NCBI GenBank assembly: GCA_016875025.1
Contig: VGSH01000023.1
Coordinates: 1 to 33,058 of the forward strand
DNA: 33,058 nucleotides
Reading direction: 5' to 3'
Source: Deltaproteobacteria bacterium
GTDB lineage: Bacteria; Desulfobacterota; WTBG01; CAIYCZ01; CAIRTM01
Numbering within the stretch: position 1 is the stretch's first letter; each line of letters starts with the position of its first letter. The notes beneath the pieces were generated by a model that saw only the letters and a program-made list of their open reading frames with translations, ran no database searches and was not told the origin of the DNA. The position numbers and the translations under genes were made by a program. Positions 1 to 33,058 of the stretch are shown here, piece by piece.

Positions 1-564
1 CTGAACGCGGCGTGTGTTTCAGCCTGCCTGGTAAGCGCTCTGACCCGGGATGCGACCGGCGCGGTCGTATACGACGAAAACAAGTGCATCGGCTGCCGCT
101 ACTGCATGGCCGCCTGCCCTTTCCAGGTACCGGCGTATGAATATACTTCGGTGCTCACGCCGCGCGTGCGCAAATGCACTTTCTGCTTTAACACGCGCTT
201 GGCAAACGGCGAAATTCCGGCCTGCGTTGCAGCCTGCCCCATGCGCGTTATGAGCTTCGGCCTGCGCGACGACCTGATAACGCTTGGCCGCGAGCGTATC
301 CGCAAAAACCCCGGACGGTATGTGCAGCATATCTACGGCGAGCAGGAAGCCGGGGGCACAGCCTGGATGTACCTGACGCCGGTGCCATTTGAGCAGCTTG
401 ATCTTCCGCGTCTGGGCTATCACCCGCTGCCGGGCTATACCGAGCCGATCCAGCACGCGCTGTTCAAATGGTTCCTGCCGCCGCTGGGTTTGTTCGCGGC
501 CTTGGCAGGGGCCATGTGGTACAACAAACGCAAAACAAAACAATCGGGGAATGACATATCGTAG
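1..564 (+). CDS. hybA: HybA-like 4Fe-4S ferredoxin subunit, membrane anchored (5' end missing)
   Basis: This is the C-terminal part of a HybA-family iron-sulfur subunit that passes electrons between a periplasmic oxidoreductase (classically a Ni-Fe hydrogenase) and a HybB/NrfD-type quinone-reactive membrane partner. The frame is open from the first base. Visible ligand motifs are CVSAC, CIGCRYCMAACP, CTFC and CVAACP, followed by a HybA-like segment (HIYGEQEAGGT), the HybA-like IQHALFKW motif and one C-terminal transmembrane helix (LPPLGLFAALAGAMWY) with a basic tail. The stop codon (562-564) lies inside the palindromic repeat at 561-586, so the last residues may have been altered by repeat insertion. 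The expected partner hybB begins only at 2790. No hydrogenase large subunit lies downstream, so the complex could also be another HybA/NrfD-type oxidoreductase. Confidence 0.85.
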   Translation: MNAACVSACLVSALTRDATGAVVYDENKCIGCRYCMAACPFQVPAYEYTSVLTPRVRKCTFCFNTRLANGEIPACVAACPMRVMSFGLRDDLITLGRERIRKNPGRYVQHIYGEQEAGGTAWMYLTPVPFEQLDLPRLGYHPLPGYTEPIQHALFKWFLPPLGLFAALAGAMWYNKRKTKQSGNDIS

Positions 565-586
565 GGGCAACCCCCTGTGGTTGCCC
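561..586 (+). repeat. REP-type palindrome, copy 1 of 2
   Basis: A 26-nt unit with a self-complementary stem (GGGGCAACC paired with GGTTGCCC) around the spacer CCCTGT. An exact reverse-complement copy lies at 2691-2716, so the two copies face each other across the toxin-antitoxin region. The TAG at 562-564 inside this copy is the stop codon of the hybA-like gene. Similar palindromes are common dispersed repeats in environmental bacteria. Confidence 0.85.
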
Positions 587-602
587 GATTATTCATCCCC
601 CT

Positions 603-689
603 CGCACCTCTGCGCTTCAGCCGGAGAAAACAATTGTTGCAATGCAGGATGATACCTCGCGCGGAGGCGCGGAGACGCAAAGAATGAAA
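603..689 (+). repeat. MITE-like element, copy 1 of 3
   Basis: It shares a 39-nt core (623-661) with copies at 843-927 and 1852-1944; the core differs from the other two copies at one position (G instead of A). The flanks are imperfect inverted repeats of the CTCTGCGCC/GGCGCAGAG type. It has no coding capacity, and all three copies have the same orientation. Confidence 0.8.
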
Positions 690-693
690 AAAA

Positions 694-723
694 CGTAGGG
701 TGGACTCGCGAAGCGTGTCCACC
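694..723 (+). repeat. Short REP-type palindrome
   Basis: GGTGGAC (699-705) pairs with GTCCACC (717-723) around an 11-nt loop. The loop and the leading CGTAGG are nearly identical to those of the palindrome at 801-835, so the two belong to one family with diverged stems. Confidence 0.65.
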
Positions 724-800
724 ATCATCGAAGCTCATGCTCGAACTCGGCTGCGAAACGATGGGGTTGAAAGTCAAAAGCCAGTAATCAGAAAACTATT

Positions 801-835
801 CGTAGGCCGGTACTCGCGCAGCGTGTCCGGCTGGT
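801..835 (+). repeat. Short REP-type palindrome, related to 694-723
   Basis: It starts with CGTAGG, has a GCCGG/CCGGC stem (806-810 with 827-831) and a loop differing by one base from that at 706-716. The changes on both sides of the stem compensate each other, as expected if the hairpin itself is maintained. Confidence 0.6.
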
Positions 836-842
836 TTTTCCC

Positions 843-927
843 TCCGCGCCTCTGCGCCTCTGCGGGAGAAAACAATTGTTGCAATGCAGGATAATACCTC
901 GCGTGGAGGCGCAGAGAATTAAAAAGA
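843..927 (+). repeat. MITE-like element, copy 2 of 3
   Basis: The core at 865-903 is identical to copy 3. The outer inverted repeat is clearest here: CTCTGCGCCTC (850-860) is the exact reverse complement of GAGGCGCAGAG (906-916). The 330 bases between this element and the first antitoxin gene (about 930-1261) contain no convincing gene. Confidence 0.8.
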
Positions 928-1261
928 CACACAATGCGGAATTTACGATTAACAATTTGATGTTTTTGAGAACGTTGGTGGCGAGTTTAATAATTGCAAG
1001 ATGGCTGTTTAACATAGATGCACATAATTTCCCTGTTCCGTTCTGTCCTGCGCCCTTGTCTTCGGCTGGTACTTCTGCTAATGCTGTACTCAAACATTTA
1101 CCGGATTTCTTTAGAGGGGGTTTGCACGCCATACATTAACGCCCATGCAGGGCGCACACAATCTGCTGCTTCGGACACGCAAAAAGACGCATGCCCGTAA
1201 AGTTTGTCATTCGCAGCGGGCGATTGAAAACCGATACAATCCGTGATAGGTTATTGATATC

Positions 1262-1483
1262 ATGAGCACATTAGTCAAAGCAGACGTACTGAGCCTGAGC
1301 ATCCCCGAGCGCATCCAGCTTGTTGAAGACATCTGGGACACAATCGCAGAGTGCCCGGACGAGATCAGGCTGTCCGACGAGCAAAAAGCAGAGCTTGACC
1401 GCCGCCTGGATGCATACCACCGGAATCCGGGCGAGGGAGCCCCCTGGGCGGTGGTGCGGGAACGGATCAGGGGCGGCCGATGA
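1262..1483 (+). CDS. Addiction-module antitoxin
   Basis: A 73-aa acidic protein resembling the 'putative addiction module component' family, with the hallmark SIPERIQLVEDIWDTI segment near the N-terminus and a C-terminal half (PGEGAPWAVVRERI) typical of that family. Such proteins neutralise a ParE/RelE-type toxin encoded immediately downstream. Here the next gene overlaps by four bases (ATGA), which implies translational coupling and one transcript. The start ATG at 1262 has only a weak upstream ribosome binding site. The gene sits in a repeat-rich island between hybA and hybB, consistent with acquisition as a small module. Neutralising activity is inferred from family and position. Confidence 0.85.
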   Translation: MSTLVKADVLSLSIPERIQLVEDIWDTIAECPDEIRLSDEQKAELDRRLDAYHRNPGEGAPWAVVRERIRGGR

Positions 1484-1776
1484 GCCGACGTTTTATCGTC
1501 CGCCCTGAAGCGGAAGCTGAGATGGCGGAGGCTTTCGACTGGTATGAAAACCGCGTTCCAGGTCTTGGCTCCGAGTTCCTTCTGTGCGTGGACGCCGTTT
1601 TCAATGCCATCCTCCGTTCCCCCCAGCAGTTCCCCCAAATACACAAAATCGTCCGTCGTGCACTCACGCGTCGCTTCCCCTATGAAGTCTTCTTCGTCGA
1701 AGATCAAGAACGCATTGTCATCCTGTCAGTCTTCCATGCAAAACGGGACCCGAAGCGTTGGCGGGAAAAAATCTGA
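1480..1776 (+). CDS. ParE/RelE-type toxin
   Basis: A 98-aa protein of the RelE/ParE toxin superfamily. It begins with the family pattern of a short strand followed by AEAEMAEAFDWYE, has the central VPGLGSEFL motif, and ends with RRFPYEVFFVEDQERIVILSVFHAKRDPKRW, which matches the C-terminal core of ParE-like toxins. Members inhibit DNA gyrase or cleave ribosome-bound mRNA; which applies cannot be read from the sequence. The start overlaps the antitoxin stop by four bases. The protein is full length for the family and has no visible disruption. Confidence 0.87.
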   Translation: MSRRFIVRPEAEAEMAEAFDWYENRVPGLGSEFLLCVDAVFNAILRSPQQFPQIHKIVRRALTRRFPYEVFFVEDQERIVILSVFHAKRDPKRWREKI

Positions 1777-1851
1777 AGAACTTCGAATCGGAGAGTCGAG
1801 GGGGGGGGGCTGATGCTTCCCCCTGCGCCTGCCCGCTTGCTCAAGGTCCCC

Positions 1852-1944
1852 TGCGGCTCTGCGCCTCTGCGGGAGAAAACAATTGTTGCAATGCAGGATA
1901 ATACCTCGCGCAAAGGCGCTTAGACGCAGAGAATGGAAAAGACG
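1852..1944 (+). repeat. MITE-like element, copy 3 of 3
   Basis: The 39-nt core at 1872-1910 is identical to copy 2. It is flanked by CTCTGCGCCTC on the left and a more diverged GGCGC...GACGCAGAG on the right. It lies between the two toxin-antitoxin modules and just upstream of the vapB promoter region. Confidence 0.8.
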
Positions 1945-1975
1945 CACAATAAATAAAGGTCTCGCGCGTTGATTC

Positions 1976-2003
1976 ACACAATATTATGTGTTATATTTTG
2001 TGT
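1976..2003 (+). promoter_or_regulatory. AT-rich dyad upstream of vapB, probable operator
   Basis: ACACAA (1976-1981) and TTGTGT (1998-2003) bracket an AT-rich segment immediately before a strong ribosome binding site (AGGAGG) and the vapB start. VapBC complexes usually repress their own promoter through such a dyad; assignment is by position and symmetry. Confidence 0.5.
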
Positions 2004-2020
2004 AAAAATAGGAGGTTACT

Positions 2021-2218
2021 ATGGCTACAAATCTGGCAATAGACGATAAGCTCATTTTGCAGGCATTAAAGGTCGGCCACCACAAAACCAAGAAAGAAGC
2101 AGTAAATACTGCTCTGCGGGAATATATTGCCCATAAAAAACAAGCTGAAGTCATCGACATGTTCGGCACGGTCGATTTTGACGAAAAGTATGACTACAAG
2201 GCGGCCAGAAAACGATGA
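2021..2218 (+). CDS. vapB: VapB-type antitoxin
   Basis: A 65-aa protein with an N-terminal ribbon-helix-helix-like DNA-binding region (MATNLAIDDKLILQALKVG, then KTKKEAVNTALREYI), the arrangement of VapB antitoxins that bind their own operator. The acidic C-terminal tail (VDFDEKYDYKAARKR) is the part that usually enters the active site of the toxin. The start has a strong Shine-Dalgarno (GGAGG, 2011-2015) at good spacing. The stop overlaps the vapC start by four bases. An AT-rich dyad lies just upstream, consistent with autoregulation. Confidence 0.88.
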   Translation: MATNLAIDDKLILQALKVGHHKTKKEAVNTALREYIAHKKQAEVIDMFGTVDFDEKYDYKAARKR

Positions 2219-2610
2219 AAGTCCTGGTAGACACCTGCGTCTGGTCGCACGCGTTGCGTCACAAAAATCCGGACAAAGAACAAATAAAAAAGCTTTCCGA
2301 CCTGATCCATGACGGCCGGGCTGTGCTCATCGGACCTGTAAAACAAGAGCTGCTTTCCGGCATTTCCCGCTCCAATCAGTTTGAAAAGCTTAAAGACATT
2401 CTGTCCGCATTTGAAGAAATTCAACTTAAAAGCATCCATTTTGAAAAAGCCGCTGAATTTTGCAATGTCTGTCGTTCAAAAGGTATCCAGGGGTCGACGA
2501 TTGATTTCCTTATTTGCGCAGTTGCACACACGGAACATCTCAGCATTTTCACTCTCGACAAGGACTTCCAACATTACGCAAAACATCTACCGATACATCT
2601 GCTCAAATAA
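2215..2610 (+). CDS. vapC: VapC-type PIN-domain toxin (ribonuclease)
   Basis: A 131-aa PIN-domain protein. The Mg-binding acidic residues of the family are all visible: Asp in MKVLVDTCVWS, Glu in VKQELLSG, Asp in STIDFLICAVA, and Asp in the IFTLDKDF segment. VapC toxins are site-specific endoribonucleases, often cutting tRNA, that are held inactive by VapB. Translation is coupled to vapB through an ATGA overlap. No truncation is visible, so the module is probably functional. Downstream (2630-2646) is a G5/C5 hairpin that could terminate transcription, followed by a second copy of the 26-nt palindrome. Confidence 0.9.
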   Translation: MKVLVDTCVWSHALRHKNPDKEQIKKLSDLIHDGRAVLIGPVKQELLSGISRSNQFEKLKDILSAFEEIQLKSIHFEKAAEFCNVCRSKGIQGSTIDFLICAVAHTEHLSIFTLDKDFQHYAKHLPIHLLK

Positions 2611-2690
2611 AAATTCTAATCGGGTAGCCGGGGGTTTTGCTCCCCCAGCCCCCACACCACCCGGCATGCGGGCTTGCACTGCAACAAAAA

Positions 2691-2716
2691 GGGCAACCAC
2701 AGGGGGTTGCCCCTAC
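2691..2716 (-). repeat. REP-type palindrome, copy 2 of 2
   Basis: Exact reverse complement of 561-586. It lies 73 bases upstream of the hybB-like start codon, and with copy 1 it borders the region between hybA and hybB. Confidence 0.85.
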
Positions 2717-2789
2717 AGAGATTCGGTGCTTCGGTTAAAATAACGACTGCGAACCAATAAGGTAAATAATTAAAAACAACATTACAACA

Positions 2790-3968
2790 ATGAAGCACGC
2801 GCCCGAAAACGCACAACCCTTCTTCACACCCGGCACGCGGCTGATGGCCGCGCTGATGCTGATCGGGCTCGGGTTCGGCGCCTGGCGCATGGTTGCCGGG
2901 CTCGGGGCCGCGACCAACCTGAGCGATCAGTATCCGCTGGGCCTGTGGATCGGGCTTGATGTTGCAACCGGCGTGGCCCTGGCGGCCGGTGGTTTTACCA
3001 GCGCGGCACTGGTGTATATTTTCAACCGCGCGCACTTCAAGGCGATTATTCGCCCGGCCCTGCTGACCGCCCTGCTGGGCTACACCTTTGTGGCAATCGG
3101 ACTTATGTTCGACCTGGGGCGCTGGCATGCGATCTGGCACCCGATGCTGCCTTCCATGTGGCAGGGCAATTCTGTGCTGTTCGAAGTTGCAATCTGCGTG
3201 ATGCTGTACCTGGGCGTGCTGTTCCTTGAATTTGCGCCGGTCGTGCTCGAGGGATTTATCGGGCGTGTGCGCCTGAACAGCACGCTTGACCTGGGCCTGC
3301 GCGTGGCCGCATATGCGCTCAGCCGCTTGATGCCGGTCCTGATCATCGCAGGCGTGGTGCTCTCCTGCCTGCACCAGTCATCGCTGGGCTCTTTGATGAT
3401 GATCGCGCCCTACAAGCTGCATCCGCTGTACTGGTCGCCTGTGCTGCCGCTGCTGTTTTTGACCTCGGCGATTGCTGTCGGATTCCCGATGATCATCGTG
3501 GAGTCTTTGCTCTCCAGCCGCACCTTCAGCCGCAACCCCAAAATGTATATACTGACCCCGTTGGCCCGGTTCTGCCCCTGGCTGATCGGCCTGTACTGTG
3601 TGTGCAGAGCAGCTGACATACTGGTGCGCGGCACATGGGTGTTTCTATTTGAGCCATCAGCGGCAGCGCTTGTGTTTTGGATTGAATTCGGCCTGCTGAG
3701 CGTGGTGCCGTGCTGTTTGTTCATGTCGCGCGATGTGCGCTCGAACGGACGCGCGCTTGCAATTGCTTCCGGCATGTATATCGCGGGAATTGCGCTCAAC
3801 CGCTGCGCAGTTTTTTTTCTGGCCGTCAACCCTCAGTACGCTCAGGCATCCTACGTACCCGCTCTGGCCGAGTTCGCCCTCACCCTCGGACTGATCCTGT
3901 GCATCGTTTTGTGCTTTCGCGCCGCGGTGCGCTTTTTTCCTGTGCTGCCATCATCTGATCCGACCTGA
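2790..3968 (+). CDS. hybB: HybB/NrfD-family quinone-reactive membrane subunit
   Basis: A 392-residue polytopic membrane protein, matching the usual length of HybB. It has about ten hydrophobic helices and family-typical segments such as YPLGLWIGLDVATGVALAAG near the N-terminus and GLMFDLGRWHAIW after the third helix. NrfD/HybB proteins exchange electrons between the quinone pool and a periplasmic 4Fe-4S subunit, here presumably the HybA-like protein at 1-564. The ATG at 2790 lacks a convincing Shine-Dalgarno, unlike most genes here. This fits the loss of its original operon context when the repeat/TA segment came to lie upstream. A hydrogenase or other catalytic subunit is not present downstream. 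Confidence 0.88.
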   Translation: MKHAPENAQPFFTPGTRLMAALMLIGLGFGAWRMVAGLGAATNLSDQYPLGLWIGLDVATGVALAAGGFTSAALVYIFNRAHFKAIIRPALLTALLGYTFVAIGLMFDLGRWHAIWHPMLPSMWQGNSVLFEVAICVMLYLGVLFLEFAPVVLEGFIGRVRLNSTLDLGLRVAAYALSRLMPVLIIAGVVLSCLHQSSLGSLMMIAPYKLHPLYWSPVLPLLFLTSAIAVGFPMIIVESLLSSRTFSRNPKMYILTPLARFCPWLIGLYCVCRAADILVRGTWVFLFEPSAAALVFWIEFGLLSVVPCCLFMSRDVRSNGRALAIASGMYIAGIALNRCAVFFLAVNPQYAQASYVPALAEFALTLGLILCIVLCFRAAVRFFPVLPSSDPT

Positions 3969-4029
3969 TATACATTGGGCAGGCCTGCCAGTCCGCTGAA
4001 GCCTGAAATATGACCGCGTTCGGTTTTAA

Positions 4030-4058
4030 TTGACTTCCTATCGATATTTACTTATAAT
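4030..4058 (+). promoter_or_regulatory. Sigma-70-type promoter for the MFS gene
   Basis: TTGACT (4030-4035) and TATAAT (4053-4058) are separated by exactly 17 bases. A transcript starting near 4065 would have a leader of about 305 bases before the start codon at 4371. Confidence 0.75.
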
Positions 4059-4064
4059 TCTGAC

Positions 4065-4370
4065 GCTTAAGGGAATGTCAAATAATTCAAATTGCGTACT
4101 TCATTAACCGCCGCAGGAAAATACACCCGCTGAGTCCATACTGCGGGATACTGCTCAAACGCTCCTCCCCTATGCCGTCCCCGGAGGTTTTGCAGAAACG
4201 CACGGCATCGTCAATAGTTTCATTCACTCATGGCATTCCCAGCATTCACTGAGTGGTTAGGCAATTAATGATTGTAAAAATCTGCGGCAGCACGTACCCC
4301 GCATGGTTTCACGATGTGCAGGACTGCCACCGAACTCGACAACTGTTTGATACAGGAAGGACCACCCCGA
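4065..4370 (+). other. Long leader of the MFS gene
   Basis: This 306-base stretch lies between the predicted transcription start and the start codon and has no supported gene. A weak dyad (CACTCA near 4226 with TGAGTG near 4250) is visible, but I recognise no riboswitch family. It could be a regulatory leader or simply intergenic sequence. Confidence 0.3.
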
Positions 4371-5705
4371 ATGAGTTCCCATGATCACACGCCCGATGTC
4401 CCTGAGACTGCCAGTAACGCCGTGAGCAAGGCTGAAGGAGCGCCCCAGCAGCAAAGCGGTTACCGCTATTACGTGCTTGGTATTTTGATGTTTGTATTCG
4501 GCGTCAATGTGCTTGACCGTCAGATTCTTGCGATCCTGATGGAGCCGGTTCGCCAGGACCTGGGATTAACCGACACGCACCTGGGATTTCTCTCCGGTAT
4601 CGCTTTTGCAATTTTTTACGCAACCCTGGGCATCCCGATTGCGCGTATTGCCGACAGGACCTCTCGCAAAGCGGTCGTTTCCATAAGCCTGGCCGCCTGG
4701 AGCGTGATGACCGCCCTGTGCGGTTTGGCGCAGAACTTCTGGCATCTGCTCCTGGCCCGCATCGGCGTGGCGGTTGGTGAGGCCGGCGGAACCCCGCCTT
4801 CGCATTCCCTGCTCGCCGATTATTTCAGTGAAAATCAACGCGCAACCGCGCTCGGCATTTTTTCGCTGGGCGGGCCGCTGGGCATGATGGTCGGCCTGTT
4901 TGTGGCCGGGCTGTTCAATGACGCCTACGGCTGGCGCGCAACATTCATGCTGCTCGGCCTTCCCGGTGTGGTGCTGGCAATTATCATCTGGCTGACCATT
5001 CGAGAGCCCCGCAGGGAAAAACCGAAAACAAAAGCCGCTGACCCGCCGGTTAAGGATGTTTTTAAAATGCTGTGGGCGCAACGCTCGTTCCGTTTTATGG
5101 CCCTGGCCACAGCCATCCAGATGTTTGTAGGCTACGGCCTTGTGCAATGGTATCCGGCCTTTTTTATGCGCTGCCACGGACTGACAACCACGCAGGTCGG
5201 CTCCTACCTGGCACTGATGGCCGGTATTTCCGGCGGACTGGGAACCCTGCTGGGCGGATATGCAGCTGATAAGTTCGCGGCGCGCGACAAGCGCTGGCTG
5301 CTGTGGCTGCCCATGTGGGCCACATTTCTGGCAACCCCGTTCTATATCGGGGTTTTCCTGGTGCCCAACCCGATTGTCGCGGTCTGTTTCATGGTACTGC
5401 CGACATTTCTGATGAATTCATTCCTTGGCCCGATTTTTTCAACCACACAGGGTCTGGTTCCAAGCTACATGCGCGCGACCGCCGCGGCGGTGCTGCTGTT
5501 TGTAACCAATATCATCGGACTGGGGCTTGGCCCGCAGGCGGTCGGTATTCTGAGCGACCTGCTGCGGCCGACGTACGGCGAGAACTCACTGCGCTATGCA
5601 CTGCTTGCGGTCGCAATGCTTACCGTTGCAGGAGCATATTTCTTCTGGACTGCCGCACGCACCCTGCGCGAAGACCTTGAACGCGCCAAAAGCATGGACA
5701 ACTAA
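4371..5705 (+). CDS. MFS transporter
   Basis: A 444-aa major facilitator superfamily permease with about 12 transmembrane helices. The motif-A-like loop between helices 2 and 3 reads GIPIARIADRTSRKAVV, and the next helices contain ARIGVAVGEAGGTPPSHSL, resembling the spinster/anion-cation-symporter side of the family. The hydrophilic N-terminus (about 30 residues) and the basic loop after helix 6 (REPRREKPKTKAA) are normal. I chose the ATG at 4371 over the upstream in-frame ATG at 4314 because AGGAAGGA lies just before it. The substrate cannot be predicted from sequence; organic acids or anions are plausible. It is monocistronic, with its own promoter and a downstream hairpin. Confidence 0.88.
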   Translation: MSSHDHTPDVPETASNAVSKAEGAPQQQSGYRYYVLGILMFVFGVNVLDRQILAILMEPVRQDLGLTDTHLGFLSGIAFAIFYATLGIPIARIADRTSRKAVVSISLAAWSVMTALCGLAQNFWHLLLARIGVAVGEAGGTPPSHSLLADYFSENQRATALGIFSLGGPLGMMVGLFVAGLFNDAYGWRATFMLLGLPGVVLAIIIWLTIREPRREKPKTKAADPPVKDVFKMLWAQRSFRFMALATAIQMFVGYGLVQWYPAFFMRCHGLTTTQVGSYLALMAGISGGLGTLLGGYAADKFAARDKRWLLWLPMWATFLATPFYIGVFLVPNPIVAVCFMVLPTFLMNSFLGPIFSTTQGLVPSYMRATAAAVLLFVTNIIGLGLGPQAVGILSDLLRPTYGENSLRYALLAVAMLTVAGAYFFWTAARTLREDLERAKSMDN

Positions 5706-5728
5706 TAAACACCCGCACGTAAAACGTC

Positions 5729-5752
5729 GGGGTGGCCATAACAGGCCACCCC
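5729..5752. terminator. Hairpin between convergent genes
   Basis: GGGGTGGCC and GGCCACCCC form a perfect 9-bp stem around ATAACA, placed between the converging stops of the MFS gene (5705) and the radical SAM gene (5784). It lacks a clear T-tract on either strand, so it may be a weak bidirectional terminator or another palindromic repeat. Confidence 0.5.
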
Positions 5753-5783
5753 TGCAGTCCCCCCGGTCCCAAAGCATCAGTGC

Positions 5784-7328
5784 TCACACCATATCAGCCT
5801 TCATCTTCCCTGCCAGAAACGGCGCATGATTCGAGCCGAACAGCGGGGGCTTGCTCCTGATGATCGAAGCAATCGCGCCGGTGCGCTTAAACCGCTGATC
5901 GAGAAAACGGCGCACGCTCTTTCTGTCCCAGCCCTCGGGGTGCACAAAATCGATGTACAGGGACAGATCAGCATCGGAAAACGACCGCAACGCATGAGCC
6001 GCATTCTGTTCAGGGGCTGCCGGCATGTTGAAAATTGCGACATTGAGAAAATCGATAGTGTTTGCATGCGATGCGGTGAAATCAAGCGTCATCTGCGCCT
6101 CGCGCTCCGTCTCCCACGGTGTGCCGAACAGCAGGTACACATAGGTTGCAATCCCGGCTTCGTGCAGGCAGCGCAGCACGCGCGCTGATTCCTGCACGGT
6201 TATACCTTTGCCCATATGTTCCAGCACCCGGTCGCTGCCGGACTCAAGCCCCAGCTGCAGCATGACGCAGCCTGATGCGCGCAGCGCACGGCAGAAATCC
6301 GGATCCTGCAGCTCGCGCGACACCCTGACAAAGCCGTACCATGGCGCACCAGGCGGTGTTCGGACAAGCTGCGCGAGCAGGGCCGGGCTGATTGCGTTGT
6401 CGAGCAGATGCAGCAGAGCGGGGCTGTATTTGAGCGACAGCTGCTGCAGATGCTGCGCCGCTGTTGCAGCCGGCAGCGGACGATACGGATTGCCTTCAGC
6501 TCGTTCAGGGCAGAACGCGCACTGCTGCCAGTAACACCCCTGCGAAGCGCTGTAGGGAATAATCCTGCCCGGCGCGAGATACCGGTCAAGATCCGCTGAT
6601 TCATACTCCGGCATAAGTTCCGCGATCCGGGGGACATGGCCGGCGCCCGCGAGCCGGCACAGCTCTTCCTCGCCGGGGCCCTCAACCAGAACGTCTACCA
6701 GCCCCTCAAAGCTGAGCCGCACGCCCGGGCGGCGCAGCCAGGAGGAGATCAACCCGCCTCCGAGCACGATACGCAGACCCGGCGCCAGCTGTTTCAGATA
6801 GCCGATAAGCGCGAATGCGCACAGGGCCTGACTGAGATAATTAACTGAAATACCGATCCATGCCGGGGACTGTTCTGCAAGCAGTTGCGGCAGCCGCGCG
6901 CAGTAATAGCCGAAAAAGGGATTCTTCTCAGGGTGCTCTGCCGAGCGTATCAGATCCGCGCTGCGCACGGGCTCCAGATCATGCGCGCTATAGTCGCCAA
7001 ACGAAACCTTCGTTTCGAGCGGTGCGCTGAAGACTTCGAGCAGACGGTTCAAATCACCCACAACGCGGCTGTAGGTTGAGTGGTTCCTGTGTGCCCGGCC
7101 GCTGCGCATATCAGCCAGATGGCGATCGACTGCCCCCCCGGCACGGCGCGTCCAGGTATCATCGGAGCGTGCCGGTGCCTGCAGCATGTACAGCAAGCCC
7201 TCAAGGTTGGCATCAAGCACAGTCGCCCTGATACCACGCATGGCAAGTGCGGCCTTCAGGCGCGCGATGCCGGCAGGCGGCTCGCAGGGACGGGTGACAG
7301 GAGGATGGATAAGCAGCATCGGCGTCAT
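5784..7328 (-). CDS. Radical SAM protein of the B12-binding-domain type
   Basis: A 514-aa protein. The N-terminal 230 residues resemble the cobalamin-binding-like Rossmann domain found before many radical SAM cores (LLIHPPVTRPCEPPAGIARL, then IGISVNYLSQALCAFALIGYL and LRIVLGGG), but I see no DxHxxG cobalamin-ligand motif. The radical SAM core follows, with cluster motif CYWQQCAFC, i.e. CX4CX2C rather than the usual CX3CX2C. Further core segments are MLQLGLESGSDRVLEHMGKG and YVYLLFGTPWETEREA. The start is uncertain: ATG 7328 or ATG 7319 begin the conserved part; the longer form from 7388 adds an unconserved stretch. No neighbour suggests a substrate, and no specific reaction can be named. Confidence 0.82.
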   Translation of the reverse strand: MTPMLLIHPPVTRPCEPPAGIARLKAALAMRGIRATVLDANLEGLLYMLQAPARSDDTWTRRAGGAVDRHLADMRSGRAHRNHSTYSRVVGDLNRLLEVFSAPLETKVSFGDYSAHDLEPVRSADLIRSAEHPEKNPFFGYYCARLPQLLAEQSPAWIGISVNYLSQALCAFALIGYLKQLAPGLRIVLGGGLISSWLRRPGVRLSFEGLVDVLVEGPGEEELCRLAGAGHVPRIAELMPEYESADLDRYLAPGRIIPYSASQGCYWQQCAFCPERAEGNPYRPLPAATAAQHLQQLSLKYSPALLHLLDNAISPALLAQLVRTPPGAPWYGFVRVSRELQDPDFCRALRASGCVMLQLGLESGSDRVLEHMGKGITVQESARVLRCLHEAGIATYVYLLFGTPWETEREAQMTLDFTASHANTIDFLNVAIFNMPAAPEQNAAHALRSFSDADLSLYIDFVHPEGWDRKSVRRFLDQRFKRTGAIASIIRSKPPLFGSNHAPFLAGKMKADMV

Positions 7329-7516
7329 TATCCGGTATGCGTTGCCTGTGAAAGAAGAAAGTCTTACAAACCTCGCTGGCGGCGGCAACCCTTAGATAGA
7401 ATGCCTGCACCACAACCACATAGCAAACCGGACACCGCACCGCAATATTTTTAATCACATGCTTTTATTGCGTGCCGTGCCGGACACCACTGCAAACTTT
7501 TGAACCCGCATTTGCC

Positions 7517-7545
7517 TTGACACATAATCGGCCCTGCTTTATAGT
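7517..7545 (+). promoter_or_regulatory. Sigma-70-type promoter for uppP
   Basis: TTGACA (7517-7522), 17-base spacer, TATAGT (7540-7545), about 80 bases upstream of the uppP start codon. Confidence 0.75.
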
Positions 7546-7627
7546 CTGTGCAGGTCAAAACGCATTTCCTGCGCTGCTCGCTCACACAACACAAACCCAA
7601 CGAACTATACAAGGTACTCATATCATC

Positions 7628-8464
7628 ATGGACGCTCTCTTTTTCATCCTGCTTGCGCTGGGCATAGTTCAGGGCATAGCAGAATTTCTTCCCATATCGT
7701 CATCAGGCCACCTGGTCATCCTGGAGAACATCCCCTTTATCAAGGCATCGCTTGAAAGCCTGGGCGAAGGCAGCCTTCTTTTCATCAACGTGGCCCTGCA
7801 TGTGGCAACCCTGGCAGGCGTTGTCATATTCCTCTGGAAGGACATAGTTTCCCTGGTAAAGGGCATTACCATCAGTGTTGTGCAAAAAAACGCTGGCAGC
7901 CCTGCCATGAAAACGGCCTTCAATATCATCGCGGCGTCGCTGCCGGCCGGCATCATCGGCGTTCTCTTCAACGATTTCTTCGAGGGCATTTTTTCCACGT
8001 CGCTGTACGCTTTCATCTGCCTCATACTGAACGGCTTCATCCTGATAGCGACTAAAAAAATATCCATACACAACCGGCAGATAGCTGAGCTGGGGCTGAC
8101 CAGATCAGTGATCGTGGGATTTTTTCAGGCCTTTGCCATTCTGCCGGGCATATCAAGATCGGGCATGACCATCGCGGGCGGGCTGCTCAGCGGCATGGAG
8201 CCGGTCCAGGCCGCGCGGTTTTCCTTTCTCATGGCCATACCGGTCATCGCAGGGGCGGGCCTTGTGGAGGGCATTAAGGCGGCCCAGGGTTCTTTCCCCG
8301 CGGAGCTGTACCTTCCGCTGGCCATTGCCATGGCCGTCACCATAGCAGTGTCCCTCGGGGCGATGAAGGTACTCTTTTATATTGTAAAAAGGGTAAGGCT
8401 CGATCTGTTCGGCTACTACACCATCGCTGTGGGGGTGGCAGGACTGATCATATACTGCCTGTAA
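7628..8464 (+). CDS. uppP: Undecaprenyl-diphosphatase (UppP/BacA)
   Basis: A 278-aa integral membrane phosphatase that converts undecaprenyl diphosphate to undecaprenyl phosphate for reuse as the lipid carrier in peptidoglycan and polysaccharide export. Both signature regions are visible: QGIAEFLPISSSGHLV near the N-terminus, with the conserved Glu and the Ser-rich loop, and LPGISRSGMTIAGG in the second half, the PGxSRSxxT motif. About seven to eight hydrophobic helices are present and the length is normal. The ATG at 7628 was chosen over an upstream ATG (7472) because the conserved N-terminus begins here and the predicted promoter at 7517-7545 lies between them. It confers intrinsic bacitracin tolerance in many bacteria. 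Confidence 0.95.
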   Translation: MDALFFILLALGIVQGIAEFLPISSSGHLVILENIPFIKASLESLGEGSLLFINVALHVATLAGVVIFLWKDIVSLVKGITISVVQKNAGSPAMKTAFNIIAASLPAGIIGVLFNDFFEGIFSTSLYAFICLILNGFILIATKKISIHNRQIAELGLTRSVIVGFFQAFAILPGISRSGMTIAGGLLSGMEPVQAARFSFLMAIPVIAGAGLVEGIKAAQGSFPAELYLPLAIAMAVTIAVSLGAMKVLFYIVKRVRLDLFGYYTIAVGVAGLIIYCL

Positions 8465-8523
8465 CAGAGCATGACCTTTGATTTTAACGGATGGGCATTT
8501 TTCGCAATATTATAGAACATCAT

Positions 8524-8612
8524 CCATTCGCCCTGAGCCTGTCGAAGGGCCAGGTGGACAAACTGTCTCACGTCAGACCCGTTCATGGTTCGACAGGCTC
8601 ACCACGAACGGA
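8524..8612 (-). repeat. Paired REP element (BIME-like), copy 1 of 3
   Basis: Two arms carry the 13-bp inverted pair TGAGCCTGTCGAA (8534-8546) and TTCGACAGGCTCA (8589-8601). Closely related pairs occur at 14270-14361 and 30446-30534 in the opposite orientation. It lies in the 317-base gap between the convergent uppP and TRL-like genes; the rest of that gap (8613-8781) shows nothing else I recognise. Confidence 0.85.
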
Positions 8613-8781
8613 TTTTCATTTTCTCTTTGGAAGGATTACAGGAAAAAGTAAAATGCGATAGTCCAATAAAAACAACAGGGGGTGTCAGCCGTGGTGATCA
8701 CGACTTACAGCTGTGCCGTGCGCCTGTCAGGCTGCGCAGCCGAAACACAAGCTGAACACTGGGCGGATTTTCAGCAGCCCG

Positions 8782-9129
8782 TTAATCTCCGTACACTATC
8801 AGGGTCTGGCGTCGGTATAGGCCCAGCAAAACACTGAGCGTCTTAATGTCGATATGGTGCAGATCGGTTATGCCTTCCTCTCGGGCAAGACGCATGATTT
8901 CATCTGTATCCCACTCACCGGAAACTCTCACCTGGAGCATATGCGAGTTGACAACCAAGGATTTCGTGCCAACGGGCGTATTGTGAAAATCTTGGGAATA
9001 GGGTTCGATCGAACTGCTATAAATAATGCCCCGGGCGGAGCCCCGATTTTCGCCCCGAACACGGTCCCTGACGGAACAGCCCATAATCATAATGGCAGCC
9101 AGACAGAGCAATACGGCTCTAATCGCCAT
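8782..9129 (-). CDS. TRL-like family lipoprotein (second of tandem pair)
   Basis: A 115-aa predicted lipoprotein. The N-terminus MAIRAVLLCLAAIMIMGCS is a type II signal peptide with the lipobox cysteine at residue 18. The mature part resembles the TRL-like family: a GIIYSSSIEPYSQDFHNT segment and the C-terminal half containing TDLHHIDIKTLSVLLGLYRRQTLIVYGD. The C-terminal motif (GLY-R-T-VVYGD pattern) is shared with the upstream gene at 9119-9412, so the two are paralogues. Its start overlaps the upstream stop by 11 bases, implying translational coupling. The function of this family is unknown; an envelope location is likely. Confidence 0.75.
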   Translation of the reverse strand: MAIRAVLLCLAAIMIMGCSVRDRVRGENRGSARGIIYSSSIEPYSQDFHNTPVGTKSLVVNSHMLQVRVSGEWDTDEIMRLAREEGITDLHHIDIKTLSVLLGLYRRQTLIVYGD

Positions 9130-9412
9130 ACACCACCATCGTATAACGAGAATAAAGGCCGAAGAGTACTACCATAAACTCCTGATCGGCATGATTAATA
9201 ACGGTGATATCACCGTTCTCAGCGGCGGCTTTAGTACCGGCATCTCCCCAGGCAAAAAGCCACAGAACCGACCGGTTGGAAGATCTGCCCTCCTTGCTGC
9301 CCAGATCAGTGTTCTGGAGATCTTTATCCAGGGGGCGCTGGACATTAGTATACAGGCAACCGCTGGTGAGCAGCGCAACCAGGCACATCAACACTGTGGT
9401 CTTTCGTATCAT
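9119..9412 (-). CDS. TRL-like family lipoprotein (first of tandem pair)
   Basis: A 97-aa predicted lipoprotein with signal peptide MIRKTTVLMCLVALLTSGC (lipobox LTSGC). The mature part contains LYTNVQRPLDKDLQNTDLGSKEG, a central SVLWLFAWGDAGTKAAAENGDI segment characteristic of TRL-like proteins, and the C-terminal ending VVLFGLYSRYTMVVYGD, which is shared with the downstream paralogue. A good ribosome binding site (GGAG) precedes the ATG. It probably forms an operon with 8782-9129. Molecular role unknown. Confidence 0.8.
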   Translation of the reverse strand: MIRKTTVLMCLVALLTSGCLYTNVQRPLDKDLQNTDLGSKEGRSSNRSVLWLFAWGDAGTKAAAENGDITVINHADQEFMVVLFGLYSRYTMVVYGD

Positions 9413-9513
9413 GGCATCTCCGCCGGCAGATGATTACCGCAGATGTCCTGCGGACTGCCAAAAGTATAGTGTATGCGCCGTGCTCTGTCAAGGACACCTC
9501 CGGATGCTCAGCG

Positions 9514-10032
9514 CTATCGCCACCTGGTGCCGTTCCAGGTACGCATGCGAATCCGCCCCGAGGTGCTGACCACCACGGCGCAACAATCCCCGCACCGATT
9601 GGCGAAATACACCGTGCCGGCATTGCTCAGACCGCGCTGGTTGAACGTCACGCTCCGGGGTTTGCCCTGAAAGGTAATGGGCGATGCGGGGAGCCGGGAG
9701 GATCCGGCTGATGCGCTTGTGGTTGCCCGGCCGAATCCGAAACACACCCCGCCGCCATAATGGCTTGTAAGCGTGCCCCGGTTCGGAACTGTCCGGCTGC
9801 CGATGCTGTAGGTGTTGCCGTCCTGATCAAACACAACCCGCACGTTGCTGAATGAGCGTATCGCATCCATGCGGGCGCGGCGCAGATTACCGGCAAATTC
9901 GCTCGCGGCCGCGCGCAGCTGATAGCGCGGCATGATTGCAAAAGCGTTTAACGCTGCCACGGACGCCAGAATACCGATAAGCGCGACCACCACCATAAGT
10001 TCCACAAGCGTGAAACCTTTACTGCGTCCCAT
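9514..10032 (-). CDS. GspH/FimT-type pseudopilin
   Basis: A 172-aa protein with a class III prepilin leader: MGRSKG, cleavage site before FTLVELMVVVALIGILASVAALNAFA, with the conserved Glu at +5. The following region (QLRAAASEFAGNLRRARMDAIRSFSNVRVVFD) and the C-terminal GRIRMRTWNG match the GspH/FimT group of minor pseudopilins used by type II secretion or type IV pili. Processing would need a prepilin peptidase encoded elsewhere. A strong ribosome binding site (GGAGGAG) precedes the start. It stands alone; no other secretion or pilus gene is adjacent, although a GspC-like protein is encoded 3 kb away. Confidence 0.85.
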   Translation of the reverse strand: MGRSKGFTLVELMVVVALIGILASVAALNAFAIMPRYQLRAAASEFAGNLRRARMDAIRSFSNVRVVFDQDGNTYSIGSRTVPNRGTLTSHYGGGVCFGFGRATTSASAGSSRLPASPITFQGKPRSVTFNQRGLSNAGTVYFANRCGDCCAVVVSTSGRIRMRTWNGTRWR

Positions 10033-10274
10033 ACGCTCCTCCGCTTTTAATCAACTATAAAGTCCCTCCCTGCCAAGCGCCTGTCCTGAGCGCAGTGAAG
10101 GGGGGGTTATTAAAAAAGCCTCCCCTGTCAAGGGGATGTTTGGCGGGGTGTCAGTTCATTTCCTGTTAAAAAAATAAGCACAGGGCTTGCTATACCCTTT
10201 GACGATAGCCTTGACTTGAGAGACACCCAACTGTAATAGTCGCAAAAGGAGGGAATTTATTTCAGCTGCAGGCA

Positions 10275-10305
10275 CAAAAAAAGCCCGGAGAAGAACTCCG
10301 GGCTT
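10275..10305 (-). terminator. Intrinsic terminator of etfBA
   Basis: A perfect 10-bp stem (AAGCCCGGAG at 10281-10290 with CTCCGGGCTT at 10296-10305) and 5-base loop; read on the minus strand it is followed by a T-tract (the A-run at 10276-10282). It lies 33 bases after the etfA stop. Confidence 0.93.
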
Positions 10306-10337
10306 GCGGAAAACGTTTGAACTGCGGGCCGTGACTA

Positions 10338-11327
10338 TCAGTCGGCTTTGAGCTTTCTGATTTCCTCGGTCAGCGGCGGGACAACCTTGAACAGATCGTC
10401 AATCACGGCGTAATCGCACTTTGACAGAATGGGGGCTTCCCCATCCTTGTTGATCGCCACGATAACCTTGGAGGTACCCATGCCGGCATAATGCTGAATC
10501 GCGCCGGAAATACCGCAGGCGATGTAAAGATTTGCGGAAACGACCTTGCCGGTCTGACCGACCTGATCGGAAACCGGGCGCCAGCCCGCGTCAACCGCGG
10601 CGCGCGAAGCACCCACGGTCGCGCCCAGCACTTTGGCCAGGTCTTCCAGAATGCCGTAACCGCTCGCATCCTTCATGCCGCGACCGCCGGAGACGATAAC
10701 CTCTGCTTCGGTCAGGTCGACCTTGCCCGCATCGCCCTTGACAACTTCCAGGACTTTCACGCGGATGTCAGCTGCGGATACCTCTGCAGCCACATTGACG
10801 ACCTCAGCACTTTTTGAAGCGTCAGGTGCAGCAGCGATCAGCACGTTGGGACGGATCGTAGCAATGGCAACCTTGTCGGCCTGAAACTTCACATCCGCGA
10901 TCATCTTGCCGGAATACATATAGCGTTTAACAGTGAAAGCATCACCGTCAAGTCCGATGGCGGTGCAGTCAGCAGCCATGCCGGCATTGATGCGCGCGGC
11001 AACTTTCGGCATCAGGTCCTTGCCGACCACGGTTGCCCCGGCCAGCACTATTGAGGGCTGTTCCCTGGTAATCAGGTCGGCCAGAGCCTTGGCATAGCCG
11101 TCAGCGGTGTAATTCTCGAGCAAATCATTTTCAACCACATACACCTTGTCGGCACCGTACGGCGCGAACTTTCCGGCCAGGGCGGCAACGCCCTTGCCGA
11201 TGATCACCGCGCACAGAGGTTCTGACTTGGCCGTGGCAATTTTGCGGGCTTCGCTCAATATTTCAAAGGCAACCTTGCGAATGGTTCCCTGGTCCGGGAC
11301 TGTAACAACAAAAATTCCTTTACCCAT
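10338..11327 (-). CDS. etfA: Electron transfer flavoprotein, alpha subunit
   Basis: A 329-aa EtfA/FixB protein that carries the FAD domain of the soluble EtfAB heterodimer, shuttling electrons between flavoprotein dehydrogenases and ferredoxin, NAD or quinone-linked partners. The C-terminal FAD-binding domain is clear: VSGGRGMKD, GASRAAVDAGW, QVGQTGKVVSANLYIACGISGAIQ and INKDGEAPILSKCDYAV. The N-terminal part matches the EtfA alpha/beta fold (IVLAGATVVGKDLMPKVAARI). A ribosome binding site (AAGGAG) precedes the ATG. It follows etfB by 57 bases in the same operon and is followed by a strong terminator. Whether the pair is bifurcating cannot be decided by eye. Confidence 0.95.
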   Translation of the reverse strand: MGKGIFVVTVPDQGTIRKVAFEILSEARKIATAKSEPLCAVIIGKGVAALAGKFAPYGADKVYVVENDLLENYTADGYAKALADLITREQPSIVLAGATVVGKDLMPKVAARINAGMAADCTAIGLDGDAFTVKRYMYSGKMIADVKFQADKVAIATIRPNVLIAAAPDASKSAEVVNVAAEVSAADIRVKVLEVVKGDAGKVDLTEAEVIVSGGRGMKDASGYGILEDLAKVLGATVGASRAAVDAGWRPVSDQVGQTGKVVSANLYIACGISGAIQHYAGMGTSKVIVAINKDGEAPILSKCDYAVIDDLFKVVPPLTEEIRKLKAD

Positions 11328-11384
11328 GAGAATGATCTCCTTATATCATGAATGGTGTCCGTTCGTTCACATATACGCCGATAC

Positions 11385-12182
11385 CTAAATAGCCTTGGCT
11401 TCCTCGCGCAGGGCCTTGGCAAGGTTGGCGGCCTTTTCTTCCGGGGACTCGCCGCTGATTATTTTTGCGGACGTGCGCGTCGGAGGCGCGGTAAATTTCA
11501 CAACCCGGGTTCCGGAACCGGCTGCGCCGACCGTACCGGCGTCGATACCGATCTCAGCGGCCTTTACCGGCTGCAGGGGTTTTTTCTTGGCCTTCATGAT
11601 ACCGGGCAAAGAGGCATAGCGGGGCTCATTGAGACCTTTCTGACAGGTCAGCACACACGGCAGGGGAATTTCAAGGATTTCCTCGCCGCCCACGATCTGC
11701 CGGTTTACCTTCACGCTCTTTTTGTCGGCAGCCACTTCCACCTTCGTTACAAGGCTGGTGTGCGGCAGGCCCAGCAGTTCCGCCAGCGCGGGGCCGACCT
11801 GGCTCTGGTCGTCATCAATGGCCTGACGGCCGCAGTAAATGATGTCATACTGCATACCCTTGATCTGCGCGGCAAGCGCTTTGGCCGCGGCCTGGGCATC
11901 ACTGCCGTTAAAGGCTTCATCGTCAAGATGCACGGCCTTGTCAGCGCCCATGGCCAGACCGGTGCGGATCGCTTCGACCGCCCGGGCCGGACCCATGCTT
12001 ACCAGGGTCACCTCACCGCCGCCGGCTTTTTCTTTCTGGAGCAGCGCCTCTTCAATTCCGTACTCATCATACGGGCTGATAATGAACTTAACGCCGTCCA
12101 GCTTGACATCCGAACCGTCCGGAGTCGCAAGAATCTGTGCTTCTGTGTCAGGAACCTGTTTCAAACATACAATACTGTTCAT
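11385..12182 (-). CDS. etfB: Electron transfer flavoprotein, beta subunit
   Basis: A 265-aa EtfB/FixA protein, partner of the adjacent EtfA. Diagnostic segments are the N-terminal IVCLKQVPDTEAQI, the SPYDEYGIEEALLQKE helix, ALAMGADKA-like GLAMGADKAVHL, and the nucleotide-binding stretch CGRQAIDDDQSQVGPALAELL, with the PCVLTCQKGLNEPRYASLPGIMKAKKKP region typical of the subunit. The beta subunit binds AMP in classical ETFs and a second FAD in bifurcating ones. A strong ribosome binding site (GGGAGG) precedes the ATG. The pair lies about 2.2 kb downstream of the minus-strand flavoprotein/Fe-S operon and is a plausible partner of it. Confidence 0.95.
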   Translation of the reverse strand: MNSIVCLKQVPDTEAQILATPDGSDVKLDGVKFIISPYDEYGIEEALLQKEKAGGGEVTLVSMGPARAVEAIRTGLAMGADKAVHLDDEAFNGSDAQAAAKALAAQIKGMQYDIIYCGRQAIDDDQSQVGPALAELLGLPHTSLVTKVEVAADKKSVKVNRQIVGGEEILEIPLPCVLTCQKGLNEPRYASLPGIMKAKKKPLQPVKAAEIGIDAGTVGAAGSGTRVVKFTAPPTRTSAKIISGESPEEKAANLAKALREEAKAI

Positions 12183-12373
12183 GTGTCCTCCCTTGCATCT
12201 GGTGCACTATGTGTGTAATACCTGCATCTTCTGCCGAAACTATCTGTATGTGAGCACGCGCCGCGGCACCCTGTGCAACCGGCAGCGATCCTTAATCGAT
12301 CATAGAGCCCAAAAGTGCTGTAAACCGATATCAGCACGCTCCCCTGCACTGATGCATGCTTCCCGGTGCCCGG

Positions 12374-12400
12374 CGGCGGTTCCGTTACCACGAACCGCCG
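12374..12400 (-). promoter_or_regulatory. Hairpin in the etfB upstream region
   Basis: CGGCGGTTC and GAACCGCCG pair perfectly around a 9-base loop, about 190 bases before the etfB start. It would lie inside the leader if transcription starts at the sigma-54-like site. Confidence 0.4.
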
Positions 12401-12427
12401 TTTCTCACACGCAAAGGGTGGGGGGAA

Positions 12428-12509
12428 GGCAACCGGTTCCGTTTACTATAAGGGTAATACTGAGGGGTTGTCGGGGCTTTGCTTTTTGGGGTACCCGGAA
12501 CCGGTTGCC
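12428..12509. repeat. 14-bp perfect inverted repeat upstream of etfB
   Basis: GGCAACCGGTTCCG (12428-12441) is the exact reverse complement of CGGAACCGGTTGCC (12496-12509), with 54 bases between. Each arm itself contains the palindrome AACCGGTT. It may be a regulatory dyad or a small palindromic repeat. Confidence 0.6.
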
Positions 12510-12575
12510 GGATGTTGCCAGGTTCTGATGGTTATCATCACCGCACGAACTGCCCGTGCGCTCTGCACCCGTATA

Positions 12576-12592
12576 ATGCAACACGCATGCCA
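12576..12592 (-). promoter_or_regulatory. Sigma-54-type (-24/-12) promoter candidate for etfBA
   Basis: On the minus strand the sequence reads TGGCATGCGTGTTGCAT: a GG and a GC dinucleotide exactly 10 bases apart, with one mismatch to the TGGCAC-N5-TTGCA consensus. It is about 390 bases upstream of etfB. A single short match of this kind can occur by chance. Confidence 0.4.
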
Positions 12593-12841
12593 TTCAGACT
12601 AAAAGACCCAACCACCCTCAATGTATTAAAAAAACTTTGTTTTTATCCGCTGCTTCCGGCCTGACCCGGTGACATTCTGTGACTTTTTGACAAAAAACCA
12701 ATGCCCCGGACAGGCAATTTTTTACTTATGTCAAATCAGCCGGCCTGCCGAAATACTGTCGGCCAAGGATGTAAGAATACACTCTTTTCCAAAAAAAACA
12801 AGTCCCTCTTTTTATCCCGGCAGTGTCGAAAAATACTATGC

Positions 12842-12882
12842 GCAGGCCCGCCGGCCGGAGCACCCCCGGCCGACGGGCCTGC
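12842..12882 (-). terminator. GC-rich hairpin after the SEC-C gene
   Basis: A 17-bp stem with one mismatch and a 7-base loop, 38 bases downstream of the SEC-C protein stop on the minus strand, followed after a few bases by a short T-run. It probably ends the gspC-like/SEC-C transcript. Confidence 0.55.
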
Positions 12883-12920
12883 CACTCTAATCCAGTCCTT
12901 TGTGTTGGACAGTTGTGGTT

Positions 12921-13166
12921 TTATCTCATCATCAGCCAGCGTTTCCACAGGGGTACGCCCCGGGCACGCAGCTCATCCTGCATTCTTTGACGTTCAAGTT
13001 TTTTGAGATACGCTTCACCGGCATCCGCATGGCAGTCCTTATATTTTTTAAAACTGCCGCACGGGCATGGATCATTACGCCCCACGTGGTATATGCGTCG
13101 CGGATCGGTAACCGTACGCTTAAAAAGGCTGAGTTTCGGTGAAATCGTCAGCGCCCTTTTCTTCAT
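12921..13166 (-). CDS. SEC-C motif mini-protein
   Basis: An 81-aa basic protein centred on a SEC-C zinc-binding motif, [18 protein letters not shown] (roughly residues 29-46), the same module that ends SecA. The ligands CxC...C-H are complete. The rest is a basic N-terminus and a charged C-terminal helix ([20 protein letters not shown]). Stand-alone SEC-C proteins are widespread, bind zinc, and have no agreed function; ribosome or SecB association is known for the SecA module. It follows the GspC-like gene by 48 bases, so the two may be co-transcribed. The ribosome binding site is weak, so the start is moderately certain. Confidence 0.75.
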
Positions 13167-13214
13167 GCAGCATCCCCTGATACACGGAAAACGAACGCGA
13201 TCTGCGGCACTGAG

Positions 13215-14081
13215 CTATCGCTGCCGCATCTTTTCAAATTCCTCACGCAGGCGCATAAGATCTTCACGGCCCGATTCTTCCAGAGCGGGCATCATCGGCT
13301 GCAGCTTTTCCCAGTCACGCTCAGCCTGCTGCAGGGCCGTATCATTTGGATCATCACGCAGCATCTGCATATTACTTTGAAACCGCTGGCGCATGAAATC
13401 AGCTGCCTGGGCCGGATTCGGCGACTCCTCCGGGGCTGGTTGCGGGCGGGACGCGGGGCGGCGGGCACTGGCGGGAGCCGCCGGAGTCGGGGCAGGCTGC
13501 GGCTTGTCCTCAACAATCTCGGTTCTGACCGCACTGCGCTCCGTCTCGCCCTGATTCATAAAAACTTCATAACGATTATTATCAGCGGGATCCTGCAGCA
13601 GCACGCTGCCGGGCCTGATCTCAACCAGCCGGAAGCCGCTGATAAAATCCCCCACAGCATACGGGCGCTTACCTTCCTGGCTCTGTTCGGCGGGCTGAGT
13701 TCCCCTGGGGGGGCGCCCGCGCTGCACGGCCCGCGGCGCCGGCGGCTGGGTTACGCGCATGACCGCATATGAGTGCGAATCCCTGATAACCGTTCCAAAC
13801 AGGTTAATCTGCTCGATATTCTTCGCTTCTGCTGAACCGGCCTGTGCAGCGGCGCCCTTTGACGGGGACTTCTCCATCTCCCATTTCTGGCGCTGATCAT
13901 GAAAAAGATTCTTTTCGATGATGATAGCGTATTCATCCGCGCATGCCGGAGCAACGCGCATAACCGAAACAAAACACAGCACGCTCAGCAGTACGGCGCA
14001 GCCACGCACGGCTCTCCCGGGAAAGGCCGGCAACCGGTTGGCTGCCGACAGGCCGTGCATGCGTGAGGTCTGGACATTCAT
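13215..14081 (-). CDS. GspC-like (type II secretion clamp) envelope protein
   Basis: A 288-aa predicted envelope protein. A basic N-terminus is followed by one hydrophobic segment (GCAVLLSVLCFVSVMRVAPA), either a signal peptide or a membrane anchor. The next part (IIIEKNLFHDQRQKW, then IEQINLFGTVIRDSHSYAVM and YAVGDFISGFRLVEIRPGSVLLQD) has the layout of the GspC/PilP homology-region domain that contacts the secretin. A Pro/Ala-rich linker (about residues 195-225) and a charged helical tail follow. Type II secretion clusters normally carry gspC next to gspD, but here it stands apart from such genes. The assignment rests on pattern recognition and may describe only a domain relative. Confidence 0.55.
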   Translation of the reverse strand: MNVQTSRMHGLSAANRLPAFPGRAVRGCAVLLSVLCFVSVMRVAPACADEYAIIIEKNLFHDQRQKWEMEKSPSKGAAAQAGSAEAKNIEQINLFGTVIRDSHSYAVMRVTQPPAPRAVQRGRPPRGTQPAEQSQEGKRPYAVGDFISGFRLVEIRPGSVLLQDPADNNRYEVFMNQGETERSAVRTEIVEDKPQPAPTPAAPASARRPASRPQPAPEESPNPAQAADFMRQRFQSNMQMLRDDPNDTALQQAERDWEKLQPMMPALEESGREDLMRLREEFEKMRQR

Positions 14082-14136
14082 CCGTGCGTTCTTTCCATAT
14101 ACCCGGCAGCGCCCTGTATAAAAGATACTCCTGACC

Positions 14137-14166
14137 GGCTGTTCAAAGAGACCTTTTTCAACAGCC
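14137..14166. repeat. Short palindrome related to the repeat at 25455-25579
   Basis: GGCTGTT (14137-14143) and AACAGCC (14160-14166) bracket a short spacer. The ends match those of the larger element at 25455-25579, so this may be a deleted copy. A separate perfect dyad (TGCTAGA/TCTAGCA, 14167-14183) follows directly, just upstream of the GspC-like gene. Confidence 0.5.
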
Positions 14167-14269
14167 TGCTAGACACTCTAGCATACTACCATATTTTAAA
14201 AACGCAAAAAAAGTGTTAATTAAAGCATTCTTCTTTGTACTCTAACCCTTACGAAGAGGAAATGTAAGC

Positions 14270-14361
14270 CCGTTTGTGGTGAGCCTGTCGAACCATGCAC
14301 GGGTAGTGCCGTGCGATAAGTTGTCCGTTCGGCCCTTCGACAGGCTCAGGGCGAACGGACG
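14270..14361 (+). repeat. Paired REP element (BIME-like), copy 2 of 3
   Basis: The arms contain TGAGCCTGTCGAA (14280-14292) and TTCGACAGGCTCA (14336-14348), flanked by CCCGTTTGTGG and CGAACGG. Same orientation as copy 3 and opposite to copy 1. It lies just downstream of the 131-aa unknown gene. Confidence 0.85.
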
Positions 14362-14395
14362 CTGTTTTTAAGGCTAGAGTATGTAGAAAAATGCT

Positions 14396-14791
14396 CTAAA
14401 AATCTGAAATTGCGCTTTTGTGATACGCATCAAGTTTCTGCACCGCTTCGCGGGAGGAAACGCCTTCCTTCAAATACCCTGCCACGGTTGCGGCGAAGAT
14501 CGCTTTGAGCATCACGATATTGTCAAGATTCGATGCGCGGATAAGCTCAAGGTACGCCACATCGGAAGATATCCCTTTTGTGCGCAGGTGCTCAACCAGA
14601 TCACCCAGATCCCGGTTGGTTGCCGCGCAGTAGCAGACATCATAGGCGACACTGAACATGCGGTCTGTTTCCGGACCGTCGAATTCCGGGAAATTGGCTT
14701 TGATCTCCGCGTAGTAGTCTTTTCTGAATTCCTCCAGGCTGTAGCCGACCTCGCCTGAGGCCACCTGATCGGGGCTGAATTCCCACTGCAT
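14396..14791 (-). CDS. Unknown 131-aa protein at the end of the redox operon
   Basis: An acidic, probably soluble and mostly helical protein that I do not recognise. It contains a region with two cysteines (VAYDVCYCAATNRDLGDL, about residues 48-65) and a hydrophobic helix (NIVMLKAIFAATVAGYL). There is no signal peptide or membrane segment. The start is well supported: AAGGAG lies 8 bases before the ATG. It follows the PCP_red-like gene in the same direction, but an intrinsic terminator (14838-14862) lies between them. It is therefore either transcribed by read-through or separately. Association with the redox operon is by position only. Confidence 0.7.
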   Translation of the reverse strand: MQWEFSPDQVASGEVGYSLEEFRKDYYAEIKANFPEFDGPETDRMFSVAYDVCYCAATNRDLGDLVEHLRTKGISSDVAYLELIRASNLDNIVMLKAIFAATVAGYLKEGVSSREAVQKLDAYHKSAISDF

Positions 14792-14837
14792 GGTTATTCT
14801 CCTTTACGGTGCATGTCCGCTAATGTCGAATAAAAAA

Positions 14838-14862
14838 GCGGGCGCACATAGTATGCACCCGC
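14838..14862 (-). terminator. Intrinsic terminator within the redox gene cluster
   Basis: A 9-bp stem with one mismatch (GCGGGCGCA with TGCACCCGC). On the minus strand it is followed by a T-tract (the A-run at 14832-14837). It lies 29 bases after the PCP_red-like stop and 46 before the 131-aa gene start, so it should end or attenuate the long operon. Confidence 0.8.
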
Positions 14863-14891
14863 CTGAAAATCAAACATCATCTGCGCTGTCG

Positions 14892-15134
14892 TCAGGCCTT
14901 GTTGCTCATCAGGGGCTCGATATGCTTGAGAGCCATGCCGACGAAGGGCTTGGGCGTAACTTCCTTGGTGCACGCAACGACGACATCCTCGGTTACCATA
15001 CCGCCGTCGCCGACCTTGGCTACGATGGCCTCAGTCAGTTTTTTCTGTGTCATGGCGCGAAACGGCTTCGGTGAAGATTCAATCAGTTTATCATACATCT
15101 GCTTGCTGTTGGCTTCCCACTGTAATTCTGCCAT
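14892..15134 (-). CDS. PCP_red-like small protein
   Basis: An 80-aa soluble protein. The pattern LQWEANSKQMYDKL, then SPKPFRAMTQKKLTEAIVAK, then TEDVVVACTKE resembles the PCP_red domain found at the end of light-independent protochlorophyllide reductase subunits and as small proteins or extra domains in anaerobes, where it accompanies Fe-S redox enzymes. It is probably a structural or cluster-shielding module rather than an enzyme. I chose the ATG at 15134 because GGAG precedes it; the longer form from 15167 has no such site. It follows the CCG-domain gene by 69 bases and is the last gene before the operon terminator. The family call is moderate. Confidence 0.6.
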   Translation of the reverse strand: MAELQWEANSKQMYDKLIESSPKPFRAMTQKKLTEAIVAKVGDGGMVTEDVVVACTKEVTPKPFVGMALKHIEPLMSNKA

Positions 15135-15203
15135 GGTGCTCTCCTCTCTCAAAGGTTTACGCTGCAATTGTTCTCACTGACAAAGTAACGCACGTGCTTG
15201 CTG

Positions 15204-16442
15204 CTATCCGTCCATCGCCATGAGCATCAGGTCGGTCAGATCATAGAGCTTCATTTTTTCCTGATTGCGCTGCAGGGGATCGTTAAGGTTCTGCTCACAG
15301 TACGGACAGCAGGTCGCGATCGCGTCGGCCCCGGTCGCCTTGGCCTCTTCGATACGCTCCTCAGCGATCCTGAAGGCATGCTCGGGATAGGCGATGCGCA
15401 CCCCGGCGCCGGCGCCGCAGCACCAGCCCTGGTCCTTGATGCGCTCCATCTCCACCAGGCGCAGGCCCGGAATGGCTTTCAGGATATCGCGCGGCTCTTC
15501 GTAGATGCCGCAGTGACGTCCGATGTGGCAGGGATCATGCCAGGTAACGGTCATAGGTACTTCGCGGGTGAATTTGATGGTTCCGTCGGCAACGAGCTTT
15601 GCCAGCACCTGCGAAACATGCACGATTTCGATCCCGTCGGTTTCAATGCCGGGGACCTGCGGGAAATCGTATTTGAGCACATGGTGGCAGCCGGCGCAGT
15701 GCGTGATGATCTTCTTCACGCCGGCCTTCTTGAACATGTCCATGTTGCGCTTGACCAGGTCGAAAAACGCCGCGCGGTCGCCGATGCGGATTGCCGGGCT
15801 GCCGCAGCAGATTTCCTTTTCGCCGAAAATGCCTACGCTGATGCCGGCCTTGTCAAGCACCTTAACGACATTGATGATTTCATGCTGCAGCAGCGGGTCA
15901 AAGGCCGGTGTGCAGCCGACGAAAAACAGATAATCGCACTTTTCTTTAGAGGCATCCTTAACGGGAAGACCCTTGGCCCAGTCAGCGCGTTTGGTGCGCG
16001 GCTGCAGCCAGGGGTTGTCATAGTTCTTAATACTCTTGAGCAGCTCCTGGTGCTGGGGCAGCGGCCCGATCCCCATCTCGATCAGCCGGGTCTTCAGGGC
16101 CTCGGCCGCCTTGAGCGGCTCTTTTTCATTGAGGCGCAGACAGTTCATCTCACAGGCGCCGCACGAGGTGCAGGTATAGCAGATTTCGAGCATTTTCTCG
16201 GAATCCTCAACCTCGAAATCGCCCTCGAGCAGGGCGCGGATGATATGAAATTTTCCCATCGCGCTGTGGGAGAAAAAACGGTTGTGCCGGAATTCTGGGC
16301 AGATCTCGTTATACTTCGAGCTTTTAACATTCCAGCCCCACTGGTTCATGCACCAGTTGCAGCGCGCATCTCCCCAGGCCATCTCGCGATAGTCCTCAAG
16401 GGTGCGCTCATAGACCTTCTTGTCGATTTTTGGATATGTCAT
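15204..16442 (-). CDS. CCG-domain Fe-S protein (HdrD/GlcF-like), second paralogue in the operon
   Basis: A 412-aa soluble Fe-S protein. The N-terminal ferredoxin-like part has CNWC...ICPEF, in which the third cysteine of the usual CxxCxxC is Gln, and a complete CYTCTSCGACEMNC cluster motif. Two CCG domains follow: GCT...CCGSP...HCAGC, and HDPCH...WCCGAGAG...CCPYC, both with full ligand sets for non-cubane Fe-S clusters as in HdrB. Such proteins relay two-electron chemistry between a flavoprotein and thiol, quinone or other acceptors. It is paralogous to 19766-21055. It follows the AOR-like gene by 86 bases. Confidence 0.88.
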   Translation of the reverse strand: MTYPKIDKKVYERTLEDYREMAWGDARCNWCMNQWGWNVKSSKYNEICPEFRHNRFFSHSAMGKFHIIRALLEGDFEVEDSEKMLEICYTCTSCGACEMNCLRLNEKEPLKAAEALKTRLIEMGIGPLPQHQELLKSIKNYDNPWLQPRTKRADWAKGLPVKDASKEKCDYLFFVGCTPAFDPLLQHEIINVVKVLDKAGISVGIFGEKEICCGSPAIRIGDRAAFFDLVKRNMDMFKKAGVKKIITHCAGCHHVLKYDFPQVPGIETDGIEIVHVSQVLAKLVADGTIKFTREVPMTVTWHDPCHIGRHCGIYEEPRDILKAIPGLRLVEMERIKDQGWCCGAGAGVRIAYPEHAFRIAEERIEEAKATGADAIATCCPYCEQNLNDPLQRNQEKMKLYDLTDLMLMAMDG

Positions 16443-16528
16443 TTCCTCTCCTGACCCGCCGTGCAGACGTCAGTGCGCACGCAGGTGAAAATCATATTTC
16501 AAAAAACTAACAGTTATAGGGCCTTTAT

Positions 16529-17788
16529 TCAAGCACTTTTTGCGATCACAGCGGATGCGATCCGGTCAAGCTCTTCAGCGCTGAAATCATCCCACTCGGC
16601 CGACATCTGCACAAGCTCAACAATCTTTGCCTCTGTAATCTCAGGCGCCATCACCATCAGCATGGGATCGATTCCCAGAACAGCCGCGAGCGCCTGGCGT
16701 TTCTGCCATCCGGCATCGCCCTGGCCGCTGCCGAAGATCGAAACCGGCACAGCGGTTGAAAACGCGCCGGCCTTTCCAGCGTCAGCGCTCACGCCGTCTG
16801 TCTTTCCAGCCTTTGCAGCGGCCTCAGGCTCAATGCCCTGACGGAAGCACTGCTCCATGGCCTGACCTGCGTCAAGCCCGGCACCGTGCAGCGCGGCAAA
16901 GCCCTGAATGTCGGTGATCAGGCAGCCGGGGGCCGGATGGCCCTTCATATCCACAGCGGTCGGTGCCTCGTTATATTTCACGAACGCGGCGGCTGCGTAG
17001 GGACAGTTGTAAGCGGCATTGTTGCGATGCGTCATGCTCGCCAGCTTTTCAATCGCGCCGGCATCGATGCCGATGTCCTTCGCGATGTCCTTCAGTCCGT
17101 ACTTTCCGGAAATGGCCCCGGCGCAGATAGCGTTTTTCAAATCGACGCATGCGCCGAAAAAGCCTTCGGCAACATCGAGCGAATCAAGCCCGCGCAGAGC
17201 GATCGCTTTCAGCTTCTTGGCGCCAAACACCGCACCGAGAGCTGACTTGTCAAAGCTGCCCCAGTAGTTGACCGAGAACTGGCTGGCCTTTGACTGTGCT
17301 TCAGCGGCCGGACCGATCACGAGCAGCTGGATCATCTCATCGCCGTAGGCCTCGCGGATCTTATCGACCGAATCCCAGACGTCCTTGCCCCAGATATCAG
17401 CGGCATCGTCAAGGTCTGAGAGACCGTCGTGCAGCCACAGCCTCACCGGGCTGTCGGATGAGCCCAGCACCACCACGAAATCAAAGCCGGTCAGCTTCAG
17501 CTCCACGGCCGCATAGCCTCCGAACGGCACATGGCACAGCTTGCCGGTCACGGGGCTTTTGGCGCTCACCACGCCGGCGCAGCCGCCGGGCATGAACGTG
17601 CCGGTGAAAAACCCGGTGCCGATAATGAGCGGGTCGCGGTCCTTGTACTGCTCATACAGGGCCGTGGTGATGCCGGCGCCGCCCAGACCAGCGGCCACCA
17701 TATCTTCGCTCAGCGATTCGGTATCGCACTGTTTTGCATCAAGGTCAACAATCAGGATCGTCTCTTTGTAATTGTTCATCAGTTCCAT
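16529..17788 (-). CDS. Degenerate aldehyde:ferredoxin oxidoreductase (AOR)-family protein
   Basis: A 419-aa protein clearly related to the tungsten AOR family but far shorter than the usual 600-650 residues. The N-terminal domain is recognisable: GTGFFTGTFMPGGCAGVVSA (57-76), SPVTGKLCHVPFGGYAAVEL, and FDFVVVLGSSDSPVRLWLHD. The second domain keeps IGPAAEAQ and ALGAVFGAKKLKAIALRG. Where AORs carry the CxxCxxxC ligands of their 4Fe-4S cluster, this protein has AYNCPYAAAAF, leaving one cysteine (Cys262). Most of the third domain, which completes the pterin pocket, is missing; only a family-like C-terminal tail remains. The start is fixed by GGAGG 9 bases upstream. It is 4 bases from the preceding ferredoxin gene. 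A structural or scaffold role is possible. Confidence 0.8.
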   Translation of the reverse strand: MELMNNYKETILIVDLDAKQCDTESLSEDMVAAGLGGAGITTALYEQYKDRDPLIIGTGFFTGTFMPGGCAGVVSAKSPVTGKLCHVPFGGYAAVELKLTGFDFVVVLGSSDSPVRLWLHDGLSDLDDAADIWGKDVWDSVDKIREAYGDEMIQLLVIGPAAEAQSKASQFSVNYWGSFDKSALGAVFGAKKLKAIALRGLDSLDVAEGFFGACVDLKNAICAGAISGKYGLKDIAKDIGIDAGAIEKLASMTHRNNAAYNCPYAAAAFVKYNEAPTAVDMKGHPAPGCLITDIQGFAALHGAGLDAGQAMEQCFRQGIEPEAAAKAGKTDGVSADAGKAGAFSTAVPVSIFGSGQGDAGWQKRQALAAVLGIDPMLMVMAPEITEAKIVELVQMSAEWDDFSAEELDRIASAVIAKSA

Positions 17789-17792
17789 AGCA

Positions 17793-18137
17793 TTAACCCT
17801 CCAGGCTCAAAACACCATACGGACAGGCCCGCACACACAACGGCCCGTCATCCTCGTCTGCGCAGCAGTCACAGGCGACCCGCAGAAGGATCGGCTTGGC
17901 GCTTGCGCCCGCGCCTTCGATCTGCTCGCCCGGCTTCAGGAGCTGCTCGCCCTCGGGGCGTCCCAGGTACAGTGTTTTGGCGCGCTTGACCATCATGCCG
18001 TAATAGTTCTTTTTTTCTTCAAAATAAAACATCAGGCTCGATCCGATCGATGAGATCGTCTCATCCTGATGATAGTTGCAGGCAAACTCGCAGATGCGGC
18101 AGCCGGTGCATTTCAGTGAATCAACCTTCAAATCCAT
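17793..18137 (-). CDS. Two-cluster 4Fe-4S ferredoxin-like protein, AOR partner type
   Basis: A 114-aa protein with cysteines at both ends: CTGCRICEFAC near residue 10, and CDCCADEDDGPLCVRACPYGVL at the C-terminus, enough for two 4Fe-4S clusters. The spacing and the insert between them (KNYYGMMVKRAKTLYLGRPEG) are like the electron-transfer subunits that accompany AOR-family enzymes, including the BamC-type subunit of class II benzoyl-CoA reductase. The ATG at 18137 is preferred over 18143 because AAGGAG then has proper spacing. It sits 4 bases before the AOR-like gene, so the two are tightly coupled and probably form a subcomplex. Confidence 0.85.
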   Translation of the reverse strand: MDLKVDSLKCTGCRICEFACNYHQDETISSIGSSLMFYFEEKKNYYGMMVKRAKTLYLGRPEGEQLLKPGEQIEGAGASAKPILLRVACDCCADEDDGPLCVRACPYGVLSLEG

Positions 18138-18183
18138 AATCATGTCTCCTTGTAAAGGTAAAGGTATCCTTCATGCCGCCCGG

Positions 18184-19752
18184 CTAATTTTCGATCGGGA
18201 AATTATGCGGCGGGTTGGAAACCACGTTCGGGTCGATCGCTTTCTTGATGCCTTTGAGCAGGCGGTCATAGCCGAATACCGGGCCGGCCATCGCATGGTA
18301 AACGCCGCCAAGGAACGGGCCGATGCCGTTTTCAAGGCCGTTCTGCACGTCCTGCTTGGTCATTTCCAACAGCTTGCCCATGAGATCGCCGATGGCCTCA
18401 GGCGTCTTCTCGACCGGAAAATCGGTCTCGCCGAAGCCGAAATGACCGAAGTCATAGCCGCCGATCCAGTCCGGGCCGTCGCTGTCGAGAATGGGGGGCG
18501 AGAACTTGTCCACCCACTCGTAGCCCTGACGCACATGGTCGATCGCGTACTTCAGGGTGTCGGTCTGCAGGCGCAGTGCCAGGAACGTGCCCGAGGCGCG
18601 CATCATGCGCGAGCCATGCGTGTCGCGGATCCAGTTGTTTGCCTGGCGCGGCACCCACATGTCCTGCACTTCCTGCTTCACGGGCTTGCCGCCTGTTTCC
18701 TTGATGATGTCTTCAAGCACGCGCTTTTCATACTCAAGCTGCTTGCCCGATGAGAAACCCCAGAGGCACACGCCCACGGCGTTTTTCACGTTGTCCTGGA
18801 ATGTGCGCTTCTGCCACTCGGTCCAGTACTGCTCGCAGGAATTGGACCACCACATGATATAATACACGGTGGGCCATTTCTGGATAACGCCGGCGATCTC
18901 GGCCCGGCCCACTTCATACATGAAATTGACGGCATCCTCCAGCGACTCGTACTTCACCATGTACCACTTGAAACGATCTTCGGGCAGCACCGAGGTCTGG
19001 TTGGGGATCATGCCTTCCACGGGCCATACCTTCGGGCCCGGATAGGGGTGCAGCTTGACGGCCATCTTCGTTACCATGCCGACGCCGCCCATGGCGCCGG
19101 CATATCCGCGCAGCATGCCGCGCAGGTCCGGGCCTGGACCCTCACCCCAGAAACCATTGTCCGCGTCCTGTGAAAACGACCCGGTGCGCAGGATTTCGCC
19201 GTTCGGGAGCACCCATTCAACGCCCAGGATGTTCCGGTAGGCAACGCCCAGGCGGTAACCCACGCCCCACATGCCCTGGAATACATGGCCGCCGATACAG
19301 CTTGCCGTGGCGCTCGCCTCAGGTGAGCCGATGTAGAGACCGCGCTTGTAGGCCTCGGCCTGCATCTGCGCCAGCGTGCACAGGGGCTCGACCACGGCGT
19401 ACATGTTCTTCTCATCGATCTCGTGGATTTTACCCATGCGCTTGCAGTCGATGATCACGGTATGGGGCCGGTTGGGAGAACCGGTCAGCGACCACTGGTT
19501 CGATCCCACGGGGATAAAGGGGATTTTATAGCGGTTGCAGATTTTAATAATTGCCTGAACTTCCATGGTGCCGTTGGGCAGCACCACGAATTCAGGCGGC
19601 ATGGACATGCCCAGGATCTTCGGGGGCAGAAAGTCGCCGAAATAGGCATTGACCGTTGCGGGATTATCTCTCACATTGTCTGCGCCGATAGCAGACTGAA
19701 ACGCATTCAGAATCTGCTGGTGGCGGTCGTCGTTTTTAGCTTTAGCTGTCAT
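18184..19752 (-). CDS. FAD-linked oxidase (GlcD/vanillyl-alcohol-oxidase-like), second flavoprotein in the operon
   Basis: A 522-aa flavoprotein of the FAD-binding PCMH superfamily. The N-terminal FAD domain shows PPEFVVLPNGTMEVQAIIKICNR-type spacing with IPFIPVGSNQWSLTG, the flavin-adjacent ATASCIGGHVFQGMWGVGYR loop, and GAMGGVGMVTKMAVKLHPYP. The C-terminal substrate domain ends in KKAIDPNVVSNPPHNFP, the usual family ending. Family members oxidise 2-hydroxy acids, phenols or alcohols and hand electrons to a CCG-domain protein, quinone or Etf. The substrate is unknown. A strong ribosome binding site (GAGGAGG) precedes the ATG, 13 bases after the upstream CCG gene. It is only distantly similar to the first flavoprotein, so the two likely act on different partners. 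Confidence 0.88.
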   Translation of the reverse strand: MTAKAKNDDRHQQILNAFQSAIGADNVRDNPATVNAYFGDFLPPKILGMSMPPEFVVLPNGTMEVQAIIKICNRYKIPFIPVGSNQWSLTGSPNRPHTVIIDCKRMGKIHEIDEKNMYAVVEPLCTLAQMQAEAYKRGLYIGSPEASATASCIGGHVFQGMWGVGYRLGVAYRNILGVEWVLPNGEILRTGSFSQDADNGFWGEGPGPDLRGMLRGYAGAMGGVGMVTKMAVKLHPYPGPKVWPVEGMIPNQTSVLPEDRFKWYMVKYESLEDAVNFMYEVGRAEIAGVIQKWPTVYYIMWWSNSCEQYWTEWQKRTFQDNVKNAVGVCLWGFSSGKQLEYEKRVLEDIIKETGGKPVKQEVQDMWVPRQANNWIRDTHGSRMMRASGTFLALRLQTDTLKYAIDHVRQGYEWVDKFSPPILDSDGPDWIGGYDFGHFGFGETDFPVEKTPEAIGDLMGKLLEMTKQDVQNGLENGIGPFLGGVYHAMAGPVFGYDRLLKGIKKAIDPNVVSNPPHNFPIEN

Positions 19753-19765
19753 AGCTGGCCTCCTC

Positions 19766-21055
19766 TCACAGTGCTTGCATCATAAGATCGAACAGATCGA
19801 CGATCTCCATCTTTTCTTCCATGCCTATGCCGCCCGCCCGCAGGTTGGTTTCACACCAGGGGCAGCTGGTGACGATCATGGAAGCGCCGGTGTCCTTGGC
19901 CTCTTCGATGCGCTCGCGAGCGGTCCACTGCGCAAAATCCTTGAAACCGGAAAACGCGCCGCCGCCGCCGCCGCAGCACCAGGCGTATTCCCTGATGCGC
20001 TCCATCTCCACGAGCTCAACGCCGGGGATGGATTTGAGGATATTGCGCGGCTCTTCATACACGCCCAGCAGGTCCTTGCCCGGCACATAGGGACGGCCCA
20101 TACGGCCCATGTGGCAGGGGTCATGCCAGGTCACGGTAACGGGAACCTCTTTTTTAAATTTTATCTTTTTGTCATTGGTAAGCCGTTCGAGATACTCCGT
20201 CACATGCAGCACTTCAAAGTTCATCTTTTCGGGCAGCTCTTCGTAGGCAACGCGCATGGTGCCGTAGCAGCCTGCGCAGGGGGTGAGCACAATCTTCACT
20301 CCCATTTCATTGAATTTCTTTATATTGGCCGTGCCAAGCCGTTCGTATTCGGCCAGGTTGCCCGTCTTTTCGGCGGGGCTGCCGCAGCACAGTTCCTTGT
20401 CGCCGAGAGTGCCGAAGTCAACGCCGACTTTTTTGAGAATTTTGGCGATATTGACGACCGTGCCCTTCAGCTCTTCGGAAAGTCCGTACGTGCACCCGGC
20501 AAACAGCAGCACCTCGGCCTTCTCCTTGTTCAGGTCCTTGATGCCCAGATCCTTCAGTTCCTTGGTCCAGCTGTTGCGCTTCATGCGCGGCTGCAGCCAG
20601 ACATTGTCGTACTGCTTCAGGCTGTCAAGCATGGGCTTGTGCTCGGGCAGGGGCCCCATCTCCTTGATGTATTCGGCGCGCATCCAGCGATACATCTTCA
20701 CAAGCTCGGCGTCGCGGATATTTTTATCCATGGCGTCGCAGCCGCCGCACATGGTGCACTGGAACAAAATGTCCTTGATCTCGGGATCATCGCCCCATTT
20801 CATTTTGCCGTCGATAATGGCAAGGGCCAGATCGCACTTACCCTGGCCGGAGTGGGAGTCATAGAGATACTTCGTGTGCTGGGGGCAGATGCGGGCGTAC
20901 TTGGCGCTTTTTACCTGCCAGGAATTCACCCATTTGCAGACTGAGCAGCGCGAGCAGTTGAAAGCGATCCAGCGCGCCTTCTCCTGATCGAAGGGCGCCT
21001 CAAGGGGGTATTTTAAATAGCGCGGATCTTTGGGAAGCAGCATTTCCTTAGCCAT
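19766..21055 (-). CDS. CCG-domain Fe-S protein (HdrD/GlcF-like), first paralogue in the operon
   Basis: A 429-aa soluble Fe-S protein, similar throughout to 15204-16442. The N-terminal first cluster motif is complete (CSRCSVCK...ICPQH), but the second reads CTMCGGCDAMD, with Asp in place of the fourth cysteine. Two CCG domains follow: GCTYG...CCGSPAEK...PCAGCYG and HDPCHMGR...WCCGGGGG...CPWCE, with intact ligands. Two CCG domains plus ferredoxin-like clusters is the architecture of GlcF/HdrD proteins that accept electrons from a flavoprotein. I chose ATG 21055 because GGAGGATTTC precedes it. It lies between two flavoprotein genes with gaps of 28 and 13 bases. Confidence 0.88.
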   Translation of the reverse strand: MAKEMLLPKDPRYLKYPLEAPFDQEKARWIAFNCSRCSVCKWVNSWQVKSAKYARICPQHTKYLYDSHSGQGKCDLALAIIDGKMKWGDDPEIKDILFQCTMCGGCDAMDKNIRDAELVKMYRWMRAEYIKEMGPLPEHKPMLDSLKQYDNVWLQPRMKRNSWTKELKDLGIKDLNKEKAEVLLFAGCTYGLSEELKGTVVNIAKILKKVGVDFGTLGDKELCCGSPAEKTGNLAEYERLGTANIKKFNEMGVKIVLTPCAGCYGTMRVAYEELPEKMNFEVLHVTEYLERLTNDKKIKFKKEVPVTVTWHDPCHMGRMGRPYVPGKDLLGVYEEPRNILKSIPGVELVEMERIREYAWCCGGGGGAFSGFKDFAQWTARERIEEAKDTGASMIVTSCPWCETNLRAGGIGMEEKMEIVDLFDLMMQAL

Positions 21056-21083
21056 GAAATCCTCCATCTATCTGAAAATTAAA

Positions 21084-22493
21084 TTAAAAGCAAAGTTTAC
21101 CCGGGTTCATGATGCCGTTGGGATCATAAACCTTTTTAAGCTCCTTCAGCATCGCCGTATACGAGGCCGAGCGGCGATAGACCATGTCCGCCCAGGTTCC
21201 GTAGGGCCGGGTAAAAAAGGCGCCTTCATCAATGAGCTGTTTGGCCAGATCGGTCGTCAGGGAGCCGATGGCTTCTTTTTCAGCCTCATCCGCCGGATCG
21301 CAGGGAAAGCTGAACTGCAGATGGCAGGCACGGCCGCGCTCAAGGGGCTGCATGTAAACACCCACTTCGTTCAGGCTCAGTCCGTAGGTTGCGGCATAGC
21401 CCATGGCAATATCTTCATAGCCGGCGGCCCGGTCCATGGTGGTGATAAAGAACACGTCCTGTGACGGGGTCTTCCAGTAGTCGCCCGCGGGCAGGTTGCG
21501 CAGCTTGTCGATCATCATGTTTTCAAGGCCGGCAACGCCGCCTACGGTCCTGCCGGGCTGGAGCTGGAAGTCGGCCGCGATCTCCATGAGCGCATCTTCC
21601 TCATAGGCGATGCGCTCAAGCGGCCGGCGCGGCGCGCCCGCGATGACCTGAACGAGAATATAGCTGGGCAGGTCGGCCATCAGCTTGCAGAATTCCCTGG
21701 AATCGGCCGCGATGATCTGCGCCAGCAGGAACTTGCTCAGCACAAAACACTCATTGCCCACATGGCGGCGCTGCAGCTTGTAGATGGGGTCGGCTGCATC
21801 ACCGAGGTCGTCAAAACCGACGAAGAAACATTTCTGGTGTTTGGGCCGGTATTCGGTCTTTACGTTCAGCCAGCAGGCAATGCCCATGGTGCCCTGCGCG
21901 CCGAGGAAGGTGCGCCAGAAGTCGATGCCCGGGCCTTCCGGGTAGGCGCCCTGGCAGTGATCATCCGATGCCGAGCCCGTCCGGAACATGTCGCCCGTGG
22001 GCAGCACGACTTCCATGGTGAGCGCGGGCTCGCCGTATTCGTATTTGGGGATGAGCATGGGCTCGCGCTCGATCGAGCTTGTCAGGGCCGATGCTTTCGG
22101 ATGCGGGAACAGGGGATTCAAGGCCATCTGGTCATGCTCTTTGAGGGCGTCGTTCAACTGCTGCCAGGTAACGCCGGGCTCGATCTTGGCCTTGCGGTTC
22201 TGTGGGTCGATCTCAAGGATCTTGTTCATCCCGGAGAGATCCACGATCACGCCGCCTTGCTCCGGCAGCGTGGCCCCGTAAAAATGAATGCCCGAGCTTG
22301 ACGGCACCAGCGGGGTAAGCGTTTTATTGGCGAATTTCACCAGCTCCTGCACCTGCGCCGTGCTTTTCGGCTTTGCCACGGCAATCGGCTTCTTTGGAGA
22401 AGCAAGGCTGCGGTCAACGGAATAGAGCTCCAGGGTATCCTGATCATCAAGGACATTTTTAGAGCCGACAATATCCTTTAGCTCCTTAATCAT
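21084..22493 (-). CDS. FAD-linked oxidase (GlcD-like), first gene of the redox operon
   Basis: A 469-aa FAD-binding oxidase of the GlcD/D-lactate-dehydrogenase superfamily. The PCMH-type FAD domain includes PIAVAKPKSTAQVQELVKFA, the TPLVPSSSGIHFYGA flavin loop, GGVIVDLSGMNKILEID and GAQGTMGIACWLNVKTEY. The C-terminus ends with LKKVYDPNGIMNPGKLCF, a typical family ending. The substrate is unknown. ATG 22493 is preferred to 22517 because GAGGAGG lies at ideal spacing. It opens a minus-strand operon reaching at least 14892. The next gene, a CCG-domain protein, is its likely electron acceptor, as in GlcD-GlcF pairs. Confidence 0.88.
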   Translation of the reverse strand: MIKELKDIVGSKNVLDDQDTLELYSVDRSLASPKKPIAVAKPKSTAQVQELVKFANKTLTPLVPSSSGIHFYGATLPEQGGVIVDLSGMNKILEIDPQNRKAKIEPGVTWQQLNDALKEHDQMALNPLFPHPKASALTSSIEREPMLIPKYEYGEPALTMEVVLPTGDMFRTGSASDDHCQGAYPEGPGIDFWRTFLGAQGTMGIACWLNVKTEYRPKHQKCFFVGFDDLGDAADPIYKLQRRHVGNECFVLSKFLLAQIIAADSREFCKLMADLPSYILVQVIAGAPRRPLERIAYEEDALMEIAADFQLQPGRTVGGVAGLENMMIDKLRNLPAGDYWKTPSQDVFFITTMDRAAGYEDIAMGYAATYGLSLNEVGVYMQPLERGRACHLQFSFPCDPADEAEKEAIGSLTTDLAKQLIDEGAFFTRPYGTWADMVYRRSASYTAMLKELKKVYDPNGIMNPGKLCF

Positions 22494-22520
22494 AGCTACC
22501 TCCTCGGATGGGTTCAAAAG

Positions 22521-22549
22521 ATCATACGACAGACTGCATTGATTGCCAG
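22521..22549 (-). promoter_or_regulatory. Possible sigma-70 promoter for the redox operon
   Basis: On the minus strand CTGGCA and TATGAT are separated by 17 bases; the start codon at 22493 would be about 20 bases from the transcription start. The -35 match is partial (4 of 6). Confidence 0.35.
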
Positions 22550-22624
22550 TTTGTAAAAAGCGGGCGAGGGCTGCGGGGAACAGCGCGCCTTGTACCGCCT
22601 TTAAAAGTAAGATAGACTTATACC

Positions 22625-22653
22625 AAAAACCATGAGATAAAACAATGGTTTTT
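22625..22653. promoter_or_regulatory. AT-rich dyad between the divergent operons
   Basis: AAAAACCAT (22625-22633) pairs perfectly with ATGGTTTTT (22645-22653) around an 11-base loop. It could be an operator for the redox operon or a weak terminator; no regulator gene is adjacent. Confidence 0.35.
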
Positions 22654-22719
22654 TGCCTTGCTGTTTAGTTCGCTTTTTAGCAGCTTTTTTAAGATTCCGG
22701 CATTAATTGCAGTGTTTAA

Positions 22720-22735
22720 TATACTAATAAGTATA
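22720..22735 (+). promoter_or_regulatory. Dyad TATACT-AATA-AGTATA upstream of the permease
   Basis: A perfect 6-bp dyad overlapping -10-like hexamers (TATACT at 22720 and again at 22732), 55 bases before the permease start codon. The placement suggests a repressor site over the permease promoter. Confidence 0.4.
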
Positions 22736-22789
22736 CTATTCGAACTGCCCGAAACGTAGTTCCAGGGCGAGGATACGCTGGAAACCACC

Positions 22790-23827
22790 ATGATTGAAGC
22801 TGCCTCACAGATTGTTTCAGCCGCCTGGCAGGTGCTGTGCGCCTCAGCGCCTTATGTAATTTTCGGACTGCTGATGGCCGGCCTGCTCAAAGGCATTATC
22901 CCGGACTCATTTGTCTCCCGGCACCTGGGCGGCAACTCGGTCAGGGCCGTTATAAAGGCCTCGCTTCTGGGCATGCCCCTGCCGCTGTGCTCCTGCGGCG
23001 TGGTGCCGGTTGCAGCCTCGCTCAGAAAACAGGGCGCCGGCCCGGGGCCGACAACCGCATTCCTGATATCAACGCCGGAAACCGGCGTTGACTCGATCGC
23101 CATCACCTGGGCCCTGCTCGACCCCGTCATGACGGTTGTGCGGCCGCTGGCGGCTTTTATCACCGCAACAACCGCGGGCCTGCTCGTGAACCTGCTGCCG
23201 GCTAAACCGCCGGGCCCGGCATGCGCCCTGGGCAGGTCCTGCTGCAACACGACCTGCACTGCACAGCACAGTTCACCCAAGATGCCTCTTCGCCGTGCGC
23301 TACCGGATGGTATCCGCTATGCATTCACTCAGCTTTTGGGTGATATCGGACCGTATCTGCTGGCCGGTATCGCAATCGCCGGCCTGATTACCTGGCTGAT
23401 CCCGGACGGTTTTATCGAGCAACACCTGGGCAGTGGCATCATACCCATGCTGATCATGCTCGCGGCCGGCATTCCGCTCTATGTGTGCGCTTCAGCGTCA
23501 ACGCCGATTGTGGCCGCCCTGGCCTTGAAAGGCCTGTCCCCTGGCGCTGCCCTGGTCTTTCTGCTGGCCGGACCGGCAACCAATGCTGCCGCAATCACCG
23601 TTGTTGCCGCCCTGCTGGGCAGACCGGTGGCGGCAGTCTATGTGTCGGTGATTGCGCTGTGCGCGCTCGTGATGGGCATGGCAGTCAACATGCTGTACGG
23701 GTGGCTTGCAATCGATATCAGCTCATGGGCGTCCGGGGCCCAGCACAGCCATGACAGCATGCTGCCCGTCGTGGCGGCCCTGGCGCTGCTTGCGCTCATC
23801 CTCCGGGCCGTGGCGCGAAGAAGCTGA
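22790..23827 (+). CDS. SO_0444/ArsP-family permease (metal or metalloid efflux)
   Basis: A 345-aa membrane protein of the DUF318 permease family, with eight or more helices in two homologous halves. The diagnostic LPLCSCGVVPVAASLRKQGA (about 66-85) in the first half and the matching GIPLYVCASASTPIVAALALKG in the second are clear. Between the halves a soluble loop carries CALGRSCCNTTC, a likely metal-binding cluster. Members include the SO_0444-type Cu/Zn efflux proteins and the organoarsenical exporter ArsP; the Cys-rich loop favours the former. No ArsR-type regulator is adjacent. The ribosome binding site is weak. It is divergent from the redox operon with a 296-base spacer holding two dyads. 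Confidence 0.82.
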   Translation: MIEAASQIVSAAWQVLCASAPYVIFGLLMAGLLKGIIPDSFVSRHLGGNSVRAVIKASLLGMPLPLCSCGVVPVAASLRKQGAGPGPTTAFLISTPETGVDSIAITWALLDPVMTVVRPLAAFITATTAGLLVNLLPAKPPGPACALGRSCCNTTCTAQHSSPKMPLRRALPDGIRYAFTQLLGDIGPYLLAGIAIAGLITWLIPDGFIEQHLGSGIIPMLIMLAAGIPLYVCASASTPIVAALALKGLSPGAALVFLLAGPATNAAAITVVAALLGRPVAAVYVSVIALCALVMGMAVNMLYGWLAIDISSWASGAQHSHDSMLPVVAALALLALILRAVARRS

Positions 23828-24010
23828 TAGAATTCTAGTTAGGGTTAGGGGTCGGATCAGGATTTTTGTTCTGTGGCGTGCAGTCTAAAATGTAACCGGG
23901 ACAGATACATTATGCAATTTTTGGCTGATAGCCTGAAATCTGTATGTTGCAGGATAGGATAGCAACAGGCCGGATACCCGGAAAAAGTTCTTGCCATTTG
24001 TGATTAAAAT

Positions 24011-24060
24011 CGGCTATAAATATTTCCAGTTTCACCATCAACCGGAAATATTTATAGCCG
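24011..24060 (+). promoter_or_regulatory. Perfect 17-bp inverted repeat at the start of the AAA+ gene
   Basis: CGGCTATAAATATTTCC (24011-24027) is the exact reverse complement of GGAAATATTTATAGCCG (24044-24060), with a 16-base loop. The last base is the first G of the GGAGG ribosome binding site (24060-24064). In RNA this would be a stable hairpin touching the Shine-Dalgarno; in DNA it could be an operator. Confidence 0.8.
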
Positions 24061-24071
24061 GAGGTTATGCT

Positions 24072-25382
24072 ATGATTGACATACTCAAAGAAATACTCCT
24101 CGATTTTCAAGAGATCGATCTGTCGACAGGCGTGCCCCGGCGACTCGATATTGCGCCGGTGTCGGGTAAAACCACGGTATGCATCGGTGTGCGACGCAGC
24201 GGCAAATCGACCTTCCTGTTTCAACTCATGAAAAAACTTCAGGACTCCGGCGTTTCTCGACAGAACATTTTGTATCTAAATTTTTTCGATGATCGACTCC
24301 ACAAGCTGCAGCATGAGAGCCTGGGCGTCATTCTTGAAGCCTACTTCTCGCTCTACCCGGAAAAAAAGAATGTCGAGAAGGTCTACTGCTTTTTCGATGA
24401 GATTCAGGTCGTACCCGGTTGGGAGACGTTCGTTGACCGTTTGATGCGAACGGAAAAGTGTGAGGTGTACATCACCGGCTCATCAGCACAGATGCTCTCA
24501 AGGGAGATTGCAACCCAGATGCGCGGACGGGCGCTCTCCTGGGAGATGTTCCCGTTTTCATTCCGGGAGTTTCTTGATTACAAGGGAATTGAGGGTGACG
24601 TTCCATGCTCGACCAGGAAACGACTGATCATTCAGAAGGCTTTTGAGGACTATTGGGAAACCGGCGGCTTTCCCGAAGTCGCCGGACTCGACCGGCTGTT
24701 GCGGATCAAAACGCATCAAGAATATTTCAATGCCATGCTTTTCCGGGACCTTGTCGAGCGTCACGATATCTCCCATCCCAGGGCGGTCACGGATCTTGCA
24801 TACTGGCTGGTGGACAACACGGGTTCGCTGTATTCCGTCAACAATCTGACCGGCTATCTGAAATCCCTGGGCCACAAAGCGCCGAAATCTGCCGTGTCCG
24901 ACTATCTCGCATGGTTCGAGGACGCCTACGTTCTGTTTACGGTACGTATTTTCGATGCTTCGTTGGCACGGGCCAATACTAACCCGAAGAAGATTTATTG
25001 CGTCGACCATGCGCTGGTGAGGTCGATCAGTTCCGGCATACTTATCAACTCAGGCCATTTGCTGGAAAACCTGGTATTTACCGCATTGCGCCGGATCACA
25101 TCGGATATCTTCTACTTTAAAACCAGGTCGGGTCGTGAGGTTGATTTTATTATCCGGCGGCACAAACGGGTTCTTATGCTCGTACAGGTCTGCGAGTCGA
25201 TAGCCGACCCACAAACAAGAAAAAGGGAAACCACCGCGCTCGCCGAAGCCATGGCTGAACTGAAATTAAAACAGGGCACTATCGTGACCCGTGGAGAAGA
25301 GGAACACATGCAGCTTGGGGCTGGCACAATAGACGTGGTACCCGCATGGCGGTTTCTGTTGAACGTGTCGGCGGGGGGCTGA
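24072..25382 (+). CDS. AAA+ ATPase with DUF4143 domain
   Basis: A 436-aa protein of the COG1373 type. The N-terminal ATPase has Walker A GVRRSGKST (about residue 39) and Walker B VYCFFDEIQVV, followed by the ITGSSAQMLSREIATQMRGRA and PFSFREFLDYKG segments that mark the family. The C-terminal DUF4143 part ends in FYFKTRSGREVDFII...VLMLVQV, a layout like PD-(D/E)XK nucleases but with Gln rather than Glu/Asp before the last position. These proteins are common accessory genes of unknown role. I chose ATG 24072 because GGAGG precedes it directly; an upstream ATG (23991) would put the hairpin at 24011-24060 inside the coding region. Low linkage to neighbours suggests acquisition. Confidence 0.85.
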   Translation: MIDILKEILLDFQEIDLSTGVPRRLDIAPVSGKTTVCIGVRRSGKSTFLFQLMKKLQDSGVSRQNILYLNFFDDRLHKLQHESLGVILEAYFSLYPEKKNVEKVYCFFDEIQVVPGWETFVDRLMRTEKCEVYITGSSAQMLSREIATQMRGRALSWEMFPFSFREFLDYKGIEGDVPCSTRKRLIIQKAFEDYWETGGFPEVAGLDRLLRIKTHQEYFNAMLFRDLVERHDISHPRAVTDLAYWLVDNTGSLYSVNNLTGYLKSLGHKAPKSAVSDYLAWFEDAYVLFTVRIFDASLARANTNPKKIYCVDHALVRSISSGILINSGHLLENLVFTALRRITSDIFYFKTRSGREVDFIIRRHKRVLMLVQVCESIADPQTRKRETTALAEAMAELKLKQGTIVTRGEEEHMQLGAGTIDVVPAWRFLLNVSAGG

Positions 25383-25454
25383 CATCACAAACGTTTACGT
25401 GCGAACGCGTGCCCGGAGCATCAATGTGCAGGTTGTTAAAAAAGTATGTTTATA

Positions 25455-25579
25455 CAGGCTGTTCAAAAATGCCCGGATGCAAGGCGTGCGAAGTCATGAG
25501 GAATGAGGCGTACTTTTCTGTACGCCGCAGTGACGAATGACGAGCACAACGCCGCAGACGGGTGTTTTGGGGCAGCCTG
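25455..25579. repeat. MITE-like long imperfect palindrome
   Basis: A 125-bp element with imperfect terminal inverted repeats (CAGGCTGTT... to ...CAGCCTG) and a central perfect hairpin GGCGTAC-TTTTCT-GTACGCC. Much of the left half pairs with the right half. It lies between the convergent AAA+ and PurF-like genes, ending 7 bases before the latter's stop, and may also act as a terminator. A shorter relative may be present at 14137-14166. Confidence 0.75.
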
Positions 25580-25585
25580 CAAAAC

Positions 25586-26986
25586 CTACTCGCACCCGTT
25601 CCAGCAGTAGGTGCACACGCGGTCACGCGGAACACCGATGGCGCTGATCATATCCTCGAGTTTCTGATAGCGCAGCGACGTTACGCCCATGTGTTTGCCG
25701 ATACACTCGACCATGGCGCAATATTTGTCCGTTGTATCATCGGCATAGTCCCCAAGCCTGCATTCTTTGCCGCCTTCAATTTCCTTGATGGCCCTGCGGG
25801 CTGCAAGATCGTATTCCGATCGTGAACGGGAAAAATTAAGATACTTGCAGCCGAACACCAGCGGGGGGCAGGCGGGCCGCATGTGGATCTCCCGGGCGCC
25901 GTATTCAAAAACACGCCGCAGCGTATCCTTAAGCTGCGTGCCGCGCACAACCGAATCATCGCAAAAAAGAATCCGGCGGCCGTCGATAAGCTCGCGGATC
26001 GGGATCAGCTTCATCCGGGCGACAAGGTCGCGTATATTCTGCTGCTGCGGCATGAAGCTGCGTGGCCAGGTTGGCGTATACTTCACGAACGGGCGGCTGT
26101 ATCTCAATCCACTGCGCTGGGCATAGCCAATAGCATGCGACGTGCCCGAGTCGGGTATGCCGGACACGCAGTCGACCTCGATGCTCTCCTGATCAGCCAG
26201 TGCGGCCCCGCAGCGGTAGCGTGAAGCTTCAACATTGATACCCTCATAGCTTGAGGCCGGATAGCCGTAGTAAATCCAGAGGAATGCGCAGATCCTCATC
26301 ATGTCACCGGGCGGGTTCTTCTGCTCGATTCCCTCAGGGGTGACCAGTACGGTCTCATCCGGCCCCAGCTCCCTGACAGCGCTGTAACCCAGATTCGGCA
26401 ACGCACAGGTTTCCATGGTAACGGCATGGCCCTGATCGCCCCGGCCGACTATCACCGGCGTGCGGCCGAACCGGTCGCGGGCCGCGTAAATGCCCTCTTC
26501 GGTCAGCAGCAGCAAAGAGCAGGATCCCTCAACCTGATCGCGGACCGCATTAATGCCGGCCGTGAAGCTTTCCTCCTGATTGATAAGCGTTGCGATCAGC
26601 TCGGTCGGGTTGATTTCATTACCGCTCATCTCCGAGAAGTGCACCGCGCGCTTGCCCAGCAGTTTTGCGGCGATCTGCTCGATGTTGTGAATAACGCCGA
26701 CGGTAACGATCGCGTAACGGCCCAGATGCGAACTGATCAAGAGCGGCTGGTCCTCATAATCACTGATCACGCCGATGCCGCTCAGGCCCTGAAGCTTGGC
26801 AATATCATCCTCGAACTTACTGCGGAACTGGGTGTTGGTAATATCGTGGATAAACCGGGTGATGCGGCCCTCGTTCAGCACGGCAAGGCCGCCCCTGCGC
26901 GTACCGAGATGTGAATGATAGTCAGTGCCGTAGAAAAGATCGGGCACGCAGTCCTGTCGTGAGGCTACGCCGAAAAAACCGCCCAT
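25586..26986 (-). CDS. PurF-like amidophosphoribosyltransferase lacking the catalytic N-terminal Cys
   Basis: A 466-aa protein with the full PurF layout: an N-terminal Ntn-hydrolase glutaminase-like domain and a C-terminal phosphoribosyltransferase domain with the PRPP-binding motif ILFCDDSVVRGTQL. PurF makes phosphoribosylamine from PRPP and glutamine. Here the protein starts MGGFFGVASRQD, so the nucleophile position (CGxxG in PurF) is Gly. The start is fixed by AGGAAGGAG just upstream, so a cysteine has not been missed. The C-terminus VCTYCWNGCE also differs from standard PurF. I recall similar proteins in other anaerobes; they may use free ammonia or have another role. It follows carB by 77 bases. 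Confidence 0.85.
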   Translation of the reverse strand: MGGFFGVASRQDCVPDLFYGTDYHSHLGTRRGGLAVLNEGRITRFIHDITNTQFRSKFEDDIAKLQGLSGIGVISDYEDQPLLISSHLGRYAIVTVGVIHNIEQIAAKLLGKRAVHFSEMSGNEINPTELIATLINQEESFTAGINAVRDQVEGSCSLLLLTEEGIYAARDRFGRTPVIVGRGDQGHAVTMETCALPNLGYSAVRELGPDETVLVTPEGIEQKNPPGDMMRICAFLWIYYGYPASSYEGINVEASRYRCGAALADQESIEVDCVSGIPDSGTSHAIGYAQRSGLRYSRPFVKYTPTWPRSFMPQQQNIRDLVARMKLIPIRELIDGRRILFCDDSVVRGTQLKDTLRRVFEYGAREIHMRPACPPLVFGCKYLNFSRSRSEYDLAARRAIKEIEGGKECRLGDYADDTTDKYCAMVECIGKHMGVTSLRYQKLEDMISAIGVPRDRVCTYCWNGCE

Positions 26987-27063
26987 GGGGGCTCCTTCCT
27001 GAAAAGTCTGCTGCCGGTCTGCGCAGGCAGATTCATATCCCGGGCCGACCGGCCCGCGCGCCC

Positions 27064-30000
27064 TCAGGCGCGATTGATATCCGCATGATAGGCCTGTACG
27101 GACTGTACCGTCGGGGCCTTTTGTTTAAAAGCCGCTATGCCCTGCACTGCTGAGAGCGCGGCCGCAATCGTGGTTACATACGGTATGCGGTAGCTGATCG
27201 CGGCCTTGCGTATAAAGGAATCATCCTCCTTGCTGCTTTTGCCCAGCGGCGTATTGATCACCAGCTGGATCTCGCCGTTCTTGATGCAGTCGGCAATATG
27301 GGGGCGCGGCTCGTGCATTTTATTCACCAGCGCAGCCTCAATACCGCTTTTCTGCAGAAACTCACGGGTCCCGCCGGTGGCGACGATGGAGAAGCCGAGC
27401 TCCGTGAAACGCCTGGCAACATTGACTGCCGCCTGTTTGTCTTTGTCGGCAACCGTCATCAATACGCTGCCTGAGAGCGGCAAACAGCTTTTGGCCGCGT
27501 CCTGGGCCTTAAAGTAGGCCACGCCGAAGGAGTCGGCCATGCCCAGCACCTCGCCGGTTGAGCGCATTTCCGGGCCCAGCACCGGGTCGACTTCCGGGTA
27601 GAAGTAAAACGGCAGCACCGCTTCCTTGACGCCGTAATGCGGAATCTTTTTTCTCTCCAGCTGCATGTCTTTGAGCTTTTTACCGAGCATGATCTGGGTG
27701 GCGATGTTCGCCATGGAGATGCCGCACACCTTGCTCACCAGCGGCACCGTGCGGCTGGCCCTTGGATTGGCCTCAAGAATATAGACCGTGTCATTGCAGA
27801 TCGCGTACTGGATATTCATCAGCCCGACCACATTGAGCTCGATGGCGATGCGGCGCGTGTATTCTTCGATGGTTTTGATGTGTTTTTCAGCGATTGAAAC
27901 CGGCGGGATCACGCAGGCCGAATCGCCCGAGTGCACGCCGGCCTCTTCAATGTGCTCCATGACCGCGGGCACGAAGGCATCCGTGCCGTCGGCAATCGCG
28001 TCGGCCTCGGCCTCAATGGCGTTTTCCAGGAACTTGTCGATCAGGATCGGGCGCTCGGGTGAGACATCCACCGCGGCCTGCATGTAGCGCTCAAGGCTTG
28101 CGTCATCATGCACCACTTCCATGGCGCGGCCGCCCAGCACAAACGAGGGCCGCAGCATCAGCGGGTAGCCGATGCGCCGCGAAATCGCCAGCGCTTCTTC
28201 AAGGGTCGAGGCCATGCCGCTTTCGGGCTGCGGAATGCCCAGCTTTTCCATTTTCCGGCGGAACCGGTCGCGATCCTCGGCCAGCTCGATACTGTCAACC
28301 GAGGTGCCGATGATCTTCACGCCTGCCTCCTGCAGCTGCCGGGCGATATTGAGCGGCGTCTGGCCGCCGAACTGGCAGACAACGCCGTCGGGCTGCTCCT
28401 TTTCATAAATCGCCAGCACGTCCTCAACCGTGAGCGGCTCGAAATACAGCTTGGTCGAGGTGTCAAAATCCGTTGAGACCGTCTCCGGGTTGCAGTTGAT
28501 CATGATTGAGTCAACGCCTTCGTCCCGCAGGGCGAATGCCGCGTGCACGCAGCAGTAGTCAAACTCGATGCCCTGCCCGATGCGGTTGGGTCCGCCGCCC
28601 AGCACCATGATCTTGCGGTTGTTTGAAACCGGCGTCTGATCCGGGGCATTATAGGTTGAATAATAATAGGCCGCGTTTTCTACGCCGCTGACCGGCACCG
28701 CGTGCCAGCCGGCGACCACGCCGGCCTTTTTGCGCTGGTCGCGAATATCTTTCTCCGTCACACCCAGAAGGGCCGAGAGGTAGCGGTCGGAGAATCCGTC
28801 CTTCTTTGCGCGGCTGAGCAGCTCATCGGGCAGCGCTTTGCCCCGATGGGAGAGCACTTCCTGCTCGAGCGCGACCAGCTCGCGCATCTGCTCGATGAAC
28901 CAGGCCTTGATATGGGTTTTCTCAAACAGGGCCTGCGTCGAGGCGCCTTTGCGCAGGGCTTCGTACATGATGAACTGGCGCTGGCTGGAGGGTTCATTGA
29001 GCAGCTGCATGAGCTCATCAAGTGAGCGTCTGTGGTAGTCGCGCGCGAATCCGAGCCCGTAGCGGCCTTCTTCAAGCGAGCGGATGGCCTTCTGCAGGGA
29101 TTCCTTGTAGGTTTTCCCCAGGCTCATCACCTCGCCCACGGCTTTCATCTGCGTGCCCAGACGGTCGGTCAGGCCGGGAAATTTCTCAAAGGCCCAGCGG
29201 CAGAATTTCACCACCACGTAATCGCCCGAGGGCGTATACTTATCCAGGCTGCCGTCCCTCCAGTAGGGGATTTCATCAAGGGTGTGGCCGCCGGCAAGAA
29301 GCGCTGAAATATAGGCAATCGGCAGTCCCGTGGCCTTGGATGCCAGGGCTGAGGAGCGCGAGGTGCGCGGATTGATCTCGATAATGACGATGCGGCCGGT
29401 CTTTGGATCATGGGCAAACTGCACATTGGTGCCGCCGATCACCCCGATTGATTCAACGATCGCGTAGGAAAATTTCTGCAGGCGCGCCTGCGTTTCAGCC
29501 GAAATCGTCAGCATGGGGGCCGTGCAGAAAGAATCACCCGTGTGCACGCCCATGGCGTCCACGTTTTCAATAAAACACACCGTGATCATCCGGTTTTTTT
29601 CATCGCGCACCACTTCAAGCTCAAGCTCTTCCCAGCCCAGCACCGACTCCTCGACCAGTATCTGGCCCACCATGCTGGCCTGCAGGCCGCGCGCGGCAAC
29701 TTCCCGGAATTCCTCCATGTTATACACCAGCCCGCCCCCGGTGCCGCCCATGGTATAGGCCGGCCGAATAACGCAGGGAAGCCCGATTCGGCCCACGGCC
29801 TTTTCTGCATCCTCAAGATTTTCAACGACCTCGCTGCGCGGCATTTCTATGCCCAGCTCCTGCATGGCATCCTTGAATGCCTGGCGGTCCTCACCCCGCT
29901 TGATGGCATCGAGCTGCACGCCGATCACCTGCACGCCGAACTTATCCAGCACCCCGGCCTTTGACAACTCCGATGACAGGTTGAGTCCGGTCTGGCCGCC

Positions 30001-30270
30001 CAGGTTGGGCAGCAGCGCATCCGGGCGCTCCTTCTCGATTATCTTCGTCAGGCTCTCAATGGTCAGCGGCTCTATGTAGGTCGCATCCGCCATGCCCGGA
30101 TCGGTCATGATCGTTGCCGGGTTCGAATTCACCAGCACGATCTCATAGCCCATGCTGCGCAGCGCCTTGCAGGCCTGCGTGCCTGAATAGTCAAACTCGC
30201 AGGCCTGACCGATAACAATCGGACCCGACCCGATGATAAGAACTTTCCTGATGTTCTCCAGCTTTGGCAT
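27064..30270 (-). CDS. carB: Carbamoyl-phosphate synthase large subunit
   Basis: A 1068-aa protein, normal length for CarB, which makes carbamoyl phosphate from bicarbonate, ATP and ammonia for pyrimidine and arginine synthesis. Both ATP-grasp halves are present: the first with VLIIGSGPIVIGQACEFDYSG and YTMGGTGGGLVYN, and the second with VLGGGPNRIGQGIEFDYCCV and PSFVLGGRAMEVV. The C-terminal MGS-like allosteric domain shows VATGGTREFLQKSGIEA. AGGAGA precedes the ATG. The small glutaminase subunit gene carA is not next to it on either side: upstream are a REP pair and a cold-shock gene. The next gene is the PurF-like protein. Confidence 0.97.
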   Translation of the reverse strand: MPKLENIRKVLIIGSGPIVIGQACEFDYSGTQACKALRSMGYEIVLVNSNPATIMTDPGMADATYIEPLTIESLTKIIEKERPDALLPNLGGQTGLNLSSELSKAGVLDKFGVQVIGVQLDAIKRGEDRQAFKDAMQELGIEMPRSEVVENLEDAEKAVGRIGLPCVIRPAYTMGGTGGGLVYNMEEFREVAARGLQASMVGQILVEESVLGWEELELEVVRDEKNRMITVCFIENVDAMGVHTGDSFCTAPMLTISAETQARLQKFSYAIVESIGVIGGTNVQFAHDPKTGRIVIIEINPRTSRSSALASKATGLPIAYISALLAGGHTLDEIPYWRDGSLDKYTPSGDYVVVKFCRWAFEKFPGLTDRLGTQMKAVGEVMSLGKTYKESLQKAIRSLEEGRYGLGFARDYHRRSLDELMQLLNEPSSQRQFIMYEALRKGASTQALFEKTHIKAWFIEQMRELVALEQEVLSHRGKALPDELLSRAKKDGFSDRYLSALLGVTEKDIRDQRKKAGVVAGWHAVPVSGVENAAYYYSTYNAPDQTPVSNNRKIMVLGGGPNRIGQGIEFDYCCVHAAFALRDEGVDSIMINCNPETVSTDFDTSTKLYFEPLTVEDVLAIYEKEQPDGVVCQFGGQTPLNIARQLQEAGVKIIGTSVDSIELAEDRDRFRRKMEKLGIPQPESGMASTLEEALAISRRIGYPLMLRPSFVLGGRAMEVVHDDASLERYMQAAVDVSPERPILIDKFLENAIEAEADAIADGTDAFVPAVMEHIEEAGVHSGDSACVIPPVSIAEKHIKTIEEYTRRIAIELNVVGLMNIQYAICNDTVYILEANPRASRTVPLVSKVCGISMANIATQIMLGKKLKDMQLERKKIPHYGVKEAVLPFYFYPEVDPVLGPEMRSTGEVLGMADSFGVAYFKAQDAAKSCLPLSGSVLMTVADKDKQAAVNVARRFTELGFSIVATGGTREFLQKSGIEAALVNKMHEPRPHIADCIKNGEIQLVINTPLGKSSKEDDSFIRKAAISYRIPYVTTIAAALSAVQGIAAFKQKAPTVQSVQAYHADINRA

Positions 30271-30445
30271 ACACTCTCTCCTGCGATCAGATGTTCAACT
30301 CAAAACGGACATTGTAAAATACAAAAAGAAGCCCGCGCTGGCAAGTAAATTTGTAACCCACGCCGCGCGGGGTGCGATAAAGCGTTTCCCTTGGTACTAT
30401 AAAAACGATGTAAATCCGTTCGTGGTTACTTTGCAGTCGCCTCTC

Positions 30446-30534
30446 CGTTCGTGGTGAGCCTGTCGAACCATGAACGGGCCTGCCGGGCTATATGTGATCC
30501 GTTCGGCCCTTCGACAGGCTCAGGGTGAACGGGC
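30446..30534 (+). repeat. Paired REP element (BIME-like), copy 3 of 3
   Basis: The arms contain TGAGCCTGTCGAA (30455-30467) and TTCGACAGGCTCA (30510-30522), with CCGTTCGTGG and GTGAACGGG flanks. Same orientation as copy 2. A partial extra arm (CCGTTCGTGG at 30417-30426) precedes it. It fills the gap between the carB start and the csp terminator. Confidence 0.85.
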
Positions 30535-30584
30535 GATGCTTTTTACAGACTACAGCACTTAGAAAAATGAACTGAATCCAAAAA

Positions 30585-30610
30585 AAAAGCCCTGCGGGTG
30601 CAGGGCTTTT
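30585..30610 (-). terminator. Intrinsic terminator of the cold-shock gene
   Basis: AGCCCTGC (30588-30595) pairs with GCAGGGCT (30600-30607) around GGGT, extended by A/T pairs; on the minus strand a run of Ts follows (A-run 30580-30588). Confidence 0.92.
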
Positions 30611-30635
30611 AAGATACAGACGGCGTTACCCGCTC

Positions 30636-30836
30636 TTAGAGCTGCACAACATTTGCAGCAGCAGGGCCCTTGGCGCCGTCAACGATGTCAAATTTCACGC
30701 GTGCGCCCTCTGCAAGGGTTTTGAAACCCTGGGCCTGAATGGCGCTGTGATGCACAAACACATCCGGACCGGAATCCTGCGCAATAAATCCAAACCCCTT
30801 CGAATCGTTAAACCACTTCACTGTTCCTTCTTTCAT
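30636..30836 (-). CDS. Cold-shock domain protein (CspA family)
   Basis: A 66-aa single OB-fold nucleic-acid-binding protein. The RNP1 motif is KGFGFI and RNP2 is VFVHHSAI, in the order [16 protein letters not shown]...[10 protein letters not shown], with the usual ending [10 protein letters not shown]. Such proteins melt RNA secondary structure and often increase after cold shock. The start ATG 30836 is chosen because AAGGAG lies upstream and the protein then has standard length. The frame stays open upstream to an ATG at 30989, but that extra 51-residue stretch is low-complexity leader sequence. The leader holds two strong hairpins. Confidence 0.95.
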
Positions 30837-30860
30837 TACTTCTGTACTCCTTTTGTACTG

Positions 30861-30876
30861 GGGTCCCGCGGGACCC
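30861..30876 (-). promoter_or_regulatory. Perfect 16-bp GC palindrome next to the csp ribosome binding site
   Basis: GGGTCCCGCGGGACCC is fully self-complementary and ends 8 bases before the AAGGAG of the cold-shock gene (minus strand). It could be a DNA-binding site or, in RNA, part of the leader structure. Confidence 0.5.
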
Positions 30877-30940
30877 GCTTTTGTTAGTTGCCCGGTGCCG
30901 TTCGGCCCCGGGCGGACAGTACCTTCTGCTGTCGTGCGCG

Positions 30941-30979
30941 CAAAAAAAACCGCATTTCCCTTTGCGGATATGCGGTTTT
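30941..30979 (-). terminator. Terminator-like hairpin in the csp leader
   Basis: AAAACCGCAT (30946-30955) and ATGCGGTTTT (30970-30979) form a perfect 10-bp stem; read on the minus strand the stem runs into eight Ts (30942-30949). It lies about 105 bases upstream of the cold-shock start codon, downstream of the predicted promoter. A second CCGCA in the loop offers an alternative, shorter pairing, so this may be an attenuator. Confidence 0.6.
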
Positions 30980-31030
30980 GTTGTGCCATCGTATTGACTG
31001 CAACCGGTACTGCGCTTCAGGTGTTGGGTA

Positions 31031-31058
31031 ATACTAGCACACCCTTCAGAGAAAGCAA
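31031..31058 (-). promoter_or_regulatory. Possible sigma-70 promoter for the cold-shock gene
   Basis: On the minus strand TTGCTT and TAGTAT are separated by 16 bases. This predicts a leader of about 190 bases, long as in other cspA-type genes. Confidence 0.5.
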
Positions 31059-31095
31059 GCTTTTTTTACGTGCTCCCGCAAAGTCCGATTGCGCC

Positions 31096-31749
31096 TTAAT
31101 ACGGCTCGCCCTGAGGGGTGATAAAAATCTGCACACGCCGATTCTGCTGCCGGCCCTCCGGGGTTTCATTTGTGGCCACGGGCCGTGTAAGCCCGAACCC
31201 GATTGTCTGGATGCGCTCGGCCTGAATGTTTTGAGCGACCAGTTCATTTTTTACCGACTCGGCGCGCCGCTCGGACAGGGTCTGATTATACGCCTCACCG
31301 CCGGTTGAATCGGTATGGCCCTCCACCCGGATGCGTGTCTCCGGATAGCGGTAGAGCACATCGGCAACCCGCCTGATTTCCGTCTGAGCGCCGGGCTTGA
31401 CCGCGGTGGAATTAACATCGAACAGAACATCAGCCTTGAAGGTTAAAATCAGAATGTCCTGCTCACGCTTCAAAGAGGCGGACTCGGACGCTGCAATCGC
31501 GCTCTGCAGCTCCTGCTCCTGTTTATCCATGTAGCGTCCGATGCCCATGCCGGCCAGCCCGCCGGCAAGCAGCCCCGCACCGGCGCCGACTGCCGCGCCC
31601 TCCTTGCCGCCGATAGCATAGCCGATTCCGGCCCCGAGGACGGTTCCCACCCCGGCGCCGATTGCGGTTCCCGTTTTCGTCTTGGTCGCGCAGCCCGCCA
31701 CAAAAAACATACAGGCGATCAGCACTGCAATAATTCTTTTCGTATCCAT
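31096..31749 (-). CDS. OmpA-family peptidoglycan-binding lipoprotein with glycine-zipper domain
   Basis: A 217-aa outer-membrane lipoprotein. The signal peptide MDTKRIIAVLIACMFFVAGC ends in a lipobox cysteine. A glycine-zipper segment follows (GTAIGAGVGTVLGAGIGYAI, then GAAVGAGAGLLAGGLAGMGIG), then a short coiled coil (YMDKQEQELQSAIAASE). The C-terminal OmpA-like domain contains LFDVNSTAVKPGAQ, VEGHTDSTGGEAYNQTLSERRAESVKNEL and RRVQIFI, including the Asp and Arg that contact peptidoglycan. It resembles YiaD-type proteins that link the outer membrane to the cell wall. It has its own promoter (31800-31828) and appears monocistronic. Confidence 0.92.
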   Translation of the reverse strand: MDTKRIIAVLIACMFFVAGCATKTKTGTAIGAGVGTVLGAGIGYAIGGKEGAAVGAGAGLLAGGLAGMGIGRYMDKQEQELQSAIAASESASLKREQDILILTFKADVLFDVNSTAVKPGAQTEIRRVADVLYRYPETRIRVEGHTDSTGGEAYNQTLSERRAESVKNELVAQNIQAERIQTIGFGLTRPVATNETPEGRQQNRRVQIFITPQGEPY

Positions 31750-31799
31750 AACACGATCCTTTCTCTAATCAAGCGTATGGCACTACCCTTATGTTCAAA

Positions 31800-31828
31800 A
31801 GTATAGTGCAAGCGCGCTTTAAAATCAA
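31800..31828 (-). promoter_or_regulatory. Sigma-70-type promoter for the OmpA-family gene
   Basis: On the minus strand TTGATT and TATACT are separated by exactly 17 bases, about 50 bases before the start codon. The rest of the gap to 32032 shows nothing recognisable. Confidence 0.7.
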
Positions 31829-32032
31829 GCGCTATAAATTGCTGCGGGAAGGGGGCTGTGGCTTTTTACAAAAGATTTACCGCTGCGCCGGCAGTGCCTG
31901 CATGATTAATAGACCCCGCATTGCATACGAAGTGGCATTCCCTGCATTAGTATGGCGAGACAACCAGAACCAGGCCCGAGCACACTCCGGTTGTTTCAAA
32001 TCATTTTAGCACTGAAGCAGTCAGGAATTTTT

Positions 32033-32848
32033 TCATCCTGCATGCACTTCGCTCCTTTTGAGCAGCTGCGCAACTGTGGCGGTAAAGTCCTGAAGAGAGA
32101 AGGGTTTTTCTATAAAGTTGCTGCCCGTTTCAAGCATGCCCTGCCGGGCAATGACATTGGAAGGATACCCGGACATAAAGAGGCATTGTGTTTTGGGGCG
32201 TTTTGCCAAAAAGGCATCCGCCAGATCACGGCCGTTGCAATCGGGCAGGACCACGCCCGTGATGAGCAGGTCAATTCGGCCGTCGTGCGACGCTGCCAGA
32301 CGCAGACATTCTTCAGCAGTTGCAGCGCGCAGCACGGTGCAGCCGAGGCTCTCAAGCATTGCCGCGTAGAGTTCCAGATTATCGGGTTCATACTCTACCA
32401 GTACAATGGTTGCGGAGTGCCTCGGCACGGGAGAGGCCTGTTCGCCGCCCTCAGTGCCTGCAGGTTCCTCAGCGCCGTATCGCGGCAGATGGATCGTGAT
32501 GCATGTGCCGCTGCCCGGTTCGCTGGCAATGTTAACAAATCCACTGTTCTGTTTTATGATGCCGTAAACCGCCGGGAGCCCCAGTCCGCTTCGTGTATCC
32601 ATATCATGCAGAGAACAATACGGCTCAAAAATCCTGGCTGCGGTCGTGCCGTCTATCCCTTTACCGGTATCACTTACTGTCAACGTGACAAACTCGCCCG
32701 GAGCATAGCCGGGGGGTTGAGCGCACAGGTCCTCACTGATTGAAGCAGACCCGGTTGCGATAGTAATTATGCCTTTACCCGCAAGAGCATTTTTGGCATT
32801 CAGGCACAATTCCGACAGCACGTGTTCGAGCTGTGCAGGGTCTGTCAT
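32033..32848 (-). pseudogene. 3' remnant of a hybrid histidine kinase (HATPase plus degenerate receiver), truncated by an IS
   Basis: About 271 residues remain. The sequence starts in the middle of a kinase ATPase domain (TDPAQLEHVLSELCLNAKNAL, the N box), then DTGKGID, IFEPY and SGLGLPAVYGI. The sensor and the His-containing dimerisation domain are gone. A linker leads to a receiver domain (IVLVEYEPDN...DLLITGVVLPDCNGRDL...IEKPFSL). In this receiver the phospho-acceptor Asp is Gly and one residue of the N-terminal acidic pair is Tyr, while the Lys (EKPF) is kept. The upstream junction coincides with the hairpin end of an IS200/IS605 element at about 32850. Translation from ATG 32848 is possible, but the product could not work as a kinase. 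Confidence 0.82.
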
Positions 32849-32849
32849 A

Positions 32850-33058
32850 TACCTCCGGCAAAGCCGGAGGCTTGAAACATGTGAACCGCTCAAAGCGGAT
32901 TGATAAACCTTGAGCCACCCAAGGTGGCTTCAATCAAACAGTTTTAATTGGTCGAGCCGCTTGTCTGCGCTCTCCTGGTGCCGTATGTATGCCCTGACTT
33001 CCTCATCATCTCTTCCACATGTGGACACAAAGTACCCGCGCGACCAGAAACTCTCTCC
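32850..33058 (-). mobile_element. IS200/IS605-family insertion sequence, right end (runs off the window)
   Basis: It contains the C-terminus of a Y1 (HUH) transposase and, downstream of it, three consecutive hairpins: AGCCACC/GGTGGCT (32913-32929), CCGCT/AGCGG (32886-32898) and the terminal CCTCCGGC/GCCGGAGG (32852-32870). A subterminal hairpin at the end rather than terminal inverted repeats is the hallmark of this family. The exact cleavage site was not determined; it is placed just after the last hairpin. Confidence 0.8.
32930..33058 (-). CDS. tnpA: IS200-type TnpA transposase, C-terminal fragment (5' end outside the window)
   Basis: The last 42 codons of a Y1 single-strand transposase read in frame from the window edge: ESFWSRGYFVSTCGRD, then EEVRAYIRHQESADKRLDQL and a stop. 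The SFWSRGYFVST pattern followed by an acidic segment and IRxQ is typical of the C-terminus of IS200/IS605 TnpA, where the catalytic Tyr helix lies nearby upstream in sequence not seen here. Whether the gene is complete cannot be judged. Confidence 0.85.
   Translation of the reverse strand, partial: GESFWSRGYFVSTCGRDDEEVRAYIRHQESADKRLDQLKLFD

Follow-up and report, generated by a model that had tools for sequence, protein, structure and literature searches.

The window analyzed here, a single stretch of 33,058 nucleotides from a deltaproteobacterial genome, carries seven consecutive genes on one strand (g1-g7; Table 1), combining two flavoproteins, two CCG iron-sulfur proteins, a ferredoxin, a shortened AOR-fold protein and a small helical protein. 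All seven reading frames listed by a first-pass annotation were recovered on the minus strand between 14892 and 22493, and the gaps given there (28, 13, 46, 4, 86 and 69 bases) are correct when g2 is started at 21055, an ATG with a GGAGG site upstream, and g4 at 18137. Upstream of the starts stand purine-rich sites of Shine-Dalgarno type; they are clear at nearly all genes, in line with the same annotation, and weakest at g5. The intrinsic terminator proposed for the end of the operon is likewise present, about 28 bases beyond g7 and ahead of the next gene, as a 13-bp hairpin with a T tail behind it (-22 kcal/mol). Terminator-like matches in general show no enrichment relative to shuffled sequences, but the operon's own is the strongest and well placed. 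Regarding gene content, Pfam supports the suggested flavoproteins (FAD_binding_4 in g1 and g3), CCG proteins (two CCG domains each in g2 and g6), ferredoxin and AOR; the PCP_red-like reading of g7 finds no such support in Pfam, but its closest solved fold is a PCP_red domain (2kru).

Table 1. Features of the seven-gene operon and its downstream neighbourhood, in coordinates of the window.
Feature	Position	Strand	Description
g1	21084-22493	minus	FAD flavoprotein of VAO/PCMH type, 469 aa; flavin subunit 1 of the trio
g2	19766-21055	minus	CCG iron-sulfur protein of the trio; a longer ORF starts at 21067
g3	18184-19752	minus	FAD flavoprotein of VAO/PCMH type, 522 aa; flavin subunit 2 of the trio
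g4	17793-18137	minus	Ferredoxin, 114 aa, two 4Fe-4S motifs
g5	16529-17788	minus	AOR-fold protein, short and cofactor-poor, 419 aa; predicted to be a non-catalytic scaffold
g6	15204-16442	minus	Second CCG iron-sulfur protein; type central to a paralogous trio
g7	14892-15134	minus	PCP_red-like four-helix protein, 80 aa
Intrinsic terminator	14836-14864	minus	Closes the operon; 13-pair stem, loop of 3, T tail
etfB	11385-12182	minus	Pfam ETF; genus-level neighbour, outside the conserved unit
etfA	10338-11327	minus	Pfam ETF; genus-level neighbour, outside the conserved unit

The complete order g1-g7 recurs in G000, G001, G003, G005 and G008, and pieces limited by contig ends preserve the same order in G004 (g1-g5), G006 (g3-g6), G007 (g3-g7), G010 and G015 (g2-g5), while in G009 g1-g3 and g4-g7 occupy two contig ends. 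This order is maintained at 57-90% identity in seven to eight genera of the window's family and is largely kept in a second family too. Because it is conserved while the flanking genes are unrelated from genus to genus, the seven genes are taken as the unit, and the expectation that they form a conserved operon, rather than a set confined to one genome, is borne out. Orthologues or fragments of g5, distinct from full-length AORs, occur in 12 of 17 genomes examined for the class, and G015, where g5 starts at a contig end, provides a thirteenth case. G014 departs from this pattern: one contig carries g2-g4-g5 and a second one g3-g1'-g6-g3', so some of the parts may lie outside a joint complex. 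The operon belongs to an uncultured group of oxygen-avoiding bacteria; a sulfate-reducing host, or a link to sulfite reductase, was rejected on the lack of dsrA above cut-off in all 17 of these genomes.

The boundaries of this unit bear directly on EtfAB, encoded 2.7 kb downstream on the same strand and formerly counted as part of the system. Adjacency is restricted to G000 and its congener G001, in three other genera the 4-10 kb available downstream contains no EtfAB genes, and the pair lies past the operon terminator; EtfAB was therefore rejected as a member of the conserved unit. A bifurcating or confurcating dehydrogenase partnered with EtfAB, on the model of LctBCD, retains a minor but real chance of being the correct reading, given the proximity of the genes, the occurrence of EtfA or EtfB genes near 17 of 108 trio loci elsewhere (about one in six), and the best structural matches of the window's EtfB, which are bifurcating Etf proteins (CarD, 4kpu, 5ol2). 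The last two points make flavin-based bifurcation with EtfAB possible, though not as a conserved property of the operon. Against such a partnership stand the genus-limited adjacency, the intervening terminator and the fact that the conserved operon has ferredoxin and CCG outlets of its own. LctBCD-EtfAB itself resembles the window in pairing a GlcD-like flavoprotein with EtfAB in the vicinity, whereas the window places EtfAB outside the conserved operon, has two flavoproteins and two CCG proteins, and lacks the 2-hydroxyacid motif.

At the core of the operon lies the FAD-CCG-FAD trio g1-g2-g3. By Pfam, g1 combines FAD_binding_4 with the end of FAD-oxidase_C, and its closest solved structures are eugenol and vanillyl-alcohol oxidases, 4-cresol dehydrogenase and LctD; g3 has FAD_binding_4 only, with 4-cresol dehydrogenase as its closest solved structure. 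Between them, g2 contains 18 invariant cysteines and two complete CCG modules, one N-terminal cluster motif being incomplete; in g2 and g6 alike the CCG cysteines are complete and conserved, and some N-terminal cluster motifs are short of one ligand. Scanning 84,980 species genomes with a g3 alignment returned 169 relatives, from which 80 loci were kept; at most of these a g1-type gene and a CCG gene lie alongside, giving the order FAD-CCG-FAD, and the trios are spread over Desulfobacterota, Chloroflexota, Actinomycetota, Spirochaetota and Asgard archaea. Within the window's phylum, 63 of 395 genomes contain a g3-family match at E <= 1e-50, and the window's genome alone encodes six g1-type proteins. 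A tree of 90 flavoproteins separates the g1 type from the g3 type by one weakly supported branch, and the internal groupings of the two types mirror each other, which argues that the trio is inherited as a unit. Neighbours of other trios include Amidohydro_2 and thiolase genes, together with a UbiX-like protein recognized from its sequence.

Precedents for this core exist. FAD-CCG-FAD trios are widespread, and two papers of 2026 describe one clade of them as a GlcDEF-like heterotrimer that is abundant in organisms degrading benzene anaerobically (PMC13101534; PMC13416013). It includes 'Magic' Proteins #24-26 of a methanogenic benzene degrader, Ca. Anaerobenzenivorax ORM2 (PMC13101534), and BzS1_12970/80/90, which make up roughly one fifth of the proteome detected in a benzene-degrading sulfate reducer (PMC13416013). 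These trios share with the window a gene order of FAD oxidase with FAD-oxidase C, CCG/HdrC-like Fe-S protein and FAD_binding_4-only oxidase, the two oxidases having VAO/PCMH-type FAD domains; the likeness is one of layout and domains. The window adds a ferredoxin, a short AOR, a second CCG protein and a PCP_red-like protein, and lacks the CoA-transferase, MaoC and AMP-ligase neighbours of the Magic genes.

Such parallels raise the prospect that the trio activates an aromatic or hydrocarbon-like substrate in an unusual reaction, as proposed for the Magic proteins, with g4-g7 recycling the electrons. The matching architecture and domain split (PMC13101534; PMC13416013), as well as FAD domains closest to those of phenol-acting enzymes, are consistent with this role, which is nevertheless improbable here: neither the seven genes nor the ten flanking genes scanned include any of the Magic partners (class III CoA-transferases, MaoC, acyl-CoA synthetase, BamQ). 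In addition, trios of this kind form a very broad family, whose distant homologues probably have other roles (PMC13101534; PMC13416013). Beside other trio loci, type III CoA-transferases yielded one weak match (L099), and the Magic cluster was not recognized.

A further comparison is with glycolate and lactate oxidation. HxGDGNxH is the metal/substrate motif of the 2-hydroxyacid dehydrogenase family (GlcD/LdhD). A GlcD-like neighbour in L162 has it, but none of the 90 trio flavoproteins does, g1 and g3 included, so a glycolate/lactate dehydrogenase is disfavoured. Scores against the GlcD, GlcF, TfrB and LdhH models fall far under their curated cut-offs, and thus none of these named enzymes fits. 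A plain glycolate- or D-lactate-type 2-hydroxyacid dehydrogenase with accessory Fe-S proteins, as might be read from the GlcD/GlcF-like domains and GlcDEF-like subunit layout, accordingly has only a slim chance of being right. E. coli GlcDEF does share two VAO-type flavoproteins and one CCG Fe-S protein with the window, but similarity is very low, the window has no 2-hydroxyacid motif and GlcDEF has no ferredoxin/AOR module.

The ferredoxin and the AOR constitute the second module of the operon. With Fer4-type Pfam matches, g4 carries the motifs CxxCxxCxxxC and CxxC...CxxxC and eight invariant cysteines, while g5 contains AFOR_N with no match to AFOR_C, retaining no more of an AOR than its N-terminal domain plus remnants. 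The AlphaFold2 model of g5 (pLDDT 68) is confident mainly in residues 1-225 and 356-419, with low confidence in 226-355, and matches AOR structures best across the N-terminal beta-sandwich domain. Cofactor binding in Aromatoleum aromaticum AorB involves Arg75, Gly94, Arg181, Asp361, Asp504, Ile508, Cys509 and Val510, Mg is bound at Asn92 and Ala182, and the [4Fe-4S] ligands Cys295, Cys298, Cys302 and Cys509 are found in 99% of the family (PMC10413684). The equivalents of Arg75, Asn92 and Arg181 are changed in all of about 30 short AORs aligned, most of them being retained in the full-length AORs of the window's genome, and the domain bearing Asp504 and Cys509 is missing from g5. Furthermore, the [4Fe-4S] motif CxxCxxxC reads AxxCxxxA in g5 and is intact in sister families (L046, L047, L048, L050) and some remoter ones. 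Taken together, the changed ligands and the patchy retention of CxxCxxxC indicate that the tungstopterin site is lost across the whole short-AOR group and the [4Fe-4S] cluster has been lost repeatedly.

The AOR was thus rightly called degenerate, and g5 is a former tungsten enzyme that, judged from its residues, has lost its metal site and probably now serves as a scaffold. A role as catalytic AOR was rejected on the missing AFOR_C and the replaced tungstopterin ligands, and for the same reasons g5 cannot act like BamB or AOR, as an analogy with class II benzoyl-CoA reductase would have it. Class II WOR (WorLS), AOR-ferredoxin pairs and BamBC do resemble the window in setting an AOR N-terminal fold beside a ferredoxin subunit; however, g5 lacks AFOR_C, the tungstopterin ligands and, in the window's family, the [4Fe-4S] ligands, WorS-type subunits hold four clusters against two in g4, and the tungsten active site of BamB has no equivalent in g5. 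AOR-ferredoxin pairs are common and the genome contains nine other AOR-family matches in frames of full-length-AOR size, which would suit a catalytic tungsten AOR that oxidizes an aldehyde produced by the trio and hands the electrons to g4. This reading is scarcely tenable, however, since AFOR_C, the Arg75, Asn92 and Arg181 equivalents and the Asp504/Cys509 domain are all wanting in g5.

Each module of the operon also recurs in other settings. In other Desulfobacterota, the ferredoxin/short-AOR pair adjoins membrane modules of quinone type, with genes for NarI-like, cytochrome b561, Rieske/cytochrome b and CCG proteins. Two lineages, G337 and G018, have it beside a different, divergent FAD-CCG-FAD trio, followed in G337 by NarI-like and CCG genes. 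This second association indicates that the combination of trio, ferredoxin, short AOR and further CCG protein has been kept or assembled more than once. Among the 395 genomes sampled from the phylum, about 36 contain short AORs scoring above 200 bits; a 2026 census of WORs demanded both AOR domains and would leave such proteins out (PMC13328260). Literature searches returned nothing relevant on an N-terminal-only AOR or on the g1-g7 gene set, and the statement that no described enzyme has this exact composition agrees with the open-access literature searched, in which none was found.

The second CCG protein, g6, is placed in the tree with CCG proteins of other trios and so descends from a different trio type, which counts against assigning every part to one complex. 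A g6-like CCG protein stands at the centre of a second type of trio in the same genomes (G000:C79, G004, G005), and the orthologue of g6 in G014 is itself flanked by g1' and g3'; on these grounds, g6 may bridge two flavoprotein systems, and it may serve other flavoprotein pairs of the genome. Its closest solved structures are the 'iron-sulfur-binding reductase' 9ojn and then HdrB, a likeness to the CCG proteins of EtfD and heterodisulfide reductase, from which g6 differs in lacking a membrane domain and in belonging to the trio-type CCG proteins.

For g7, no Pfam match lies above threshold, DUF2621 appearing below threshold in eight of eight members, and a sequence search of the PDB gave nothing firm. 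The AlphaFold2 model shows a confident four-helix domain (pLDDT 90), whose match to 2kru is its top fold match (probability 0.96, E 0.08). PCP_red is also matched, below threshold, in the corresponding stretch of a fused relative encoded in the genome. The window's genome contains fusions of g7-related domains with proteins of NuoF-like (Complex1_51K) and NuoE-like (2Fe-2S thioredoxin-fold) type, which suggests that g7 may be an adaptor to NADH-linked electron carriers.

The preferred reading, in which confidence is about evenly balanced, is a soluble anaerobic trio dehydrogenase connected to a second CCG hub by way of a ferredoxin that is mounted on an inactive AOR scaffold. Under this proposal, g1-g2-g3 would form a GlcDEF-like FAD/Fe-S/FAD heterotrimer in which one flavin site, with g3 favoured as the more variable, would give hydride to an organic substrate or take it up from one; g2, as the CCG protein, would move electrons to the second flavin. 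The ferredoxin g4 would dock on g5 in the manner of the ferredoxins that partner AOR or BamB; because the tungstopterin and, in the window's family, the [4Fe-4S] cluster are lost, g5 would act as a docking scaffold with no aldehyde oxidoreductase role. Electrons would then pass to or from g6, and g7, as a PCP_red-like adaptor, would provide the link to a NuoEF-type or other carrier, such that g6 and g7 together would serve as outlet or inlet. We infer that the seven products form one complex and that electrons follow this path and direction. By analogy, the substrate of the trio is probably organic and may be cyclic or phenolic, as hinted at by the VAO/PCMH relationship, the Magic precedent and the neighbours of other trios. 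More tentatively, and at less than even confidence, the former tungsten AOR may be a cofactor-free ferredoxin scaffold in flavoprotein/CCG complexes, here joining two GlcDEF-type units into one hub, which would represent an unrecognized class of anaerobic, possibly bifurcating dehydrogenase.

Altogether, the core of the operon is a recently described kind of trio, and its additions, above all the inactive AOR scaffold, are undescribed in the literature searched. The FAD-CCG-FAD trio is a leading candidate for the long-sought anaerobic benzene-activating enzyme, and the operon is a naturally conserved form of it that comes with a ferredoxin, a putative scaffold and a second CCG hub, companion genes that suggest where its electrons go. 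Beyond the trio itself, the operon points to a widespread lineage of AOR-fold proteins devoid of the tungsten site, which a census based on two domains would miss.

Outside the window's lineage, two other lineages (loci L168 and L178) carry a divergent FAD-CCG-FAD trio adjoining ferredoxin and short AOR genes, with an SCP2 protein encoded upstream; in L168, NarI-like and CCG genes come after this set. This arrangement corresponds to the window operon in a membrane-linked form. A cluster with ferredoxin and short AOR is conserved in Desulfobacterota (L164-L177), together with genes for a BPL_N-domain protein, cytochrome b561/NarI, a CCG protein and an NMT1-type binding protein, and multihaem-like genes.

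The window's genome (3.25 Mb) encodes nine AOR-family proteins beyond the operon's own and six g1-type trio flavoproteins, Amidohydro_2 proteins adjoin several of its trios (L276, L277), and dsrA was not found genome-wide. In a Dehalococcoidia genome (L064), four g3-type flavoprotein genes in tandem precede a peptidase-U32 gene.

The tabulated permease-to-carB genes flanking the operon are ordinary. The 131-aa protein, which has a good Shine-Dalgarno, gave no Pfam match above threshold, and its conservation was seen only within the window's genus.

Coordinates of the operon's neighbours and of related loci
Feature	Position	Strand	Remark
ArsP_1-type permease; AAA_14/DUF4143 ATPase	within window:22790-25382 and 25586-30270	plus	
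Glutamine amidotransferase (PurF-like); carB	within window:22790-25382 and 25586-30270	minus	operon's upstream side
131-aa protein	window:14396-14791		45 bases past operon terminator
Desulfobacterota cluster (example)	L169:8171-16158		
Divergent trio set	L168:8253-14102		
Divergent trio set	L178:1701-8751		
Tandem g3-type genes	L064:2-5892		
g7-like fusions	L273:2562-4604; L275:1320-2447		

Helical domains resembling g7, the operon's PCP_red-like protein, are fused to NuoF-like and NuoE-like proteins (L273, L275), whose genes adjoin 2-oxoacid:ferredoxin oxidoreductase-like genes, identified by reading the sequence. The g7-like domain is possibly an undescribed adaptor domain.

Follow-up and report, generated by a model that had tools for sequence, protein, structure and literature searches.

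A short AOR-like protein, apparently emptied of its tungstopterin site, as a candidate subunit of a ferredoxin-linked electron-transfer complex

What role is left to a member of the AOR family that is much shorter than its relatives and has lost most of its cluster ligands? The question is raised by one gene in a 33,058-nucleotide contig of a Deltaproteobacteria bacterium, the whole of which we refer to as the window. The gene, here called AORs for its short AOR-like product, lies at 16529 to 17788 on the minus strand and encodes a protein of 419 aa with a predicted trimmed AOR fold and no tungstopterin-site residues. In ORF analysis, its reading frame runs unbroken from 17788 down to 16529, with stops on the plus strand in the given frame; the first-pass annotation had correctly described the frame as intact but had named no strand. 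The sole Pfam domain in the protein is AFOR_N (PF02730, IPR013983; residues 10 to 200, E 1.1e-45), and the same scan, at an E value of 0.01, gave no match to the C-terminal AFOR domain (IPR001203). Its closest solved proteins are tungsten AOR proteins, with similarity confined to the N-terminal part. Metabolic reconstructions would be led astray by the automatic label, an "aldehyde ferredoxin oxidoreductase N-terminal domain" protein.

In a profile alignment, about 201 of 209 AOR residues remain in domain 1, 117 of 207 in domain 2 and 78 of 186 in domain 3, with the domain borders placed at residues 210 and 417. These counts agree with the earlier claims on length and on a largely missing domain 3. 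An AlphaFold2 model built from a 35-row alignment is confident (pLDDT 92.7, pTM 0.92), and its residues 3 to 419 superpose on residues 1 to 535 of Pyrococcus furiosus AOR (1aor) over 401 residues, with a Z score of 36.4 and an rmsd of 2.4 Å. Other AOR proteins, FOR, WOR5 and BamB also match it, with Z scores of 30 to 36. A relative with four cluster cysteines, L017, gave a similar model (pLDDT 94.4, pTM 0.94) that aligns with AOR over 481 residues (Z 37.8). Profile-profile comparison of AORs with AOR matched all three domains (hhalign, E 7.5e-63). Because the fold match spans 1aor residues 1 to 535, AORs is, on the predicted structure, an AOR fold trimmed internally and at the C terminus; together with the three-domain profile match, this rules out a lone "domain 1 only" protein. 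Structural matches below rank 7 are mostly ubiquitin-like folds with Z scores under 5 that cover only residues 111 to 206 or so, and we took them as a common arrangement. The "pterin-domain fold" noted earlier is therefore upheld as a fold, but nothing in the residues suggests that a tungstopterin site survives.

We assessed that site by aligned residues, in 1aor numbering, across 35 short and 21 full-length AOR proteins. R76, N93 and R182 of 1aor are pterin/Mg contacts. The R76 equivalent is Arg in 20 of the 21 full-length proteins and in none of the 35 short ones (Ala71 in the window copy), while the R182 equivalent is mostly Gly in the short family. The position of Asn93 is Pro in all 35 short proteins; in the alignment of the window copy it corresponds to Pro88, encoded at 17525 to 17527 on the minus strand. 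Neither the window copy nor the commonest states of the short family retain the Asp that opens each of the two DxxGL(C/D) motifs. New invariants run through the family as a whole: P67, P88, W118, H120, D121, H254 and R364. Four further AOR residues are those named in PMC13328260: Thr at T243 is kept in 0 of the 35 short proteins (Lys in 33), E313 is Gly in all 35 (Gly288 in the window copy), and the region of H448 is deleted in every one, with Y427 being little informative since it varies among full-length proteins too.

The missing E313 and H448 would not settle the matter by themselves, because second-shell residues are likewise absent from YdhV and BamB, which nevertheless bind the metal cofactor (PMC12096430). 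As phosphate/Mg-site residues are lost in addition, the aligned positions make a pterin cofactor in AORs unlikely, a point absent from the first-pass annotation. It is the pterin and active site that the whole short family has lost; cluster loss is not its defining event. According to PMC13328260, large subunits of the WOR family show little variation at the positions coordinating tungstopterin and the cluster.

The cluster ligands have a more varied history. Cysteines 288, 291, 295 and 494 of 1aor correspond to Ala259, Cys262, Ala266 and Asp374 in AORs. The degenerate motif A-Y-N-C-P-Y-A-A (residues 259 to 266; 16991 to 17014, minus strand) aligns with C288xxC291xxxC295 and keeps only Cys262, and Asp374 (16667 to 16669, minus strand) occupies the place of the fourth ligand, Cys494. 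The single cysteine that had been read in the motif AYNCPYAAAAF is thus real, and the alignment identifies it as the second of the four AOR ligands. All four cysteines are present in 21 of 21 full-length proteins and in 7 of the 35 short ones (L015, L016, L017, L021, L022, L071 and L075; 455 to 502 aa). The remaining ligand states are SCAC (n = 2), xCxD with its one cysteine (n = 8, in the clade of the window copy), CTTH or CTSH (many), CMGH and SVYD (single cases) and DTTQ or NTAD (others). CCCC also occurs, together with the pterin-site losses of the short family, in two more remote short members, L107 (435 aa) and L108. In one subclade (L076 to L082 and L085 to L087), the first cluster cysteine is kept and the fourth is His (C-T-T-H), a pattern that could perhaps hold a different metal site.

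Ligand loss, as originally proposed, therefore stands for the window copy but not as a family trait, as relatives of 435 to 502 aa keep all four cysteines. The proposed tie between shortening and ligand loss fails on the same proteins, the 435-aa L107 and the homologues of 455 to 502 aa, in which the ligands are intact. Because of these relatives, we place cluster loss later and regard it as piecemeal; the simplest order suggested by the sequences is that the pterin site went first and the cluster later, more than once.

In a maximum-likelihood tree of 35 short and 22 full-length proteins, a branch supported at 100/100 separates the short ones from the rest, while long branches among the full-length proteins make the inner order of that group unsure. 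We read the short branch as a coherent group in which fold and ferredoxin partner were kept, the pterin site was discarded and the cluster too was given up by some lineages. Its members are 412 to 502 aa long, share from 94% down to about 32% identity and have intact frames. Our genome survey covered 395 genomes of one phylum, Thermodesulfobacteriota, about 36 of which carry AORs, in at least 14 families. Named records from a pattern scan belong to Thermodesulfobacteriota (including Desulfobacula and Desulfotignum), "delta proteobacterium" or similar MAGs. The full-length AOR proteins of the window genome are 33 to 37% identical to AORs, in the N-terminal domain only, and a plasmid search returned only partial matches to other AOR proteins, none covering 80% of the query. 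The open-access literature that we searched held no description of the family, which is not proof of absence.

Compared with the same-genus copy L038, AORs has a dN/dS of 0.048 (NG86), and its operon neighbors range from 0.027 to 0.151. Between genera, AORs shows 57 to 58% identity against 68 to 90% for the neighbors. AORs thus changes faster than its neighbors yet stays constrained; a less exacting structural role might account for this pace, as might co-evolution with a ligand. A pseudogene or frameshift is excluded by the low dN/dS and by relatives of equal length at 94% identity. A TAG that had appeared internal in the G117 and G337 copies is the normal C terminus of ORFs of 434 to 440 aa that contain no internal stop.

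Directly upstream of AORs, 4 bp away, lies the gene for its partner ferredoxin (17793 to 18143, minus strand), a protein of 116 aa with two complete 4Fe-4S motifs. Within the main family, this gene adjoins AORs in nearly every relative's locus with enough sequence, which bears out the tight coupling described before. The eight cluster cysteines of the ferredoxin are present in 33 of 33 relatives, indicating two 4Fe-4S clusters that were held while AORs lost its own. Beyond the ferredoxin, the conserved operon holds, all on the minus strand, FAD2 (a VAO/PCMH-type FAD protein; 18184 to 19752), CCG1 (an HdrD/GlpC-like Fe-S protein with CCG domains; 19766 to 21067) and FAD1 (a VAO/GlcD-type FAD protein; 21084 to 22517), so that two FAD_binding_4 proteins flank a CCG Fe-S protein. 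A second HdrD/GlpC-like protein with CCG domains, CCG2 (15204 to 16442, minus strand), follows AORs downstream. The order FAD1-CCG1-FAD2-ferredoxin-AORs-CCG2 is common to several genera. EtfAB (10338 to 12182) was considered as a partner and not counted, being nearby in the same genus only.

A further set of genes is inherited together with AORs. A GATase-like protein (GAT; BPL_N/S51 class, motif G[ST]CAGAY) follows AORs in about 20 loci. In the window genome, GAT lies on another contig, in a run of GAT, NarI, CCG, ABC permease, ABC ATPase, radical SAM, GNAT and AIRS genes (L118, 2504 to 10123). The radical SAM protein (MSMEG_0568 family) passes TIGR04043 with 346 bits against a cut-off of 303.7, and the GNAT protein (MSMEG_0567 family) passes TIGR04045 with 128 bits against 68.5; the AIR-synthase-like protein (AIRS) scores near but below the cut-offs of TIGR03267 and TIGR04049. 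The AORs half and the GAT/radical SAM half are united in one cluster in other genera, for example in genomes G335, G117 and G337. On L118, an IS4-family transposase gene (10308 to 11474) stands beside the GAT gene and may be connected with the division of this cluster between contigs of the window genome.

Among the 395 genomes, AORs and GAT, each in 36, share 34 (Fisher 2.6e-44), and AORs and the radical SAM gene, also in 36 each, share 33 (Fisher 3.5e-41), a count that includes two genomes with a split or partial radical SAM gene; both tests ignore kinship. Absences coincide within families as well: genomes G017, G023, G025 and G031, for example, lack all three. Most exceptions are incomplete genomes or fall at contig ends, but G195 and G376 are not of this kind. 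The window genome also holds a second MSMEG_0568-family radical SAM gene (L136, 5754 to 6821), whose neighbors are an ABC importer and apparent IscS, ThiF/MoeB, TusA and TtcA-type genes. In some genomes (L091, 5839 to 7028; L130, 6180 to 6833), apparent Rieske and/or cytochrome b6-type genes belong to the membrane part of the cluster, beside the NarI and HdrD-like genes.

The distant proteins L107 and L108 occur in another setting. There (L107, 1849 to 11909; L108, 9104 to 19594), the short AOR gene follows a polyferredoxin-like ORF with 33 cysteines, in clusters that also hold HdrC-like, molybdopterin FdhA-type and HdrA-like genes. The MSMEG_0568 radical SAM gene was not found in either genome. 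An emptied AOR subunit that accompanies another electron-transfer machine favors a scaffold or relay over a pathway-specific enzyme.

AORs belongs by fold to the AOR large-subunit superfamily and, from its residues, seems no longer to be a tungsten enzyme. We propose, with a probability of roughly 0.5, that it is the W-free subunit of an apparently undescribed ferredoxin-linked electron-transfer complex in anaerobic bacteria. By likeness to WorL-WorS and BamB-BamC, AORs and the ferredoxin would form a heterodimer. Gene adjacency suggests that this dimer may dock on one side at soluble dehydrogenase modules, namely the two VAO-type FAD proteins and two HdrD-like proteins, and the co-occurring locus offers a membrane NarI-HdrD-like module as a candidate for the other side. 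In four-cysteine members, electrons would pass through the AOR-like subunit itself; the window copy would serve as a scaffold and leave electron transport to the ferredoxin. What a scaffold or relay role alone does not explain is why AORs tracks genes for radical SAM, GNAT, AIR-synthase-like and GATase-like proteins and an ABC importer. An unlikely alternative is that the emptied pterin cleft binds another small molecule or cofactor, imported or built by those proteins, and that AORs with its ferredoxin is the redox enzyme or carrier for it. The very tight co-occurrence in the 395 genomes and the single physical cluster in several genera speak for such a ligand, as do the seven new invariant residues, of a kind that a new binding site should show. 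Against it, many of the residue changes recur in L107 and L108, whose genomes lack the radical SAM gene, and other bacteria have the radical SAM, GNAT and AIRS set in their Nit1C cluster, where AORs is absent (PMC11049912). The fuller version, in which AORs is the partner of a new cofactor or metabolite, imported or built by the co-inherited proteins, and the ferredoxin and the HdrD/NarI modules read it out, is quite unlikely; if true, it would give the Nit1C-type genes, of uncharacterized chemistry, a protein target.

Electron transfer might also not involve AORs at all. As a chaperone in the assembly or maturation of the flavoprotein/HdrD complex, it could have lost both redox centers, as in the window clade, and still be under strong purifying selection in an operon common with multi-cofactor proteins; however, the four cysteines kept in some members would be needless in a pure chaperone, and the constant pairing with a two-cluster ferredoxin also tells against this role, which we find distinctly improbable. 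An intact fold, and the metal cofactors that YdhV and BamB bind without second-shell residues (PMC12096430), lend something to the idea that AORs is still a W- or Mo-pterin enzyme with its cofactor held in an altered way. That is very improbable, given that changes also affect the R76, N93 and R182 equivalents and the leading Asp of either DxxGL(C/D) motif, and that the H448 region is deleted. Shortening and ligand loss would suit a decaying AOR remnant, but the dN/dS of 0.048, intact ORFs in more than 30 genomes, the conserved operon and the confident predicted fold leave this close to untenable; with the same-length relatives at 94% identity and the retained ferredoxin coupling, they sustain the first-pass view of repurposing rather than decay.

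Among known systems, the W-free subunit that we propose is nearest to the class II WOR enzymes (WorL-WorS) and P. furiosus AOR, with which AORs shares its fold over 401 residues. As in class II WOR, the large subunit is encoded beside a ferredoxin-like small subunit, but the WOR small subunit has four 4Fe-4S clusters and the AORs ferredoxin two, on eight conserved cysteines. Relative to WOR and AOR, AORs lacks the pterin-site residues and about 135 internal and 70 C-terminal residues, and the window copy lacks the cluster ligands also. The 4,064 WorL proteins of PMC13328260 were selected by both AFOR domains, so the short family, without a C-terminal match, lies outside that set. BamBC, the class II benzoyl-CoA reductase (4z3w), likewise joins AOR-fold and ferredoxin subunits with Hdr-like partners in anaerobes, and the AORs model matches BamB with a Z score of 30.4 over 400 residues. 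BamB, however, keeps its W-pterin cofactor (PMC13328260), the residues for which are missing from AORs.

The order FAD1-CCG1-FAD2 (18184 to 22517) resembles the FAD-CCG/Hdr-like-FAD order of BzS1_12970/80/90 and of "Magic" 24-26, a likeness of architecture only, and has the make-up of a GlcDEF-like heterotrimeric flavoprotein. In the parts of PMC13416013 and PMC13101534 available to us, these are abundant proteins of benzene-degrading anaerobes, proposed as a flavoprotein complex for anaerobic benzene activation; unlike in the window, those parts describe no AOR-like protein or adjacent ferredoxin. For the co-inherited set, the counterpart is the Nit1C cluster, in which NitD is a radical SAM, NitE a GNAT and NitF an AIR-synthase-like protein (PMC11049912), and to which, judging by product names, the three L118 genes would correspond in turn. 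The Nit1C nitrilase (TIGR04048) had no match above cut-off in the 8 genomes tested, and its place is taken here by genes for AORs, the ferredoxin, the GATase-like protein, NarI, HdrD and an ABC importer. What emerges is a gene set of anaerobes, apparently not described before, that occurs in at least 14 families of one phylum and links Nit1C-type radical SAM, GNAT and AIR-synthase-like proteins with Fe-S modules of the respiratory type.
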